This document shows, piece after piece, positions 1-64,000 of a stretch of 64,000 bases of DNA. Within the stretch, counting starts at the first letter, position 1; every line of letters begins with the position of its first letter. Made by a program: the position numbers and the translations under genes. Origin of the DNA: Synergistaceae bacterium. Its GTDB lineage: Bacteria > Synergistota > Synergistia > Synergistales > Synergistaceae. The notes beneath the pieces were generated by a model. It ran no database searches. It was not told the origin of the DNA and was given only the letters and a program-made list of their open reading frames with translations. Where the stretch lies: positions 1-64,000 of the forward strand of contig JAUNJZ010000007.1 of assembly GCA_030533085.1 (NCBI GenBank). The letters run 5' to 3'.

Positions 1-59
1 GATTGCAACAGCTTACAGCGCGGATTCCTGGGCTTAACTGCAAAAGTCAGGAAAACAGA

Positions 60-98
60 GCAAGGCCGCCGTGGGCTATGTCGCTCCGGCGGCCTTGC
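60..98 (-). terminator. Rho-independent terminator of the DUF318 permease
   Basis: An 11-bp GC-rich stem (GCAAGGCCGCC pairing with GGCGGCCTTGC) is followed on the minus strand by TCTGTTTTCC. It lies just past the stop codon of the minus-strand permease gene. Nothing else is recognisable between the window start and this hairpin. Confidence 0.75.
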
Positions 99-119
99 CT
101 GTACATCGCGAAAGCGGCT

Positions 120-1010
120 CTATATGAAAAGGTCGGTAATAAGCCCTGTAAGAGCGGCGAAAAGCATGACAAAGAGCAGATAAAGGCAGAAATTTTTCGC
201 CCCGAGCACTATCTTTAGCGCGCCGAGATTCGTCACCTTCGTCGCGGGGCCGGTTATCATAAAAGCCGCGGCGGCTCCGAGGCTCATACCCCTTTGCAGC
301 CATTCCGCAAGCAGCGGTATCGTTCCTCCGCCGCAGAAATAGAGCGGCACGCCGACAGTCGCCGCCATAACTACGCCGAAACGATTATCCGCGCCGAAAA
401 GCTCCGCTATCGCGGCGGAGGGAATGAGGCGCATAAAAAGCGCTGCCAGCGCGACGCCGGCGAGAAACCAGAGGCCGGTGGCGCGGATGTTGCGCAGAAT
501 GTTTTTTATAAAGCGCGCCGCCATATTCGTGGCAGTGTCCCGATTTTCCGGCTCCTCAAAGCCGTCGAAGCGAAAGATGGTGCCGCCGCTGCAGAGATAA
601 CGCACGCAAAGCCCCGCCGCCGCTCCGCATAGAAAGGCGGAAATAGTTCTGACGGCGAGAGCCGTATTGCCCAGCGCCGCGCTGTAAATCATCAGCTGCG
701 GATTAAGCAGGACGGAGCTCATCATAAAAGCGGCGAGCCAGTCGTCGCTCATCCCCTTTTTCGAGAGAGAGGCCGCTATCGGTATAGTGCCGTACATGCA
801 AAGCGGCGACGCTACGCCGAGCAGGCTCGCCGGGATAACGCCCAGCGCCCCCAGCCGCGCCCCGCTCATGCCGCTGAGCAGGCCGTAAATGCGCTCCTTC
901 GCGAATACCGATATCGCCGAGCCGATGAAGATGCCCAGCGCCCAGAAGGGCGCTATATCCAGGAAAAGCATACGAAAATGGCGGCAGAAATAGACAAATT
1001 CGCGTTCCAT
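120..1010 (-). CDS. ArsP/DUF318-family permease
   Basis: A 296-residue, very hydrophobic protein with about eight predicted membrane segments. The N-terminal half carries the SPLCMYGTIPI stretch (around residues 68-78) and the C-terminal half a matching CGGGTIPLL stretch, the duplicated signature of the DUF318/ArsP (PF03773) permeases. Known members export organoarsenicals or metal ions, and the substrate here cannot be told from sequence. The Cys-containing SPLC motif would fit a thiophilic ligand. The gene stands alone and is preceded by a promoter with a 19-bp spacer and central dyad typical of MerR-family control, which supports a stress or metal inducible exporter. No merR gene is visible in the window. 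Confidence 0.8.
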   Translation of the reverse strand: MEREFVYFCRHFRMLFLDIAPFWALGIFIGSAISVFAKERIYGLLSGMSGARLGALGVIPASLLGVASPLCMYGTIPIAASLSKKGMSDDWLAAFMMSSVLLNPQLMIYSAALGNTALAVRTISAFLCGAAAGLCVRYLCSGGTIFRFDGFEEPENRDTATNMAARFIKNILRNIRATGLWFLAGVALAALFMRLIPSAAIAELFGADNRFGVVMAATVGVPLYFCGGGTIPLLAEWLQRGMSLGAAAAFMITGPATKVTNLGALKIVLGAKNFCLYLLFVMLFAALTGLITDLFI

Positions 1011-1052
1011 ACCTTTAACCGCCGCCTCCTTGAGTCTTTCAGATAATCAGGC

Positions 1053-1083
1053 ATTTTAAGCCTTAGAGCCGGCTCTAAGTCAA
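1053..1083 (-). promoter_or_regulatory. MerR-type promoter/operator of the permease
   Basis: Reading the minus strand, TTGACT (1078-1083) and TAAAAT (1053-1058) are separated by 19 bp instead of 17. The spacer region is overlapped by a perfect 18-bp palindrome, CTTAGAGCCGGCTCTAAG (1062-1079). An over-long spacer with a centred dyad is the hallmark of promoters activated by MerR-family DNA distortion. The regulator itself is not in the window. Confidence 0.65.
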
Positions 1084-1195
1084 GAGAGCCGCAGAGAAAA
1101 GTCCGCGGCAAGCCAGGCTAAAAGGAGTGAAGCTTAATTCTTTCCAGACATTTTTTGTTTATAATACCAGTAGAATTACTTACATTTGCGGATAT

Positions 1196-1223
1196 TTGTT
1201 TATAAACTGCATTATGATATAAT
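1196..1223 (+). promoter_or_regulatory. Putative sigma-70 promoter of the LivK-type gene
   Basis: TATAAT at 1218-1223 with a weak TTGTTT at 1196-1201 (16-bp spacer), about 50 bp upstream of the start codon at 1274. Only the -10 box is convincing. Confidence 0.45.
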
Positions 1224-1273
1224 TTTAACAAACGTCGCAGCATCAGACGGAAAAATCCTGAGGAGGTAGTTTT

Positions 1274-2419
1274 ATGCGTAAGTTTGTCAGTTTCAGTGTT
1301 TTGTTGGTAATGCTCTTCGCTCTCCCCGCTTTTGCCGCCAATCCGATCAAAATCGGTGAGATCGCTACGGTCACGGGCGACTTTGCCGCTTACGGCGTGG
1401 CCGAAGTGGAAGCCGTGAAGATGGCCGTCAGCGAGATCAACGCTAAAGGCGGAGTCCTCGGCAGGCCGCTTGAAGTGGTAATGTACGACTGCCGCACGCG
1501 CAACGAAGACATGGTGAATGCGGCGCGCCGCCTCGTCCAGCAGGACAAGGTAGTGGCCGTCATCGGCCCCAGCGGCTCCGGCCTCTGCATCGCCGCCTCT
1601 CCGATATTCAACAGCGGCAAGGTGGCTCATATCGGTACGCTTCCGACCAACCCGAAGGTGACTGTGGACGAGAAGGGCAAGGTGAAGCCGTATAATTTCC
1701 GTATATGCTTCCTCGATCCCTATCAGGGAAAGATACTCGCCGTCTTTGCCGCTCAGGATTTGAAGGCGAAAAACGCGGCGATACTCTACGACATATCCAG
1801 CGACTATTCGCACGGTCTGCGCGAGTTCTTCATTGAGAGCTTCAAGGCGGCCGGAGGAAAAATAGTCGCAGATGAAGGGCATCGCGGAGAAGACGTCGAT
1901 TTCCGCGCCCAGATTACGAAGATCAAGCAGGCCAACCCCGACGTGCTTGTTCTGCCGACAATGGGCAAATGCACCCCGCTCGCGGTCAAACAGGCCCGCG
2001 AAATGGGAATTAACGTCCCGATTATCGGCGGCGACGGCTACGGAGACTTCATGTGGGAAATAGCCGGCAAAGAGGCTATGGCCAACACCTACTGGGTGAG
2101 CCACGTCGCGAAGGAAGACCCCGCGCTCCAGGAATTCTTCGAGAAGTACAGAAAACAGACAGCTACAGAGTGCCAGGAATTTATGAACGCAGTAATGGCC
2201 TATGACTCCGTCTACTGGCTTGCCGACGCCATCAAACGCGCCGGAAGCGACGACCCTGTGAAGGTGCGCGACGAGCTGGAAAAGACGAAAGACTTGCAGC
2301 TCATGCATACGAGGCTCACAATGGACAAGTTCCACGATCCGATGAACAAGGACGGCTTCGTACTCGAGGCAAAGGACGGCAAGGCGGTATTCTTCAAGAA
2401 GATCCGCCCCGAGAATTAA
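1274..2419 (+). CDS. Branched-chain amino acid-type ABC substrate-binding protein
   Basis: A 381-residue periplasmic binding protein of the LivK/Leu-Ile-Val (Peripla_BP_6) family. Residues 1-21 are a signal peptide ending in AFA. The mature chain opens with the family-typical PIKIGEIATVTGDFAAYG, and the segment VAVIGPSGSGLCIAASPIF lines the ligand cleft. The start ATG follows GAGGAGGTAG. No livHMGF permease or ATPase genes lie beside it, so it is an orphan binding protein that must share a membrane complex encoded elsewhere. The ligand could be an amino acid, a short amide or an aromatic acid. A strong terminator follows directly. Confidence 0.88.
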   Translation: MRKFVSFSVLLVMLFALPAFAANPIKIGEIATVTGDFAAYGVAEVEAVKMAVSEINAKGGVLGRPLEVVMYDCRTRNEDMVNAARRLVQQDKVVAVIGPSGSGLCIAASPIFNSGKVAHIGTLPTNPKVTVDEKGKVKPYNFRICFLDPYQGKILAVFAAQDLKAKNAAILYDISSDYSHGLREFFIESFKAAGGKIVADEGHRGEDVDFRAQITKIKQANPDVLVLPTMGKCTPLAVKQAREMGINVPIIGGDGYGDFMWEIAGKEAMANTYWVSHVAKEDPALQEFFEKYRKQTATECQEFMNAVMAYDSVYWLADAIKRAGSDDPVKVRDELEKTKDLQLMHTRLTMDKFHDPMNKDGFVLEAKDGKAVFFKKIRPEN

Positions 2420-2505
2420 GCGCTTCCGCGGTCTTACGGAAGAGGCTTTCGGTAAAAAAGAGCTGACGCGCCGCAATTCGGCGCTGCGCAGAGGTATTGA
2501 ATCAG

Positions 2506-2535
2506 AAAGGCCGGGAGCTTTTAGCCCGGCCTTTT
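2506..2535 (+). terminator. Terminator after the binding-protein gene
   Basis: Perfect 10-bp stem (AAAGGCCGGG / CCCGGCCTTT) with a 9-base loop, ending in TTTT. Confidence 0.85.
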
Positions 2536-2606
2536 AGAAGCCGCCGGTAAAATAACGCTTGCGGCTCCTTTATATCCGCAAGAGAGGACGAAAGAGGGGA
2601 CAGCTG

Positions 2607-4067
2607 TTGGAAAGCGCGACTCATCTGGTATTGTTTGTATCGGTGCTTCTGCTCTTCTGCATCGCATTCAGCCGTTTTTTGTCGAAGGTCGGAATACCGG
2701 TGCTGGTATTCTTCATTCTGGCCGGAATGCTGATGGGTTCCGACGGCGTGGGAGGCATATATTTTGACGACGCGGCGGCGGCCAGCGTTATAGGAAATTT
2801 CGCGATATGCTATATTCTCTTTGCGGGCGGTATGGCGACGAAATGGAAATCCGTGCGCCCAGTGCTGCTTCCCGGCGCTCTTCTCGCTACAGTCGGCGTT
2901 CTGATGACGGCTCTCTTTGTCGGTGTGCTGGCTCATTTCCTCGTCGGCCTCCCCTGGCTGCAAGGGCTTCTGCTCGGCTCCGTAGTCTCCTGCACGGACG
3001 CGGCCTCAGTCTTTTCTATCCTTCGCTCAAAGAATATGAATCTGAAGGGCGATCTCGCTCCGCTGCTTGAGCTGGAGAGCAGCAGCAACGACCCAACTGC
3101 CTATATGCTGACTATTTCCGTAGTCAGCCTGATGCAGACGCCGGAGAGCGGCATGCTGCGCTTCGCGGAAATATTTCTGCTGCAATTCGCGATCGGCGCC
3201 CTTTTGGGATACCTTTTCGGCCATATCGGCGCGCGGCTCATGAACCGCATGACGCTGAACAGCGACGGCATGTACCCCGTCGTTGCGGTGACGCTCGCCG
3301 CCCTCATATATACTGCCATCCAGACGCTGCACGGCAACGGATTCCTCGGGATCTATATCGCCGGCGTGGTGATGGGCAATGTTAAGCTGGTACAAAAGGG
3401 AGTGCTGGTGCGCTTTTTCGACGGTCTGTCGTGGTTGATGCAGATACTGGTCTTCGTCACGCTGGGGCTGCTGGTCTTTCCCTCGCAGCTGCCCTCCGTC
3501 TGGCTTCCGGCGATGGCCGTCTCTCTGCTGCTGATGTTCGTCATCCGCCCCGCTGCCGTATTCCTCACACTGCATCCCTTCAATTATTCAACAAAGGCGA
3601 AGCTGCTCGTCTCGTGGGTAGGCTTCCGCGGGGCCTCCTCCATAGTCTTCGCCACCTACGCGCTCACATATGATTTGCCTCAGGGCAATGTCATCTTCAA
3701 TATGGTATTTTTCATATCGCTGACATCAGTCATATTGCAGGGGTCTATGCTGGCGCCGCTCGCCGCGATGCTGAATCAGCTCGATAACGACGCCTCGGCG
3801 CCCGTCGCGCGCAGCATCACCGATTTCGACGATGAAATGCAGGGAAACTTCTACGAGCTGACGGCGGGGGATGGCTCAAAGGCAGTTGGACTTACTGTCA
3901 GGGATTTGAATTTCCCAGGCGGAGTGCGCATTGTTCTTATACGCCGCGGCGAGGCTATGCTGACCCCCGGCGGGGAAACTAAGGTCGAGGCGGGAGACGT
4001 TTTTATGGTCTCCTGCGACGACCCGCTGAAGCTGCCGGAAATAAAGGAACGCCTGTCGCTGGCCTGA
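2607..4067 (+). CDS. K+/H+ antiporter, NhaP2/CvrA type
   Basis: A 486-residue CPA1-family cation/proton antiporter with about 12 membrane segments, then a cytoplasmic TrkA_C-like domain (about residues 400-486, with DLNFPGGVRIVLIRRG and GDVFMVSCDD) that senses nucleotides or ions in this family. The membrane acidic pair appears in CTDAASVFSIL and ESSSNDPTAYML. It probably exports K+ (or Na+) in exchange for H+ at the cytoplasmic membrane. I chose the TTG at 2607 because GAGGGG sits 6 nt upstream. A longer reading from TTG 2559 would add a basic, implausible leader (about KRGRKRG). Confidence 0.85.
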   Translation: MESATHLVLFVSVLLLFCIAFSRFLSKVGIPVLVFFILAGMLMGSDGVGGIYFDDAAAASVIGNFAICYILFAGGMATKWKSVRPVLLPGALLATVGVLMTALFVGVLAHFLVGLPWLQGLLLGSVVSCTDAASVFSILRSKNMNLKGDLAPLLELESSSNDPTAYMLTISVVSLMQTPESGMLRFAEIFLLQFAIGALLGYLFGHIGARLMNRMTLNSDGMYPVVAVTLAALIYTAIQTLHGNGFLGIYIAGVVMGNVKLVQKGVLVRFFDGLSWLMQILVFVTLGLLVFPSQLPSVWLPAMAVSLLLMFVIRPAAVFLTLHPFNYSTKAKLLVSWVGFRGASSIVFATYALTYDLPQGNVIFNMVFFISLTSVILQGSMLAPLAAMLNQLDNDASAPVARSITDFDDEMQGNFYELTAGDGSKAVGLTVRDLNFPGGVRIVLIRRGEAMLTPGGETKVEAGDVFMVSCDDPLKLPEIKERLSLA

Positions 4068-4107
4068 CCGCCGGCGGATAACGCCCCGCGCCTGTAATCG
4101 GAGGCCG

Positions 4108-5376
4108 CTAATCTCCTGCGGCCTTGCTTATCAGCGCCTCCAGATATCTTGATTTAAGCTGAGCCTGCGCGAAAGACCTTTGCAAGCCGGGGAGCTTCAG
4201 CACCGCTCCCAGCACTCCGCCGAGCAGACGGTGGCTGTAAAGGACCTTATTGTCGAATATAAGCTCCTGCAGCTGGCCGCGCTCCGTCGCCATCGCGACG
4301 ACCTTATGCGTGGTGTCCAGCGGCGTTATCATTCTGTTCGGACGCGCCTCCAGGCGCAGCGCCTTTGTCGGACAGTGCCTGACGCATACGCCGCAGCCGA
4401 TGCATTTTTCCGGCGTCACACGCGCCTTTTTCACGCCATTTTCCTCCGTCATCTCTATTGCGCCGACGGGGCATATATTTTTGCATTTTCCGCAGCCCAC
4501 GCATTTTTCCGCCGCTATTTCGGATATAAAGTTGGAACAGATCGTCTGGGCGACGCCGAAGCGCTTTATCGCGAGCAGCGCCTCGCAGCAGCATGAGCAG
4601 CAGTTGCAGATGAAGTTGACGCGTCGGCGGACATTCTCGCCGAACTGCACCAGATTGTGGTCGTAGGCCTGAGCCAGCAGGTCGCGGCATTCGGCGGCGT
4701 CCACCTGACGGGCGTGGCCGTGCTTTATCAGCGTGGCGGCCGTGGTGTTGAATGTCATGCAGATATCCATCGGAGCGTCGCATACCGTTCCGGCGTGCAG
4801 CGCCTTGTGCCGGCAGTAGCACATGCTTATCCCGATATGCGAGGCCGTGTCGATGACATTTGTCGCACGTTCGTAATCGAGCACATGCAGCGCGTACTCG
4901 TCCGGTATCTGCGGCTCCTGCGGGAATATGCGCCCCATCTGTATATCGCCGCCGCATACCAGGTCGCGCATGAAATCCTCCTCTACCGTAATATACTGGT
5001 AAAAGAGCTCGCTGAGCGTCTTCTGGTCTATATCCTCCCGCACGCGCATCATCGAAAATTCAAAAAAGCCGGCCATAGGCGGCGGCACAGCGTAAATCTG
5101 CCTGCCCTCCTGCTCTATATCGACGATTATCGCGCGGCGCGCCAGTTCGTCGAGCGCCTTTTGCGCCTCAGCCTCCGACATCTTCCAAATAGAGGCCGCC
5201 TGAGCGGTGTTAAAGGGCTTTATCGGAAGCTGGGCCATCAGCCCCGCCTCTTTTTCAGTCATAAGGACTTTCAATATATCGTAGAGCAGCTTTGACTCAG
5301 GCGCTCCCTGCGGAAAGCGGTTAAGCCTTTCTATCAGTCTGGAATAGGGGGAGCCGTGCGTGTGATTGTGCGCCAT
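4108..5376 (-). CDS. 4Fe-4S dicluster protein with N-terminal winged-helix domain
   Basis: A 422-residue protein. Residues about 20-110 look like a winged-helix segment ([18 protein letters not shown]). The middle has a Cys-rich patch [11 protein letters not shown], and residues about 300-360 carry two consecutive ferredoxin motifs, [14 protein letters not shown] and [14 protein letters not shown]. The likely role is cytoplasmic electron transfer or redox sensing. Homologues are common in anaerobes next to reductases but are not functionally assigned. It is monocistronic and has a good ribosome site (GGAGGTAATAATC) before ATG. The extra Cys cluster suggests a third metal centre. Confidence 0.7.
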
Positions 5377-5567
5377 GATTATTACCTCCGATCATCGAAC
5401 TTCTTGATAATTATACGCCCATAAAGTCAGGGCGGCGCGGCGTTTTTTGCCTGTTATGGAAAATTTTTATTATTCACGCCGAATTTTTGCCCTGTCGATA
5501 TTTTATTCAATGCCGCAGGGCTCTTATATGCTAAAATATTCCTCATATTATTTTCTGGGCGAAAGAT

Positions 5568-6431
5568 GTGAATGAAATGGCAGAGATATTAAAGGGCAAA
5601 GCGGTAGTTGATTCATTGAATCTCCAGCTGAAAAGACGCGCGGAAGAGCTGCGCGCCGCCGGCGTAGCGCCGACGCTGGCTATAATCCGGGTCGGCGACA
5701 GCGGGGACGACATAGCATACGAAAGAAGCGCGGCGAAATGCTGCGAAGCTGCGGGGGTAGATGTTCGCCCGCGCCACTTCCCGGCTTCGGCAGGCGAAGA
5801 CGAGATCATTGAATATGTGCGGAGTCTCAACTCGGACGATTCAGTTCACGGCGTGCTTATACTGCGCCCGCTGCCCGCGCATATAGACGACCGCGCCGTA
5901 TGCCGCGCCCTTGCGCCGGAGAAGGATATAGACGGCATCACGGAATATTCTATGGCCGGCCTCTACTCGGGGAAGAAAATAGGCTTCGCCCCCTGCACTG
6001 CTGAGGCAAGCATCGACATGCTGAAGCATTACGGCATAGAAATAGAGGGAAAACACGCCGTCGTCGTCGGGCGCAGCTTCGTCGTAGGCAAGCCCGTCGC
6101 GATGATGCTGCTGCAGCGCAACGCAACGGTCACCATCTGCCATACAAAGACGGCCGGGCTTCCGGCAATCTGCCGCAGTGCGGATATACTCGTCGTAGCG
6201 GTGGGACAGGCGAAGCTGGTGACGGAAGAGTATCTCTCCCCAGGGCAGGTCATAATAGATATAGGAATAAATTTTGACGAAAACGGCAATATGTGCGGCG
6301 ACGTGGACTATCAGGCCGCGCTCGGACGCTCCGGCGCAGTGACTCCGGTTCCCGGCGGCATAGGCAGGGTGACGACGGCGGTACTTGCCAAACATGTAGT
6401 AGAGGCCTGCTCGCGCCTTGCCGGATTATGA
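5568..6431 (+). CDS. folD: FolD-family methylenetetrahydrofolate dehydrogenase, cyclohydrolase site altered
   Basis: A 287-residue FolD homologue. It has the NAD(P) site (VVVGRSFVVGKP), the C-terminal ITPVPGG-type motif (VTPVPGGIGRVT) and the active-site Asp in KDIDGI (D122). Canonical FolD uses Tyr and Lys in a YxxxK motif for cyclohydrolase chemistry. Here the Tyr is Y51, but the Lys position is Ala (YERSA, A55), and the usual Gln in the QLPLP motif is Arg (LRPLP, R100). These changes match a FolD subclass I recall from Clostridia with YERGA. It probably keeps the dehydrogenase activity and may have lost the cyclohydrolase. The start is GTG 5568 (GGGCGA 7 nt upstream), with ATG 5577 possible. 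Confidence 0.85.
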   Translation: MNEMAEILKGKAVVDSLNLQLKRRAEELRAAGVAPTLAIIRVGDSGDDIAYERSAAKCCEAAGVDVRPRHFPASAGEDEIIEYVRSLNSDDSVHGVLILRPLPAHIDDRAVCRALAPEKDIDGITEYSMAGLYSGKKIGFAPCTAEASIDMLKHYGIEIEGKHAVVVGRSFVVGKPVAMMLLQRNATVTICHTKTAGLPAICRSADILVVAVGQAKLVTEEYLSPGQVIIDIGINFDENGNMCGDVDYQAALGRSGAVTPVPGGIGRVTTAVLAKHVVEACSRLAGL

Positions 6432-6519
6432 TTAAAAACCTCCGATATTTCTATATTATATAATTAAAATTCTTACATTCAGATTATAAGATAAATTACA
6501 GGAAAATAACCAATATGCC

Positions 6520-6547
6520 TTGCGCTCTCGCCATTAAGGTATATAAT
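6520..6547 (+). promoter_or_regulatory. Putative promoter of the Fbp/Phn-type ABC operon
   Basis: TTGCGC (6520-6525), a 16-bp spacer and TATAAT (6542-6547), giving a leader of about 170 nt before the binding-protein start. I saw no known riboswitch in the leader. The 6432-6519 stretch is AT-rich and otherwise blank. Confidence 0.5.
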
Positions 6548-6719
6548 TTCTAATGGTTTTGAAATAAGTGAAATAACAGACTAACTGCACGCAGAAGGTC
6601 TGGAGCTTTACCGACAGGGATATTTTTCGCGGAGCGGCTTCGCTGTTTACGGGAGGCGTCGTCGCGCCGGGAAATAATATAACGGGGATAACCCGAAAAA
6701 AATGTGAGGAGGCAACACA

Positions 6720-7709
6720 ATGAAAAAATTTTTTGCGGCTGCACTACTGGTTTCAATGATTTTTGTGTCGAGCGCGGCGATGGCGGCGGAGAAACTGACC
6801 GTCTACACCTCGATGAAGGACTCCCTTATCGGAGCGCTGAAGGACGAATTCCTCAAGCAGCACCCAGACATAGAGTTTGACGCCTATGTCGCAGGCGCCG
6901 GCAAGCTGATGGCGAAGATAGCCGCCGAACGCGAAGCCGGAAAGCTCGTCGTTGACGTTCTCTGGCACAGCGAAGTTCCCGACTTCTATCAGCTCAAGAA
7001 GGAGGGCGTCCTGCAGGCCTACAAATCGCCCAACGCGAAATTTGTTGACAGCCCCGTTGAAGACCCCGACGGATATTTCACTCCCGCCCGTAACGGGACG
7101 CTCGGCATAGTCTACAACACCCGCTTCATCAAGACGGCTCCCAAATCATGGAAAGACGTGCTCGGAGCGGACTATAAGGACGCCTTCGGCATCGCCGACC
7201 CCGCCCTTTCCGGCACTGCCTACGGAAGCGTCGCGGCCCTCGCGAAGATCTACGGCTGGGAATATTTTGAGAATATCCAGAAAAACGGCGGTATCCTCGG
7301 CAAAGGCTCCGGCCAGGTCATCGACGACACTGCGATGGGCGACCTCGTAGCCTGCATCGGCGTCGACTACATCACAATGGGAAAGATAAAGAAGGGCGCT
7401 ACCCTCGCCATGGCCTATCCGAAAGAGACGATAGTACTTCCCAGCCCGGTAGCCATCATCAAAGGAACGCCGAATCTTTCCGCCGCCCAGAAATTTGTTG
7501 ATTTCCTCCTTTCAAAGGAAGGGCAGCAGATCATTGCCAACAACTACACGCTTCCTGTCAGAGACGACGTGACTATGCCCGCCGACAGCCCGCTGCCGAA
7601 GCCGCATGACGCGGTCGTCAACGCGATAAAACTCGATTTCGAGAATATGAGCTCGCAGAAAGAAGCCACGATAAAGCAATTCAAGGACATAATGCGCCCA
7701 GGCAAATAG
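6720..7709 (+). CDS. ABC transporter substrate-binding protein (Fbp/PhnS-like)
   Basis: A 329-residue periplasmic binding protein. The signal peptide is residues 1-22 (AAMA cleavage). The mature protein begins EKLTVYTSMKDSLIGALK, typical of family 1/6 binding proteins for Fe3+, 2-aminoethylphosphonate or similar oxyanions (SBP_bac_6/8). VDVLWHSEVPDFYQLKKEG forms the hinge strand. The Tyr pair that FbpA uses for iron is not clearly present, so a small anionic ligand such as a phosphonate or a sugar phosphate is at least as likely. It is the first gene of a four-gene transporter operon and is preceded by GAGGAGG. An attenuator hairpin follows it, which should make it the most abundant product. 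Confidence 0.83.
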   Translation: MKKFFAAALLVSMIFVSSAAMAAEKLTVYTSMKDSLIGALKDEFLKQHPDIEFDAYVAGAGKLMAKIAAEREAGKLVVDVLWHSEVPDFYQLKKEGVLQAYKSPNAKFVDSPVEDPDGYFTPARNGTLGIVYNTRFIKTAPKSWKDVLGADYKDAFGIADPALSGTAYGSVAALAKIYGWEYFENIQKNGGILGKGSGQVIDDTAMGDLVACIGVDYITMGKIKKGATLAMAYPKETIVLPSPVAIIKGTPNLSAAQKFVDFLLSKEGQQIIANNYTLPVRDDVTMPADSPLPKPHDAVVNAIKLDFENMSSQKEATIKQFKDIMRPGK

Positions 7710-7735
7710 TTCCGGGCCGGAATAGCTTCACAGCT

Positions 7736-7757
7736 GGGAAGGCCCCTCGGCCTTCCC
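7736..7757 (+). terminator. Intra-operon attenuator hairpin
   Basis: A perfect 9-bp stem GGGAAGGCC / GGCCTTCCC with loop CCTC, followed by ATATCTTTTC. It lies between the binding protein and the first ATPase, where partial termination or 3'-end mRNA protection usually raises binding-protein levels. Confidence 0.7.
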
Positions 7758-7787
7758 ATATCTTTTCATGAAAGGAGTTGTTTTTGT

Positions 7788-8888
7788 TTGGCTGAAGTTA
7801 AACTCGAACACATACGCAAAGCTTACGGTAAAAAAGTAGTTTACAAAGACCTCAACCTGACGATAAACGACGGCGAATGCTTCACACTTCTCGGCCCCTC
7901 CGGCTGCGGCAAGACGGTCATGCTGCGCATGATAGCCGGATTTGAATCTCCCGACGCGGGAACGATAAAAATAGGAGGGGCAACACAGTCCTCCCCCTCG
8001 GAAAAAATAATGGTTCCTCCGGACGAGCGCTCTCTTGGAGTCGTCTTCCAGGATTACGCGGTATGGCCCCACATGACGGTCAAAGAGAATATAATTTATC
8101 CGCTGAAGATACAGAAAATAGATAAAGAAAAGGCGGAAAGCCGGACGCAGGAGGCTATCAACAGCGTGAACCTCACCGGCCTGGAAAACCGCCTCCCCTC
8201 TCAGCTTTCCGGAGGACAGCAGCAGCGCGTCGCCCTCGCAAGGGCGCTTGTCGCTGAGCCGAAAATAATGCTGCTCGACGAACCGCTGACAAACCTCGAC
8301 GCCAACCTGAGAGAGGAAATGCGCTTTGAAATAAGGGCGCTGCAAAAGAGGACGGGCGTTACCGTTCTTTACGTCACGCACGACCAGGAGATAGCCCTCG
8401 CGATTTCGGACCGTCTGGCCGTTCTCGACCAGCACGGCAACATCTGCCAGATAGGCGCTCCTGCGGAGGTCTTTGAAAATCCTGCGAACGCCTTCGTATT
8501 CAGATTCATGGGAGTCTCAAATATGGTTCCCGTCGATCTGCGCGGCGGCAAGATATATGTCCGCGGAACGAACGAAATCCTCTCGGACAAAATCATCGGG
8601 GAAGTTCCGAATAATCCGATACTCGGCTGCCGCCCCTCCGATGTGGATCTCATCCGCGACCCGGAGCCGGGAATGCCGGCCGCCGTCGTAAAGCGCGTTA
8701 ATCTGCTCGGCCCGATAGTAGACCAGCGTCTGGACTTTGCCGGCATGGAGCTGCGCTCGCAGATTGAAACGCACAAGGCTGTTGACGGAAATCTTATCTT
8801 CAACGAGGGCGACCGCGTCGGCATAAAGCTTGCGAACCAGCTGCTTTTCGATTCGGCGACAATGGAAGGAGTGGTCGAAAATGACTAG
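7788..8888 (+). CDS. ABC transporter ATP-binding protein 1 (FbpC/PotA-like)
   Basis: A 366-residue ATPase. Walker A GPSGCGKT (residues 37-44), signature LSGGQQQR, Walker B IMLLDEP and the H-loop VTHDQEIA are all intact. Residues from about 245 form the TOBE/regulatory domain of importer ATPases. The start is TTG at 7788 with AAAGGAG 10 nt upstream. The stop overlaps the permease start by 8 bp, so the genes are translationally coupled. A second, paralogous ATPase follows the permease, so this transporter probably uses a heterodimeric engine. Confidence 0.88.
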   Translation: MAEVKLEHIRKAYGKKVVYKDLNLTINDGECFTLLGPSGCGKTVMLRMIAGFESPDAGTIKIGGATQSSPSEKIMVPPDERSLGVVFQDYAVWPHMTVKENIIYPLKIQKIDKEKAESRTQEAINSVNLTGLENRLPSQLSGGQQQRVALARALVAEPKIMLLDEPLTNLDANLREEMRFEIRALQKRTGVTVLYVTHDQEIALAISDRLAVLDQHGNICQIGAPAEVFENPANAFVFRFMGVSNMVPVDLRGGKIYVRGTNEILSDKIIGEVPNNPILGCRPSDVDLIRDPEPGMPAAVVKRVNLLGPIVDQRLDFAGMELRSQIETHKAVDGNLIFNEGDRVGIKLANQLLFDSATMEGVVEND

Positions 8889-10587
8889 CGCCGGCGGCAA
8901 AAAGTTCGGAATGGCGGAATTCATATTCCTGCTCTCCGTTCTGATACTCGTTGTAATAGTGGCCCTTCCTGTAATCCTCATATTCTGGACATCCTTCATC
9001 GTTGACGGACATCTCAACATGAAAGCGGTCATGGATACCATCATGCAGGAGGAGACCTTCCAGGCGCTGAAAATGTCCATCATGATAGCGGCCTGCGTCA
9101 CAGTCACCTGCACATTCGTCGGCACCCTCTTCGCCTGGCTTGTGACGAGAACGGACCTCCCCTTCAAGGAGACGATGAAGGTCCTCTTCACAGTTCCGTT
9201 CATGCTCCCCGCCTTCATCGGGGCGCTGGCGTGGAAGATGCTCCTCTCGCCGCGCGCCGGATATATAAACCAGCTCTGGATGGCCATTACCGGGACGCGC
9301 TCCGCGCTCTTCAACATCTATGGATTCTGGGGCATCGTCATCATCGAGACGATGTACCTCTTCCCATTCGTGTTCATTCAGGTCAGCGGCGCGCTCGAAC
9401 GCATGGATCCGACGCTTGAGGAATCGGCCCGCATCTCCGGCGCCGGCCTCTTCACCATCACCAGAAAAATAACGATACCGCTCATAATGCCCGCCGTCGT
9501 GGCAGGAGCGCTGCTCGTCTGCCTCTACTCGCTCTCGCACTTCGGCACACCGGCCATTCTGGGCACCGAGGTCGGGATATACACCATACCGACGATGATA
9601 TACGAGCTCATCCACCAGAGCGCGGGCAGCTTCACGGCGATACGCGCCGCAACGGTGCTGTCGGTCGTGCTCGTTCTCTCCGCGGCGATAATCCTCTACG
9701 CGCAGAACAGAGTCATAAAATCCGGCCGCTTCCAGATAATAGCGGGAAAGAGCGTCCGCCCCACAGTGCTGAAGCTGCGCGGGCTGAGAATGCCGCTTTT
9801 CATCCTCTGCTGCGTCTACCTGCTCATCACTGTCGTCATGCCGACTGTGACGATATTCCTCGTCGGCTTCCTCAACACCTACGGTCTGCCGCTGGCGTTG
9901 GAAAACATGTCGTGGGAGAATTACCGCTACGTCCTCTTTGAGTGGAAGCTCACGAAAGACGCTATCTGGAATTCCGCCTACCTCTCGCTCTCCGCGGCCT
10001 TCGTGACGATGATCGCCGGAGGAATAATCTCCTACGTCCTCGTCAAGCTCAAGGTGCGCGGCAAGTGGTTCCTTGAATTCCTCGGAATGCTGCCCTTCTC
10101 GCTTCCCGGCACGGTCATCGCCCTCGGCGTGATCCTTACCTGGAGCGGACGCTTCGGAGTCAACCTCTACAACACCGCGTGGATAATCTTCGTCGCCTAC
10201 ATCGCGCGCTACATGGCCTTCTCGCTGAAGTCCAACAGCGCCGCGCTGGAGCAGGTGCATGACTCGCTGGTGGAAGCGAGCCGCGCCAGCGGCGCGACGC
10301 CGTGGCAGTCTCTGCGCGACGTGGTCATTCCCCTCATCCGCCCCGGCATGGTGGCGGCCTTCTTCCTCATCTTCCTGCCGGCGCTCCGCGAGCTGACGAC
10401 CTCCGTCCTGCTCTACGGCCCGACGACAAGAACGATAGGCGTCGCTATATACACGCTGAACGAGGACGGGGAGACGGTCTACGCCTGTGCGCTCGCTGGA
10501 ATCGCTCTGCTGCTGATAGTCGGCGGAGAGATACTTATCAAGCGCTTCTTTGAAAAGAAACGCCGCGTCGATAACGGAGGTGCTTAA
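8881..10587 (+). CDS. Fused ABC permease, two BPD_transp domains (FbpB-like)
   Basis: A 568-residue inner-membrane protein with about 12 membrane segments. It carries two copies of the binding-protein-dependent permease domain. Both EAA loops are visible: LEESARISGAGLFTITRKI in the N-terminal half and LVEASRASGATPWQSLRDV in the C-terminal half. Each loop docks one ATPase. The fused arrangement is normal for the Fe3+ and 2-aminoethylphosphonate importers. The start ATG at 8881 overlaps the end of the upstream ATPase gene. Confidence 0.88.
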   Translation: MTSAGGKKFGMAEFIFLLSVLILVVIVALPVILIFWTSFIVDGHLNMKAVMDTIMQEETFQALKMSIMIAACVTVTCTFVGTLFAWLVTRTDLPFKETMKVLFTVPFMLPAFIGALAWKMLLSPRAGYINQLWMAITGTRSALFNIYGFWGIVIIETMYLFPFVFIQVSGALERMDPTLEESARISGAGLFTITRKITIPLIMPAVVAGALLVCLYSLSHFGTPAILGTEVGIYTIPTMIYELIHQSAGSFTAIRAATVLSVVLVLSAAIILYAQNRVIKSGRFQIIAGKSVRPTVLKLRGLRMPLFILCCVYLLITVVMPTVTIFLVGFLNTYGLPLALENMSWENYRYVLFEWKLTKDAIWNSAYLSLSAAFVTMIAGGIISYVLVKLKVRGKWFLEFLGMLPFSLPGTVIALGVILTWSGRFGVNLYNTAWIIFVAYIARYMAFSLKSNSAALEQVHDSLVEASRASGATPWQSLRDVVIPLIRPGMVAAFFLIFLPALRELTTSVLLYGPTTRTIGVAIYTLNEDGETVYACALAGIALLLIVGGEILIKRFFEKKRRVDNGGA

Positions 10588-10589
10588 AG

Positions 10590-11645
10590 ATGGCCTATGT
10601 CGAACTCAGAGATGTGACAAAACTTTTTGGAGAGGTGCGCGCCGTCGACAAGCTCAATCTTTCGATAGAAAAGGGCGAATGCTTCTCATTCCTCGGCCCC
10701 TCCGGCTGCGGAAAAACCACGACGCTGCGCATGGTGGCCGGCTTTGAAGATCTTGACGAGGGAGAGATAGAAGTAGGAGGCAAGATAATATCCTCAAAGG
10801 CTAAAAACTTCTACATCCCGCCGGAAAACCGCGGCTTTGGAATGGTCTTCCAGGCCTTCGCCGTCTGGCCTCACATGACCGTATATGACAACGTCGCCTT
10901 CCCGCTCAAGATAAAGAGAATGCCGCGCGCGGAGATAGAGGAGCGCACAAAACAGGCGCTTGCCAACACGAACCTGACGAAACAGGCTCAGCTCTATCCC
11001 AACGACCTATCCGGCGGAGAAAAGCAGCGCATAGCGCTCGCTCGCGCCCTCTCGATCAACCCCGGACTGCTGCTGCTCGACGAGCCGCTCTCAAACCTCG
11101 ACCCGCACCTCCGCGAAGAGATGCGCTTCGAGATAAAAGACCTGCAGCGCAAATATGACTTCTCGATCATATTTGTAACGCACGACCAGTCAGAGGCGAT
11201 GGCGCTCTCCAACCGCATCATGGTAATGCGCGACGGAAAGACGATGCAGATAGACACGCCGCTGAACATCTACGCGAAGCCGAAGAATCAGTTTGTATTC
11301 AGCTTCATCGGCCTCTCCAACTTCATCAAAGTGAAGCTGGACGGCGGACGCGCCATAATAGAGAGCGCTCCCTCTGCCGGCGCGCTCAGCGCGGAGATCC
11401 CTGCCGAATTTGCCGCCGCCGGAAAGGCCACTCTGGCCTGCCGCCCCTCGGAGGTCAACTTCGTCCCCGACGGTGAGGGGGTAAAGGGAGTCATATCGCG
11501 CATGGCCTATCTGGGAGAGATAGTCGACTACATCGTTAAAATCGGCGACCAGGAGATACGCGTCCAGAAAGGACGGCGCGAGCCTCGCCTTGACGTGGGG
11601 CAGAGCTGCGACGTCGCCTTCCCCGGAGTCGTCTGGTACGAATAG
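10590..11645 (+). CDS. ABC transporter ATP-binding protein 2 (FbpC/PotA-like)
   Basis: A 351-residue ATPase. Walker A GPSGCGKT, signature LSGGEKQR, Walker B LLLLDEP and H-loop VTHDQSEA are intact, with a C-terminal TOBE domain. It begins 2 nt after the permease stop (AACGGAGGTGCTTAAAG before ATG) and ends the operon ahead of a strong terminator. It resembles ATPase 1 along its full length but is clearly a separate paralogue, not a recent duplicate. One permease fusion with two distinct ATPases suggests that each ATPase serves one half of the fused permease. Confidence 0.88.
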   Translation: MAYVELRDVTKLFGEVRAVDKLNLSIEKGECFSFLGPSGCGKTTTLRMVAGFEDLDEGEIEVGGKIISSKAKNFYIPPENRGFGMVFQAFAVWPHMTVYDNVAFPLKIKRMPRAEIEERTKQALANTNLTKQAQLYPNDLSGGEKQRIALARALSINPGLLLLDEPLSNLDPHLREEMRFEIKDLQRKYDFSIIFVTHDQSEAMALSNRIMVMRDGKTMQIDTPLNIYAKPKNQFVFSFIGLSNFIKVKLDGGRAIIESAPSAGALSAEIPAEFAAAGKATLACRPSEVNFVPDGEGVKGVISRMAYLGEIVDYIVKIGDQEIRVQKGRREPRLDVGQSCDVAFPGVVWYE

Positions 11646-11672
11646 CGCCAAATCGCAGGATATTTGAAAACA

Positions 11673-11698
11673 GGCGGCGTCTCGTGAGGGACGCCGCC
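11673..11698 (+). terminator. Terminator of the ABC operon
   Basis: Perfect 9-bp stem GGCGGCGTC / GACGCCGCC with an 8-base loop, then TT. It faces the convergent small membrane-protein gene and may serve both strands. Confidence 0.75.
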
Positions 11699-11706
11699 TT
11701 ATATAT

Positions 11707-12039
11707 TCAGAAAATCGAAAAAATAAGCGCCGCGAGCAAAAGTCCCTGCGTAACGACTGTCAGAACAAGCGGCAGATTTCTGTAAAGCGGCGAAGCGCCT
11801 CGCGCCGCGCGGCGGCAGCGCAGAGAAAGCCATATACAGAGCGCCAGCGCGAGCGGGCTGACAAGAGCCGCCAGCGAAGCTGCCGCAAGTATTGGATAGC
11901 CCGCGCGGAAAAAGAAGGCGGTGGCGAAGCCGCCGCCGTAAGAGGCAGCCAGCGCGGCGGCGGAGAGAAGCATAAGCGCCGCGCAAAGCAGAGAATATAA
12001 CGTGGGAATCAAAAAATCAGGAGACAGAAATTTTTTCAT
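11707..12039 (-). CDS. Small membrane protein, unknown function
   Basis: A 110-residue protein with three to four hydrophobic segments (residues about 10-35, 45-70 and 88-110) and a short basic loop (SLRCRRAARGASPLYRN). I do not recognise the family. It starts just after the terminator of the aminotransferase gene and lacks a strong ribosome site, so expression is uncertain. Its composition matches the surrounding genes. Confidence 0.5.
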   Translation of the reverse strand: MKKFLSPDFLIPTLYSLLCAALMLLSAAALAASYGGGFATAFFFRAGYPILAAASLAALVSPLALALCIWLSLRCRRAARGASPLYRNLPLVLTVVTQGLLLAALIFSIF

Positions 12040-12044
12040 CTGAT

Positions 12045-12080
12045 AAAAAAGCGCGGGACTGCCGGAAAAGCAAGCCCCGC
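12045..12080 (-). terminator. Terminator of the class IV aminotransferase gene
   Basis: On the minus strand, a stem GCGGG...CCCGC with an inner CTTGC/GCAG pairing is followed within 2 nt by TTTTTT. Confidence 0.7.
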
Positions 12081-12109
12081 GGAAAAATTTATTTTCAACC
12101 GGCGCTTGC

Positions 12110-12949
12110 CTAATCCATCCAGCGCGCCTGATTGAGCAGGAAAAGACGCTGCAAATGCTGAGCCACCGGGCCGGGGCGGCCGCCGCCTATCGTCTGGCTT
12201 CCGACGCGCACGACGGGAAGGACCTCCTTCACAGTGCCGGTGATAAAAGCCTCGTCCGCCTCCGCAAGCTCGCTCTCGAGCGGGCAGCGCTCGTCGACCT
12301 GAAAGCCGTTTTCACGCGCCAGCGTAATGATGATCTCCCGCGTGACCCCGCGCAGCACGCTGCCGACCGGGGCAGTTATTATCCTGCCGCCCTTGCAGAG
12401 GAAAAAGCTGCTGCTCATCGCCTCCGTGATCTCCCCATCCGGCGTGATATAGAGAGTTTCAAAATTCGTCTTCTGCGCCTTTGAAAGAGGGATAAGCCCG
12501 AAAAGGTAATTAGTGCTCTTTATAAGCGGGAAAGGACGGGCGACGCGGTTCGGCTCCAGCGTGATGCCGCTTTTTCGCTCCTCCTCCGTCGGCTTGTGGA
12601 CCTCGTCGAAGATGACGAAAAATCTGGGGGCTGGAAAAGAGCCCTTGTTATTTATATCGCCGCCGGTGATATAGGGCTTCACAAGGCCGTCAAACTTTCC
12701 GTTTTCAAGCCGGGACAGCCCGTCGCGAATGACGCAGGGAAGCTTTTTTATTATCTCTCCCGCCTCTATGCCGGAGCCTTCGACGCTGCCCTCCAGCCTT
12801 TCAAGATGCTGCTTCATCGCGAAAGGAGTTCCCTCATATATTCTTATCGATTCAAAGGCTCCTACGCCGCGCTGTATGGCGAGATCCGTCATAGGCAGAG
12901 CGCATTCCTCAAGCGGAACGAATTTTTCGTTATAGTAACAGAGCGCCAC
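12110..12949 (-). CDS. Class IV PLP-dependent aminotransferase
   Basis: A 279-residue fold-type IV PLP enzyme (BCAT/D-amino acid transaminase/ADC lyase superfamily). The Schiff-base Lys lies in LIKSTNYL. The cofactor-binding Glu is in GEITEAMSSSFF, and the phosphate-binding loop is VLRGVTREI. Family sequence alone does not separate branched-chain from D-amino acid or aminodeoxychorismate use. The short length and the RGVGAFESIRIYEG start resemble BCAT and DAAT equally. It starts at GTG 12949 with GGGAG 7 nt upstream. It is a single-gene unit with its own terminator. Confidence 0.85.
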   Translation of the reverse strand: MALCYYNEKFVPLEECALPMTDLAIQRGVGAFESIRIYEGTPFAMKQHLERLEGSVEGSGIEAGEIIKKLPCVIRDGLSRLENGKFDGLVKPYITGGDINNKGSFPAPRFFVIFDEVHKPTEEERKSGITLEPNRVARPFPLIKSTNYLFGLIPLSKAQKTNFETLYITPDGEITEAMSSSFFLCKGGRIITAPVGSVLRGVTREIIITLARENGFQVDERCPLESELAEADEAFITGTVKEVLPVVRVGSQTIGGGRPGPVAQHLQRLFLLNQARWMD

Positions 12950-13175
12950 TCTTATACTCCCTCTTTCAAAAAATATTTATCATACAACCTGAAAGTATAA
13001 CGCTAATCGCCAGATAAACAAGCCGGATTTTTGTCATACGCCCCCTGCGGGAGCGGGAGATTATGATGTGAAACGCGGGGGAATAGCGCCGCGGCAGCAT
13101 ACAGCGAAAAGCGGAAGGAAAGCCGCCTGCTTCCCTCCTGCTTTTCCCGTCTCCGTCAGCGGGCGGAACGCCCTT

Positions 13176-13601
13176 CTACGGCAGCTTTACATTCAGATTG
13201 CAGATTACATATCTCAGCGGCGCTTCGTCACCCGGGCGTTCGTATTTGAATATCATACGGTTGCGGCCGCTGGTTATCGCGTGATAGCGGCGGCGCTCAA
13301 TCAGCGTCGGCGGCTCCTCCGGAGACGGCGCGGGCTTCGTCTCCCTGCTGACGGAGACAAGCGAGACTCCCGGCGGCAGAGAATTGTAATTGCTCCACGT
13401 ATATCCCGGCAGCTCCGGCGCTTCCAGAACCACCTCAAAATCTCCGTTCAGCCTCGTCTCCGCGCTGATCGTCCTGATATCGGTGCTGGCCGTCGCAGGC
13501 AGAGGCCTGTCCGCCCCGTGGCGTCTCCTTGACGCGCTCGCGCTGTCAGCCGCGCTGAAAAAAAGCAGCGCCGCCATTGTCAGAATAATGATCTTCTTCA
13601 T
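13176..13601 (-). CDS. Secreted chagasin-like (I42) protease inhibitor candidate
   Basis: A 141-residue protein with a clear signal peptide (residues 1-24, SASAS). The mature part has the layout of chagasin-type cysteine-protease inhibitors. A Gly-Tyr-Thr-Trp sequence (ELPGYTW) stands where the family has NPTTGYxW, and IFKYERPGDEAP stands at the RPW loop near the end. The first and third inhibitory loops are therefore recognisable but degenerate (APELPG for NPTTG, RPG for RPW). The middle GxGG loop is not evident. The product is exported to the periplasm or outside. Alternatively it is just an Ig-like fold of unknown role. It has a good ribosome site (GGAGGCGATAAGG). Confidence 0.5.
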   Translation of the reverse strand: MKKIIILTMAALLFFSAADSASASRRRHGADRPLPATASTDIRTISAETRLNGDFEVVLEAPELPGYTWSNYNSLPPGVSLVSVSRETKPAPSPEEPPTLIERRRYHAITSGRNRMIFKYERPGDEAPLRYVICNLNVKLP

Positions 13602-13649
13602 CCTTATCGCCTCCGTATCGGCTTATTTCTTTTGCCGTAAATGCTTTCC

Positions 13650-14162
13650 TTATTCCGTCCAGCTTCCAAAGCGGAGCACGGAAGGATCAAAAGCGCCGCG
13701 CTCCCCCTTTTCCTCTCCCTTGCGGCCGATCACGGCGACGCCGGCTATTTCAACGCCGCGCGGCAGCCTGAGAAATTCGCGCAGCTGCGGCTCCTTGGCA
13801 GGGCGCGCGTAAACTCCGTACCAGAGCGAGCCTAATCCCAGCTCCTCCGCAGCAATCAGCATGTTTTCCATCGCGGCGGCGCTGTCCTCAAGCCACGCCA
13901 TGCCGGAGGAATAACCTCTTGTATCGGCGCAGACGGCGACTGCCCACTGCCCCTCGAGAAAAGGAGTTTTCTGCTCTATCTTTTCCGCCAGCGCAGCCAT
14001 CTCCGACTTATTCAGCAGAATGAAGCGGACGGGGCGCAGATTCATCGCGCTCGGCGCGGCGGCCCCAGCTTCGACTATTTTCATCGCCGTCTCGCGCGGT
14101 ACTGCTTCCTCCGTGAATCTTCTGACGCTTCTGCGTTTCATTATAGCTTCCAGTGCGCTCAT
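13650..14162 (-). CDS. Nitroreductase-family flavoprotein
   Basis: A 170-residue FMN-dependent nitroreductase of the short type common in anaerobes. The N-terminal RRSVRRFTEEAVP binds FMN phosphate, PSAMNLRPVRFI is the second FMN segment, and EELGLGSLWYGVYARP is the conserved C-terminal loop. The physiological substrate is unknown, and such proteins reduce quinones, nitro compounds or enones with NAD(P)H. The ribosome site is GGAGACGAAGAAAG. Confidence 0.85.
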   Translation of the reverse strand: MSALEAIMKRRSVRRFTEEAVPRETAMKIVEAGAAAPSAMNLRPVRFILLNKSEMAALAEKIEQKTPFLEGQWAVAVCADTRGYSSGMAWLEDSAAAMENMLIAAEELGLGSLWYGVYARPAKEPQLREFLRLPRGVEIAGVAVIGRKGEEKGERGAFDPSVLRFGSWTE

Positions 14163-14281
14163 CTTTCTTCGTCTCCTTTTTCTCTTCCATATTATATCCG
14201 AATAGCGTCGCTCGCGAAAAGCCGAACGGCTGTTCTCATCCTCCGCCGTTAAGGAAGCTCATACGAAAGCCCCCGCCGCGG

Positions 14282-15175
14282 TCAGCTGAAAGGGCGGATA
14301 CTTCCGTCCGGCGCTATCATCTTTTTCGCATATTCTATGAAGCGGCGGCAGGCTGGGGATGCCTCCGAAAAAGAGGGGAGGCACAGCCCCAGCTCGCGGC
14401 AGACCTCCGGCTCAAGCGGGAGCGCAACCCCCCTGCCGGCGTAGCTGCGCATGACAAGCTCCGGCAGAATACTCAGGCCAAGGCCGTTTTCCACCATCGA
14501 AAAGACAGTATGATCGTCGTGCGACGTGAACTTTATCACAGGCGTGATTGAATATTCCTTCAGCAGCCTGTTAGTGTCATAGTCAAAGCCGTGAGTGACC
14601 AGAATAAAATCCTGACCGTTGAAAGCTTCGAGGGGAAAACTTTTTTCTCCCTCCATCGGATGCCCCTTGGGCAGAATCGCGAGAAAAGGATCCTTCTTCA
14701 GAATAATGCGGTCAAACTCGCGGCCGGGCTGCACGCTCATGAAGGTAAGATCGACCGTTCCCTCCTCAAGCGCGCTCTCCAGGCTGTGAATACCCCCTTC
14801 CGTGATATCGATGCTGATATTCGGATAATCCTGCTGAAAGCGGCGGATGATCATGGGCAGCCAGTGTATCGCGATGCTGGTAAAAGAGCCTATGCGCAGC
14901 ACGCCGCTGATAAGCCCGTTAATGGCGCTGACAGTCTGCCCCAGGCTCTCATTCCAGTGGGCGATCTCGCGCAGGATAGGGACGACGCGCGCCCCCTCCG
15001 GCGTAAGGCTCACGCCGCTGCGCCCTCGCAGAAATATCCGGAAGCCGAACTCATCTTCAACCCCCTTTATCATGTGGCTGACGCCCGACTGCGTGTAGCC
15101 GAAAGCCTCGCCCGCTCTGGTGAGATTTCCGCATTCGGCCGCTTTGATGATGACTTCATATTTTCTGGTATCCAC
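14282..15175 (-). CDS. LysR-family transcriptional regulator
   Basis: A 297-residue LTTR. The N-terminal winged helix (about residues 1-60) contains AGEAFGYTQSGVSHMIKGVE as its recognition helix. The remainder is the two-lobed effector domain (from about residue 85, GVLRIGSFTSIAIHWLP). I place the start at GTG 15175, which has GGAGGGGG 4-5 nt upstream. A TTG 24 nt further up is possible. It is divergent from the large MscS gene with only 75 bp between them, so it may control that gene and itself. The inducer is unknown. Confidence 0.87.
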   Translation of the reverse strand: MDTRKYEVIIKAAECGNLTRAGEAFGYTQSGVSHMIKGVEDEFGFRIFLRGRSGVSLTPEGARVVPILREIAHWNESLGQTVSAINGLISGVLRIGSFTSIAIHWLPMIIRRFQQDYPNISIDITEGGIHSLESALEEGTVDLTFMSVQPGREFDRIILKKDPFLAILPKGHPMEGEKSFPLEAFNGQDFILVTHGFDYDTNRLLKEYSITPVIKFTSHDDHTVFSMVENGLGLSILPELVMRSYAGRGVALPLEPEVCRELGLCLPSFSEASPACRRFIEYAKKMIAPDGSIRPFS

Positions 15176-15250
15176 GGCGTCCCCCTCCGTCTCCTTCAAC
15201 CTCTTTGCCTGTATAATAATAACAGCTCAGAGACGGAAGGCGGTTGTATT

Positions 15251-17416
15251 ATGATGAAATCCTGCGGAAAATATTTTTTGCTCTTTATATTCGCCTTTAT
15301 ACTCACACTTGCGGCAGATATGGCCTGCGCCGCCGCTCTTTCTGAAATACGCGAAGAGCTTGCGGGCTATCAGACAGACCCGCTTGCCCGCGCCGCTCAG
15401 CTTACAAGGGATCTGAGCCGCGTGCGCGGCGTGGAAAACGGACTGGCGCGGCAGTACGACATCCCCGCCTCGGAAGTGCTGGCCTACGAATACGAGCTGG
15501 AGAAAATAATCAACTGCTGCTACAGCATATACTTTCTTCAAAAACGCACAGACTCCGACAGCAATTTCATCCTCGACGACAACAGAATGAGAGAGCTGGC
15601 GGAGGCGAAGGCCCCCTATTCATTTATATTCTATCTTGACGTCATAGAGGACATAGCCAACTGCCGCCGCTCCCTCGCCGCCCTTAATGATATGATCGCC
15701 TCCTCACGGGAAAATCTTCAGCGGATAAGCGCGCATAAAAACGACGTAGAAAGCGAATATCGCCTATGCCGCGAGAAAAGCTCCCTCTCGACGGAAAACC
15801 GCCTTCGCTACAACTTCGAGCTGATGCTCATCAGGGCGAGACTGGAGCTTTGCTACGCGGAATACACCTTCTACGAAATCTCTCTGAAATCCGCAGCACA
15901 GCAGTCCTCGGAGCTGCAAGAGAAGCTGGAGGCGCTGGAGCCGGTGCTGCAAAACGTCCGCGCGAACATCGACTTCACAGGCGACGGTTACAATATGCTG
16001 GATTCCGAGGTCTATTCAAGAGTGAGACAGCTGCAAAGCACCATAACCATGCTCAACTACAAATTTGACGAGCTTGACGAGCAGCGCCGGCGCGCCGAAC
16101 GGCAGACAGACTTCGCCCGCTACTGGATACCGACGGAACAGAAGCTGGTGGAGGATGAAACGCTGCTCGTCCTCGACCTCGTAGAGCTGTGGGGGGCGAC
16201 GCGGCTTACATGGCGCGTAATGGACGACCTCTTCTCCGGGCGGCTCTCGCTGAAAGAGCGCCGCAATCTGCTTTCGGATACAAGGGGAGTCGTCGGGCAG
16301 TGCCGCCATAACCTGAAATACGCGAACGACGCCCTGCAATATCTGCGTTACGTAAATCAGGAGGCCGCGCGGCGCTTCGGCAACGGCAGCTCCCTCAGAA
16401 CAGAAGAAGAGCGCCGGATGCTGGCCGACTTTCTAACGAACATCGAGGCCAGAAAAAACCGCTACCTCTCATACCTGATCATGCTCGGCGAAATGTCCAG
16501 CCAGTTTGAGATCCTGCTGGCCGAGACAGAGCGCGTCATCGGCGAAGCGAACACGGACGACAAAATAGAAAGCCTCTGGCGCGACAACGTCGGCGGCATA
16601 ATGAACATGGAAATATGGAGCATAGACGACTACCCGATCACAGTGAAAAAGCTGGCGCTTGCCCTTGCGATCTTTCTCTTCGGAATGCTCGTCACACATT
16701 ACGCCGTACTGCTGACGAAAAAACACTTCGAGGCAAGCGGACACGTCAGCCGCCACAGCGCGCTGCTCATACAGAACATCGTCTTCTATCTCGGGCTTGT
16801 TATCTCATTCCTTATCACCCTCTGGATGCTCCACATCCCGCTGACCGCCTTCGCCTTCATGGGAGGCGCGGCGGCGATCGCCATAGGTCTCGGCACGCAG
16901 AAAATAATGGGAGACACGCTCTCAGGAATCCTGCTGCTCTTCCAGAAAAAGCTGCGCATAGGCGACGAAGTCGTGATAGGCGACACACACGGAATAGTCG
17001 TCGAAATAACGCTGCAAAACACCGTGCTCGTCTGCCAGCAGTCGCGCCACCTGATAATCCCAAACAGCAAAGTGCTCGACAGCCCCGTGCTCAACCTCAC
17101 GCTGAACAACTCGCTCTCCCGCACCGAAGTAAACGTCTCGATAGCCTACGACAGCGACGTAAATCAGGCCATGTCGCTGATACGCGCCGTCCTCAGCGAA
17201 AACCCGCACGTCCTCAAAACGCCCCCCTTCCGCATAATCCTCTCGGAATTTGAAGACAGCGCGATAAAATTTACAGCCTACTTCTTCATAGACCTCAGCA
17301 AAGTATTTGAATCAAACGTACAAAGCGCCGTGCGCGTGAGCATCCTCGACGCCTTCCGCGAGCATGGAATAGAAATACCCTTCCCGCAGACGGAGGTGCG
17401 CATGAAAGACAAATAA
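15251..17416 (+). CDS. Large MscS-family mechanosensitive channel
   Basis: A 721-residue protein. Residues 1-28 form a signal peptide. Residues about 30-460 are a long, mostly helical periplasmic domain with coiled-coil character, and two outer membrane-spanning helices follow. The pore helix with the Gly/Ala pattern of MscS (AFAFMGGAAAIAIGLGTQ, about residues 533-550) and the beta domain with LIIPNSKVLDSPVLNLT come next. This is the MscK/YnaI-like architecture of an osmotic safety valve in the inner membrane. ATG 15251 follows GGAAGGCGG. TATAAT at 15212-15217 is a possible -10 box. No terminator is obvious downstream. Confidence 0.87.
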   Translation: MMKSCGKYFLLFIFAFILTLAADMACAAALSEIREELAGYQTDPLARAAQLTRDLSRVRGVENGLARQYDIPASEVLAYEYELEKIINCCYSIYFLQKRTDSDSNFILDDNRMRELAEAKAPYSFIFYLDVIEDIANCRRSLAALNDMIASSRENLQRISAHKNDVESEYRLCREKSSLSTENRLRYNFELMLIRARLELCYAEYTFYEISLKSAAQQSSELQEKLEALEPVLQNVRANIDFTGDGYNMLDSEVYSRVRQLQSTITMLNYKFDELDEQRRRAERQTDFARYWIPTEQKLVEDETLLVLDLVELWGATRLTWRVMDDLFSGRLSLKERRNLLSDTRGVVGQCRHNLKYANDALQYLRYVNQEAARRFGNGSSLRTEEERRMLADFLTNIEARKNRYLSYLIMLGEMSSQFEILLAETERVIGEANTDDKIESLWRDNVGGIMNMEIWSIDDYPITVKKLALALAIFLFGMLVTHYAVLLTKKHFEASGHVSRHSALLIQNIVFYLGLVISFLITLWMLHIPLTAFAFMGGAAAIAIGLGTQKIMGDTLSGILLLFQKKLRIGDEVVIGDTHGIVVEITLQNTVLVCQQSRHLIIPNSKVLDSPVLNLTLNNSLSRTEVNVSIAYDSDVNQAMSLIRAVLSENPHVLKTPPFRIILSEFEDSAIKFTAYFFIDLSKVFESNVQSAVRVSILDAFREHGIEIPFPQTEVRMKDK

Positions 17417-17500
17417 CGAAAAAACACGCCGTTATTTATCGGAATAGTCCGCTCAGTCTTATAAACAGATTTTATTTTTATTATAAACAATATCCATAAG

Positions 17501-17529
17501 TTGTATAAAAGCCGCCGCTCTGCTAAAAT
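17501..17529 (+). promoter_or_regulatory. Promoter of the proline racemase-family gene
   Basis: TTGTAT (17501-17506), a 17-bp spacer and TAAAAT with extended TG (17524-17529), 36 bp ahead of the start codon. Confidence 0.6.
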
Positions 17530-17565
17530 AAATACGCTCATATTTTTTAAGGGAGGGACGGCGGG

Positions 17566-18570
17566 ATGAAAATAGGCAAAATGGTTGCGGCGGTAGATTC
17601 CCACACCTGCGGAGAGCCTACTCGCATAGTGATAGGAGGCGCGCCCATACTGCGCGGCGAAACAATGGCGGAAAAATGGGTGGACTTCCGTCTCAACCAC
17701 AACGACTTCAGAAACTTCATCATGACAGAGCCGCGCGGACATTCAGACATGTTCGGAGCCATCATGGTGTCTCCCGCCAACGCGGAAGCAGACACCGGCG
17801 TCATCTTCTGCGACACAGGCGGCAGCCTCTCGATGTGCGGCCACGGCTCTATAGGGCTTGCGTCTGCGATGGTCAACCTGCATATGGTGGAAGTCATAGA
17901 ACCTTACACATACGTGAAACTCGACACCCCAGCCGGACTGGTGACGCTCAAAGTAGAAGTGCGACACGGAGAGGCCGCCAGCGTTACATTGCAGAATGTC
18001 CCCGCATTCGTCTTCGCGCGCGACCGCGAACTATATCTCCCGTCGCTCGGCCGTTCCGTAAGATTCGACATCTGCTTCGGAGGCAGCTTCTTCGCGATAC
18101 TCGGCGCGGAAGATTTCGGATTTGAACTGACGCCGCAGGAATCCTCGCGGATCACAAAGCTCGGACTGGAAGTAATGGAAGAGGCCAACCGCCAGCACAC
18201 GGTACAGCATCCGCTCATCCCTACGAACAACAAAATACTGCTTGCGGAATTTGGCCTCCACCGCGCCGGAGAGGCGGCGCGCAACTGCGTCGTATTCGGC
18301 GCGGGCAACGTAGACCGTTCCCCCTGCGGCACCGGCACCTGCGCAAAAATGGCGCTGCTCGCCGCGCGCGGCGAGCTTGCCCCGGGAGAAGCCTTCCCTC
18401 ATGAAAGCATCCTCGGGACGCGCTTCGAGGGCAGCTACGAAGAGGGGCCGATGGTAGGCGACATTCCCTCCATCATTCCATACATAAAAGGCAGCGCCAA
18501 CATCATAGGCTTCAACTGGCTCATAAGCCACGACAGCGACCCGCTGCTGCCCGGCTTCCTGCTGAATTGA
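17566..18570 (+). CDS. Proline racemase/4-hydroxyproline epimerase family protein
   Basis: A 334-residue cofactor-independent racemase-fold enzyme. Both catalytic Cys are present, C91 in MCGHGSIG and C254 in DRSPCGTGTCAKMA. It is therefore a two-base racemase or epimerase, not a trans-3-hydroxyproline dehydratase, which has lost the first Cys. The substrate is L-proline, 4-hydroxyproline or another 2-substituted imino acid. An anaerobe fermenting amino acids could use it to feed D-proline or hydroxyproline catabolism, but no such genes lie beside it. AGGGAGGGACGGCGGG precedes the ATG, and a strong terminator follows. Confidence 0.88.
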   Translation: MKIGKMVAAVDSHTCGEPTRIVIGGAPILRGETMAEKWVDFRLNHNDFRNFIMTEPRGHSDMFGAIMVSPANAEADTGVIFCDTGGSLSMCGHGSIGLASAMVNLHMVEVIEPYTYVKLDTPAGLVTLKVEVRHGEAASVTLQNVPAFVFARDRELYLPSLGRSVRFDICFGGSFFAILGAEDFGFELTPQESSRITKLGLEVMEEANRQHTVQHPLIPTNNKILLAEFGLHRAGEAARNCVVFGAGNVDRSPCGTGTCAKMALLAARGELAPGEAFPHESILGTRFEGSYEEGPMVGDIPSIIPYIKGSANIIGFNWLISHDSDPLLPGFLLN

Positions 18571-18587
18571 TTCCGCGGGGGCTTTAC

Positions 18588-18617
18588 GCCGCCGGAGAAA
18601 GCGCTAACTCCGGCGGC
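18588..18617 (+). terminator. Terminator after the racemase gene
   Basis: Perfect 10-bp stem GCCGCCGGAG / CTCCGGCGGC, then CTTTTGG. Confidence 0.85.
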
Positions 18618-18855
18618 CTTTTGGATTTTGCCTCAAATGTTCCCCTATTCATTAAATAAATACCTCTTGTATTGATTTATCGCATATATCAAAGCTCCAA
18701 GAGAGGGCAAAAAGCGCCGAAGCGGCTCTGTGAGCGGATAAATTCGTCTGCGTAATACTACCTGGAAAAACCCGAATACAGAAATGACTTGCTTTACTAA
18801 TCTATCCCCGCTTTTTATACTCAAACAAAAGAAAAGAATAGAGGGAGGAATTGAA

Positions 18856-19008
18856 ATGCCGTTCGGAGAAATAATGCTGCTGAGCGTAATGGGAATCACC
18901 GCCGCCGTCTCCACAGTTTTTTCAATATACATGCTGAAAGTAACAATGTGGGACGCCCCCGATGATACAAAAAAGACAGCCGCGGAAACAGTCCGCGCAG
19001 GCTGCTGA
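18856..19008 (+). CDS. 50-residue single-pass membrane protein
   Basis: A short ORF with an excellent ribosome site (GAGGGAGGAATTGAA) and a strong terminator 20 bp after its stop, so it looks like a genuine gene. Residues 5-27 (EIMLLSVMGITAAVSTVFSI) form one membrane helix. The tail is polar and acidic/basic and ends in Cys. I do not recognise it. Single-helix proteins of this size are often accessory subunits of symporters or envelope stress factors, but nothing here identifies a partner. The 230 bp upstream show no clear promoter. Confidence 0.6.
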   Translation: MPFGEIMLLSVMGITAAVSTVFSIYMLKVTMWDAPDDTKKTAAETVRAGC

Positions 19009-19028
19009 CACAGGAAAAAAGATTACAT

Positions 19029-19058
19029 AAAAAAATGCGGCGCAAGCCGCATTTTTTT
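19029..19058 (+). terminator. Terminator after the 50-residue protein gene
   Basis: Stem AAAAAAATGCGGC with GCCGCATTTTTTT around a tetraloop. The A and T tracts on both sides could let it act in both directions. Confidence 0.85.
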
Positions 19059-19193
19059 ACTTTTGTTTTCTTGATAATGGTTGCGTGAGACTAAGCTGCC
19101 GCGCCGCATAATCTCATGTAAAGGCCATTGGGATGACTGACAGCGAGGAGTGGAGAAGCGGTAATCGCCCACACCCGCCGACGATAATGTCGC

Positions 19194-19457
19194 TTATCTG
19201 GAGTTGTAATGATAGCGGCATGAGAGAATTATGATTTGATCGTCTCTCAAGGCGTAGATCAGGCGATGCTCTTCATCAATACGTCTGCTCCAATAGCCGC
19301 TAAAGTTGCCTTTGAGCGGCTCGGCTTTGCCCATGCCTTCATGACCGTTACGTTCTATGTCGCGGAGCAGGGTGTTAATGCGTTTTAGGATTCGCCTGTC
19401 TTCTCCCTGCCAATAGATGTAGTCCTCCCACGCTTCAGTGCCCCATGACTTAATCAT
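19194..19457 (-). CDS. yoeB: YoeB-family mRNA interferase toxin
   Basis: An 87-residue RelE-fold toxin. The residues that E. coli YoeB uses for ribosome-dependent mRNA cleavage are at the same positions, E46, R65, H83 and Y84, within GKAEPLKG, EEHRLIYA and CRYHY. The protein should cut mRNA in the ribosomal A site when free. Its start overlaps the upstream antitoxin gene by 8 bp, the usual coupled order with the antitoxin first. Confidence 0.93.
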   Translation of the reverse strand: MIKSWGTEAWEDYIYWQGEDRRILKRINTLLRDIERNGHEGMGKAEPLKGNFSGYWSRRIDEEHRLIYALRDDQIIILSCRYHYNSR

Positions 19458-19728
19458 CGGGGAGCAACTCGTGTTCGGTCAGCTTCCCTGCTTCCGCTTC
19501 TGTGATGGCGCGCTTGAGGTGCGCCAGGTTTGCGCCGCTGAAAAATTTATCGTCGTCTATTGCCGGACGGCCGCGTGATACGCGGAACGGAAGTTCTCCG
19601 GCGTTAATGGTGGCTTTCATGAACATGTTGATGGCTACTGAGGTGTTCATGCCTACTTCAGAGCAGAATTCGTCAAAGCGTTTTTTTGTCCCCGCGTCGG
19701 TGCGGATCGTTATAGTTGTCTGTGGCAT
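19450..19728 (-). CDS. RelB/DinJ-type antitoxin
   Basis: A 92-residue antitoxin. The N-terminal half (TTITIRTDAGTKKRFDEFC, then TSVAINMFM) is the ribbon-helix-helix DNA-binding domain of the RelB/DinJ family. The C-terminal half (FFSGANLAHLKRAITEAEAGKL) resembles toxin-wrapping tails found in YefM antitoxins. It should bind and neutralise the YoeB toxin encoded directly downstream and repress its own promoter, where a TAAC-GGT-GTTA dyad lies between the -35 and -10 boxes. DinJ-type heads normally pair with YafQ, so the pairing with YoeB is mixed. Confidence 0.9.
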   Translation of the reverse strand: MPQTTITIRTDAGTKKRFDEFCSEVGMNTSVAINMFMKATINAGELPFRVSRGRPAIDDDKFFSGANLAHLKRAITEAEAGKLTEHELLPDD

Positions 19729-19762
19729 TTTTGTTGTCCCTCCTGACGAGCCTTTGTTTTAT

Positions 19763-19791
19763 ATTGTAATAACGGTGTTAGTACATGTCAA
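19763..19791 (-). promoter_or_regulatory. Toxin-antitoxin promoter with operator dyad
   Basis: On the minus strand, TTGACA (19786-19791), a 17-bp spacer and TACAAT (19763-19768). The spacer holds the dyad TAACACCGTTA (19770-19780), a plausible autoregulatory site for the ribbon-helix-helix antitoxin. Confidence 0.7.
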
Positions 19792-19895
19792 TGTTTTTAT
19801 GGTGATTTGTTGTTATTATGTAATAATGTAATGATAGTAAAGAAAGGTGATAGCATTATCAGAGCGCGGCGTGGATTCGCCGCGCTCTCGCAAAT

Positions 19896-20258
19896 CTATT
19901 TCGTCTCCAACTCGTATATTGTCCAGCGCAGAGACTCCGCTTTGCGGCACTCTTTATAATCCCCTTTGAGATAGAGATCCTTAAAGACGGCCTCTTCTCC
20001 CGGCTCTATGATTGTTTTTTCTATGTAGACGTCGCCGATCTCCTGACGCCTGTTGTTGAGGAACGCAAGCGCGGCGTTGAATACGACGGCTTTGTCTCCT
20101 CTGTTTCTAAGGATAATGCTGACGCCGCTTTCCGCAACTCTCAGCCCGCGGTAGGATAGCGGGTCGCCCTCTGGGATATATCCCTTCTTGCTAAAGGCCG
20201 CGAAAGAGGCTGTGGCAAAGCAAAGTATTATAAGCAACGCTGCGGTGAATTTTTTCAT
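19896..20258 (-). CDS. Small secreted protein, unknown function
   Basis: A 120-residue protein with a signal peptide (residues 1-20, ASFAA). The mature part reads as a small beta-sandwich (GVSIILRNRGDKAVVFNAALAFLN, then TIIEPGEEAVFKDLYLKG), like the DUF-type domains that resemble FxLYD or copper-amine-oxidase-like folds. I chose ATG 20258, with GGGGGAAAGCCG before it, over an upstream ATG that gives a non-secreted leader. It sits between the toxin-antitoxin pair and the porin locus, which points the same way. Confidence 0.6.
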   Translation of the reverse strand: MKKFTAALLIILCFATASFAAFSKKGYIPEGDPLSYRGLRVAESGVSIILRNRGDKAVVFNAALAFLNNRRQEIGDVYIEKTIIEPGEEAVFKDLYLKGDYKECRKAESLRWTIYELETK

Positions 20259-20409
20259 CGGCTTTCCCCCATATTCAATATTTTTCAGCTTCTTTATTAT
20301 AACGGAATTTTCCAATTCAGCATATCGCGCCGCAAGAGAACAACGGCATAAATGCCGGGGCAAAATCGGCAAAAGAACGCCGCTCGGCGCTAGTGCGTTT
20401 TATACATAA

Positions 20410-20440
20410 GTAAAGCCCGAGCGTAACGCTCGGGCTTTAC
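20410..20440. terminator. Bidirectional terminator with 14-bp perfect stem
   Basis: GTAAAGCCCGAGCG and CGCTCGGGCTTTAC around a TAA loop. It closes the left porin-side operon on the minus strand and insulates it from the gene at 19896. Confidence 0.8.
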
Positions 20441-20455
20441 TGCCATAGTGATTGT

Positions 20456-21220
20456 TTACTGGCCTTTCGCCAGTTCGTCCAGCCTTGCCTGTATTGTCGC
20501 TATCTCATTGTTGATGGCGGCGAGCCTTGCCTCTTCTTCGGCCTTGTCTTTGCGGAGCTTTTCCAGACGTTTGAGCAGGCGGTCTGTTTCAAGCCTTGCT
20601 CCGGTGGCTCCGGTGTACAGCCTCGCAGGATCGTCATTCTTTATATCCCAGAAGAATCTTGGTGAGCGCCCATTTAACAAAGAACTGAGTCCAGAACTTA
20701 ACTCTACGGTAACTCTGTCCTTGCCGTCAAGGAGATCTTTCCCAGTTTTTTCGTCGAATCTTCTGAAATATACAAGCCCTTCTTTTTTGCCCTGAAATTT
20801 GAAATTGAGACGTTTATCATAATCCGCAGGGTGATAAGACTTGTTCCCAACTTTCATCTCTATCATCTTGTCGAAAGGCCCCGGATAGATAGTTGGACCG
20901 TTATTTTCAAATTCAACGTTAATCGGAATCATTTCATTCAATTGCAGTGACTGTAGATAGTTATATTTAAATGTCTCCGTTTCATCCTTTGTCCACAGAT
21001 TTTTTTCCGCTTCGGACTGTATGAATGCCTCAATATACTCGGAAGAATAGTACGTAAGAGATATCGTAAGGTTTCCATCCATATCGTTATAGACATTTGT
21101 CTTTCTCCAGCGCTTTAAGATATTGTCAAAAGGTGATGCTTCGATTGCTGAGACAAAAACTGTCAGAGTCAACAATATAAGGGATAGCGTTACCCACCTT
21201 TTCAGCCATATGTCTTTCAT
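20456..21220 (-). CDS. Secreted coiled-coil protein, partner of the left porin (paralogue A)
   Basis: A 254-residue protein. An N-terminal hydrophobic signal (about residues 6-27) leads to a mature domain of about 170 residues with no family I recognise, containing the conserved EMIPINVEFENNGPTIYPGPFDKMIEMKVG. A Lys/Glu-rich coiled coil closes it (ETDRLLKRLEKLRKDKAEEE onward). A clear paralogue lies at 25977-26729 in mirror position. The two share about 50 percent of residues by eye and a nearly identical coiled-coil end. Being next to SLH porins, it may be a periplasmic or outer-membrane partner. ATG 21220 has GGAGGA upstream. A terminator lies between it and the porin gene, so it may be read by attenuated read-through. 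Confidence 0.6.
   Translation of the reverse strand: MKDIWLKRWVTLSLILLTLTVFVSAIEASPFDNILKRWRKTNVYNDMDGNLTISLTYYSSEYIEAFIQSEAEKNLWTKDETETFKYNYLQSLQLNEMIPINVEFENNGPTIYPGPFDKMIEMKVGNKSYHPADYDKRLNFKFQGKKEGLVYFRRFDEKTGKDLLDGKDRVTVELSSGLSSLLNGRSPRFFWDIKNDDPARLYTGATGARLETDRLLKRLEKLRKDKAEEEARLAAINNEIATIQARLDELAKGQ
20467..20590. repeat. Outer inverted repeat, left copy
   Basis: This 124-bp stretch encodes the coiled-coil end of paralogue A. In reverse complement it matches 26598-26721 at about 119 of 124 positions. The mismatches cluster in the codons for the R/K and N/D differences. It is the outer arm of a nested inverted-repeat arrangement centred near 23.6 kb. Confidence 0.8.
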
Positions 21221-21264
21221 ATAAAATTCCTCCAATCAGAAATGAATAGATACGCTGCTTAAAA

Positions 21265-21293
21265 AAAGAGAGACCCACAAAGGGTCTCTCTTT
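21265..21293 (-). terminator. Terminator of the left porin gene
   Basis: Stem AAAGAGAGACCC / GGGTCTCTCTTT around a 5-base loop, with a T tract on the minus strand. The equivalent hairpin of the right porin (25852-25883) has the same GAGACCC core. Confidence 0.85.
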
Positions 21294-21312
21294 ACATCAG
21301 CCGATAACTGAA

Positions 21313-22806
21313 TTAGAAGTTGACGACTGTACGGAAAAGCACTACGCTTTCTTTGCCATTATACTTATTGTTAGTAGCCTCACCGAAATCAATAGCGTTG
21401 TACGCAAGCCAGAATTTGATAGCCGGCGTGTACTGATAGCCGATTCCAACCATGTACTGCTTTGTATCGTCATGTCCGGTTACATCCCAATCAGTTGTCA
21501 TGTACTGCAGGAAGCTGCTCCACTTGTCATTCCACCGCTGCTCCGCAGTGATGAGCCATGTTTTGTTCGTTCCATCATTCGTGATGCCAGGCGCATTCTG
21601 AGCGGAACCGTAAACTGCGGGATAAACGCCAGCAGCCCTTGGTCCTACGAAAGCGTTATCCTGAGCGACATACTGCACATAGAGAGAGGTGAACTTGAGC
21701 AGATCCTGTTTGATATCGAGCATTGCGCTCCACGCCTTGGGGCTGTCGTCAAACGCATTCCAGTCTTTGCCAAGATCCTGCCAGTAGTAATATCCTCTCA
21801 GCGCAACCGCCGGTGTGAAAGCAAAAGAGGCGTATGCGCCGTACTGCTGAAGCTTATACTCGCCATCAACGTTATCGGGATCGAAGTAAATGCCCATCAG
21901 TCCAGCATAGAACTTCTCTGTGAAATTACCCTGAAGTTTCAGTCCATAGGTCATTCCATAATTGTTGTCCGCAGCTACAGCACCACCTATAGAACTCTTA
22001 TCATTGAAATTGTCGTTGCGGCCGATAAGGAGTTCGGCGTCAACCTTGCCCCAGCTCTTCTGGAAGTTGAATCCGTCATATTTGAAGTCCTTCCAGAGAC
22101 CGCCTTCATTATCACCCATTACACTGTGATAGAGTCCGGCATCGCCTTCCCAGTCGGAGTACTGACGACCGAAGCGGAAGTTGATATCATAGGGCAGCTT
22201 CGTGTTGACGAAGAAACGATCCGACCACCAGTTGCTGAGGTCTCCCTGGCCGTCGGCGCGGAAACGCCAGAAGAAGTATGTGTTGTCATCGATGTACTTA
22301 GTGAACATGATACGCGCATAAGCCATCGTGAACTCATTCTTCGCATTATTGCTGTTATATGTGTTCACACTATTATCCGCATCGCTGGCGAATTTCGCGT
22401 CGAACCACATATTTCCGTTAATCTTCCATCCGCCGAGACGATTCTCAATAACCGCGACTCTCTTGTCGATTTTGTCAACCTTCACGCCGAGCGCGTCGAG
22501 TTCGTCTTTGAATTCCATGACGAGCTTCTTCAGCAGTTCGAGATCCTGCTTGCTGGCCTTGCTGGCGTCGATATCAACGAGAGCGCGGGCTACAACTGAC
22601 GCTACTTCATAACGGGTAGCAGGCTGTGCACCCTTGAATGCGCCATCAGGATATCCTGATACGATTCCGCGGGAAGCGAGAAGACCTACCGCGTCATAGG
22701 CCCAATGGCCCTGGGGTACGTCCATGAACGGGTTTGTTGCTGCGAGTGCCGGAGCTGCGAAAGCGACTACGGCTACCATTGCGAGTACTGCCATAAACTT
22801 TTTCAT
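21313..22806 (-). CDS. SLH-domain outer-membrane porin (expressed copy)
   Basis: A 497-residue porin of the type found in Synergistota and other SLH-porin diderms. The signal peptide is residues 1-23 (ALA cleavage). The SLH domain is residues about 26-80 (FMDVPQGHWAYD, GYPDG, TRYEVASVVARALV). A coiled-coil spacer follows (about 81-120, ELLKKLVMEFKDELDALGV). The rest is beta-strand-rich with alternating aromatics and ends in Val-Val-Asn-Phe, the C-terminal Phe signal for BAM-mediated insertion. It forms a general diffusion channel tethered to the peptidoglycan layer by its SLH domain. Residues 56-120 are encoded in the inner inverted repeat. The leader is about 290 nt or longer, with AAGGGGG before ATG. 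Confidence 0.88.
   Translation of the reverse strand: MKKFMAVLAMVAVVAFAAPALAATNPFMDVPQGHWAYDAVGLLASRGIVSGYPDGAFKGAQPATRYEVASVVARALVDIDASKASKQDLELLKKLVMEFKDELDALGVKVDKIDKRVAVIENRLGGWKINGNMWFDAKFASDADNSVNTYNSNNAKNEFTMAYARIMFTKYIDDNTYFFWRFRADGQGDLSNWWSDRFFVNTKLPYDINFRFGRQYSDWEGDAGLYHSVMGDNEGGLWKDFKYDGFNFQKSWGKVDAELLIGRNDNFNDKSSIGGAVAADNNYGMTYGLKLQGNFTEKFYAGLMGIYFDPDNVDGEYKLQQYGAYASFAFTPAVALRGYYYWQDLGKDWNAFDDSPKAWSAMLDIKQDLLKFTSLYVQYVAQDNAFVGPRAAGVYPAVYGSAQNAPGITNDGTNKTWLITAEQRWNDKWSSFLQYMTTDWDVTGHDDTKQYMVGIGYQYTPAIKFWLAYNAIDFGEATNNKYNGKESVVLFRTVVNF
22450..22643. repeat. Inner inverted repeat, left copy (inside the expressed porin)
   Basis: A 194-bp arm that encodes the second half of the SLH domain and the coiled coil of the left porin. 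Its reverse complement equals 24457-24650 at 193 of 194 positions, the single difference being a silent GTG/GTT Val codon. Beyond the arm the two genes diverge at once. A perfect 16-bp palindrome, ATCAGGATATCCTGAT (22645-22660), abuts its outer edge on the recombinase side. Confidence 0.93.
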
Positions 22807-23235
22807 TACTTGTACAACCCCCTTGGTTGTTTTTTAGTTTTTTTTATTACGCAGAAGCTCTGCCTGTGGGGTTGCCGGCATCCGTACTCAAGTCTCCAAA
22901 GTTTCCTTGCTCTTCGTTTGCCGTCAGCCTTTTTAAGCTCTGCCGCTGCCTTAAAAATCTGCTCTCCTTTATTGGCGGGGGTTGGTTTTCACCTCTCTTT
23001 CTTGCCGTCCAGGGTCGTCGCAGAATTCCAAGCTATTTGGGGTCCAGATTGTCAAGTTGCTGTCAGAGACAGAATTTTCCTTTCCGCTCATCCAATAAGG
23101 ATTATAGCTACAATCATTCTCTGGCGTATAGGCCAATAGACCTATATTTACAAAATTCCCGCGCTGTCGGTCTGCTTTTCGTTATATTTTCTTATTTCGT
23201 TACACATATATTATACAACTCGGGGAGGATTTACT
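22807..23235. promoter_or_regulatory. Divergent control region of the porin and the recombinase (429 bp)
   Basis: This is the only non-coding stretch inside the invertible block. For the porin (minus strand) a TATAAT box lies at 23101-23106 without a good -35. That gives a leader of about 290 nt with several short hairpins (for example GCAGAAGCTCTGC). I could not match it to a known riboswitch. For the recombinase (plus strand) an AT-rich CATATATTATAC near 23205-23216 may be the -10 region. A TATAGG-N8-CCTATA inverted repeat (23127-23146) sits just upstream of the porin -10 box and could be an operator or a recombinase arm site. Confidence 0.5.
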
Positions 23236-24393
23236 ATGACTTCGCTTCATCTTACTCAGTCGGTTTGCAACAGGGCGATTCCTGGCGATAAGCGTTATGA
23301 CCTGCGGGATTCTTTTGTGCGAGGGCTTTTTCTTCGTGTCGAGGTTTCGGGGAGGAAGACGTGGTATTTATGTTACCGCACGCCGTCGCCTGAGAGGCGG
23401 CTCAGGAATAAGAAGCTTGTTTCCGCTGCTGTCGTTCCGCTTGAGGCTGCGCGCAGGGTCGCGAGGGATTGTCTCGCAAAGCTTTTTCTTGAGGGGGTCG
23501 ACCCGGCGGATTTGCTTTCCCGCAGGCGGCGCGCCGAGGGGCTGACGCTAGGCGCGCTGATAGAAGCATACGAGCCGTGGGTCTGTTCGCATCAGAAGAG
23601 CGGCGATGTTACGATTCGTATGCTGCGGCTTTTCACGGAGTTTATGGATATGCCGGCCGCCGCGCTGGATAAGGCGGCGGTGGAGAGGTGGCGGACGGAG
23701 AATCTGGGGCGTATCAGGCGCGCGACTATTAACCGCCGCGTCGCTGCTTTGCAGGCGTTATGCGCGTGGGGGGTGAAGCAAGGGCTTATCGAGGGGACTC
23801 CTTTTAAGCTTCACAGGCTGCCGCAAACTGATTCAAGGACTGTTACGCGTTTTCTGACGAAGGATGAGCGGGAGCGGCTGATGTGCGAGCTGACGGCGCG
23901 GGAGAATAGGCTGGGGCGCGATTATTTGAAGCCGGCGGTTATCCTAAGCCTGAATACCGGTATCCGAAAGGGTACGCTGCTGGGGCTGAAGTGGGAGGAT
24001 GTGGATTTTAATTCTCGGACGCTGACGCTTCGGGCCGCAATCATGAAGGGAGGCAAGGATGCGGTCATTCCCCTGAATAAAATGGCGTATGACGTTCTGG
24101 CAGACTGGCGCGATTACAGCGTAGGCGCGGCGGGTTTTATTTTTCCGGCGCGGGACGGAAACCGCCGCAAGGATACGGCGCGCGCTTTTATGCTGGTGGC
24201 GGCGCGCGCGAGGATAGGTAATTTCTCGTGGCACTGTCTGAGGCATGATTTTGCCAGTCAGCTTGCGATGGAGGGGGTGCCGCTGCATATCATTCAAAAG
24301 CTGTTGTGTCACGGTTCGATTACAATGACCCAGCGGTACGCGCATCTCTCTCCCAATTCTCTGGAGGCGGCGGTAAAGCTTCTCGTTCACTGA
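23236..24393 (+). CDS. Tyrosine recombinase/integrase (candidate porin invertase)
   Basis: A 385-residue phage-type integrase. Residues about 1-100 look like the DUF4102/P4-type arm-binding domain and residues about 104-190 the SAM-like core-binding domain. The catalytic domain has the full set R244 (NTGIRKGTLLGL), a beta-hairpin Lys near K271/K274, H333 and R336 (HCLRH), H359 (LCHGS) and Tyr Y368 (QRYAHL). It is therefore likely active. No excisionase, cargo or att-flanked island accompanies it. It sits alone between two inverted porin arms, which argues for a dedicated invertase and against a prophage remnant. The ATG follows GGGGAGGATTTACT. Confidence 0.9.
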   Translation: MTSLHLTQSVCNRAIPGDKRYDLRDSFVRGLFLRVEVSGRKTWYLCYRTPSPERRLRNKKLVSAAVVPLEAARRVARDCLAKLFLEGVDPADLLSRRRRAEGLTLGALIEAYEPWVCSHQKSGDVTIRMLRLFTEFMDMPAAALDKAAVERWRTENLGRIRRATINRRVAALQALCAWGVKQGLIEGTPFKLHRLPQTDSRTVTRFLTKDERERLMCELTARENRLGRDYLKPAVILSLNTGIRKGTLLGLKWEDVDFNSRTLTLRAAIMKGGKDAVIPLNKMAYDVLADWRDYSVGAAGFIFPARDGNRRKDTARAFMLVAARARIGNFSWHCLRHDFASQLAMEGVPLHIIQKLLCHGSITMTQRYAHLSPNSLEAAVKLLVH

Positions 24394-24428
24394 TTATCTT
24401 TCTGTTACACAAATTTTAAAAACAGCGT

Positions 24429-25835
24429 TTGAGAGCTGACGCCTGCTGTCAGGGCTGCGCATTCAAGGGTGCACAGCCTGCTACCCGTTATGAAGTAGCG
24501 TCAGTTGTAGCCCGCGCTCTCGTTGATATCGACGCCAGCAAGGCCAGCAAGCAGGATCTCGAACTGCTGAAGAAGCTCGTCATGGAATTCAAAGACGAAC
24601 TCGACGCGCTCGGCGTTAAGGTTGACAAAATCGACAAGAGAGTCGCGGTTCTCGAAGACGGCATCGGCGGATGGAAGATTCGCGGAACGTTCCGCTTTGA
24701 CGCGAAGTTCTCCAGCGACACCGACAACGGGGTGTATTACTACAACGAGAACAATCTCAAGAACGACTTTGAAAAAGAGCGTTTCCGTCTGTTCCTGACA
24801 AAGCAGATCAGCGAGAACACCTATTTCTACGCTCAGTATCGTACCGGCGCTGACGGAGCTGGGAAATACAACGACCTTAACGATGGTCGCGGTGACCTTC
24901 AGCACATGCGCTGGTCACATCTCTTCGTGAACACGAAGCTTCCCTATGACATCGACCTTCGCGTAGGACGCTTCACAGTTGACTTTGAAGATGACTATGG
25001 TCTCTACATTGACAACGACGCTCTCTTCGGTGACTTCCGCACAGACGGTTTCCGTCTCAGCAAAAAGTGGAACAACTTCAAAGCCACGGCTGTCGTGAGC
25101 CGTAATGATGGTTGGGAGTTCGCTGGTAAAACAGTCGGTGACAATGAAGGCAATATGATGAACTATACTCTCGACCTGAACTATTCTGTTGAGAGATGGT
25201 TCCTCGGTGCGACCGGCTACTGGTTCCAGTATGACGGCAGATCCGATCTTTCCCTCAATACCAATACCTATGGAATCTACGGCGGATTTAGCTTCACCCC
25301 GGCTGTAGCGCTGAAGGGTATTTACTACATGCAGGACTTTGATGAAGGTTATGGAAAGGGCACCAATGACGATCCTAAGGCGTGGAAAGCCATCCTTGAC
25401 ATCAAACAGGATCTTCTCAAGTTCACATCCCTCTGGATCGAATACTCACAGCAGGATAATACCTTTGTTGGATACAACGATCGTTATTCAATCGGCGGCG
25501 GCGCCTATGACTACGTAGGACGCAATATGGGTGTAGCAGCTGCTGGTGGAACCTCTAAGTGGTGGTTTGTAAAGGCTGAGCAGAAGTGGAATGACAAATG
25601 GAGTTCCTTCATCCGCTTTGCGAACGTTGATTATGACACAGCTGGACTTGACGACGCGACAGAATGGGGTCTCGGTGTAGGCTATCAGTACACGCCGGCT
25701 CTCTACTTTGAACTCGCTTACGACCAGGTTGACCACGGTGATTCTTGGAATGGCCTGCCCGGTGGTCTGCACAACAACGGCGGTACATATGGCAAAGACC
25801 ACGTTATCCGCTTCCGTACCAACGTCAACTTCTAA
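24429..25835 (+). CDS. 5'-truncated, silent SLH porin cassette (alternate porin)
   Basis: A porin homologous to the left copy but lacking the signal peptide and the first half of the SLH domain. Homology begins abruptly at 24457, the edge of the inner repeat (AFKGAQPATRYEV). The only start upstream is a TTG at 24429 that gives an odd Cys-rich leader (ADACCQGC) and no export signal, so the present orientation should be non-functional. The body is intact: a beta-barrel without frameshift, ending in Asn-Val-Asn-Phe. Joined to the 55 left-porin codons it would make a 513-residue porin. The exposed strands differ strongly from the left copy. It is retained as an open, selected sequence, not a decaying relic. 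Confidence 0.8.
   Translation: MRADACCQGCAFKGAQPATRYEVASVVARALVDIDASKASKQDLELLKKLVMEFKDELDALGVKVDKIDKRVAVLEDGIGGWKIRGTFRFDAKFSSDTDNGVYYYNENNLKNDFEKERFRLFLTKQISENTYFYAQYRTGADGAGKYNDLNDGRGDLQHMRWSHLFVNTKLPYDIDLRVGRFTVDFEDDYGLYIDNDALFGDFRTDGFRLSKKWNNFKATAVVSRNDGWEFAGKTVGDNEGNMMNYTLDLNYSVERWFLGATGYWFQYDGRSDLSLNTNTYGIYGGFSFTPAVALKGIYYMQDFDEGYGKGTNDDPKAWKAILDIKQDLLKFTSLWIEYSQQDNTFVGYNDRYSIGGGAYDYVGRNMGVAAAGGTSKWWFVKAEQKWNDKWSSFIRFANVDYDTAGLDDATEWGLGVGYQYTPALYFELAYDQVDHGDSWNGLPGGLHNNGGTYGKDHVIRFRTNVNF
24457..24650. repeat. Inner inverted repeat, right copy
   Basis: Partner of 22450-22643, with 193 of 194 positions identical in inverse orientation and the mismatch at 24617. The 63 bp between the recombinase stop and this arm contain a short CTGAC...GTCAG hairpin and no promoter I can see. 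Confidence 0.93.
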
Positions 25836-25851
25836 GCTGACTGTTTAACTC

Positions 25852-25883
25852 AAAACAGAGACCCGAAAGGGTCTCTGTTTTTT
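25852..25883 (+). terminator. Terminator of the right porin gene
   Basis: Stem AAAACAGAGACCC / GGGTCTCTGTTTT with a GAAA tetraloop, ending in a T tract. Confidence 0.9.
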
Positions 25884-25976
25884 AGAAATCGGCTTTATTT
25901 TGCAGCAGCTGTTTTTGTTGTCTTTATTGCTTCTGCATGCAATAAATCAGAAAATCTTCTCTCAGGAGGCATTCAG

Positions 25977-26729
25977 TTGAAAAAAATATCTTTACTATTG
26001 CTGTTCGCGCTGTTTCTCTCGTTAGTGGTGGTCGGAGTATCTTCCGCGGATACTTTCGACCAGGTTCTTCAGCGCTGGACCAAATCGCTCAAACATGTGG
26101 ACGAAGACGGCGGCAATCTGGAAGTCCGCGCAACTTATTACTCTGCGGAGTTCATAGAGGCGCTGGTTCAGAAAGAGGCGAAAGATAATCTTTGGACGCA
26201 ACAGGAGGCTGACGACTATAAATATAAGTTCCTCTCCACGCTCCGGCTGGAGGAGATGATTCCGATACAGGTGGAATTCATCAACAACGGCCCGACAATG
26301 CACATGGGACCTTTCGATATCATGGTGAAGCTAAGGATTGGGAGCAAAACCTATAAGCCTGCTGATTACGACAGGCGGCTGAACTTCAAATTTCAGGGCA
26401 AAAAAGAGGGGCTGATTTTCTTCCCAAGATACGATGAGAAAACGGGAAGAGATTTGCTGAAAGATGTAAAGAGCGTTCGCCTCGAATTTGCCCCTGCAAT
26501 AAGCCCGTTATTAGAGGGCAGGGAAATATCGTTCATCTGGGATGTGGCAAGGGACGACCCCAATAAGCTCTACCAGGGCACAACAGCGGCCAGAATAGAA
26601 ACAGACCGCCTGCTCAAACGTCTGGAAAAGCTCCGCAAAGACAAGGCCGAAGAAGAGGCAAAGCTGGCTGCCATCAACGACGAGATAGCGACAATACAGG
26701 CAAGGCTGGACGAACTGGCGACGCAATAA
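25977..26729 (+). CDS. Secreted coiled-coil protein, partner of the right porin (paralogue B)
   Basis: A 250-residue paralogue of the protein at 20456. It has a signal peptide (residues 1-24, VSSAD), the same conserved core (EEMIPIQVEFINNGPTMHMGPFD, NFKFQGKKEGL) and the same closing coiled coil. It starts at TTG 25977 with AGGAGG 8 nt upstream. It lies behind the right porin exactly as paralogue A lies behind the left one. So each porin has its own companion, and the pair may switch together if read-through of the porin terminator drives it. The function is unknown. Confidence 0.6.
   Translation: MKKISLLLLFALFLSLVVVGVSSADTFDQVLQRWTKSLKHVDEDGGNLEVRATYYSAEFIEALVQKEAKDNLWTQQEADDYKYKFLSTLRLEEMIPIQVEFINNGPTMHMGPFDIMVKLRIGSKTYKPADYDRRLNFKFQGKKEGLIFFPRYDEKTGRDLLKDVKSVRLEFAPAISPLLEGREISFIWDVARDDPNKLYQGTTAARIETDRLLKRLEKLRKDKAEEEAKLAAINDEIATIQARLDELATQ
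26598..26721. repeat. Outer inverted repeat, right copy
   Basis: Partner of 20467-20590 (about 119 of 124 identical in inverse orientation). With the inner arms it makes a nested palindromic layout. Recombination here would flip about 6 kb without joining new gene parts. Confidence 0.8.
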
Positions 26730-26756
26730 GTCGCTTTTCACCAGAGGAAAAATAAA

Positions 26757-26802
26757 AAAAACGCCGGTTTGACCGTATGACTGCGGTTAAGCCGGCGTTT
26801 TT
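26757..26802 (+). terminator. Terminator of the right porin-side operon
   Basis: AAAAACGCCGG / CCGGCGTTTTT with an inner TTGACCG/CGGTTAA pairing. Confidence 0.85.
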
Positions 26803-27207
26803 GATTTCATGAGAAAATTTATAAAAAATTTTAAGATGAAACGCAAAGATTTTTCTCTAAAATCTGAATCAGGCAAATTTTATTGACGGCAATTTTGTCT
26901 TATCGGCATAATCTTCGCCGCCGCATATAGAGTCGTACTCATGCCGATAATTATTATATCTTCAAGCTTGTGCCGTATATTACAGTGGCTTGTTCGTCTC
27001 GGTTCCGCGATATTCTTGATTTTTTTACAATGTTTTTATTTTCATTCTTTTAGTTTCTCTCTAAATTCACAAAAAGTAAATGCTGTCGCCCTGTTTTATT
27101 CGCTGTTCCATGATGAAAAAATTTTCTCTATGGTGTAAAATTTATGTTGATGTATTTTTCACCTGACTTGCATTATACTAAAGCGTAAATATCGGGGGTG
27201 GCGCGCT
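26803..27207. other. AT-rich intergenic stretch (405 bp) with no convincing gene
   Basis: The stretch is strikingly AT-rich compared with its neighbours. It holds one copy of a 23-bp sequence that recurs before thrS (27071-27093). A possible reading frame at 26941-27138 has no ribosome site and a low-complexity product, so I do not call it. The promoter of the methyltransferase gene must lie here, but no clear box pair is visible. Confidence 0.6.
27071..27093. repeat. 23-bp dispersed repeat, copy 1
   Basis: AAAAAGTAAATG followed by CTGTCGCCCTG. It matches 30465-30487 at 22 of 23 positions in the same orientation. Both copies lie upstream of a gene in AT-rich DNA. Confidence 0.65.
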
Positions 27208-29388
27208 GTGGCTGAGGATAATTCATCCGTAATTTACCGCTCGTTGTATCGTGGAGACTTTGACGCCGGAGATTTTCTGAAACGCATGAGCGAATTATTC
27301 TCAAATGTCGTTACATCGGAAAGCTGGATACGCTCCGGCCAGCGTATTCCGGCAGGCTTCAGAGATACGATATCCTCCTACAGGCTGCTCGGGCGGCATC
27401 TGCCCCGGCTTGGGGAGGGACGTGTGGATTTCCTTCAGCTGAAGCTGAAGCCGGGAGTTTCCCTCGAATCGGCGGAGAAAGATTCTTTGGACTTTCTAAA
27501 GGGCTATATGCCGTCCGAGCATTCCGACGCGGTCTTTGCAGCCGTGACCTCCTCCGCGGAGGGGCTTTGTCTGCTGCTCTTCATGCGTTCTCCGGCCTTG
27601 AAGGGCATAACGATACCGGCGGAGATACTTGACTTCCTCTGCACCGAAGGAATAAAAAACTACCTCCATAAAAGCTGCGCCCTCAGCCGCGCGGCGCTGG
27701 ACGGCTATTTTTCACGCGGCCTCGTCCTTTTCGACGATACCGTGATAGCGCGCGACGCCGTGAAGATCGACGCGGCGCTGGCCTCGATATCATTCTGCGA
27801 CGTCGCGGCGGGCGGCGGGGAAATAGTTATGGCCTTTATCGAAAAGCTGGCCTCGGCGCGGGAGGGGCTTAACAAATATATCGGCGCGGGGGATAGGGAT
27901 CGCGAGCGATTTGTACGGGAATTTATACGCGATTCGCTCTATCTCACCGACTGCAACGCGGCTGCGCCGGATATAATCCGTGCGGCGCTTAAACTGAGAT
28001 ACAACGGCGTCGAAACAGATGACGAGCATTTTGTATGGGGCAGTCTTTTGATTGATAGGATTTTCGTTGACAGAAAATTCGACCTGATAATTTCAAATCC
28101 TCCGCACATGCGAGGCGAGCAGTTTTTCCCGATAAAAGAGCTGCTGTGCGGTTATTCCTCAGCCAGATTCGGAGCCGACCTGTATTGCTATTATGTCGAG
28201 AAGGCGGCGTCAATGCTGTCGGAGCTCGGCAGCGCGGTGATGCTGCTGTCAAACAGGTGGATGAAGTCAAAGTACGGCGAAGGGCTGCGCGAGTTTTTCA
28301 TATACAATCCCCCTTCAAAAATCGTCGATCTGGGCAGCGTGCCGCAGCTCACAGGCTCCGCCACGCCGCTCTCTGTCATCTCTTTTTACCGCGAGCCGTT
28401 AAGGGACGGCAAGCTGCGCTATATGGAGGCGGATCTCTCCGACAACATGGAGGCTCTTTCGGAATCCGAAGCAAAAATTTTCGCGAAAGAAAAGCTGACG
28501 GCTTCGCCATGGAATTTCAGCGCGGACGAAAGCGGAGAATTTGTCAGAAAGCTTCGGGAAAAAAGCCTGCCGCTCTCGCTTTATAGCGACGGAAAAATAT
28601 ACAGAGGCATCCTTACCGGCCTCAACGAAGCCTTTGTTGTAGACGCTGAGAGGGCGCTGGAGCTGTCCGAGGGAGAGCCGCAGACAGAAAAGCTGCTGGC
28701 CCCCTTTTACTCGGGGCGCGACGTTAAACGTTACCATCTACCGCCGGTGAAAAAGTATCTCATCTTTATTCCGAAAGGCTACACTGACAGAATGCGCAGA
28801 CTGGAAGATGCCCCTCAATGGTTTGCCGGGACGCACCGCCGCCTTGCCTCGCACCTCGCCGCCTATGAGGGAAAAGCCGCGAAAAGACGCGACAGGGGAG
28901 ATTACTGGTGGGAGCTGCGCGCCTGCGGCTACAGAGATGTATTCGAGGGGGCGAAGATAGTTCTTCCCAGCATCGCAAAAAGGCTCTCCGCCGTATTGGT
29001 GAAAGAGCGCGCCTACTTTAACGACAAATGCTGCGTAATAGCAGGCGGAGACAGCTTCCTGCTCGCGCTGCTCAACTCGAGGCTCATGGACTACATCTTC
29101 CGTTCGCTCTCCTCGCCTTTGCTCAACGGATATTACGAGCTGCGCCCGTCAGTGCTTGCGCAGCTTCCTATAATGGACGGAGCTGCGGAATCTCAGCCGC
29201 GCCGCAGGCTCAAAGAGGAAATAGCCGCCGCCGGAGAGAGCCTTTCGCGTATCTTCCGCGACAATCCTCCGCGCAAATACGCAAAGGCGCCGGAGGAGGC
29301 CGCGGCGGTCGAAAGGGCCTTGAACAGAGCCGTCTACAGGCTCTATGACCTTTCTCCGAAAGAAATAAATATGGTCGAAAATAACTGA
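27208..29388 (+). CDS. Orphan type IIG-like adenine methyltransferase (Eco57I/TaqI class)
   Basis: A 726-residue protein. Motif I is CDVAAGGGE (around residues 198-204) and the catalytic motif IV is SNPPH (297-300), where the usual NPPY has His for Tyr. The C-terminal part (YRGILTGLNEAFVVD, FYSGRDVKRY, GYYELRPSVLAQLPI) matches the TaqI-type target recognition domain. The protein should methylate N6-adenine in an unknown site. The N-terminal 190 residues show no clear PD-ExK nuclease, so it is either a lone methylase or a restriction enzyme with a diverged nuclease. It starts at GTG 27208 (GGGGGTGG upstream). No partner nuclease gene is adjacent. Confidence 0.75.
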   Translation: MAEDNSSVIYRSLYRGDFDAGDFLKRMSELFSNVVTSESWIRSGQRIPAGFRDTISSYRLLGRHLPRLGEGRVDFLQLKLKPGVSLESAEKDSLDFLKGYMPSEHSDAVFAAVTSSAEGLCLLLFMRSPALKGITIPAEILDFLCTEGIKNYLHKSCALSRAALDGYFSRGLVLFDDTVIARDAVKIDAALASISFCDVAAGGGEIVMAFIEKLASAREGLNKYIGAGDRDRERFVREFIRDSLYLTDCNAAAPDIIRAALKLRYNGVETDDEHFVWGSLLIDRIFVDRKFDLIISNPPHMRGEQFFPIKELLCGYSSARFGADLYCYYVEKAASMLSELGSAVMLLSNRWMKSKYGEGLREFFIYNPPSKIVDLGSVPQLTGSATPLSVISFYREPLRDGKLRYMEADLSDNMEALSESEAKIFAKEKLTASPWNFSADESGEFVRKLREKSLPLSLYSDGKIYRGILTGLNEAFVVDAERALELSEGEPQTEKLLAPFYSGRDVKRYHLPPVKKYLIFIPKGYTDRMRRLEDAPQWFAGTHRRLASHLAAYEGKAAKRRDRGDYWWELRACGYRDVFEGAKIVLPSIAKRLSAVLVKERAYFNDKCCVIAGGDSFLLALLNSRLMDYIFRSLSSPLLNGYYELRPSVLAQLPIMDGAAESQPRRRLKEEIAAAGESLSRIFRDNPPRKYAKAPEEAAAVERALNRAVYRLYDLSPKEINMVENN

Positions 29389-29449
29389 ATAGAGTATAAT
29401 CTTTCGCGCGCGCCCTGCGCGCAAAAATTTTTTCCGGTTGGGGATAAAT

Positions 29450-30355
29450 ATGATCAACAGACGAACGACCTCTATACTACTGCTCCTTACAGCGTCGCTG
29501 ATATGGGGGACATCTTTCGTCGCGCAGATACTCGGCATGGAGCACATCGGTCCCATGACCTTCTGCTTCTCGCGTTATATCGTCAGCTTTCTCTTTCTGA
29601 TGCCCTTTTCGCTGATAATCGACGGCAGGCGCTCTCATCTCCGCTGCGGCGGCGCGGAAAGGATACTTTCACAATGGAAAAACTGTATATCCAGCGGCGT
29701 CATCTGCGGAGCGGCGCTATTCACAGCCTCGTCATTGCAGCAGGTGGGGCTGCTTTATACATCGGCGGGCAAAGCCGCCTTCATCACGGCCATGTACATC
29801 GTTATAGTTCCGTTATACGGACTTTTCATGAAGAAGATACCTTCGCGCCTCACAATATGCGCTATCTTACTGAGCACGGCCGGACTCTATCTGCTGTCGG
29901 TGAAAAGCGGCTTCACTATGGAGGCGGGGGACGCGCTTATATTCGCAAGCGCCTTCTTCTGGGCGGCGCACATAATGGCCTGTTACCGCTTTTCAAAGAG
30001 CCATGACCCGCTGAAGCTGTCCGCCGTACAGTTTGCGACAGTCGCTCTGCTGTCGGCGGCAGCGATGTTTTTATTTGAGAGCCCGCGGTGGGGCGATATA
30101 TATTCGTCTCTGCTGCCCATACTTTACGCCGGATTTTTCTGTACCTGCGTCGCCTACACGCTGCAAATGATGGCGCAGAGATATGTCAGCCCGGTAGCCA
30201 CCTGCATCATCCTCAGCGCCGAAGCGCTCTTCGCCGCCTTCTTCGGCTGCCTCATACTTGGCGAGACACTGACGGCAAGAGAGCTGATCGGCTGCGCGGT
30301 ACTATTTTCCGCTACGTTGCTGGCGCAGGTCGAAGAGGTCAGAAACGGAGGCTGA
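29450..30355 (+). CDS. EamA/DMT-superfamily transporter
   Basis: A 301-residue membrane protein with ten predicted helices in two EamA repeats. The first opens with LIWGTSFVAQILGMEHIGPMTFCFSR. The second contains FFWAAHIMACYRFSK and ends with FFGCLILGETLTARELIGCAVLF, the typical EamA closing helix. It is a metabolite or drug exporter of unknown substrate in the inner membrane. The start ATG 29450 has GGGG 7 nt upstream. It stands alone before the thrS leader. Confidence 0.85.
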   Translation: MINRRTTSILLLLTASLIWGTSFVAQILGMEHIGPMTFCFSRYIVSFLFLMPFSLIIDGRRSHLRCGGAERILSQWKNCISSGVICGAALFTASSLQQVGLLYTSAGKAAFITAMYIVIVPLYGLFMKKIPSRLTICAILLSTAGLYLLSVKSGFTMEAGDALIFASAFFWAAHIMACYRFSKSHDPLKLSAVQFATVALLSAAAMFLFESPRWGDIYSSLLPILYAGFFCTCVAYTLQMMAQRYVSPVATCIILSAEALFAAFFGCLILGETLTARELIGCAVLFSATLLAQVEEVRNGG

Positions 30356-30464
30356 AAGCGCGGAAGATAAGAGAGATATTGAAACTGATTGCCATTTCTC
30401 AGAAGTTAATGTCGCTGTGACGACAATGACGATTGCGGTTACTTTGGCAATTAACACTTTTCAA

Positions 30465-30487
30465 AAAAAGTAAATGTTGTCGCCCTG
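30465..30487. repeat. 23-bp dispersed repeat, copy 2
   Basis: AAAAAGTAAATG followed by TTGTCGCCCTG, one base different from 27071-27093. It lies 20 bp upstream of the thrS -35 box. Confidence 0.65.
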
Positions 30488-30506
30488 CGCGTTGTTTCTT
30501 CGTGTG

Positions 30507-30535
30507 TTGACAAAAGCGGCGCGGCGCGGTATAAA
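30507..30535 (+). promoter_or_regulatory. Promoter of thrS
   Basis: TTGACA (30507-30512), a 17-bp spacer and TATAAA (30530-30535), near consensus. Confidence 0.75.
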
Positions 30536-30540
30536 CGTAG

Positions 30541-30800
30541 AGTTGAATCTGATATATGAGGCGATGAAGGGGAGAGTAGAAGTCTCGCCGCGTCACAGAG
30601 AGAGAGCCGCGCCTTTGCGCTGCTGAAAGGCTCTCGGCGCTGGAACTTTGAAGACCACCCCAGAGCGGATGCCGAAGCCCGCTGGGATAAGGTATCAGGG
30701 TGCGCCCTGTACAGCGCGCAAGAGGGCCTTGCAGGCCAAATTGGAGTGGAACCGCGGATGATATGGCCGCCTCCTGGATGATTTCAGGGGGCGGCCTCTT
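30541..30800 (+). promoter_or_regulatory. T-box riboswitch controlling thrS
   Basis: The leader carries the T-box sequence GGAGTGGAACCGCGG (about 30743-30757), followed by an intrinsic terminator GGCCGCCTCCTG / CAGGGGGCGGCC (30765-30796) and a weak T tract. Upstream, GAAGGGGAGAGTAG and AGAGAGAGCC belong to stem I. A candidate specifier is ACC (30654-30656) followed by A, a Thr codon, on the 3' side of stem I, though I could not fold it. Uncharged tRNA-Thr would pair with the specifier and the T-box and stop termination. Confidence 0.88.
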
Positions 30801-30826
30801 TGATTATTAATAAGGAGGAGTAAAAT

Positions 30827-32716
30827 ATGGCACGTTTTTTTACAGCGGAGGGGAAAAGTTACGAGGCGGAAAGCGCGACGGTACGTCAGCTGCTTGACAT
30901 ATGGCATTTGAAAAAGGCGATAGGTGCGGCCGTCGACGGAGAGCCTGTGGACTGTGACAGGGTATTCACGGAGGATACGCTCTTTACGCCGCTTTTCCCG
31001 GACAGCGAAGAGGGGCTGCATCTGCTGCGCCACTCGACGGCGCATCTTCTCGCGCACGCTGTGCTGCGTCTCTGGCCGGAGGCGAAATTCGGGATAGGGC
31101 CTGCGATAAAAGACGGCTTTTATTATGATATCCGTTTCCCCAAAGCGATATCGGAAGAGGAGCTGCCGAAGATAGAGGCGGAGATGCGCAGGATAGCTCA
31201 GGAAAAGATTCCCCTTGTGCGCGGCGAGCTTTCAAAAGATGAGGCCGTGGAAAAATTTTCCGCGATGGGCGAGGATCTCAAGGTGGAGCTGATAGAGGGA
31301 ATCGATGGCGAAACGCTTTCCGTCTACTCGGAGGGGGATTTTGTCGATTTCTGCCGCGGGCCGCATGTGCCGCATACCGGCTGCTGCAAATTTTTCAAGC
31401 TGCTTTCGCTCGCGGGCGCTTACTGGCACGGGGATGAAAAGAACGAGATGCTGACGCGCATATACGGCACCGCCTTCGGTTCTGAGGATGAGCTGAAGGG
31501 CTATCTGCGCCGGCTTGAGGAGGCGAAGGCGCGCGACCACCGCAAGCTGGGGAAGGAGCTTGATCTTTTCAGCCTGCACAACGAGGGGCCCGGCTTCCCC
31601 TTCTTCCATCCGAAGGGCATGGTCATCATGAACACCTTGCAGGCCTTCTGGCGCAAAGAGCACACAAAGCGCGGCTATGTGGAGATAAAGACTCCGATGA
31701 TACTTGACCGTTCGCTCTGGCTCCAGTCCGGCCACTGGGATCACTATAAGGAAAATATGTACTTTACGGAGATAGACGAAGCGCCCTTTGCCGTCAAGCC
31801 GATGAACTGCCCGGGCGGTATTCTGGTCTATAAAAATGACATTCACAGCTACCGCGAGCTGCCGCTGCGCATGGCTGAGCTTGGTTTCGTCCACCGTCAC
31901 GAGCGTTCGGGAGCGCTGCACGGCCTTATGCGCGTGCGCGCCTTCACGCAGGACGACGCGCACATCTACTGCACGCCGGAGCAGATAAAGGACGAGATTA
32001 AGGCCATTATGGAGCTTGACCGCTATGTCTATCAGGATGTCTTCGGCTTCAAATATCATGTCGAGCTGTCGACGCGCCCTGAAGATTCGATGGGCGATCC
32101 TAAGCTCTGGGATCTTGCGGAGCAGTGTCTGAAAGAGGCGCTGGAGGAGACTGATACTCCCTACAAGCTTAACCCCGGAGACGGCGCCTTCTACGGGCCG
32201 AAGATAGACTTCCATCTTGAGGACTGCATCGGACGCACATGGCAGTGCGGCACGATTCAGCTCGACTTCCAGATGCCGGAAAAGTTCGACATGAGCTATA
32301 TCGGCAGCGACGGCGCGGAACACAGGCCGGTCATGCTCCACAGGACCGTCCTCGGCAGCCTCGAGCGCTTCATGGGAATACTGATAGAGAACTACGCGGG
32401 GGCTTTTCCTTACTGGCTGGCTCCGGTACAGGCGAAGCTGCTTCCCGTCGCCTCCGACTATCTGCCCTGCGCCGAGGAGATGGCGAAACGGCTTAAAGAG
32501 CGGAATATCCGCGTAGAGATCGACGCGAGGGATGAAAAGCTCGGCAAAAAAATACGCGACGCGCAGCTGCAAAAGATTCCCTACATGCTCGTGATAGGCG
32601 CTAAGGAGGCCGAAAACGGAACGCTCGCAGTCCGCGAGCGCTCAAAGGGCGACCTGGGCGCGATGAGCTTCGAGGAATTCCTCGCGCAGACAGAGACGGA
32701 GTTTGACCCGCTGTAA
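30827..32716 (+). CDS. thrS: Threonyl-tRNA synthetase
   Basis: A 629-residue class II synthetase. The TGS domain (1-60) is followed by the editing domain with HSTAHLLAHA and HVPHTG. The catalytic core has motif 2 (RHERSGALHGLMRVRAF) and motif 3 (HRTVLGSLERF), and the anticodon-binding domain fills residues about 530-629. It charges tRNA-Thr and hydrolyses mischarged Ser-tRNA. TAAGGAGGAG precedes the ATG. It is regulated by the T-box leader. Confidence 0.97.
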   Translation: MARFFTAEGKSYEAESATVRQLLDIWHLKKAIGAAVDGEPVDCDRVFTEDTLFTPLFPDSEEGLHLLRHSTAHLLAHAVLRLWPEAKFGIGPAIKDGFYYDIRFPKAISEEELPKIEAEMRRIAQEKIPLVRGELSKDEAVEKFSAMGEDLKVELIEGIDGETLSVYSEGDFVDFCRGPHVPHTGCCKFFKLLSLAGAYWHGDEKNEMLTRIYGTAFGSEDELKGYLRRLEEAKARDHRKLGKELDLFSLHNEGPGFPFFHPKGMVIMNTLQAFWRKEHTKRGYVEIKTPMILDRSLWLQSGHWDHYKENMYFTEIDEAPFAVKPMNCPGGILVYKNDIHSYRELPLRMAELGFVHRHERSGALHGLMRVRAFTQDDAHIYCTPEQIKDEIKAIMELDRYVYQDVFGFKYHVELSTRPEDSMGDPKLWDLAEQCLKEALEETDTPYKLNPGDGAFYGPKIDFHLEDCIGRTWQCGTIQLDFQMPEKFDMSYIGSDGAEHRPVMLHRTVLGSLERFMGILIENYAGAFPYWLAPVQAKLLPVASDYLPCAEEMAKRLKERNIRVEIDARDEKLGKKIRDAQLQKIPYMLVIGAKEAENGTLAVRERSKGDLGAMSFEEFLAQTETEFDPL

Positions 32717-32764
32717 GGAGCCTCTGTAAAATATCTGTTCCATAAAAAATCAGAGCTGGCAAAA

Positions 32765-32798
32765 AAGGAGCCGGAGGGGGCAACTCCTTAGGCTCCTT
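32765..32798 (+). terminator. Terminator of thrS
   Basis: Stem AAGGAGCC / GGCTCCTT with inner GGAG/CTCC pairing. Confidence 0.75.
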
Positions 32799-32916
32799 GG
32801 CTTATCCAAAAAGCGCAATATAATGTATTGAAGGCAAAAGAGACTTGCGGCATGATAAAATATAGGCGGTGAAGCTGTCGAAGCATAAATTATATAAGGC
32901 TGGGAGGCGAAGCGCA

Positions 32917-33996
32917 ATGACATATAAAATCATGGTACTTAACACCGGCTCGACCTCGACAAAAATGGCGGTTTATTTTGACGACAAGAAGGTTTTGCAG
33001 AAGGAATTCGAGCATACGAAAGAATTTCTGGAAAAATATCCGTATATGTCGGATCAGCTTCCGATGCGTCAGGAGCTGGCGGATGAATTTACGCGGGAGG
33101 CGTCGGAGGAATATGGCGGCTTTGATGCGATCGTCGCCCGGGGCGGAATCCTTCCGCCGCTGCACGCCGGCGGCTACGAGATAAATGACGTTATGGTGGA
33201 CTATCTGCTTAACGTCTGCGCCGAGGAGCACGCCTCTAATGTCGCAGCCTGCATCGCCTTCGAGCTGCGGCGAAAGTACGGCATTCCCCACGCCTACATC
33301 TACGACGGCATCTCCACAGACGAACTGGAGCCGGTCGCCCGCGTCAGCGGAATCCCGGATATGCCGCGCGTCTCCGTCACACACTGCCTTAACATGCGCG
33401 CTACGGCGCACCGCGCCGCCTCCGATATTGGGAAAAGCTACGCGGAATGTACCTTCATCGTCGCCCATCTTGGCGGCGGCATATCTATGTCTCTGCACAA
33501 AAACGGACTTATCACCGACGTCGTAGGCGACGACGAAGGGCCTTTTTCCCCCGAACGCGCCGGCGGCCAGCAGGTTATTCAGCTGATAAAATATCTTGTT
33601 CGTAAAAACAAAACCGATATGCGCGACAAGCTGCGTGTCATGCGCGGCGACAGCGGCCTCTTCGGCTATTTCGGCACAAGCGACGCGCGCAGGGTGGAAA
33701 AGATGATAGCCGCTGGCGATGAGAGGGCGCGGCTTGTCTATGAGGCGATGGCGCTGCAAATAGCGAAATACATCGCGGGGCTGGCCGCCTCAGTCCGCGG
33801 CAGAGCCGACGCGATAATCCTGACCGGCGGCCTCGCGCACTCAAAGCTGCTGACGGAGGAAATAATCAGCCGAATCGGCTTCATCGCTCCTGTAAGGCTC
33901 TACCCGGGCGAAAACGAAATGGAATCGCTGGCGCACGGCGCGCTGCGTATATTGAAAGGGGAGGAGTCCGCGCGGAGCTTCCGGTATGACGGATAA
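32917..33996 (+). CDS. buk: Butyrate kinase
   Basis: A 359-residue ASKHA-fold acyl kinase. The N-terminal phosphate loop is NTGSTSTKMA, the central motif VAHLGGGISMS and the adenosine site ILTGGLAHS. Its length and the paired GGGIS motif fit butyrate kinase better than acetate kinase (about 400 residues). It interconverts butyryl (or branched-chain acyl) phosphate and the acid with ATP, a terminal energy step in fermentation. No phosphotransbutyrylase gene adjoins it. ATG 32917 follows GGGAGG. An upstream in-frame start gives an unlikely basic leader. Confidence 0.9.
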   Translation: MTYKIMVLNTGSTSTKMAVYFDDKKVLQKEFEHTKEFLEKYPYMSDQLPMRQELADEFTREASEEYGGFDAIVARGGILPPLHAGGYEINDVMVDYLLNVCAEEHASNVAACIAFELRRKYGIPHAYIYDGISTDELEPVARVSGIPDMPRVSVTHCLNMRATAHRAASDIGKSYAECTFIVAHLGGGISMSLHKNGLITDVVGDDEGPFSPERAGGQQVIQLIKYLVRKNKTDMRDKLRVMRGDSGLFGYFGTSDARRVEKMIAAGDERARLVYEAMALQIAKYIAGLAASVRGRADAIILTGGLAHSKLLTEEIISRIGFIAPVRLYPGENEMESLAHGALRILKGEESARSFRYDG

Positions 33997-34080
33997 GGGC
34001 TATAAAAAATAAAAATCAGTTGCGCCGATTTGAAAAACATTATAGGATAGATAAAAATTTATAACGGACAGGGGACATCC

Positions 34081-34869
34081 ATGAAAGCATCGCTTATACA
34101 GTTGGAGATAAAAGAGAATGAGAGCAGCGAGGAACTCATAAACAGAGTATTCGGGCTGATCGACAGCTGCCGGGGTTCCGACATTATCGTGCTGCCTGAG
34201 CTGTGGCACATCGGGATACTCAGCTACCGGACGATCTGGAATTTCGCGGAGGAAAGAGACGGGCCGCTCATGAGACGTATTTCAGCGAAGGCGCGGGAGC
34301 TGGGGGCCTTCATACACTGCGGAAGCTTTGTACACAAGGAGGGGGACAGGATATTCAACACCAGCATCCTCTTTGACCGCAAAGGCACGGATATCGCCGA
34401 ATACCGCAAGATACATCTCTTCTCCTGCTACGGGCGCGAGGCCGATTCCTTCACGCACGGGACGAAAGCCGTGGTGGTCGACACGGAGTTCGGGCGGCTC
34501 GGACTTGCCATCTGCTATGACATAAGATTCCCGGAGCTTTTTCGCATGATGACGCTTGGTATGGGGGCGGAAATATTCATCGTTCCCGCCGCCTGGCCTT
34601 ATCCCCGCGCCGAGGCCTTTCGCTGTCTGAACAAGGTGCGCGCGATGGAGAACTCCGCTTACCTGCTCTCCTGCAACCTGGCAGGCCCCTACAAGCATCT
34701 GACCATGGTGGGGGAAAGCGGAATAATCGACCCTTGGGGAGAGATGCTCACTGAGGCGGCGGAGGGCGAGGGGATTGTTCACGGCGAGGCTTCGGCGGAG
34801 ACCGTGCGGCAGATGCGGCGGGAATTTCCCGTCTTTGACGACGTCAGACTTGTTGATTCTATATTATGA
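34081..34869 (+). CDS. Carbon-nitrogen hydrolase (nitrilase superfamily, omega-amidase-like)
   Basis: A 262-residue nitrilase-fold enzyme with the full catalytic triad: E40 (VLPELW), K110 (YRKIHLF) and C145 (AICYDIRFPE). The YDIRFPELFR motif is typical of omega-amidase/NIT2-type enzymes that hydrolyse alpha-keto acid amides such as alpha-ketoglutaramate. The product is cytoplasmic. It is a single gene between butyrate kinase and a long-stem terminator. Confidence 0.82.
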   Translation: MKASLIQLEIKENESSEELINRVFGLIDSCRGSDIIVLPELWHIGILSYRTIWNFAEERDGPLMRRISAKARELGAFIHCGSFVHKEGDRIFNTSILFDRKGTDIAEYRKIHLFSCYGREADSFTHGTKAVVVDTEFGRLGLAICYDIRFPELFRMMTLGMGAEIFIVPAAWPYPRAEAFRCLNKVRAMENSAYLLSCNLAGPYKHLTMVGESGIIDPWGEMLTEAAEGEGIVHGEASAETVRQMRREFPVFDDVRLVDSIL

Positions 34870-34898
34870 CAGGGCGCGCGTCCAAATGAAAAGAGCGG

Positions 34899-34950
34899 CG
34901 CGGCAGGCAATCCCCGCCCCGCTGTTCCTGGGCGGGGATTGCCTGCCGCG
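34899..34950. terminator. Bidirectional terminator, 21-bp perfect stem
   Basis: Two 21-base arms, 34899-34919 and 34930-34950, pair without mismatch and separate the convergent amidase and AAA ATPase genes. The stem is unusually long for a terminator. Confidence 0.8.
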
Positions 34951-34959
34951 TTATTCCGG

Positions 34960-36090
34960 CTAATCCTGAAGCGCCCTGTCTAAAAGAGCCTCTGATATCT
35001 TTTCGCGCACAAGACGCTGAATGCCGCGCACGCCGTCGCCGCCGGCAGCAAGCGGCCGGAGGGAGCCGCGCAGCTCTTTTTCGGAGATCATCTTTCTTTC
35101 ATCCTCGCTCAGCGCGGCTATCGCCTCGCGGCAGCTCTTTTCAAGCACGGCCTCCAGAGCCTCGTCCGTGAGCGGCTGGAATTCGATCACCGCGTCGAAG
35201 CGCGCGAAAAGCGGAGCGCCGAGGCGCTCTCGCGCTTCTTCAGCCGAAGCGTAGTTCGAGGTGCAGATTATGACGGCCTCCTTCACCTCGGCGCGGTAAT
35301 TTCTGTCTTCATATATCCCTTCGTCGAAGAGCTGGTAAAAGGCGCTGTGAAAGAGCGGATTCGGCTTATCAAATTCGTCGAAGAGTATGACCGATGATTC
35401 GCGTTCCATCAGATCCTTCGCGAGCGAGTCGCCGGTATGGCGGCCGCCGAAGAGATATGGGGCGAACTCGTTGCTGTGAAACATCGAAAACTGCCTGCGA
35501 AACAGCTTCTGCCCGACCACGTCGCTGATGTACTTCGCCGTCTCCGACTTGCCGACGCCTGTCGGGCCGTAAAAGAGCAGCACCAGAGGTTTTGACATTT
35601 TTTTTGCCGCCAGCGGATAGAGAGCCGTCAGCAGCCGCCGCTTCACATCCTCCTGACCGAAGATCACATGCGGATACTCGCGGTTTATCCTTCTGAGCCC
35701 TTCCATCTCCAGCGTCTTATATTCATGCCTGATGACCCTCACCCTGCTGTGCGAGTTGAGAAACTGCGCCGCGAGCTGCGCGGGAGGATTTTGCAGGTAA
35801 AGCGACTCTATATCGAATTGGTCTATGAAGCTCAGAAAAGAATGCAGCGCGCTCTCGCTGATAGCGGCGTATTGTTCTGAATAGGCGACGAGGCAGGGGA
35901 CGACGGGTTTTTCCTCCGGCTTCTCCGCCGCGTCGTTGGCGCGCCTGCTCTGTATCTTAAAGGTATGCTCGCGCATCTTCCTGTCGCTGTATATCGCCAG
36001 CTCGCTGATGGTGGTCAGCGCCGTGTTTCTCGGAAGGCGGCGTTTGAAATTGTATTTTGGCCCGTAGAAAAAAACTATCTTTTTTAACAT
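34960..36090 (-). CDS. AAA+ ATPase of the ClpX/ClpB (AAA_2) type, single domain
   Basis: A 376-residue protein. Residues about 150-340 are an AAA module with Walker A GPTGVGKSETA, Walker B VILFDEFDK and sensor 1 IICTSNYAS. The N-terminal 130 residues have no known domain. No ClpP-binding loop or N-terminal zinc domain is visible, so it is not ClpX itself. The sequence VIFGQEDVKRRLLTALYPL is the family's box leading to the ATP site. Its role is unknown. It may be a stress unfoldase or a remodeller. ATG 36090 has AGAAGGGC upstream. Confidence 0.75.
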   Translation of the reverse strand: MLKKIVFFYGPKYNFKRRLPRNTALTTISELAIYSDRKMREHTFKIQSRRANDAAEKPEEKPVVPCLVAYSEQYAAISESALHSFLSFIDQFDIESLYLQNPPAQLAAQFLNSHSRVRVIRHEYKTLEMEGLRRINREYPHVIFGQEDVKRRLLTALYPLAAKKMSKPLVLLFYGPTGVGKSETAKYISDVVGQKLFRRQFSMFHSNEFAPYLFGGRHTGDSLAKDLMERESSVILFDEFDKPNPLFHSAFYQLFDEGIYEDRNYRAEVKEAVIICTSNYASAEEARERLGAPLFARFDAVIEFQPLTDEALEAVLEKSCREAIAALSEDERKMISEKELRGSLRPLAAGGDGVRGIQRLVREKISEALLDRALQD

Positions 36091-36183
36091 TCTGATCAGC
36101 CCTTCTGTGAAATAGTCATTAAAACTAAAATCCAGTATATTGACAAATATATTTAGTTTAGTCGAAGTAATCTGAATATTAAC

Positions 36184-36212
36184 TTGACAATATCACTAAC
36201 TAGTGTTATTCT
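36184..36212 (+). promoter_or_regulatory. Promoter and operator of the MarR gene
   Basis: TTGACA (36184-36189), a 17-bp spacer and TATTCT (36207-36212). The spacer and -10 are covered by TATCACTAACTAGTGTTA (36191-36208), a near-palindrome differing from the operator at 36730 at two positions. This predicts autorepression by the MarR protein. Confidence 0.75.
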
Positions 36213-36270
36213 AACGCTTGTGAGGGATAAGTCAATCCATTGACAATTAAATAAGGGTGAGGGGTTTGAG

Positions 36271-36690
36271 ATGGACTCCAAAGACAGACTGAACGGCAAA
36301 CTCGTCATCGCGCTTGGAAGGACCTATCGCAACGCGCATAGAAGTTCGTATGAGCTGTTTCGTGAGAAAGGGCTGACGTTATCGCAGTTTACCGTACTTG
36401 AGCTGCTATACAACAGAGGAGAGCAGACGATACAGCAGATAATTGACAAAGTGCTCTCAAGCAGCGGCAATATTACGGTGGTGGTAAGGAATCTGGAGCA
36501 GCTGGGGCTTGTGATCCGCAGGGATAATCCGGAAGACAGACGCTCTTATCTCATCGGGATAACTCAAAAGGGCAGGGAGCTGATGGACGAAACATTTGCA
36601 AAACATATGTCCAACCTTGCCGAGGCTTTTTCAAAACTGACGACTGAAGAGAAAGAGCAGGTCGTCTCTATATTGAAAAAACTGAAATAG
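36271..36690 (+). CDS. MarR-family transcriptional regulator
   Basis: A 139-residue winged-helix dimer. The recognition region is QTIQQIIDKVLSSSGNITVVVRNLEQLGLV, followed by the wing RRDNPEDRRSYLIGITQKG. It starts at ATG 36271 with GGGTGAGGGG before it. The same near-palindrome lies at its own promoter and at the promoter of the downstream CoA operon, so it is the likely local repressor. The inducer would be the operon's substrate or its CoA ester, by analogy with aromatic-acid MarR proteins. Confidence 0.88.
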   Translation: MDSKDRLNGKLVIALGRTYRNAHRSSYELFREKGLTLSQFTVLELLYNRGEQTIQQIIDKVLSSSGNITVVVRNLEQLGLVIRRDNPEDRRSYLIGITQKGRELMDETFAKHMSNLAEAFSKLTTEEKEQVVSILKKLK

Positions 36691-36706
36691 AGGAGATTTT
36701 GGCCGC

Positions 36707-36747
36707 TTGACTGTTTTTGTTTGATTGATTATCACTAATTAGTGATA
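36707..36747 (+). promoter_or_regulatory. Promoter and operator of the catabolic operon
   Basis: TTGACT (36707-36712), a 17-bp spacer and TATCAC (36730-36735). The -10 lies inside a perfect 18-bp palindrome TATCACTAATTAGTGATA (36730-36747). Repressor binding here would block the operon that begins at 36936. The 190-nt leader contains a CACACACACA run and no structure I know. Confidence 0.75.
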
Positions 36748-36935
36748 GTTCTGCCCTTATGGGCTGATTTAAAAGCTATGAGAAGGGGAGAGGTGATGCC
36801 CTGTCACAGAAATTTTATTGCAGCAACAAATGAATTTTTTCACAAAAGCAAGAAAAACCACACACACACATCGAAAGAGCGTCACCGCAACTGCAACAAA
36901 AAGGAAACATCTTTTTATTTGAACGGAGGGTAACT

Positions 36936-38648
36936 ATGTTAGAACATTGGACAGCTTATCAACCCGAACTTGCAAAGTCTTACGAAGAGAAGGGCTACTG
37001 GAAGAAAGAGAATTTCTCACAGGTTTTCGATAATATCGCGGAGCGCTTCTGGGAACGCGAAGCTCTCGTAGGCGGAGATCAGCGCTTCACCTACGGAGAG
37101 CTCAAAAAAGGTTCGGACCGCCTTGCCCTGCACTTTCTGAAGATGGGGCTTAAGCATGAAGATCGTGTCGTCATTCAGCTGACAAACATACCCGAGTTTG
37201 TTTTTATCTACCTCGCCATGCAGAAGATCGGCGTTATCCCCGTCATGTGCTTGCCCCAGCACAGGTATACGGAGATATCGCAGATCGCGGCAAGGGCAGA
37301 GGCGGTCGGATATATTATACCTGGTTTTGCGAAAAAATATAACTATGTGGAATTAGTTGATCAGGTTGCGGCGGATCTGCCGTACATGAAATACAAGATG
37401 ATAGCCGGCCTCGACCAGGAAATACCGGAAGGCTATTCCTATATCAACGACCTTCTCGCGACTCCCATCGAGGGAGAAGACGATCCCGCGCTTCTCAAAA
37501 AGTATCTGCCCGATCCGCACGACGTCTGCATACTGCTGCTCTCCGGCGGCACGACCGGCATTCCGAAGCTTATCCCGCGCGAATATAACGCTTATCGTTA
37601 CGTCGCAGAGGAATCGAGCCGTGAGCTTGGCTACAACATGTACACGGTGCAGCTGGCAGTGGCGCCGGTAGCCCATAACATGGTCCTCGCGGCCCCCGGC
37701 ATACAGGGAGCCTTCAGCTTCGGCGGCAAGGTCATCATGAGCACATCGCCGCGCACGGAAGATATCTGCAAGCTCATCGAAAAAGAAAAGATAACCCACA
37801 TCCCGATGGTTCCGGCAATGGTGATAAACATGCTGAACTTTGAGGACAGAGGCAAGTATGACCTTTCATCATGGGAAATCGTAATCAACGGCGGTTCCAA
37901 GATTGAGCCGGTCGTTGCTGCCCGCGTCTATCCCGAGCTTGGCTGCCGTCTGATATCGCAGTTCGGCATGTCGGAGGGTACCATCACGCAGACGAGCCTC
38001 TTTGACGACGACGAAGTCACCTACAATACGATAGGACTTCCCGTCTCTCCCGCCGACGAATGGAAGATCGTCGATAAGGATACCGGAGAAATCATCGCCG
38101 AGAGCGTACACGACGGCAGCGCCCGCTTCCGCGGCGAGACAGAGCGCCCCGGAGAGCTTCTCTTCCGCGGCCCCTACACGATACGCGGCTATTACAACGC
38201 CTACGACCACAACAAGAAAGCATTCTCAGAAGATGGCTTCTATCGTTCCGGCGACCTCGGCGCGATGCACAGCAGCGGCAAGGGCTTCGTCATCATGGGA
38301 CGCATCAAGGACGCTATCAACCGCGGCGGCGAGAAGTTCAGCTGCGAAGAGGTCGAGAACCTGGTTCTGAAACATGAGCTGGTCCACGACGCGGCGCTCG
38401 TCCCGATGCCGGATCCGGTGCTCGGCGAGAAGGCATGTCTCTTCATTTCCATGAGGGCCCCCGGAGATACCATCACGCTGGAGGAGATCGTCAAATTCCT
38501 TGAGGGCAAGCTTGCGAAGTTCAAGCTGCCGGAACGCCTCGAGATCCGCGACGACCTGCCGCATACGAACATCGGCAAGGTCAAGAAGGAAGAGCTTCGC
38601 GCCGAAATCTACGCGATAATGGAAGAAGAGGCAAAAAATAAGGCGTAA
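36936..38648 (+). CDS. Acyl-CoA ligase, EntE/DhbE-like adenylate-forming enzyme
   Basis: A 570-residue ANL-superfamily enzyme. The AMP/ATP loop is LLSGGTTGIPKLIPR, the core motif MSEGTITQT, the hinge GEKFSCEEVENL and the C-terminal catalytic Lys lies in NIGKVKKEEL. The closest recognisable relatives are the aryl acid-activating EntE/DhbE enzymes and aryl-CoA ligases, so the acid is likely aromatic or cyclic. There is no carrier protein or NRPS gene, so the acceptor should be CoA. It is the first gene behind the MarR operator, with ACGGAGGGTAACT before ATG. Confidence 0.8.
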   Translation: MLEHWTAYQPELAKSYEEKGYWKKENFSQVFDNIAERFWEREALVGGDQRFTYGELKKGSDRLALHFLKMGLKHEDRVVIQLTNIPEFVFIYLAMQKIGVIPVMCLPQHRYTEISQIAARAEAVGYIIPGFAKKYNYVELVDQVAADLPYMKYKMIAGLDQEIPEGYSYINDLLATPIEGEDDPALLKKYLPDPHDVCILLLSGGTTGIPKLIPREYNAYRYVAEESSRELGYNMYTVQLAVAPVAHNMVLAAPGIQGAFSFGGKVIMSTSPRTEDICKLIEKEKITHIPMVPAMVINMLNFEDRGKYDLSSWEIVINGGSKIEPVVAARVYPELGCRLISQFGMSEGTITQTSLFDDDEVTYNTIGLPVSPADEWKIVDKDTGEIIAESVHDGSARFRGETERPGELLFRGPYTIRGYYNAYDHNKKAFSEDGFYRSGDLGAMHSSGKGFVIMGRIKDAINRGGEKFSCEEVENLVLKHELVHDAALVPMPDPVLGEKACLFISMRAPGDTITLEEIVKFLEGKLAKFKLPERLEIRDDLPHTNIGKVKKEELRAEIYAIMEEEAKNKA

Positions 38649-38684
38649 CCCGAACACTTCCCTGTTCGGCCATCCATAATACGC

Positions 38685-38707
38685 GTGAAGGGCTTTACGC
38701 CCTTCAC
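38685..38707 (+). other. Intra-operon hairpin
   Basis: GTGAAGGGC / GCCCTTCAC, 9 perfect base pairs and a 5-base loop, without a T tract. Hairpins of this type usually protect mRNA ends or set gene dosage. Confidence 0.5.
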
Positions 38708-38742
38708 ACCCCTTAAATAAGAATGTGTGGAGGAATACTTCA

Positions 38743-39846
38743 ATGAAAATATTAGAACCCGTAAAATTCAGGAATCTCGAACTCAAAAACCGTCTCGTAT
38801 GGCTTCCCGCCGTTACCTGCCTTGCCGACGAGGTCGGCTTTGTCACAGACGCACTTATCGAACGCCATGTGGCGCGCGCGAAGGGCGGCTTCGGCCTCAT
38901 CGACGTAGAGGCCTGCGGCGTGCTCGACAGGAAGAGCCCGAACCTTCTTCGTATCTGCGACGATAAGTTCATCCCCGGACTCAAGGAAATGACCGACGCG
39001 GTTCACGCCGAGGGCTGCAAAATGACCGTTCAGCTCATCCATTATGTGAAGCAGTCTGTTCGTACCGGCTGGAAGCAGGCGGTCGAAGATCTCACCTATG
39101 AAGAAATCGAAGAGTGCAAGCGTCAGTTCATCGACAGCACGATAAGGGCGAGGAAGGCCGGCTTTGACGGCGTAGAGCTGCACGTGGCGCACGGCTACAC
39201 GCTCTCTTCCTTTATATCGCTGCTCAACAAGCGCACAGATAAATACGGACGCAATACAGAGGGACGCTGCCGCATCGTTACGGAAATCATGGAAGGAATC
39301 CGCAAGGAAGTCGGCGACGACTATTGCGTAGGCTGCCGCATCTCCGGCGAAGAGTTTGTCATGGGCGGCAATACGCTTGTGCAGACGACGGAGATAGCGC
39401 AGATATTCGCGCGCGCCGGTATGGACTTCATCAGCGTATCCGCCGGCGGCAAGACGGAGGACGGCCCATGGTACACCGGATACAGCGGAAGCCGCTGCAT
39501 GGCGACGGCCAATCTGCCTTACGGCTGCCACGTCTATCTCTCAGCCGGAATCAAAAACGCCCTGCGCGAAATAGGCTCCGACATTCCCGTCGTCGTCTCC
39601 GGCAAGGTCAAAGACCTCAAGCACGGCGAAGAAATATTCGAAGCCGGCAAGGCCGACCTTATCGGCGTATGCCGTCCGGCGCTCGCCGACCCCGAATGGA
39701 TCAAGAAGCAGGTCGAGGGACGCGAAAAAGAGATCATCGAGTGCATCTACTGCAACGGCTGCCTTGTGCGCGACCAGAAGCACGAGCCTGTCAACTGCGT
39801 GATAGCCGATAAAATCGCCGAGCGCAAAGCCGCGCAGCAGCAGTAA
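38743..39846 (+). CDS. OYE-family NADH:flavin oxidoreductase, one domain only
   Basis: A 367-residue FMN barrel of the Old Yellow Enzyme/2,4-dienoyl-CoA reductase class. Visible are VQLIHY, HVAHGYTLSSFISLLNKRTDKYG and CRPALADPEWIKK. It ends with the Cys cluster CIYCNGC plus a later Cys, which in FadH and BaiCD binds a 4Fe-4S cluster. The C-terminal FAD/NAD(P)H domain of those enzymes is absent, so electrons must come from a separate protein. It probably reduces a conjugated C=C of a CoA ester or ring. ATG 38743 has GGAGG upstream. Confidence 0.8.
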   Translation: MKILEPVKFRNLELKNRLVWLPAVTCLADEVGFVTDALIERHVARAKGGFGLIDVEACGVLDRKSPNLLRICDDKFIPGLKEMTDAVHAEGCKMTVQLIHYVKQSVRTGWKQAVEDLTYEEIEECKRQFIDSTIRARKAGFDGVELHVAHGYTLSSFISLLNKRTDKYGRNTEGRCRIVTEIMEGIRKEVGDDYCVGCRISGEEFVMGGNTLVQTTEIAQIFARAGMDFISVSAGGKTEDGPWYTGYSGSRCMATANLPYGCHVYLSAGIKNALREIGSDIPVVVSGKVKDLKHGEEIFEAGKADLIGVCRPALADPEWIKKQVEGREKEIIECIYCNGCLVRDQKHEPVNCVIADKIAERKAAQQQ

Positions 39847-39948
39847 GAGCGCCGCTGTTATTCCCGCGAAAGCGCGGCGATAAGATGTATTTTGACGGTT
39901 TTAATATGAGATATAACGGAAGCGTGAAGATGGGAAGGGGGACGTTGA

Positions 39949-40905
39949 GTGGATATTCTGGGTAAGGTCAATAAGGTTCCCGGCGGCATAATGGTGGTTC
40001 CCATGATTATCACGGCGATAATCAACACATTTATACCTGCCGTGCTCAAGATAGGAGGCCCGACGACGGCTGCTTTCAGCGGCGCCGGAGCTATGGCCAC
40101 TATCGGTATGCTGCTGTTTGTCGCTGGAAGCCAAACCAGATACAGCGACCTTGGCGCGGTCTGCGCCAGAGGCGGCCTGCTGGTTATAGTCCGTCTGGCC
40201 GTTGCCTTCACCGGCGCGTGGCTGACGCTGAAATATTTCGGAATCGGCGGCATCTGCGGCGCTTCGGCGCTGGCTATCACCATTTCGCTCGCCAGCTGCA
40301 ACCCCGGAGTTTACGCAGGACTGATGCAGTCCTACGGAGATAATGTGGACAAGGCGGCGATGGGCGTCCTCAACCTGATAGCCGTTCCCGCCACGCCGCT
40401 TGTTATACTCGGCGTTGCCGACGGCACGGGCTTTGATTACATGAGCGCCGTTTCCACGCTTGTTCCCTTTGTCCTTGGCATGGTGCTTGCCAACAGCGAC
40501 GAGAAGATACGCAAGCTCTTTTCCACCGCTACGCCGGTAGTCCTCTTTTTCCTGGGCTGCTGCCTTGGCGCGAGCATAAACCTGATGGCCCTTTCTCAGG
40601 CCGGCTTTGCCAATCTCGTGCTTATTGGGCTGATCGTCTGTATCTTCCTGCCAATAATGGTAACGGTGGACAGAGCGATTTTGAAGCGCCCTGGATACGC
40701 GGCGGTCGGAGCGACATGTCTTGGCGGACTGTCGGTCGTCGCCCCGCGCGTCATCGGAGAGCGTCTGCCGCAGTACCAGCCCTATGTTGAGTCCGCGACG
40801 GCGCAGATGGCGGTAACGCTTGTATTCTGCATCTTCGTTTTCCCCTACATTACCAAGTTTGTGGTCGATAAATTCGGCGGCGGCGCGCAGGCGGAAAACA
40901 ATTAA
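39949..40905 (+). CDS. KdgT-family permease (2-keto-3-deoxygluconate transporter type)
   Basis: A 318-residue membrane protein with about ten helices. The opening VPGGIMVVPMIITAIINTF is diagnostic for the KdgT family. The only characterised member takes up 2-keto-3-deoxygluconate with H+. In this operon the cargo is more likely the acid that the CoA ligase activates. It starts at GTG 39949 with GGAAGGGGG upstream. Confidence 0.82.
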   Translation: MDILGKVNKVPGGIMVVPMIITAIINTFIPAVLKIGGPTTAAFSGAGAMATIGMLLFVAGSQTRYSDLGAVCARGGLLVIVRLAVAFTGAWLTLKYFGIGGICGASALAITISLASCNPGVYAGLMQSYGDNVDKAAMGVLNLIAVPATPLVILGVADGTGFDYMSAVSTLVPFVLGMVLANSDEKIRKLFSTATPVVLFFLGCCLGASINLMALSQAGFANLVLIGLIVCIFLPIMVTVDRAILKRPGYAAVGATCLGGLSVVAPRVIGERLPQYQPYVESATAQMAVTLVFCIFVFPYITKFVVDKFGGGAQAENN

Positions 40906-40916
40906 TTAACGATTCT

Positions 40917-40947
40917 GGTTTTCCGCCGCCATGCGCGGCGGAAAACC
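40917..40947 (+). other. Intra-operon hairpin before the CoA transferase
   Basis: A perfect 13-bp stem GGTTTTCCGCCGC / GCGGCGGAAAACC around a 5-base loop. It lies between the permease and CoA-transferase genes and may reduce read-through, adding to the internal operator at 41005. Confidence 0.55.
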
Positions 40948-40970
40948 GTATGAGAAAGCGCGAGGTGAGA

Positions 40971-42545
40971 ATGGTGAGCAAAGCGATTTCGTCCGTTGCG
41001 GCAATATCACTAATTAGAGATAATATGACTGTAGGAATAGGCGGCTTCGGCGGCTTTTCCGCGCCTGATGAAATATTGCGCGAGATTGCGAAATCTTTCG
41101 AGGAGAGCGGCCGCCCGCGCGGATTAAACGTCGTCTCGGGGATATCGCCGGGAGATCTCCGCGAGGATGGCTACGGTCTCAGCATTATCAGAACTCCAGG
41201 CATCATTGCTTCTATTTATGCCTCTCATGTGGGAATGTCTCCCGCTATAGGGCGAGCCGTAAGCGACAATAAAATCGCCGGCTATACCGTTCCGCTCGGC
41301 GTTTACGGACATCTCTTAAAGGCGATAGCCGGCGGCCGCCCCGGCGTTGTGACGAAGGTCGGGCTTCATACCTTCTGCGACCCCCGCATCGAGGGCTGCC
41401 GGGTGAACGAGCTTGCCGCCTCATCGGGGCGTCAGGTCGTTTCGCTGATCGATTTTGAGGGCGAGGAATATCTGTTTTACAGAAGTTTTCCGATCGACCT
41501 CTGCATTATCCGCGGCACTTACGCGGATGAGTACGGAAACATTTCGCTGGAGGAGGAGGCTCTTCACAGCGAGCAGGCGGCGATGGCGGCGGCCGTTCAC
41601 AACAGCGGCGGAACCGTTATCGTGCAGGTGAAGAATATTTTCGGGCGCGGCCTGCTTGACCCCAGGCGTGTTGCGATCCCCGGCGCGCTTGTTGATTACG
41701 TCGTGCAGGCGAGGCCGGAGAATCATCCGCAGTGCTATTCCGAGCCTTTCCGTCCGGAGCTTATCGGCGACGTCAGGATGCGGCTCGATATGATTCAGCC
41801 GATGCCGCTCAACCTGCGCAAGGTGTGCGGGCGGCGCGCGGCGATGGAGCTGAAGGCCGGCGGTCTTGTCAACCTCGGAATCGGGATGCCGGACAGCGTC
41901 GCGAGCGTCGCCAATGAAGAGGGACTGAGCCATCAGGTGACCTTTTCAATCGAGACCGGCGTCTACGGCGGCGTGCCTTTGAGCGGCGTGGCTCTCGGAG
42001 CCTCCGTCAACCCGGACGCTATCCTCCAGATAACCGATAACTTTGACATATACGACGGCGGGGCGCTTGACGCTGCCGTCCTCGGCATGGGGGAGGCAGA
42101 CGAGGAGGGGAATGTGAATGTCTCCAAATTCGGCTCGCGCTGCACTGGGCCGGGGGGCTTCATCAATATCACTCAGAGCACGAAGAAGCTCTGCTTCATG
42201 GGAAGCTTCATGGCCGGGGAGATGGAGTGCCGTATCGGCGACGGACGGCTCACGATCGAAAAGGACGCCCCGCGCGCCAAGTTTAAGCGGCGTGTGCAGC
42301 AGGTGACTTTCTCTTCACGCTGTGCGGCGGAGATGGGGCAGCAGGTGCTTTATATAACGGAACGGGCCGTCTTCCGGCTTGAGCGTGATGGCGTTACTTT
42401 GACGGAGATAGCGCCGGGCGTCGATCTTGAGAGAGACATTCTGGAGAAGATGGAATTCCGACCGCGCGTATCGGATGATCTGCGGCTGATGGACGAACGG
42501 ATATTCCGCGACGAAAAAATGAAAATAAGCTTTGCAGAGCAATGA
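40971..42545 (+). CDS. Class I CoA transferase, alpha-beta fusion (YdiF/Pct type)
   Basis: A 524-residue single-chain family I CoA transferase. The N-terminal half has VGIGGFGGFSAPDEIL. The C-terminal half has the catalytic Glu in FSIETGVYGG and the CoA loop NLGIGMPDSV. It moves CoA between carboxylic acids, for instance from acetyl-CoA to the pathway acid. I chose ATG 40971 with GAGGTGA upstream. ATG 40950 would add seven residues. An 18-bp MarR-operator-like palindrome lies in codons 12-18. Confidence 0.85.
   Translation: MVSKAISSVAAISLIRDNMTVGIGGFGGFSAPDEILREIAKSFEESGRPRGLNVVSGISPGDLREDGYGLSIIRTPGIIASIYASHVGMSPAIGRAVSDNKIAGYTVPLGVYGHLLKAIAGGRPGVVTKVGLHTFCDPRIEGCRVNELAASSGRQVVSLIDFEGEEYLFYRSFPIDLCIIRGTYADEYGNISLEEEALHSEQAAMAAAVHNSGGTVIVQVKNIFGRGLLDPRRVAIPGALVDYVVQARPENHPQCYSEPFRPELIGDVRMRLDMIQPMPLNLRKVCGRRAAMELKAGGLVNLGIGMPDSVASVANEEGLSHQVTFSIETGVYGGVPLSGVALGASVNPDAILQITDNFDIYDGGALDAAVLGMGEADEEGNVNVSKFGSRCTGPGGFINITQSTKKLCFMGSFMAGEMECRIGDGRLTIEKDAPRAKFKRRVQQVTFSSRCAAEMGQQVLYITERAVFRLERDGVTLTEIAPGVDLERDILEKMEFRPRVSDDLRLMDERIFRDEKMKISFAEQ
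41005..41022 (+). promoter_or_regulatory. MarR operator-like palindrome inside a coding region
   Basis: TATCACTAATTAGAGATA matches the operator at 36730-36747 at 17 of 18 positions. It lies 35 bp inside the CoA-transferase gene and encodes ordinary residues (Ile-Ser-Leu-Ile-Arg-Asp). It could act as a roadblock or a second control point for the distal operon. Confidence 0.5.
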
Positions 42546-42584
42546 GGCTGAATTATAGAAAAAATGACGAAAGGGGTAATATGA

Positions 42585-44183
42585 ATGGCTGAAGAGAGAA
42601 AACATACCACACTTTCTGGATATGAACTCAAGAGGGTTTATACCGAAGAGGACGTCAAGGGCAAAGATATGAGGGAGCAGCTCGGCGAACCGGGACATTT
42701 CCCGTTCACGCGCGGCATTCGCGAGGAGATGTACCGTGACGGCCGCCTCTGGACGATGGGGCAGTACGCCGGCTTCGCATCCGCGGAGGAGGCCAACAAG
42801 CGCTTTCGTTATATAATCGAGCAGGGCGGCACAGGCTTTTCCGTCGCTCTCGACCTGCCTACCCAGATGGGTTACGACTCGGACGATCCAATGTCAGAGG
42901 GCGAGGTCGGCAAGGTTGGGGTCGCGATAGATTCGCTTGCCGATATAGAGGCGCTCTTTGCAGGCATTCCTTTTGAAAAGGTGCGTCAGATACGCACGAC
43001 GGCGAATGCGAACTCAATCATCATGCTTGCCTTCTACGTCGCCTTCGCGAGAAAGAACAATATAGACCCGAATTCTATCGGCTTTTTCCTTCAGAACGAT
43101 ATCTTGAAGGAGTATATGTGCCGCGGAACCTACATCTTCCCGCCGGCGGCAGGCGTCAAGCTTTCCGTCGATGTGCTTGAATACTGCGGCAAGCATCTTC
43201 CCCATTGGACGCCGATCGCCGTCTCCGGCTACCACATCAGAGACGCAGGCGCGACGGCGGCGATGGAGCTGGCCTTCACGCTGGCGGATATGATCGAGTA
43301 TTACGACGCCGCCGTGGCGCGCGGAGTGGACATCGTATCGGCCACGCGCAACAGCTATTTCTTCCTTGGCGCGCAGATGGACTTCCTGGAGGAGGTCGCG
43401 AAGTACCGCGCCGCCCGCCGTCTCTACGCGCGGATTATGAAAGAGCGCTATCACGTGACGGAGGAAGAGCCGCAGCGGCTGAAGATATTCGCCTTCACGA
43501 GCGGCTCCGCCCTGACTGCGGAGCAGCCCATAAACAACATCGTCCGCGTCGCTATTCAGACTATGGCGGCGGCGGCGGGCGGAATTCAGACCTTCCACGC
43601 CTCCTCCTATGACGAAGCGATATCTCTGCCCACACAGCAGGCGGTAACTGTCTCGCTGAGAACGCAGCAGATCGTGGGCTATGAGTCGGGTCTGACGGAG
43701 ACGGTAGATCCCCTCGGAGGCTCCTACGCCGTCGAAGCCCTCACGAACGCGATGGAAGAGGAAGTCCTTGCCCTGCTTGATACGATAGAGAAAAAGGGCG
43801 GAGCCATGAAGTGCATCGAAGAAGGCTTCCAGCAGAAGATGCTGGCGGACAACGCCTACAAATATCAGAAGAGCGTAGACAACAAGGAGCGTATCGTCGT
43901 CGGCGTCAACGAGTTTAAAGACGGCAAGCCCATAGAGCCGGCGCAGTTCACGGTTTCCGAGGATGTCGCCATCAGGCAGACGGAGAAACTCAACAAGCTG
44001 AAAGCGGAGCGCGACAACGACCGTGTGCAGCGCGCCCTCGCTGCTGTGGAAGAGGCGGCGCGGAACAACGAGAATCTTGGGGACTATATGATCGAAGCTG
44101 TGAGCGCCTACGCGACGCTCGGCGAAATATGCGGCGTACTCAAAAAGGTTTACGGCAAGTATACGCCTATGAAAATTTATTAA
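42585..44183 (+). CDS. B12-dependent acyl-CoA mutase, large subunit (atypical)
   Basis: A 532-residue mutase barrel of the methylmalonyl-/isobutyryl-/2-hydroxyisobutyryl-CoA mutase family, without the B12 domain, which is the next gene. H217 (SGYH) is conserved. At the substrate-specifying positions it has Tyr (Y61 in GQYAGF, as in methylmalonyl-CoA mutase), but the carboxylate-binding Arg is Lys (K192 in PPAAGVKL), and the usual Arg before GlnTyr is Gly59. It therefore does not match the ICM (Phe/Gln) or HCM (Ile/Asp) patterns and may isomerise a different carboxyl-bearing acyl-CoA. Assignment to a specific reaction is open. Confidence 0.85.
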   Translation: MAEERKHTTLSGYELKRVYTEEDVKGKDMREQLGEPGHFPFTRGIREEMYRDGRLWTMGQYAGFASAEEANKRFRYIIEQGGTGFSVALDLPTQMGYDSDDPMSEGEVGKVGVAIDSLADIEALFAGIPFEKVRQIRTTANANSIIMLAFYVAFARKNNIDPNSIGFFLQNDILKEYMCRGTYIFPPAAGVKLSVDVLEYCGKHLPHWTPIAVSGYHIRDAGATAAMELAFTLADMIEYYDAAVARGVDIVSATRNSYFFLGAQMDFLEEVAKYRAARRLYARIMKERYHVTEEEPQRLKIFAFTSGSALTAEQPINNIVRVAIQTMAAAAGGIQTFHASSYDEAISLPTQQAVTVSLRTQQIVGYESGLTETVDPLGGSYAVEALTNAMEEEVLALLDTIEKKGGAMKCIEEGFQQKMLADNAYKYQKSVDNKERIVVGVNEFKDGKPIEPAQFTVSEDVAIRQTEKLNKLKAERDNDRVQRALAAVEEAARNNENLGDYMIEAVSAYATLGEICGVLKKVYGKYTPMKIY

Positions 44184-44203
44184 ATGGAAAAGGAGGCGTC
44201 GTT

Positions 44204-44656
44204 ATGGTAAAAGTTCTCATCTCAAAACCGGGCCTTGACGGCCATGATCGCGGAGCGAAGGTTGTCGCGCGCGCCTTTGAAGAGGCGGGGGCGGAGGTCA
44301 TCTACACGGGACTTCAGGCCACGCCGGACGAAATCGCGGAGATAGCCGCGAAAGAAAAGGTAGACGTCGTCGGCGTAAGTCTGCTCTCCGGCGCGCACAA
44401 CACGCTGATGCCGAAGGTCGTCGACAAGGTGAAGGCTAAAGAGGGAATGGAGAATACAGTATTCATTCTCGGCGGCATCATCCCCCAGCAGGATATACCG
44501 GGGCTGCTCGAAAAGGGTGTCAGCGGCGTATTCGGCCCCGGCTCCCGGCTTGACGAAGTTACAGAGTTCACCTTTGAGCAGGTGGCGCTCGCGAAGGCCG
44601 AGGATATGGCGGAGCAGGCGCTGACGAATATGGCTAACAAAGCTTCAAATATATAA
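44204..44656 (+). CDS. B12-binding subunit of the acyl-CoA mutase
   Basis: A 150-residue Rossmann-fold cobalamin domain. The DxHxxG signature is DGHDRG, with His as lower axial ligand, followed by the SxL motif (GVSLLSG) and the GG motif (ILGGIIPQQD). It forms the small subunit with the 42585 gene product. ATG 44204 has GGAGG upstream, 20 nt after the large-subunit stop. A longer in-frame start is inside the upstream gene and unlikely. Confidence 0.92.
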   Translation: MVKVLISKPGLDGHDRGAKVVARAFEEAGAEVIYTGLQATPDEIAEIAAKEKVDVVGVSLLSGAHNTLMPKVVDKVKAKEGMENTVFILGGIIPQQDIPGLLEKGVSGVFGPGSRLDEVTEFTFEQVALAKAEDMAEQALTNMANKASNI

Positions 44657-44678
44657 AAATAATCAAGGAGGCATTTAC

Positions 44679-45887
44679 ATGGCGGGAATACTTGAAGGTG
44701 TAAAGGTACTTGGCCTTGAGCAGCAGGTTGCAGGTCCGACCTGTACGATGATGCTCGCGGATCAGGGAGCTGAGGTCATAAAGGTTGAACGGCCCGGAAG
44801 CGGAGATACGGCGCGCGAAATGGCGCCTATGCTCAAAAATGACCAGGGCGGCGCGCAGAGCGGCTACTTCGCGCGCTTCAACCGCGGCAAAAAAAGCGTG
44901 ACGATAGACATGCAGTCCCCAGAGGGGCAGGCTGTGCTCTGGGATCTTATCAAAGACACGGAGATAATCATCGAAAATCTGAAGCCCGGACTTATGGACA
45001 AGCTTGGCTTTACCTATGAAAAGATAAAAGAAATCAACCCCGGCGTGATATATGTCGCTATCAGCGGCTTCGGACGCTCAAAGAAGTTTGAAGGGCCATA
45101 CGCGAAGAGGCTGGCCTACGACATCATCGCGCAGGCGATGGCTGGGCTGATGTACACCTGCGGCAGCGACGCGCAGGGGCCGCCGACATGGCTCGGCTTC
45201 GCGCTCGGCGACTCAGGCACCGGCGTCTACGCCGCCTACGCCGCCATGCTGGGATATATCAATAAGCTGCGCAGCGGCAAAGGCGAATACTTCGACGTTT
45301 CGATGTACGACTGCATGGTGGCGCTCGCCGAACGCTCGCACAACGTTTACGCCTTCACCGGCAACGTCGTAACCAGAGGCCCGGACAAGCTCATCGCGCC
45401 GTGGGGACCCTTCAAATGCAAAGACGGTTATGTGGCGATTATCGTTCCGACAGAATCTATGTGGAAAAAGTTCCTCACAGCCATCGGACACCTTGAGCTG
45501 CTTGAGAATCCCGACATTCAGTCCGGCCCGGGGCGCGGCGCTCACATGGAGACGCTCATCCGTCCCATCATCAACGAATGGCTCTCCGACAAGACGAAGA
45601 CAGAGGCCTGCGAGATATTCATGGCTCAGGGACTTCCCTGCGGCCCCGTTCAGAACGCGGAAGACGTCGCCAATGACGAACATACCAAAAAGCGTGAGAT
45701 GCTCGTTAAAATTCCGGATCCGGTTGTCGGAGAGCTCACGGTAGTCGGCTGCCCGATAAAGATGGAGGCGCACGAAGCCTCGTACAAACCGCTGCCCAAC
45801 CTCGGCGCGGATACAGACGAGATCTTGAAGAAGCTCGGCTACTCGGAGGAACGGCTGGCGGAACTTCACGACAAAAAGGTCATATAG
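44679..45887 (+). CDS. CaiB/BaiF-type (class III) CoA transferase
   Basis: A 402-residue class III CoA transferase. The N-terminal GVKVLGLEQQVAGPTCTMMLADQGAEVIKVE and the central FARFNRGKKSVTIDM are family signatures. The catalytic Asp is expected in FALGDSGTGVYAAYAAML. This class transfers CoA directly between an acid and a CoA ester, often for long or cyclic acids. It is the third CoA-activating activity of the operon after the ligase and the class I transferase. The ribosome site is AAGGAGG. Confidence 0.87.
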   Translation: MAGILEGVKVLGLEQQVAGPTCTMMLADQGAEVIKVERPGSGDTAREMAPMLKNDQGGAQSGYFARFNRGKKSVTIDMQSPEGQAVLWDLIKDTEIIIENLKPGLMDKLGFTYEKIKEINPGVIYVAISGFGRSKKFEGPYAKRLAYDIIAQAMAGLMYTCGSDAQGPPTWLGFALGDSGTGVYAAYAAMLGYINKLRSGKGEYFDVSMYDCMVALAERSHNVYAFTGNVVTRGPDKLIAPWGPFKCKDGYVAIIVPTESMWKKFLTAIGHLELLENPDIQSGPGRGAHMETLIRPIINEWLSDKTKTEACEIFMAQGLPCGPVQNAEDVANDEHTKKREMLVKIPDPVVGELTVVGCPIKMEAHEASYKPLPNLGADTDEILKKLGYSEERLAELHDKKVI

Positions 45888-45926
45888 AAAGCTTTACTAT
45901 TATAAAAAGGAATGGTGAAATATAAG

Positions 45927-47111
45927 ATGGAAAAGGTAGTCATAGTTTCAGCTGTACGTACACCCTTTGATAAATTCGGCGGTCTTATGAAGGGCGAAAA
46001 CACCGTCGCACTCGGCTCCTTCGTCGTAAAAGAGGCGATGGAGCGCGCCGCCGTCGATCCGGCGGATGTTGAAGAGACCTATATCGGCATAAACATGCCG
46101 ACGGCGAACCGTTCAATAGCGCGCCAGATATCGCTTGCCTCCGGAATGCCCCCCGAAGCCAACTCCACCACGGTAGACCGCGCCTGCTGCTCCTCGATGG
46201 TCGCAATCGCGATGGCCAAGCGCGCCATCGAGCTCGGCGACGCGAAGGTGACTGTCGGCGGCGGCTCGGAGAATATGAGCAATGTCCCGTACTTTGTTGA
46301 AGACCTTCGCTGGGGAAAGCGCCTCGGCGACATCGTCCTCAAAGATATCATGGTAGTTTCATGCCCCTACACCGGCGAACCGCGCGCGAAGCAGGCCGGA
46401 GAGGTGGCGCTCCAGTACGGCATCAGCCGCGAAATGCAGGACGAATGGGCCTACCGCAGCCAGATGCTCTATCAGGATGCCTTCAAAGCCGGTAAATTTA
46501 AGGAAGAGATTAAGCCTTACACCATACACACCAAGAAGGGCGACGTCGTAATCTCGGAAGATCAGTCGCCGCGCCCCGACACGACGCTTGAAGGGCTTGC
46601 GAAGCTCAAGACCGTCAACCAGAGCCCGACCGTCACTGCGGGCAACGCCCCCGGACTCAATACCGGCGCCAGCGCGCTCGTACTGATGAGCGAAAGCGAA
46701 GCGTCCCGCCGCGGGCTGAAGCCGCTTGCTACGATAGTGGCGCACGCTCAGGCCTCCGGACATCCCAAGTACATAGCGACCATCCCCGCCTTTGCCGCGC
46801 AGAAGGCGCTCGCGAAGGTGAACATGACCATCGACCAGATGGACGTCATCGAAATCAACGAAGCCTTTGCCGTAATGCCGCTCGCTTCGACTATACTTCT
46901 CGGAGAGGAAGATCCAGCGAAGGTCGAGGCGATCCGCGCGAAGACCAATATCAACGGCGGCGCGATAGCGATAGGGCATCCGACAGGGGCTACGGGCGGA
47001 CGCCTTGTAATGACGCTGGCCTACGAATTGCAGCGCCGCGGCGGCGGATATGGAATCTGCACTATCTGCGGCGGCGTCGGCGAAAGCGAAGCATTCATAC
47101 TTAAGGTATAA
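45927..47111 (+). CDS. Thiolase (acetyl-CoA acyltransferase)
   Basis: A 394-residue thiolase with the nucleophile in VDRACCSSM, the base His in GHPTGATG and the second Cys in CTICGG, plus EINEAFAV. It should cleave a 3-ketoacyl-CoA with CoA to release acetyl-CoA, the last beta-oxidation step. The CCSS motif replaces the common CGSG, which is unusual. ATG 45927 is preferred over ATG 45912, because AAGGAATGGTGA precedes it and thiolases begin with MEKVVIVSAVRTPF-type sequences. Confidence 0.87.
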   Translation: MEKVVIVSAVRTPFDKFGGLMKGENTVALGSFVVKEAMERAAVDPADVEETYIGINMPTANRSIARQISLASGMPPEANSTTVDRACCSSMVAIAMAKRAIELGDAKVTVGGGSENMSNVPYFVEDLRWGKRLGDIVLKDIMVVSCPYTGEPRAKQAGEVALQYGISREMQDEWAYRSQMLYQDAFKAGKFKEEIKPYTIHTKKGDVVISEDQSPRPDTTLEGLAKLKTVNQSPTVTAGNAPGLNTGASALVLMSESEASRRGLKPLATIVAHAQASGHPKYIATIPAFAAQKALAKVNMTIDQMDVIEINEAFAVMPLASTILLGEEDPAKVEAIRAKTNINGGAIAIGHPTGATGGRLVMTLAYELQRRGGGYGICTICGGVGESEAFILKV

Positions 47112-47182
47112 TTGCCTGCCGGCGAGCCGCGCCGAAAGATCGGAAGCGGCCGCCGGCATTTCAAGAGGGAGGTCGAGATAAG

Positions 47183-47968
47183 TTGGAATTTCAGGATATA
47201 CTGTACGAGAAATATAATAACCGGGCGAAAATCACCATTAACAGAGCCGACAATATGAATATGTTCACCAACCGCACTCTGAATGAAATGATCACCGCCT
47301 TTCAGAGCGCGTGGACGGACAAAGAGGTTGGCGCAGTTATACTGACTGCGGCGGGAAACCGCGCCTTTACGATCGGCGGCACGCCGGAAGCGGTGGACGC
47401 CGACGCGCAGCCCCTTGAAAAGCTGCCGATGCCCAGCCTTTTCGCCCAGCTTCTGCACACCATCCGCACGATTCCCAAGCCGGTTGTGGCGGCCGTCAAC
47501 GGCTACGCCATAGGCGGCGGCCATGTCATTCAGGTGGTCTGCGACCTTACCATCGCCTCCTCTACAGCGAAATTCGGCCAGGTCGGCCCAAAGGTCGGAA
47601 GCTTTGACGCCGGATACGGCAGCGCCTACCTCGCGCGCATAGTCGGCGAGAAGAAGGCCAGGGAATTCTGGTATCTGTGCAAAAAATACAGCGCGGAAGA
47701 ATGCCTGCAAATGGGACTGATCAACGCAGTCGTCCCGCCGGAGGAGCTGATGGCCGAGACGGACAGATGGGTGGACAGCATTGTTAAATCCAGCCCAACG
47801 TCGCTTGCCGCGCTGAAAATGTCCTTCAACGCCGACAGCGCCTCAGTCTGGGGCATTCAGTCAATGGCCGGCGTCGCGCTGGGCATGTACTTCAACACGG
47901 ACGAGGCGAAGGAATGCGGCAAAGCCTTCCGCGAAAAGCGGGATCCCGACGTCGCCCAATACCGTTAA
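47183..47968 (+). CDS. Crotonase-fold hydrolase, BadI/MenB-like
   Basis: A 261-residue crotonase. The oxyanion segments are VNGYAIGGGHVI and FGQVGPKVGSFDAGYG. The run GEKKAREFWYLCKKYS is shared by BadI (2-ketocyclohexanecarboxyl-CoA hydrolase, ring opening) and MenB (dihydroxynaphthoyl-CoA synthase) and is absent from ordinary enoyl-CoA hydratases. With no other men genes here, hydrolytic ring cleavage is the better fit. The start is TTG 47183 with AGAGGGAGG upstream. This gene is the strongest hint that the operon degrades a cyclic acid. Confidence 0.8.
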   Translation: MEFQDILYEKYNNRAKITINRADNMNMFTNRTLNEMITAFQSAWTDKEVGAVILTAAGNRAFTIGGTPEAVDADAQPLEKLPMPSLFAQLLHTIRTIPKPVVAAVNGYAIGGGHVIQVVCDLTIASSTAKFGQVGPKVGSFDAGYGSAYLARIVGEKKAREFWYLCKKYSAEECLQMGLINAVVPPEELMAETDRWVDSIVKSSPTSLAALKMSFNADSASVWGIQSMAGVALGMYFNTDEAKECGKAFREKRDPDVAQYR

Positions 47969-47991
47969 TTTTGGAAGGAGAGAAATGAATC

Positions 47992-48984
47992 ATGGCTAAA
48001 GCTCAGGAAGACAGAACGCCAAAGAGCCTTGAAGAAAGAGGCTTTCACATTATCGACGTGCACGCGCATCCCTTTGTTAAGGGGGGATATCCGCCGGCAA
48101 TGAAGGCCATGCTGGCCTCCAGAAAATACACGCAGCCCAACTGGGTCGGAAAGTCCGGAAAGGGAACGCTGGACGATCTGAAAGCGGAGTTTGACGAGAC
48201 AGGGCCCGAAGTGATGGCGAACGACGCCCTTACCCACGGCGTGAAGATGCAGCCTGTCGGCTGGGATGCGACGAGCGGCATGGGCGAACCGCCCACCAGC
48301 AACGATTTTGTTTACGGTCTGTGGCAGAAATTTCCCGACGCATTTTTCGGCGCGTGGGGCTCGGTCGACCCGTGGCAGGGACAGAACGCCCTGCTTGAAG
48401 CGGAGAGAGCCATCACGGAGCTGAAGCTGATCGGCTTGAAGTTCCAGCAGTGCACTCAGAAATTCCGCGTCAACGACAGACGCTTCTATCCGCTCTGGGA
48501 TCTCTGCCAGCAGCTTGAAGCGCCGGTTCAGTTCCACATCGGCTATACCGGCATGGGCAGCGGCGCTCCCGGAGGCGACGGGCTTTACAGCATGACTTAC
48601 TGCCAGCCGCTCGACGTCGACGAAATCGCCGCGGATTTCCCGCGCCTGAAGATAATCGCGCTGCATGTCGGCGAGCCGTGGCCGGAAGTTATCAACCACG
48701 TCGCGATGCACAAGACGAACGTAATGCGCGAGACATCCGGCATGTGGCCCAAATATTTCCCGCAGTGCATGACCTATGACATGAATCGCCGCTTGCAGGA
48801 CAAATTCATCTTCGGCTCCGAGTGGGGCGTCTTCAAGCTCAGCGAAACGCTGAAGCAGTGGGAAGAGCTGGATCTCAGACCCGGCGTTATGGAAAAGGTC
48901 ATGTATAAGAACGCGCTGAACTTCCTCGGCGAAAGATTTGAAAAATGCGGACTGGATTTGAGTCCGTGGAAGGGCTTATACTAA
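47992..48984 (+). CDS. Amidohydrolase_2 (ACMSD/resorcylate decarboxylase-like) protein
   Basis: A 330-residue TIM-barrel amidohydrolase. The metal motif is DVHAHP (H24, H26). A His in QFHIGYTG and another in ALHVGEPW follow. The family's C-terminal Asp in the GTDYP-type motif is Glu (FGSEWGV). Family members are non-oxidative decarboxylases or lactone hydrolases of cyclic acids. A ring or lactone hydrolysis, or a decarboxylation, in this pathway is plausible but unproven. It starts at ATG 47992 (GGAAGGAGAG upstream). Confidence 0.78.
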   Translation: MAKAQEDRTPKSLEERGFHIIDVHAHPFVKGGYPPAMKAMLASRKYTQPNWVGKSGKGTLDDLKAEFDETGPEVMANDALTHGVKMQPVGWDATSGMGEPPTSNDFVYGLWQKFPDAFFGAWGSVDPWQGQNALLEAERAITELKLIGLKFQQCTQKFRVNDRRFYPLWDLCQQLEAPVQFHIGYTGMGSGAPGGDGLYSMTYCQPLDVDEIAADFPRLKIIALHVGEPWPEVINHVAMHKTNVMRETSGMWPKYFPQCMTYDMNRRLQDKFIFGSEWGVFKLSETLKQWEELDLRPGVMEKVMYKNALNFLGERFEKCGLDLSPWKGLY

Positions 48985-49116
48985 AAATCAGCTGACCTTC
49001 CCGTGAACGCGGCATTTCCTGCGCTGGGCCGGACATTTCCGGCGTCCGCGCGAAGGACGCGGCGGGATTCTTTAAAGGGCTTTCCATTCAGGGAAGTCCG
49101 CAAAAATAAATTGTTT

Positions 49117-49163
49117 ACCGCGCGGAGCGTGAATTTTAAAGCAGCCTTTCCGCTCCGCGCGGT
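49117..49163 (+). other. Intra-operon hairpin before the carboxyltransferase
   Basis: A perfect 13-bp stem ACCGCGCGGAGCG / CGCTCCGCGCGGT with a 21-base loop in the 206-bp gap between the amidohydrolase and carboxyltransferase genes. No T tract follows. The other bases of the gap hold nothing I recognise. Confidence 0.5.
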
Positions 49164-49190
49164 CTCAGTGAAGTCAGGGAGGATGGTCGT

Positions 49191-50732
49191 ATGAATCAGA
49201 AGCTTCAAACCATGCTTGATAAAAAAGCGCACATTCTGCTTCAGGGCGGGCAAGAAAGAATTAACAAGCAGCATTCCAAAGGCAAGCTGACGGCGCGCGA
49301 GAGAATAGACCTGCTGTTTGATCCCGGAAGCTTTGTGGAGTACAACATGTTCGTAAAACCCAGGGCGACGCGCTTCGGAATGGATAAGGTCGACGCGCCG
49401 GCGGACGGAATAGTGACCGGACACGGGCTTATCAACGGCAGGAAGGCTTTTGCCTACTCGCAGGACGCAACCGTTCTGGGAGGCTCGATGGGTGAAATGC
49501 ATGGATTGAAGCTCGCCAGAATGCAGGAGCTTGCGCTGGAAGTCGGAGTTCCGCTCATCGGGCTTAACGATTCCGGCGGAGGCAGATTGCAGGAGGGGCC
49601 GGGAGCCTCTGTCTACGGAACGATCTTCTACAACAACGTAAACGCCTCCGGAGTCATTCCGCAGATTTCCGCCCTTATGGGCAGCTGCGCCGGCGGCGCC
49701 TCTTATTCGCCTGCGCTCAACGACTTTATCGTCATGGTCGACAAGAGCAGCAAAGCCTTTATCACAGGTCCGGCCGTCATCAAAGAAGTTACCGGCGAGG
49801 TAGTGGACTTTGAAACGCTGGGCGGCGCGATGACGCACAGCACGAAATCAGGCCTTTCCCATCTGATGGCGAGGGACGACTATGACTGCATCGAACAGAT
49901 TAAATGCCTGCTGAGCTTTTTCCCCGATAACTGCCGGCAGCTTCCGCCGGTAACGCCGAACAGCGATGACATTTCCCGCAGGATAGAAGAGCTTAACGAC
50001 ATCATTCCGGATAGTAAGCGCAAAGCCTACGATATGAAGACGATTATCACAAAAATCGCCGACAACAACTTCTTTTTTGAAATATCTCCGCTCTACGCCC
50101 GCAATATCGTGGTCGGCTTTATCCGCATGGGCGGCATGCCTGTCGGAGTCGTCGCGAATCAGACCAGCTGTATGGCCGGATGTCTCGATATAAACGCCTC
50201 CTGCAAGGCGGCGCGCTTTATCAGAACCTGCGACGCCTTTAATATCCCGCTTTTGTCGATTGTAGACGTTCCGGGCTATCTGCCGGGGGTCAATCAGGAA
50301 CACGACGGCATCATAAGGCATGGGGCGAAGCTGCTCTACGCATGGGCGGAGGCTACGGTTCCCAAAATAATCATGCCTATCAGAAAATCTTACGGAGGCG
50401 CTACGCCGGCGATGTGCAGTATCGACATGAAGGCAGATTTCGTCATTGCCTGGCCGAGCTGCGAGCGCGCCGTTGTCGGCGCCGACGCCGCGGTGGAAGT
50501 GCTTTATAAAAACGAAATAGAGCAGGCCGCCGACCCGGCAGCCGCCAGAGAGATGTACAAACAGGCTTACGAAACGGAGTTTTTAAACCCCTATCGCTCA
50601 GCCGAGCTTGGAAAATTTGAAGATGTGATAGAGCCTGCCGAATCGAGAATAAAAATCATCCAGACGCTGCGCATGTTCTGGGGCAGAAAAAAAGAACGCC
50701 CGGCGCGCAAGCACGGGAATATACCTCTTTAA
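49191..50732 (+). CDS. Biotin-dependent acyl-CoA carboxyltransferase (PccB/MmdA family)
   Basis: A 513-residue carboxyltransferase with two crotonase-like halves. Landmarks are GKLTARERIDLLFDPGSF, the first oxyanion loop GSCAGGASYSP and VDVPGYLPGVNQEHDGIIRHGAKLLYA. The second half reads GGATPAMCSIDMKADF where propionyl-CoA carboxylases have GGAYxAM, so it may act on an atypical acyl-CoA. It could be part of a carboxylase or a Na+-pumping methylmalonyl-CoA decarboxylase. No biotin carrier or carboxylase subunit is nearby, so it borrows those. It is the last gene of the operon. Confidence 0.85.
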   Translation: MNQKLQTMLDKKAHILLQGGQERINKQHSKGKLTARERIDLLFDPGSFVEYNMFVKPRATRFGMDKVDAPADGIVTGHGLINGRKAFAYSQDATVLGGSMGEMHGLKLARMQELALEVGVPLIGLNDSGGGRLQEGPGASVYGTIFYNNVNASGVIPQISALMGSCAGGASYSPALNDFIVMVDKSSKAFITGPAVIKEVTGEVVDFETLGGAMTHSTKSGLSHLMARDDYDCIEQIKCLLSFFPDNCRQLPPVTPNSDDISRRIEELNDIIPDSKRKAYDMKTIITKIADNNFFFEISPLYARNIVVGFIRMGGMPVGVVANQTSCMAGCLDINASCKAARFIRTCDAFNIPLLSIVDVPGYLPGVNQEHDGIIRHGAKLLYAWAEATVPKIIMPIRKSYGGATPAMCSIDMKADFVIAWPSCERAVVGADAAVEVLYKNEIEQAADPAAAREMYKQAYETEFLNPYRSAELGKFEDVIEPAESRIKIIQTLRMFWGRKKERPARKHGNIPL

Positions 50733-50781
50733 GCAGCTGAGTTTGTAGTATAAAGCGATATCTGTTCAGAGCCTCATATAT

Positions 50782-50815
50782 GGCCGCGCCGCTTTCGTTA
50801 ATCCGCCGCGCGGCC
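50782..50815 (+). terminator. Terminator of the catabolic operon
   Basis: GGCCGCGC / GCGCGGCC stem followed by TTTGTTAT. Confidence 0.7.
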
Positions 50816-50972
50816 TTTGTTATCGGCGCGCATGTCCATAAACGGCCTGATGTAAATTTTTATCTTCCTCCCGCATAAAAACATTGCCAAAAATTTCTGC
50901 TCGGATACCATAAAGCTATGGCTCAATATTGAATCTCGTGGTACGATATTAAATTGGAGGGGAGTTGTATTA

Positions 50973-52682
50973 ATGGCCGAAGCCGAAAAAAAGAAGGTAA
51001 ATGTACAGAGACATAGAGGGAAAAAAGCTGATCTTACTCTTTGCCCGTTGGGCGGTATGGGGGAGATAGGCAAGAACCTTACAGTATTCGGCTATGGAGA
51101 CGACTTTATCATAGTTGACTGCGGATTGAAATTTCCTGAGGAAGATATGCTCGGCATCGATTTTGTCATACCGGATATCGAGTATCTTATGGAAAACAAG
51201 GCGAAAATCAGGGGGATATTCATCACCCACGGTCACGAGGATCATATCGGCGCGCTGCCTTTCGTACTGCCGCGGCTGGATGTTCCCGTCTATTGCACAA
51301 GGCTGGCCGGAGGGCTGATAGATAATAAAATGGCGGACGCGAAGACCGGATATGTCCCAGACTATCATTATGTTTCTCCGGGAGAGAGGGTATCGGCAGG
51401 CTGCTTTGAGGTCGAATTCATACCGGTCTGTCATTCTATTCCCGACGCCAACGCCCTTGCTATTCGCACGCCGTCCGGCGTGGTGGTTCACAGCGGAGAT
51501 TTTAAGTTCGACCCAACGCCGATCGACGGCAACAGAACGGATTACAGCACTCTGGCGCGCCTTGGGGACGAGGGTGTGCTGCTGCTCATGTCTGATTCCA
51601 CAAATATTGAAAAGCAGGGCTCGACGCCGTCTGAAAAGACTATAGGGCAGACCTTTGAGAGGCTCTTCCGCCTCTATAAGGATCGACGTATCGTTATAGC
51701 CACCTTTGCCAGCAATCTGAACCGCACGCGGATGATCATCGCGACCGCCGTCCGCTTTAACCGCAAGGTGGTGCTGGTCGGACGCAGCATGATAGCCAAC
51801 GTGGAGCTGGCGGAAAAGCTTGGGCTTATCGACGTTCCCGAAGGGGTGATAATATCGCCGCAGGAGGCGGAGCATCTGCCTGACAACAGAGTCGTCGTGC
51901 TTACGACAGGCAGTCAGGGAGAGCCTTTCTCCGGCCTTGTGCTGATGAGCCGCGGAACGCACCGCCAGGTGCATCTCGGCCCGAAGGATCTCGTCATCAT
52001 CTCGGCGACGCCTATTCCCGGAAATGAAAAGCTTGTGAGCCAGACCGTGAACCGGCTTTTCGGCTGCGGAGCGGAGGTCATTTACGAGCGTGACGAAAAG
52101 ATTCACGTCTCCGGCCACGCCTCGCGCGACGAGCTGATGCTGATGCTGAGCCTGACGCGTCCAAAATTTTTCGTCCCCTGCCACGGAGAGTACCGTCATC
52201 TGGTGCGCCACGCGCAGCTGGCCAAGGAGATGGGCGTCGCCGCAAAAAATATATTCATACTGCAAAACGGCGATATTCTGAAATTCAGCGGCAGTTCAAA
52301 GGCTGAGATAGCGGGGCGCGTACAGGCGGGGCCGATTCTCATTGACGGAGTCGTGCTCGGCGAGTTCGAGGGGAGCATACTGCGCGAGCGCCGCGAGATG
52401 GCAGAGAACGGCCTTGTCGTTGTATCTGTAACGCTGGACGACAATATGCGTCTGGCAGCGCCGATTCAGATTCAGACGCGCGGCAGCGTCTATTCCGCCG
52501 ACGACGGGAGCACATTCAGGGAGCTTGAGAACGCGGTAAAGTCCGCGTTGGCTCAGTTTGTCCGTATGCCGGGGGCGAAGCGCGAGACGCTTCCGACGGA
52601 GATACGAAAGAGGATCAGGGATGTATTTGGACGCAGCTCGCGCAACTATCCCACGATAATTCCTCTGATAACATATATTTGA
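50973..52682 (+). CDS. rnj: Ribonuclease J
   Basis: A 569-residue metallo-beta-lactamase/beta-CASP ribonuclease. The zinc motif is THGHEDH (HxHxDH). Downstream are the beta-CASP elements DSTNIEK, STPSEKTIG and CHGEYRHL. It degrades and matures RNA from the 5' end and has endonuclease activity. It stands alone ahead of the phosphate-transport gene. ATG 50973 follows TTGGAGGGGAGTTG. Confidence 0.96.
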   Translation: MAEAEKKKVNVQRHRGKKADLTLCPLGGMGEIGKNLTVFGYGDDFIIVDCGLKFPEEDMLGIDFVIPDIEYLMENKAKIRGIFITHGHEDHIGALPFVLPRLDVPVYCTRLAGGLIDNKMADAKTGYVPDYHYVSPGERVSAGCFEVEFIPVCHSIPDANALAIRTPSGVVVHSGDFKFDPTPIDGNRTDYSTLARLGDEGVLLLMSDSTNIEKQGSTPSEKTIGQTFERLFRLYKDRRIVIATFASNLNRTRMIIATAVRFNRKVVLVGRSMIANVELAEKLGLIDVPEGVIISPQEAEHLPDNRVVVLTTGSQGEPFSGLVLMSRGTHRQVHLGPKDLVIISATPIPGNEKLVSQTVNRLFGCGAEVIYERDEKIHVSGHASRDELMLMLSLTRPKFFVPCHGEYRHLVRHAQLAKEMGVAAKNIFILQNGDILKFSGSSKAEIAGRVQAGPILIDGVVLGEFEGSILRERREMAENGLVVVSVTLDDNMRLAAPIQIQTRGSVYSADDGSTFRELENAVKSALAQFVRMPGAKRETLPTEIRKRIRDVFGRSSRNYPTIIPLITYI

Positions 52683-52734
52683 TTTTGATTTATGCGGCTT
52701 TTACGCCGCATAAAAATTGGGGAGAGATAGGTAT

Positions 52735-54366
52735 ATGTCTGTTACCGCTGTTTTGCAGGTCTTTGCCGGTGTAGGTATTCTCATTTACGGCATTATCATT
52801 ATGGGAGAGTCCCTTCAGATAATCGCCGGGGATCGCTTGAGAAAGCTTATAGCTTCGCTGACCGGCACTCCCGTCAAGGGGCTTATGGTGGGAACGCTGG
52901 TCACTTCGATCCTGCAAAGCAGCAGCGCCACGACTGTTATGGTCGTCAGCTTTGTCGACGTCGGCTTTATGACGCTGACTCAGGCCATCGGCGTGATTCT
53001 CGGCGCGAACATCGGTACGACGGTCACAGGGCAGCTTATCGCCTTTGACATTACGAACGTCGCCTATCTCTGCGCGCTGGCCGGAGCCGCTGTCTGCATT
53101 CTGTGCCACAAGAAGCGCCGCAAGCAGATAGGCGTGGGAATAATCGGCTTCGCGCTGCTTTTCATCGGTATGAATATGATGCAGGAGCCGCTGAGCTTTC
53201 TGAAAGAGCGCCCCGATCTGCTGACGGCATTCGGCAGCCACCCGATACTGGCCTTTCTCGCGGGGCTTGCCATAACGCTGATAGTGCAGTCCAGCTCGGC
53301 CACGGTCGGTCTCACGATGGCGGTCGCATCTCAGGGGGTCATCCCGTTACAGACCGCTATCGTTATCATTCTTGGCGACAATATAGGCACGACGATTACA
53401 GCCGTCATCGCGTCGCTTGGGGCTAACCGCTCCGCGAAGCAGGCGGCGGCGGCTCATGTGATGATAAAGGTTCTCGGAACGGTCGCCATTCTGATAATTC
53501 TGCCGATGTATACCACGCTTATCGAGCTGACGGCGACGACAATAACGCGCCAGGTGGCTAACGCCCATACGATTTTCAATATCATCATAGCCCTTGCCTT
53601 CCTCCCGTTTGTTTCGCAGTACGCCAGATTCATCCGCCTCATCATACCTGACGATAAAAACGCCGCGGTTACCGGTACGATCTATCTGAACCCCGCGCTG
53701 ATTACAGCCTCGCGCGCGGCGGCGGTGGACGCGGTGCGCAGGGAGATGATTCACCTTGCTACGATTACGCTGCAAATGATAGACAACTGCCGCAGTATTC
53801 TTATAGAAAACAACGAGAGGCTTGTCGACGAGGTCGGGCGCGCTGAGAGCAATGTCAACGAGATGACGCACGAGATTGTGCGCTACTCCACAGAGACGGG
53901 GCAGACGGGACTTTCCTCGGATCTTTCTCTGCTGCTCAATTCATGTACCAACGCTGTCGGCGACGTTGAAAGGATCGGCGACCACGCTACGAATCTTGTT
54001 GAGATGTATCAATACCTTCAGGATCACAAGCTCAAGCTATCGCGTGTCGCTCTGGACGAGGGAAACGAGATGTTCGAGCTGGTCATTTCGGCGCTGAAAA
54101 AGAGCATTCAGGCTCTGGAGGAGGAGAACCCCGAGCTGGCTAAAGAGGCGCTGGCTCTTGAGGATCGCATCGATTACATGGAAAAGACTCTCCGCTCGCA
54201 GCATATTGCGCGCCTGAACGCAGGCGGCTGCTCGCCGGGGGCGGGGGTTATTTTTATAGATATACTGAGCAATCTTGAACGTGTGGGCGACCACGCAAAC
54301 AATCTGGCGATGGTGGTCTTTGATATTGAAAGACTCCACCACAGCACGAAAACGGTAAAGGCGTGA
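52735..54366 (+). CDS. Na+/phosphate symporter with PhoU-like tail (NptA/YjbB type)
   Basis: A 543-residue protein. The membrane part has two inverted QSSSAT motifs (LQSSSATTVM, VQSSSATVGL), diagnostic for the Na/Pi cotransporter family. The C-terminal 190 residues form PhoU-like helical repeats (DVERIGDHATN, NLERVGDHANN), which likely bind metal and adjust phosphate flux. ATG 52735 follows GGGGAGAG. It is not preceded by a real terminator, so it may share transcripts with rnj. Confidence 0.9.
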   Translation: MSVTAVLQVFAGVGILIYGIIIMGESLQIIAGDRLRKLIASLTGTPVKGLMVGTLVTSILQSSSATTVMVVSFVDVGFMTLTQAIGVILGANIGTTVTGQLIAFDITNVAYLCALAGAAVCILCHKKRRKQIGVGIIGFALLFIGMNMMQEPLSFLKERPDLLTAFGSHPILAFLAGLAITLIVQSSSATVGLTMAVASQGVIPLQTAIVIILGDNIGTTITAVIASLGANRSAKQAAAAHVMIKVLGTVAILIILPMYTTLIELTATTITRQVANAHTIFNIIIALAFLPFVSQYARFIRLIIPDDKNAAVTGTIYLNPALITASRAAAVDAVRREMIHLATITLQMIDNCRSILIENNERLVDEVGRAESNVNEMTHEIVRYSTETGQTGLSSDLSLLLNSCTNAVGDVERIGDHATNLVEMYQYLQDHKLKLSRVALDEGNEMFELVISALKKSIQALEEENPELAKEALALEDRIDYMEKTLRSQHIARLNAGGCSPGAGVIFIDILSNLERVGDHANNLAMVVFDIERLHHSTKTVKA

Positions 54367-54376
54367 GGTGCGGATT

Positions 54377-55186
54377 ATGGATTTTGACGTGATATTTCTC
54401 GGGTTTGTACAGGGTTTTACTGAATTTCTGCCGGTGAGCAGCTCCGGTCATCTGGCGCTTGCGAAAATATTTCTGGGTGTGGAGCTTCCGCCTTTGAATT
54501 ATGATCTTGTGCTGCATCTTTCTACGACGCTGGCTACGATACTATTTTTCAGCGCGGATATTATCACCTTTCTCTCGCAGTGGTGCGCCGGCTTTTTCAA
54601 CGCTGAGGCGCGCAAAAAGCCGGGCTGGAGCATTGGCTGGGCGGTGCTGCTCGGAACGGTGATAACGGGGCTTATAGGATTTTCCATAAAGGGCTTCGCG
54701 GAGGAAGCCTCGCTCAACTCGTTTATGGTTGGCGTCGGGCTTATAGTTACTGGCATACTGCTCGTCGTCTCCCGCTGGATAAGAGCGGGTTTTGGCAAGG
54801 TATCGCTGATGGACGGCGTATATGTCGGCATAGCGCAGGGCATAGCGGTAATGCCCGGGATATCGCGTTCCGGCATGACCATTATCGCGGGGCTTTCGGC
54901 GGGTCTTTCCAAGGAATCGGCCTTTCGTTTCTCCTTTCTGCTTTCAATACCTGCCATAGTGGGAGCCACGCTGATACAGGCGCTGGAAATAGGCGGCTGG
55001 CATAATTTTTCCTCCACGCTGCCGCGGGGCTGGTATCTTGGCGCTATTGCGGCCTTTTCCAGCGGGCTGCTATCGCTCTTTCTGCTTAAAAGGCTGGTCA
55101 TCGCCTCAAAATGGTGGTATTTCGGAATCTACTGCCTGCTGATGGGGCTTTCAGCGATAATCGTCACATATATGGGGGTATGGTAA
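54377..55186 (+). CDS. uppP: Undecaprenyl-diphosphatase
   Basis: A 269-residue membrane enzyme with both active-site motifs, FLPVSSSGHLALA and MPGISRSGMTI. It recycles undecaprenyl pyrophosphate to the monophosphate for peptidoglycan and wall-polymer synthesis. ATG 54377 is preferred over GTG 54368 because GAGGTG then sits 6 nt upstream. It begins 10 bp after the symporter stop, so the two are probably co-transcribed. Confidence 0.95.
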   Translation: MDFDVIFLGFVQGFTEFLPVSSSGHLALAKIFLGVELPPLNYDLVLHLSTTLATILFFSADIITFLSQWCAGFFNAEARKKPGWSIGWAVLLGTVITGLIGFSIKGFAEEASLNSFMVGVGLIVTGILLVVSRWIRAGFGKVSLMDGVYVGIAQGIAVMPGISRSGMTIIAGLSAGLSKESAFRFSFLLSIPAIVGATLIQALEIGGWHNFSSTLPRGWYLGAIAAFSSGLLSLFLLKRLVIASKWWYFGIYCLLMGLSAIIVTYMGVW

Positions 55187-55189
55187 AAA

Positions 55190-55438
55190 ATGTCTTTTAT
55201 AAAAAGTTCCTCCGTCCGCTGGGGGGTAATTCTGCTCTGTATGATACTGGGCACATGGCTGGGGCTTTTCTTTCAGAGATTCCCCGCCACGGAGGCGCTC
55301 TTTTCCAATGTGGTGGATTTTACGATTGATATCAGGCAGATAGATCTGATTATGATACGCGCCGGCCTCCTCTTTGCCATGAAGATCAATCTGGGAACGC
55401 TGATAGGCGCGATCACAGGGATAGTGATAACGAGATGA
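55190..55438 (+). CDS. DUF4321 small membrane protein
   Basis: An 82-residue protein with an N-terminal membrane helix (GVILLCMILGTWLGLFF) and a C-terminal helix (LGTLIGAITGIVIT), the two-helix layout of DUF4321 proteins that occur before maf in Firmicutes and Synergistota. No function is known. It starts 3 bp after uppP and overlaps maf by 4 bp (ATGA). Confidence 0.75.
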   Translation: MSFIKSSSVRWGVILLCMILGTWLGLFFQRFPATEALFSNVVDFTIDIRQIDLIMIRAGLLFAMKINLGTLIGAITGIVITR

Positions 55439-56031
55439 CGGAAGATATCATCCTTGCCTCCGCCAGCCCAAGACGGCGCGAACTGCTTGCCGCTCTCGGC
55501 TGGAAATTTTCCGTGGAGCCGCCGCGCGTCGAAGAGAAGATGATCTGCGGCGAGAATCCGCGGGAGCTTGCGGCGCGGCTCGCCGCAGAGAAGGCCGACG
55601 AGGTGGCGGGGCGTTTTCCCGGAAAGTGGGTTGTCGGCGCGGATACGGTTGTGGCTGTCGACGGCCGGGCGCTGGGAAAGCCGCGCGACGAGGCCGAAGC
55701 CGCCGCGATGCTGAGGCTGCTGTCCGGACGCGCTCACTCCGTCTTTACCGGCGTCGCGCTGGTAGCTCCCGACGGAGGCAAAAGGGCGGGCTGCGAGGAG
55801 ACAAAAGTTCACTTTCGCCGCCTGACCGACGATGAGATAGCCGACTATATAGCGCAGGGGGAGAGCATGGATAAGGCCGGAGCGTACGCCGTTCAGGGAA
55901 GCGGCGCGCTGCTGGCTGACAGGATAGAGGGCTGCTACTTCAACATCGTCGGACTGCCGCTCTTCCGTCTTAGCGCGCTCTTTGAGGAATTGGGACTGCC
56001 TCTCGCGGAGCAATGGAGGGTCGAAAGATGA
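55435..56031 (+). CDS. maf: Maf-family nucleoside triphosphate pyrophosphatase
   Basis: A 198-residue Maf protein. ASASPRRRELL is the nucleotide loop, VVGADTVVAVDG the second motif, and DKAGAYAVQGSG the active-site strand. It hydrolyses dTTP, UTP or modified NTPs and is linked to septum formation in bacteria. It overlaps both neighbours by 4 bp, a tight operon. Confidence 0.94.
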   Translation: MTEDIILASASPRRRELLAALGWKFSVEPPRVEEKMICGENPRELAARLAAEKADEVAGRFPGKWVVGADTVVAVDGRALGKPRDEAEAAAMLRLLSGRAHSVFTGVALVAPDGGKRAGCEETKVHFRRLTDDEIADYIAQGESMDKAGAYAVQGSGALLADRIEGCYFNIVGLPLFRLSALFEELGLPLAEQWRVER

Positions 56032-57935
56032 AAAGGATAAACAGAAGGCTTCTTCTCTGCGCGGCGCTGCTGCTGGCCGCGCTTCTCGCGCTGGCCGGAC
56101 TGACGGCGCGCCTGCGCGCGGAAATGTCAAACAAGACGGTCGCTTTCGTCTCGGAATACAGGGAGCTAGCCTCCCTCTCATACCAGAGCGGGGAGGATAG
56201 CGGCGAGATATGGAAGCGGCTCAACGCGCTTGGGCTGATGGGAGTCGCCGTATCAGAATTTACAGGCGAGGAGCTTGCCATCTATTCCCCGCTGGCTGTG
56301 CGCCTGGGGGCCGCCGCGGATATGCTGGGCGAAGAGGCCGCCGGCGCGCCGAACCGCGCTGTGCTCAGAATCAAAAAGGGGCTGCCATATACGCGGCTGC
56401 TTATCGACTATATAAATAAGAAGCTTCCTGCGTCGCGGCTGATTGACGGCGCTGCGGACTATGACTATATACTGCTTCCCGGGACTATAGACGAGTTTAA
56501 AATATCCGCCTTTATCCCTGACTTCTCGGCTCTTGAGTTCTGCCGCGCCAATAACGTGCCGGCGCTCTTCCGCCCCGGCCCCTGCACTCCGGCCTCAGGC
56601 TCGAATGTCGCCGACTCTTTTGTCTTCCTGCTTGACAATTATCCTCAAATAAGGAACCTGCTTCCGGCGGGGCTTATAGCCCCCGGCTATCCGGAGCTTG
56701 CCCCTTTGGCCTCGGTCATGAAGGAGCGCGGGATTACCCTCTCTCAGGTAGAGTTCGTCAGGCAGATAGGCGTTTCGAGGCTCGCCGCCATGACCGGCCG
56801 CCTTGTGATTCCGATGCACAGCCTCACGCGCGACGAGATAATATCGCGGAATATAAATCGCCGCTCTATCGCGGAGCGTTTCGTCAGAGCCGTCCACGAG
56901 CGTTCGATAAGGCTGCTGATGGTGCACCCCTACGACCTTCAGATGGGAGGACGGCTTGAAATATTTGCGGACGACCTTTCAATCTGCAAGGAGGCGCTGG
57001 AGGCCCGCGGCTACAATATGGGCTGGCCGGAGCCGATACCCTCGTGGCCCGCTCCCGCCGCAGGAGCCGCCGCATGCGGCCTTGTCCTTGTCTTCACGCT
57101 CTGGTTCTATATTTCGCGGATGCGCGGAAGCGAAGACGGCTCCGTATCGCTTATGACGGCGCTGACGCTCTTCGCCCTCTCGCTCGCTGTTGGGCTGGCC
57201 GTCTGGAAGCTCCCCCCCGCCGCCAGACTGCTGGGCGGGCTGTGCGGCGCGCTGGCCGCGGCTGAAGCGTCTCTGACCGCGCTGGAAAGCTCCTACAACC
57301 GCCCGCGCGGCGCGCTGTTGGGGCTTCTGATAGTGATTACCGGAGGGCTTTCGATCGCCTCCTTCTACGGCACCTCGGCGGCCGCGCTTCGCCTTACCCC
57401 ATTCTCCGGCGTAAAGCTGACGCTGCTGCTGCCGCCTCTGCTTATCGTCATACACGATTTGACGCGCCGCGTTCATCCGGAGGGATTCTGCGAGATACTG
57501 CGCAGGCCGGCGATATGGGGAGAGCTTGCGCTGGCCGGCGTTATGCTGCTGGCTCTGCTTGTCGTGGCGCTGCGCAGCGACAATGTATCGAACGTCCCCG
57601 CGCTGGAAGTCGCCTTCCGTGATTTCATGGAGCGCGTGATGCTCGTGCGCCCACGCACCAAAGAATTTCTTATCGGATATCCGGCGCTGGTGCTCTACTG
57701 GTATGTCGTGCGCAGCGGCCTGATACCGCAATACCGCGAGGTGCTGCGCCTTGCCGCCGCGCTCGCCTTCTGCTCGGCCGTCAATACCTTCTGCCACTTC
57801 CACACGCTGCTCTACCTCAGCGTCATCCGCGTCCTGAACGGCTGGTGGCTCGGTCTGCTGCTGGGGGCGGCGGGAGTCCTTCTGCTCGGCCATATCCTGC
57901 TGCCGCTGCGGCGCAGGCTGTCGCGCGGAGCCTGA
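56028..57935 (+). CDS. DUF5693 family membrane protein
   Basis: A 635-residue protein. One N-terminal helix (residues about 8-26) is followed by a TIM-barrel-like extracytoplasmic domain of about 310 residues (LYxPLAVRLGA, LPASRLIDGAADYDY, RSIRLLMVHPYDLQ). The C-terminal half has eight to nine membrane helices. The position just before csaB is conserved for DUF5693 in several phyla, and it probably works in cell-wall polymer assembly. ATG 56028 overlaps the maf stop by 4 bp. Confidence 0.72.
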   Translation: MKRINRRLLLCAALLLAALLALAGLTARLRAEMSNKTVAFVSEYRELASLSYQSGEDSGEIWKRLNALGLMGVAVSEFTGEELAIYSPLAVRLGAAADMLGEEAAGAPNRAVLRIKKGLPYTRLLIDYINKKLPASRLIDGAADYDYILLPGTIDEFKISAFIPDFSALEFCRANNVPALFRPGPCTPASGSNVADSFVFLLDNYPQIRNLLPAGLIAPGYPELAPLASVMKERGITLSQVEFVRQIGVSRLAAMTGRLVIPMHSLTRDEIISRNINRRSIAERFVRAVHERSIRLLMVHPYDLQMGGRLEIFADDLSICKEALEARGYNMGWPEPIPSWPAPAAGAAACGLVLVFTLWFYISRMRGSEDGSVSLMTALTLFALSLAVGLAVWKLPPAARLLGGLCGALAAAEASLTALESSYNRPRGALLGLLIVITGGLSIASFYGTSAAALRLTPFSGVKLTLLLPPLLIVIHDLTRRVHPEGFCEILRRPAIWGELALAGVMLLALLVVALRSDNVSNVPALEVAFRDFMERVMLVRPRTKEFLIGYPALVLYWYVVRSGLIPQYREVLRLAAALAFCSAVNTFCHFHTLLYLSVIRVLNGWWLGLLLGAAGVLLLGHILLPLRRRLSRGA

Positions 57936-57946
57936 GAGGGCGAAGC

Positions 57947-58954
57947 GTGGAGAGAGAGTTTGACGTTCTCCTTCTGGGCTATTACGGCTTCGGCAATCTG
58001 GGGGACGAACTGCTGGCGGAGGCCGCCGTCTCGCTTCTTGAGAGCGGCGGCGTAAAGAGGGAAAGGATTGCCCTTCTCTCTGCGAAAGCTGCCGAGAGCG
58101 AGAAAAAATTCGGCCTCCGCGCCTTTGACCGCTGGAGCCTCGCGGCGCTGCGGCGCGGCTGCGTGAGCAGCCGAACGCTGCTGCTGGGCGGCGGAGGGCT
58201 CTTTCAGGATAGCAGCAGCCTTCGTTCATGCCTCTACTATTACGGCGTGATGCGCCTGGCTAAAAGCTGCGGCTGCCGCCTCTGGGCGGAGGGACAGTCT
58301 GTAGGGCCGCTTCATTCCGCCGCCGCCCGTTCTGTCACGCGCCGCGCCCTTTCCCTCTGCTCTCGCATCAGCGTGCGCGACGAAAACTCCGCTGAGCTGT
58401 TGTCCTCGCTGGGGCTCGATTCCTCCTTTATCCCAGATCTTGTCCTCTCTCTGCCTATGCCGAAAGGCGGCGGGGATGGAAATTATATTCTCTTCAACGC
58501 GCGCCCCGGTTATGAAAAGCTCTCGCGCCGTGCCGCCGAAAGCGCCGATGCTTTCGCCCGCGAAAGCGGCCGGGAAATAATCGGCGTCGCGCTCGCCGAC
58601 GAGGACGAAAAAGAGCTGGAACGGCTGGAAGCTCTCCGCTATATTAAATTAAGGGATATAATTACTGTGCGCGGAGCGGGCGATTTCTCAGAGGCCGCCG
58701 CCGCTGCCTCCGGCGCGGTCGGTATGAGGCTTCACTTTCTGATCCTCTCATTCCTGAGCGGAATACCGCTTGCAGGATGCGCCTACGACCCAAAAGTCTC
58801 GGGCTTCTGCCGGCGCTATGGTATAGCCGCGCTCGACGGCGGGGCGCTTCGCCTGACGACTCCTGACGAAAGCGCCGCGAAAGAGGCCGCCGAAGCAGTC
58901 CGCGCAGAATTTGCCGCAGCAGTGCGGCTTTTGACTGGTGATATCGATGGATGA
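57947..58954 (+). CDS. csaB: Polysaccharide pyruvyl transferase CsaB
   Basis: A 335-residue GT-B-like enzyme with GYYGFGNLGDELLA at the N-terminus and AVGMRLHFLILS near the end, both CsaB hallmarks. CsaB adds ketal-linked pyruvate to the wall polymer that SLH domains bind, using phosphoenolpyruvate. The genome encodes SLH porins (20-26 kb), so this enzyme may make their anchor. GTG 57947 is the start that gives an N-terminus like known CsaB proteins (EREFDVLLLGYYG). Upstream starts give low-complexity Ala/Gly-rich leaders. It overlaps the next gene by 8 bp. Confidence 0.85.
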   Translation: MEREFDVLLLGYYGFGNLGDELLAEAAVSLLESGGVKRERIALLSAKAAESEKKFGLRAFDRWSLAALRRGCVSSRTLLLGGGGLFQDSSSLRSCLYYYGVMRLAKSCGCRLWAEGQSVGPLHSAAARSVTRRALSLCSRISVRDENSAELLSSLGLDSSFIPDLVLSLPMPKGGGDGNYILFNARPGYEKLSRRAAESADAFARESGREIIGVALADEDEKELERLEALRYIKLRDIITVRGAGDFSEAAAAASGAVGMRLHFLILSFLSGIPLAGCAYDPKVSGFCRRYGIAALDGGALRLTTPDESAAKEAAEAVRAEFAAAVRLLTGDIDG

Positions 58955-59774
58955 CAGAAGAATAGAAGAACTGAAAGCTATATCGGCCGAGGTACAGAAG
59001 GATACTCTGCGCATGGTCGGCCTTGCGCGCTCCGCCCCCTTCGACATGGCGATCGCCGCGGCGAATCTGCTTGTATATCTCTACTGGGAAGAGCTGATAC
59101 TTATCCCTTCGGAGCCTGGGCGCGAAGACAGGGACCGTTTTATCATAGACATACCATCCGCTGCGCCCGCCCTATACGCCGTACTGGCGCGGCGCGGCTT
59201 CTTTGAAAGGGAACATCTCTGGCACTACCGGCGTCTTGGAGCTATGCTGCCCGCGCTGCCGGAATTTGGGCGTACACCCGGAATAGACGCCCCCTCCCTT
59301 ACAGTACAGCCGTCGGCCGCCCTGGCCGCCTCGCTTGCGGAAGAGCTGGCAAAAAGGGCGGATAAGCCGCGCGTTGTGCTGCTGACCTCGGAGCGGCAGC
59401 TCGCGTCGGAAGATTTTATTCAGGAGGCGCGCCGCGCCGGCGGCGCTGAGATCCCCAACCTGCTGATGATAGTCGTCTCGCGCGGAGATGGGAAAGATCC
59501 GGCCTCCGCGTCGGAGGGCGAAGGTATGAAAATGCTCTCGCAGATGGGATGGAGCGTGCGGCGCGCTAATTCGGAAGATTTTCAGTCGCTTGAAGAGGGC
59601 TGCGCTTCGTTTGACTTTACGGCGGGAGCGCCCAAGGCGCTTTTTGTATCCGCCAGCGGAGACGCGGGGCTTTCATTCCTCGACCACGGACAGGCGGAGA
59701 ACCCCCATTCGCTGAGCATGGGAGAGCTGGATCAGGCATTGGAAGAACTGGAGGTAAAATCCAATGGACGTTAA
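58947..59774 (+). CDS. Degenerate transketolase N-terminal domain protein
   Basis: A 275-residue protein resembling the PP-domain subunit of split transketolases (AEVQKDTLRMVGLARS, IAAANLLVYLYW, DRDRFIIDIPSAAPALYAVL). It keeps the family's helical start. It lacks the GDGE-type ThDP/Mg2+ motif and the His residues after it, where ordinary transketolase N-subunits have TGSLGQG and GDGExxEG. I expect it to be catalytically dead or to do something else. It overlaps csaB upstream and its partner downstream. The operon location among wall and division genes suggests a structural or regulatory role. Confidence 0.65.
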   Translation: MDDRRIEELKAISAEVQKDTLRMVGLARSAPFDMAIAAANLLVYLYWEELILIPSEPGREDRDRFIIDIPSAAPALYAVLARRGFFEREHLWHYRRLGAMLPALPEFGRTPGIDAPSLTVQPSAALAASLAEELAKRADKPRVVLLTSERQLASEDFIQEARRAGGAEIPNLLMIVVSRGDGKDPASASEGEGMKMLSQMGWSVRRANSEDFQSLEEGCASFDFTAGAPKALFVSASGDAGLSFLDHGQAENPHSLSMGELDQALEELEVKSNGR

Positions 59775-60711
59775 TAACATGCAGTCCACATTCGACGCCT
59801 TCTGCGAGCTCATCGCGGAATACGCGCGTGACGACGGCGATTTTGTACTGCTCTCGACAGGGCAGGCTGCCGAGAACGAATTGCTGGATAAAATTCCCGA
59901 AGGAAAATTTATAAAGACGGACTCATCAGCCCCAAATGTGCTGCTGAGGGCGGCGGGGCTGGCTCTCGCGGGGAAAAAGCCCTGGCTGCTCGGCGGCGTG
60001 GCCGAACTTGCTGGCGGCGGCTACCGGCATATCCGCGAGGCGATAGCGATGGCGAAGCTGCCGGTCAGGATAGCCGCGGCCGACGGCGGGCTTTCGTGCT
60101 CGTCGGCGGGAGCCGCCTCGCAGCTGCTTTGCGACATAGCCCTGATACGCACGATACCTGAAATAAACTTATTCGTCCCCTCCGACAGAAGCTCGCTCAA
60201 GGGGATAATAGCGCGCGCGGCGAACTCCTCCGCCCCCTTCTACATGCGGTTGGGACGCACCCCCGTATCCGACCTTGACGACTCCGCGGGAGAAAATTTC
60301 AGACTTGGCGGAGCTAGAATACTGCGTCCGGGAACTGGCGTAACTATATGCGCCTGTGGTATCATGGTACGACAGGCGTTAGCGGCGGGGGAGCAGTTGG
60401 AGCGTCAGAACATCAGCGCTGAGGTTATAGATTGCTATTGCCTGAAGCCTTTTCCCGAACAGGCGCTGCTCTCTTCGGTGAGAAAGACAGGTTGCTGCGT
60501 AGTCGCCGAAGAGCATGGCGGCGCGGGCGGGCTTTTCGGTCTGGCCTCGGAATGCCTGGGAGCCGCATGTCCGGTTCCTCTGCGTTCGGTGGCCGCCCCC
60601 GACGAATTTATCAACAGCGGCACGCCTGAGGAGCTGCGTGAATATTACGGCCTGACATGGAAAGAGATAGTCGACGCGGCGGCGCAGGCGTGGGTTTTAC
60701 GCAGGAGGTAA
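59764..60711 (+). CDS. Degenerate transketolase C-terminal domain protein
   Basis: A 315-residue protein matching the pyrimidine-binding and C-terminal domains of split transketolase (RAAGLALAGKKPW, CDIALIRTIPEINLFVPSD, LKPFPEQALL). At the position of the ThDP-activating Glu (GIAEQN in active enzymes) it reads SSAPNV (Pro57), and the substrate His in the THQ motif is Ser. So both halves of the split enzyme have lost key residues, which points to a conserved pseudoenzyme pair. It begins 10 bp inside the upstream gene and ends 8 bp before ftsE. Confidence 0.65.
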   Translation: MDVNNMQSTFDAFCELIAEYARDDGDFVLLSTGQAAENELLDKIPEGKFIKTDSSAPNVLLRAAGLALAGKKPWLLGGVAELAGGGYRHIREAIAMAKLPVRIAAADGGLSCSSAGAASQLLCDIALIRTIPEINLFVPSDRSSLKGIIARAANSSAPFYMRLGRTPVSDLDDSAGENFRLGGARILRPGTGVTICACGIMVRQALAAGEQLERQNISAEVIDCYCLKPFPEQALLSSVRKTGCCVVAEEHGGAGGLFGLASECLGAACPVPLRSVAAPDEFINSGTPEELREYYGLTWKEIVDAAAQAWVLRRR

Positions 60712-60718
60712 CAGCTGA

Positions 60719-61414
60719 ATGGATATAAAATTTTCCGGCGTATCAAAAATATTTGAGCCGGATATAGTAGCTTTAGAGGACGTCTATCTGAATATAGGCA
60801 GAGGAGAGTTCGTCTACCTGGTGGGGGAGACCGGCTCCGGCAAGACGACGCTCATGCGCTGCATCTTCCGCGAAGTAATACCGTCTCGCGGACATATCAG
60901 CGTCGGAGGCCATGTGCTGCGCAAAATGGGGCGCTTTGAGCTGGCGCTCTTCCGGCGCGACATCGGCGTGATCTTTCAGGATTTCAGCCTGCTGCCCAAC
61001 CTCACGGCCTTTGAAAACGTGGCCTTCGTGCTGGAAGTCATGGGCGTGCCGGTGAGAGAGATAAACGATCGGGTCACTGACGCGCTGAAAACCGTCGGAA
61101 TATGGAGACGGAGAATGCTCTATCCCCAGCAGATGTCCGGCGGGGAACAGCAGCGCCTCGCAATCGCGCGCGCGATAGTCAACGAGCCGTCGCTGATACT
61201 GGCCGATGAGCCGACCGGAAATCTTGACAACCACACCGCCGACGAGATAATGCAGCTGCTGCTGGACATCAACGCGGCGGGGGCCACAGTGCTGATGGCG
61301 ACTCACAATCAGCTCCTCGTGGACAGCTACCGCCACCGCGTGATAGAGATACGCCGCGGACGGGTAGTCAGAGATGAGAAGCAGGGAGGCTACGAGGCGG
61401 ATGGCGCGTATTAA
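60719..61414 (+). CDS. ftsE: Cell-division ABC ATPase FtsE
   Basis: A 231-residue ATPase. Walker [10 protein letters not shown], signature MSGGEQQR, Walker [13 protein letters not shown] and H-loop MATHNQ are intact. It works with FtsX at the septum to activate peptidoglycan hydrolases. ATG 60719 follows GGAGGTAACAGCTGA. Confidence 0.95.
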
Positions 61415-62285
61415 ATATATCTTCCGCGACGGCTGGAGGCTGATATGGCGTCATTTCGGCATGAGCCTCCTGACGATATTCACGGCGATGGCGGTATTCT
61501 TCGTCATCGGCTCGACAATGCTCTTCATACTCAATATCCGCAACATCATAGGCACGATGGAAAACCAACTCTCGATACAGGCGTACCTGAAGGCGGATTC
61601 GGACATCGAGGCCGCGGCCAAAAGCGTCAGGGCGATGAGCGGAGTACAGAGCGTAAACATAATAACAAAAGAGACCGCCCTTGAGAGGCTGCGCGCCCGC
61701 TTGGGGAATCAGGCGAACGCTGTGACGCTGCTGGGAGATAATCCGCTCCCGTCAAGCCTTGAGGTGCGCGTCGAAAGGGCGGCGCAGGTCGCGGACATAG
61801 CCCGCCGCCTGATAACGCTCTCCGCCGTTGAGGACATCGTCTACGCCGGCCATGTGGCGGAGAAGCTGACGCGCCTCTCCAGATTCGTAGAGCATTTTTC
61901 CGTAGTGATGCTGATAATGGCGCTGGCTGCAAGCGGCGTCGTGCTCTTCAACACGATCAGGATATCGGTCTACTCCCGCGCGGATGAAATAGATGTAATG
62001 ATGAAGGTAGGGGCCACATCGACCTATGTCGCCTTCCCCTTCGTCATTCAGGGTTTCATCCTTGGCCTGTTGGGGGCTGTCACCGCCTCGGCCGCGCTGG
62101 GCTACGCGTACTTCAGCGCCCTTGTGCCGCTGAGGGAAATGCTGCCCTTCATCCCCTTCATAGAATCGAAGCGGCTGCTCTTCACGCTGAGCCTCGTGCT
62201 CATCTGCTGCGGCGCGGTAGTCAGCTTATTTGCCAGCCTCGTCGCCGTAGAGAAATTCATCAGAAAGGCGGCGAAGCCGCTGTGA
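61401..62285 (+). CDS. ftsX: Cell-division membrane protein FtsX
   Basis: A 294-residue protein with four membrane helices (residues about 20-45, 165-190, 215-240 and 265-285) and a large extracytoplasmic loop of about 120 residues between the first two, the FtsX layout. The loop contacts the EnvC-type activator encoded next. ATG 61401 has GGAGG upstream and overlaps ftsE by 14 bp. Confidence 0.93.
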   Translation: MARIKYIFRDGWRLIWRHFGMSLLTIFTAMAVFFVIGSTMLFILNIRNIIGTMENQLSIQAYLKADSDIEAAAKSVRAMSGVQSVNIITKETALERLRARLGNQANAVTLLGDNPLPSSLEVRVERAAQVADIARRLITLSAVEDIVYAGHVAEKLTRLSRFVEHFSVVMLIMALAASGVVLFNTIRISVYSRADEIDVMMKVGATSTYVAFPFVIQGFILGLLGAVTASAALGYAYFSALVPLREMLPFIPFIESKRLLFTLSLVLICCGAVVSLFASLVAVEKFIRKAAKPL

Positions 62286-63520
62286 GCGCACTCCGCCCTA
62301 TGATCGCTGCGCCCTCTCGCGGCGGAAAAATCAGAGCTGCGATTCTTCTCGCGGCCGCGGCGGCGCTCATGGCCGCCTCGGCATCCTTCGCCGCTCCCGC
62401 CTCGGATATCGACGCGCAGATAAAGCAGCAGGAAAAGGAATTTCAGAGAATACAGCAGCAGATATCGCGCAACAGAAAAAAGCTGGACGAGACGAAACGA
62501 AAGGAAAAGGACGTTTCAAGACAGCTGAACCTTCTGAGCCAGAAGATAACGGTAACGCAGCAAAAGGTGAACGTCGTCAGCCTCAAGATGAAAAAAGTCC
62601 AGAACAACATCGTGACGCTCTCCGACAATATAAAAAAGCTGAACAAAGACATTGCCGCCGCTCAGGATATATTGCGCAAAAGAATGGTGAACATCTATAA
62701 ATACGGCGGCGTGGCGGAATTCAACCTGCTGATGTCGTCGCAGGGGGCGGAGGACGCCCTCGCGAACGGCTATCTGCTGGGAAAGATAGCGGAGCAGGAC
62801 CAGAAGCTGATCAACTACCTTGTGGAGCAGCGCCGCCGCCTCACAATGACCCAGGCGGAGCTGAAAAAAGAACAGCTCAGCCTTAAAAACCAGGACAGCG
62901 ACCTGAAAAAACAAAATCAGGAGCTGAAAGGCGCGGCAAGCGAGCGAAACGCGATACTTGCCAAGGTGAGAAAAGACAAGGCGCTCTTCATGGCGGAACA
63001 GGAAGAGCTGAAAAAGGCTTCACAGGAAATGCAGTCGGCTATCAAGCGGCTGCTCGCGGAGAAGAAACGGCTGCGCGACGAGGCGAACAGAAAAGTAGGC
63101 AAGCCGGTAACGCCCCCGACCGCCTACTACAAAGGCGGACGTCTGGCATGGCCGACGCAGGGGACGATAACAAGCCAGTTCGGAACGCGCGTGCATCCGG
63201 TCTTCAAGACCAAAGTCACCCACACGGGGCTTGACATCAGCGCCCCCAAAGGGACCGCGGTCAGAGCCGCCGACGCGGGGGAAGTGCTCTATACCGGATG
63301 GATGCGCGGATACGGACAGGTCGTCATCATCGACCACGGGGCGAATCTGACGACGGTATACGCCCACCTGTCAAAGATAGAGACCGCGGAAGACGCGAAG
63401 GTAACGCGCGGCGCGGTAATAGGGCGCGTAGGCTCCACCGGAGTGGCCACCGGCAACCACCTGCACTTTGAGGTGCGGGTGAACGGAGACGCCGTCAACC
63501 CAATGAAATACTTAAAGTAA
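62282..63520 (+). CDS. EnvC-like M23 peptidase with coiled coil
   Basis: A 412-residue exported protein. It has a signal sequence (residues about 18-37), a long coiled coil (about 45-270) and a C-terminal LytM/M23 domain. The zinc ligands of active LytM enzymes are present: HTGLD (HxxxD) and HLHFE (HxH). E. coli EnvC has lost these, so this protein may itself cut peptidoglycan as well as respond to FtsEX. It starts at GTG 62282 and overlaps ftsX by 4 bp. Confidence 0.88.
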   Translation: MSALRPMIAAPSRGGKIRAAILLAAAAALMAASASFAAPASDIDAQIKQQEKEFQRIQQQISRNRKKLDETKRKEKDVSRQLNLLSQKITVTQQKVNVVSLKMKKVQNNIVTLSDNIKKLNKDIAAAQDILRKRMVNIYKYGGVAEFNLLMSSQGAEDALANGYLLGKIAEQDQKLINYLVEQRRRLTMTQAELKKEQLSLKNQDSDLKKQNQELKGAASERNAILAKVRKDKALFMAEQEELKKASQEMQSAIKRLLAEKKRLRDEANRKVGKPVTPPTAYYKGGRLAWPTQGTITSQFGTRVHPVFKTKVTHTGLDISAPKGTAVRAADAGEVLYTGWMRGYGQVVIIDHGANLTTVYAHLSKIETAEDAKVTRGAVIGRVGSTGVATGNHLHFEVRVNGDAVNPMKYLK

Positions 63521-63554
63521 CAAGGCCGCATATTCAGAAGGACAGGTGATTGAT

Positions 63555-64000
63555 TTGAAATCCAGGATACTGCATATCCTATCGGGAATATTCATCGGAG
63601 CCATGCTCTGCGTCTCGTTTTGCGTTATACCGCAGGCTACGGGGGCGGACTGGGAGCGCAGCCTTCCATTCACGCCGCAGCAGCTCGCTATAATAAAGCA
63701 GGTCAAGCTGGCCCTCTCCACCTACCAGGTGGACGGCGATAAAAAAGATACTATCGACGACACGAAAATGTACTACGGGGCGCTGAAGGGGCTTGTTGCC
63801 TCGGTCGGCGACCCATACACGAGATTTGTCGAGCCGAAAATGCTGGAAGAGGAAAATCTGGAAATGGAAGGCGAATACGGCGGACTCGGCATATACATGA
63901 CCTCCCGCGACGGACGCACCATCGTAATAGCGCCGATAGAGGACACCCCCGCCGACCGCGCCGGAATAAAGCCTCTTGACGAAATAATCAAGGTCGACGA
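63555..64000 (+). CDS. ctpA: S41-family carboxyl-terminal protease CtpA (partial, runs off the window)
   Basis: The first 148 codons of a C-terminal processing peptidase. It starts at TTG 63555 (AGGACAGG upstream) with a signal peptide of about 30 residues, followed by the S41 N-terminal helical motif with SVGDPYTRFVEPKM. A PDZ domain begins with EGEYGGLGIYM and continues with APIEDTPADRAGIKPLDEIIKV. The catalytic Ser/Lys part is outside the window. It lies 35 bp after the EnvC-like gene and probably belongs to the same operon, where CtpA may process wall hydrolases. Confidence 0.88.
   Translation, partial: MKSRILHILSGIFIGAMLCVSFCVIPQATGADWERSLPFTPQQLAIIKQVKLALSTYQVDGDKKDTIDDTKMYYGALKGLVASVGDPYTRFVEPKMLEEENLEMEGEYGGLGIYMTSRDGRTIVIAPIEDTPADRAGIKPLDEIIKVD

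Follow-up and report, generated by a model that had tools for sequence, protein, structure and literature searches.

A probable integrase-linked DNA inversion switch exchanging OmpM-like porin barrels in Synergistaceae

The Synergistaceae, a family of anaerobic and gut bacteria, have received little study. The window analyzed here is a stretch of 64,000 nucleotides from one member of this family (assembly GCA_030533085.1, contig JAUNJZ010000007.1), in which two porin genes diverge from a tyrosine recombinase gene. Each side consists of a porin body and its own partner gene of about 250 aa. The following features make up the locus.

20456..21235, minus strand: partner gene of porin A, an open reading frame of about 259 aa with a coiled-coil-like C terminus, of unknown family
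21313..22806, minus strand: complete OmpM-like SLH porin A (497 aa), signal-peptide-linked in the present assembly
22450..22643, minus strand: inverted-repeat arm 1, porin A side, 194 bp, 193/194 identical to arm 2
22642..22806, minus strand: mobile porin 5' end (start codon, signal peptide and first half of the SLH domain; 55 codons)
22644..24456, no strand: centre of the putative invertible segment, 1,813 bp between the arms, holding the porin start, leader and integrase
22813..23036, minus strand: conserved porin 5' leader of about 220 nt, recognized by conservation and covariation
23236..24393, plus strand: tyrosine recombinase (integrase), 385 aa, with Arm-DNA-bind_3 and Phage_integrase domains (Pfam)
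24457..24650, plus strand: inverted-repeat arm 2, porin B side, 194 bp, 193/194 identical to arm 1
24457..25835, plus strand: silent porin body B (second half of the SLH domain, coil and beta-barrel), open for 458 codons
25977..26729, plus strand: partner gene of porin body B, an open reading frame of about 250 aa

The preliminary description of this DNA had placed a central tyrosine recombinase between two SLH porins, the left one complete with signal peptide and the right one cut off at the edge of a 194-bp repeat that is in frame in both arms. This layout was reproduced. The integrase is intact and lies between both porin genes, and realignment of the arms gave a single mismatch (G/T at repeat position 161), which is synonymous; in a repeat search the arm match could be extended to 313 bp at 87% identity. 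Porin A has a typical signal peptide, as read from the sequence, and an SLH match in Pfam (residues 26-69, E 9.9e-11). Body B has no start codon, no signal peptide and only half of its SLH domain, and on its own it gave no SLH match in Pfam. Its frame is open throughout the 458 codons from the repeat, in line with the earlier statement that the silent barrel carries no frameshift. Fused to the 55 codons of the signal-peptide end, the right body encodes a porin of 513 residues whose only stop is the terminal one, so that inversion would, as had been proposed, supply the right porin with a signal peptide; a premature stop or frameshift in this joined porin had been named beforehand as a refuting observation, and none was found. 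The locus thus has what an inversion switch calls for, namely, an inverted repeat in frame, recombination across which would exchange the expressed part, and an open joined frame.

Among PDB entries, porin A best matches two SLH porin chains, 8bys and 8bym (E 1e-25), titled OmpM1 of Veillonella parvula. In that organism OmpM tethers the outer membrane to peptidoglycan and consists of an SLH domain, a stalk and a porin barrel (PMC10628300), an arrangement that the present porins share in sequence and fold matches; the paper does not mention phase variation (PMC10628300). The AlphaFold model of silent body B (mean pLDDT 77) shows a helical stalk together with 18 assigned strands, which agrees with a porin barrel, and a Foldseek search with it retrieved many porins, OmpM1 included. 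Taken together, the Pfam matches, the PDB matches and the barrel model cover the OmpM family architecture, from signal peptide and SLH domain to stalk and porin barrel. Body B is 72-77% identical in amino acids to signal-peptide-bearing porins of other genomes. Among the barrels, mean identity is 0.37 in the long-side loops, 0.56 in the strands and 0.77 in the short turns. This concentration of variation in the long-side loops points to surface exposure, with phages, antibodies or solute selectivity as what bears on it.

The two partner genes are paralogous (61% amino acid identity), and such a gene also stands behind most porin bodies of the related clusters. The partner gene of porin A matched nothing in Pfam or NCBIfam, and a PDB search with that of porin B gave weak coiled-coil matches only. 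The porin leader ends in a hairpin with the Shine-Dalgarno sequence in its loop, for which covariation was found, and is conserved in 16 of 53 family genomes. No Rfam family fits it, and a promoter scan found no sigma-70-like site clearly upstream of the porin.

The integrase is of the phage type, having both a catalytic Phage_integrase domain (PF00589, E 5.6e-29) and an N-terminal arm-binding domain (PF13356, E 4e-9). Residues R244, K271, H333, R336, H359 and Y368, the candidate catalytic ones by the general pattern of the family, are invariant in seven orthologs. When 188 genomes of the phylum were searched with a profile, these seven scored E < 1e-190 and the next sequence about 1e-105. They form one clade (support 100/99), within which sister genomes of a genus pair, and they come from seven Synergistaceae genomes of five genera. 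Porins of the present type adjoin the integrase in all seven, and in none of the 10 other integrase loci of the wider family. A contig scan gave three relatives of the integrase, two of them orthologs that were both already in the genome set. Searches of IMG/VR with the integrase and the porin found no relatives, and the 22 matches to the core pattern there encode neither protein.

Comparison with the related genomes extends the earlier reading to a family-wide system that, by its sequence features, serves up to six bodies and has candidate core and arm sites of the phage-integrase type. The cluster of G015, a single-contig genome, spans about 18 kb; one of its porin genes bears a signal peptide, and five bodies are silent. 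All six begin at the same base, GCATTCAAAGG, and four of the five silent ones are preceded by AT-rich DNA unlike that of the integrase side or the signal-peptide side. The preliminary description had set the homology break exactly at the repeat edge, and this was upheld in the related genomes: homology starts at GCATTCA in every inspected integrase-linked slot, the exception being the integrase side of G006 (ACATTCA). The porin 5' end is 98-100% identical in amino acids across G029, G015 and G013, although the barrels differ. If a shufflon is taken to have three or more sites that can invert with one another, the window locus, with its two integrase-linked sites, is not one; relatives fit the term (six sites in G015), and the window holds the two-state form.

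A tree was built from the barrels only. The signal-peptide-linked barrel of G015 pairs with the silent integrase-side barrel of G029 (99/98), and the signal-peptide-linked barrel of G029 has its ortholog among the silent bodies of G015 (100/100). The chromosomes of these two genomes are collinear on both sides of the cluster, and within it segments of G029 are reordered and inverted relative to G015. Likewise, the signal-peptide-linked barrel of G013 groups with a silent body of G028 (92/93), and silent barrel B of the window falls in a clade with complete signal-peptide-bearing genes of G026 and G029. By these comparisons the signal-peptide end has changed its barrel partner between sister species. 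A frozen arrangement across strains had been offered as a way of refuting the switch; between species the arrangement is not frozen, since barrels joined to the signal peptide in one species have silent orthologs in its sister, and the other way round. Contigs of the drafts G013, G006 and G009 end inside the repeat, which fits switching, but simple repetition suffices to produce such ends and they were not counted.

Pairs that include silent barrels have dN/dS values of 0.06-0.19 at a synonymous divergence near or above one. All silent bodies read are open but one, the integrase-side copy of G028, which has one in-frame TAG; the signal-peptide-linked copy of G029 carries a 1-bp insertion. The silent barrels are under purifying selection, and a permanently silent copy would not be expected to look like this. 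The earlier remark that decay is hard to reconcile with the silent copy was thereby strengthened, and decay of the silent barrels is rejected on the dN/dS values.

The start of the bodies behaves differently from the barrels. In the first ~195 bp past the repeat edge, each copy is closer to the other copies of its own genome than to its barrel orthologs. In the window genome, the synonymous difference is 0.02 for the shared block versus 0.73 for the two barrels, and the same block differs from that of other genera by 0.50-0.58. The likeness of the block within genomes indicates that copies exchange DNA inside each genome. A crossover at one fixed point would not homogenize the whole 194-bp block, for which recombination or conversion must act at two or more points; as far as can be read from these patterns, general recombination or conversion acts at the shared block too.

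The usual core of a tyrosine recombinase consists of two inverted half sites around a short centre. The following candidate sites were found at the window locus.

22622..22647, minus strand: candidate core on the signal-peptide side, GATGGCGCA-TTCAAGGG-TGCACAGCC, its 8-bp centre equal to that of the integrase-side core
23199..23219, plus strand: candidate arm-type sites upstream of the integrase start, a motif pair, GTTACACATATATTATACAAC
24404..24411, plus strand: candidate arm-type site GTTACACA between the integrase stop and the core, 55 bp from the core
24453..24478, plus strand: candidate core on the integrase side, GGCTGCGCA-TTCAAGGG-TGCACAGCC, with 9-bp half sites (8/9 inverted) and an 8-bp centre

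A half-site match of 8/9 or better, as in the integrase-side core, was reached in 0.4% of shuffles of the same stretch. At this core the half sites match at 8 of 9 positions in G000, G029 and G013 and at 7 in G015 and G028; at the same core position in G009 and G006 the match is only 5/9. The motif pair upstream of the integrase start also occurs in G015, G013 and G028 and is degenerate in G029. The GTTACACA site occupies the same place in G015, G013 and G028, with a similar one in G006, and a direct repeat related to GTTACACA-N-TTATACA is found just upstream of the integrase start and again between its stop and the core. Moreover, a reversed arm motif, GTRTAA(C/T), lies 126-129 bp upstream of the core in 10 of 10 silent slots of G015, G013 and G028 (nine GTRTAAC and one GTGTAAT; shuffled expectation, 0.016 for the GTRTAAC form). 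The ten slots include recent duplicates and near copies and are not all independent, so the effective number is smaller. Two visible silent-slot ends of G006 lack an arm motif at that place, and none was found near the signal-peptide-side core. A search of 53 family genomes for the core plus arm motif pattern returned the known slots in G028, G013 and G015; single matches scattered over four other genomes look like chance. We regard these motifs as candidate core-type and arm-type sites of the integrase, whose binding to them is inferred.

Our main reading is that the locus is a two-state DNA inversion switch run by its own integrase, to which we assign a probability of roughly 80%. The integrase would recombine two cores in opposite orientation, one at codon 56 of the expressed porin gene and one at the silent body. 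The resulting flip of about 1.8 kb would carry the leader RNA, start codon, signal peptide, half SLH domain and integrase gene together, swapping barrels A and B behind one constant end. One OmpM-like tether-porin would then always be made, and what changes would be its barrel, mostly in the surface loops. In the relatives, the same machine may serve up to six bodies in the manner of a shufflon, where additional sites would allow larger inversions that reorder the bodies, so that any of them may reach the integrase end and from there the signal-peptide end. Locus structure, intact frames, partner exchange between species, selection on silent barrels and conservation of the candidate sites can be read from the genomes; the integrase as catalyst, expression and ongoing flipping within populations are inferred. 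The gain would be escape from phages or immunity, or altered permeability, again by inference.

It is conceivable, if unlikely, that RecA-dependent homologous recombination or gene conversion at the inverted repeats does all the work and the integrase is a passenger. The homogenization of the whole 194-bp block in each genome does speak for general recombination besides any fixed crossover. Against general recombination as the sole agent stand a left homology edge that does not shift by a single base between slots whose upstream DNA is unrelated, the retention of the integrase beside the porins in 7/7 genomes with invariant candidate catalytic residues, and arm-type motifs at fixed spacing. 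We consider it very improbable that the silent bodies are merely donors of gene conversion to one expression site, like pilS and pilE of pilin systems, without inversion. Many silent copies beside one expressed copy, and a shared block that evolves in concert, are what such a system would give; however, the barrels move whole and with their partner gene (mosaics within barrels were not specifically tested), segments of G029 are reordered and inverted relative to G015, and silent slots retain candidate sites of the integrase type.

We give equally little credence to a frozen remnant, in which a past inversion left the right copy as a dead duplicate. The present assembly indeed has a single arrangement, yet barrel B has kept an open frame under purifying selection, the two arms match at 193/194 positions although the barrels are near synonymous saturation, and partners have been exchanged between closely related species. 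The inverted orientation might also come from misjoining of one porin gene, as the genome is a draft of 76 contigs and a 194-bp repeat may mislead short-read assembly. This is hardly credible with barrels that differ at about half of their residues, each with its own partner gene, and with the same layout in two single-contig genomes, G015 and G029. The integrase-run switch remains our preferred reading.

Related forms of surface switching are known. In Campylobacter fetus sapA a promoter segment flips, in a RecA-dependent process, between genes for S-layer proteins that share a conserved 5' region; its output differs from the present one in being a secreted S-layer protein. The multiple-inversion system of Dichelobacter nodosus omp1 (the subject of Moses et al. 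1995) reportedly has one expressed end and several silent copies that undergo site-specific inversion, so that there too an outer membrane protein would be exchanged by inversion; porin and organism are unrelated to those studied here. In the Bacteroides fragilis SusC/SusD shufflon, the tyrosine recombinase Tsr0667 selects among outer membrane protein gene sets by multiple inversions (PMC4747536, PMC5729914). It resembles the present locus in its type of recombinase, in the choice among outer membrane gene sets and in homology at the gene start. It differs in that inversion places alternative genes downstream of an invertible promoter and in that Tsr0667 has many further, distant target loci, whereas here the recombinase lies inside the flip, the proposed crossover falls in coding sequence (codon 56), the output is an OmpM-like tether-porin and the host belongs to another phylum. 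The window locus accordingly does not qualify as a Tsr0667-type system, defined by SusC/SusD genes downstream of an invertible promoter, as its output is an SLH porin and its crossover lies within coding sequence.

The vpma locus of Mycoplasma agalactiae also encodes its own tyrosine recombinase, Xer1, shown to be essential (PMC2268961), and has one promoter and silent surface genes that share a 5' site. Its sites, however, lie in the 5' untranslated region, its recombinase is of the Xer type and its products are lipoproteins instead of porins. In the Ureaplasma UU172/UU171/UU144 element, an N-terminal coding part with signal peptide inverts onto alternative C-terminal bodies (PMC3047005), much as proposed here, but in a mollicute host without an outer membrane. 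The combination of an arm-domain phage-type integrase, its placement inside the flip, a crossover in coding sequence and an OmpM-like output sets the present locus apart from the known switches. Inversions were reported for one of two Synergistetes data sets in a survey based on sequencing reads, whose main text names neither species nor locus (PMC5903667), and an earlier sighting of this or another Synergistetes switch cannot be excluded. Beyond that survey, nothing relevant was found in the open literature on invertible DNA, phase variation or porin inversion in Synergistetes or Cloacibacillus.

Taken together, this is very probably a real, conserved switch with its own integrase as driver, of a kind of switching already known elsewhere. 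A wider proposal, for which we see about even odds, is that a domesticated lineage of arm-domain phage-type integrases runs a cassette shufflon in Synergistaceae, a bivalent, lambda-like antigen switch. One end composed of leader, signal peptide and half SLH domain would be attachable to any of up to six OmpM barrels, and with arm-type sites of its own at each silent slot, the choice of the next barrel need not be random but could be regulated through bending proteins or excision factors. The output under the switch would be a combined membrane tether and porin.

The locus would represent a surface-switching system in a phylum for which no description of one was found, acting on an OmpM-like protein. 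In another diderm group, the OmpM-type protein is both outer membrane anchor and general porin. Swapping the barrel while the anchoring half stays fixed would be a neat way to vary a protein that the cell cannot lose, and the purpose is probably to change the cell surface with the outer membrane still anchored. Across the family, loci range from two to at least six cassettes, with candidate sites mapped, and this natural series allows a direct test of how shufflons evolve from phage integrases.

The porin leader, about 220 nt long, is kept by 16 of the 53 Synergistaceae genomes, among them genera without the integrase, the tyrosine recombinase of the switch. In the alignment of this leader (A4), the helices have 97.7% of their cells paired and covary with a score of 0.147, against 0.091 in shuffles. 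Given these covarying helices and the absence of any match in Rfam, the leader is a candidate new leader RNA, as judged from sequence alone. The porin bodies also travel with paralogous partner genes, for which Pfam and NCBIfam returned no match and the PDB none that was meaningful.

Leader and partner genes in the window
22813-23036 (-), porin leader
20456-21235, partner gene of about 250 aa
25977-26729, partner gene of about 250 aa

Porins related to the switch were found both within and outside the cluster of genome G029. The signal-peptide-linked porin has one additional C in the shared block, the first ~195 bp after the repeat edge, and is out of frame (L044 11053-11150). This may be a genuine off-state, but a pseudogene or an error in sequencing would look alike. 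Two genes mark the left edge of this cluster (L044 1891-4575): one for an IS110-type transposase and one for a helix-turn-helix protein, the latter reading like a second insertion element. A complete porin lies remote from the integrase:

L126 7976-9526, about 165 kb from the cluster

This distant porin has the same leader as that of the cluster, a signal-peptide end that is 100% identical in amino acids, and an exact copy of the core, the candidate integrase recombination site. It may be a seeded copy.

In G006 (L049 200-3650, contig C15), the invertible piece measures 4.7 kb, and within it about 3 kb of additional genes separate the integrase from the porin start. Genes also occupy the spaces between slots, the places of the porin bodies, in G013 and G006:

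L113 2710-4242, L116 2288-3244 and L117 1791-3077, one HipA-like, one Abi_2 and one AAA_14/DUF4143 gene

In G013 (contig C20, L111 1-2760) and G028 (contig C76, L115 1500-4300), two head-to-head silent slots, whose porin bodies lack a start and signal peptide, flank a threonyl-tRNA synthetase gene, and an invertible segment may therefore include an essential housekeeping gene.
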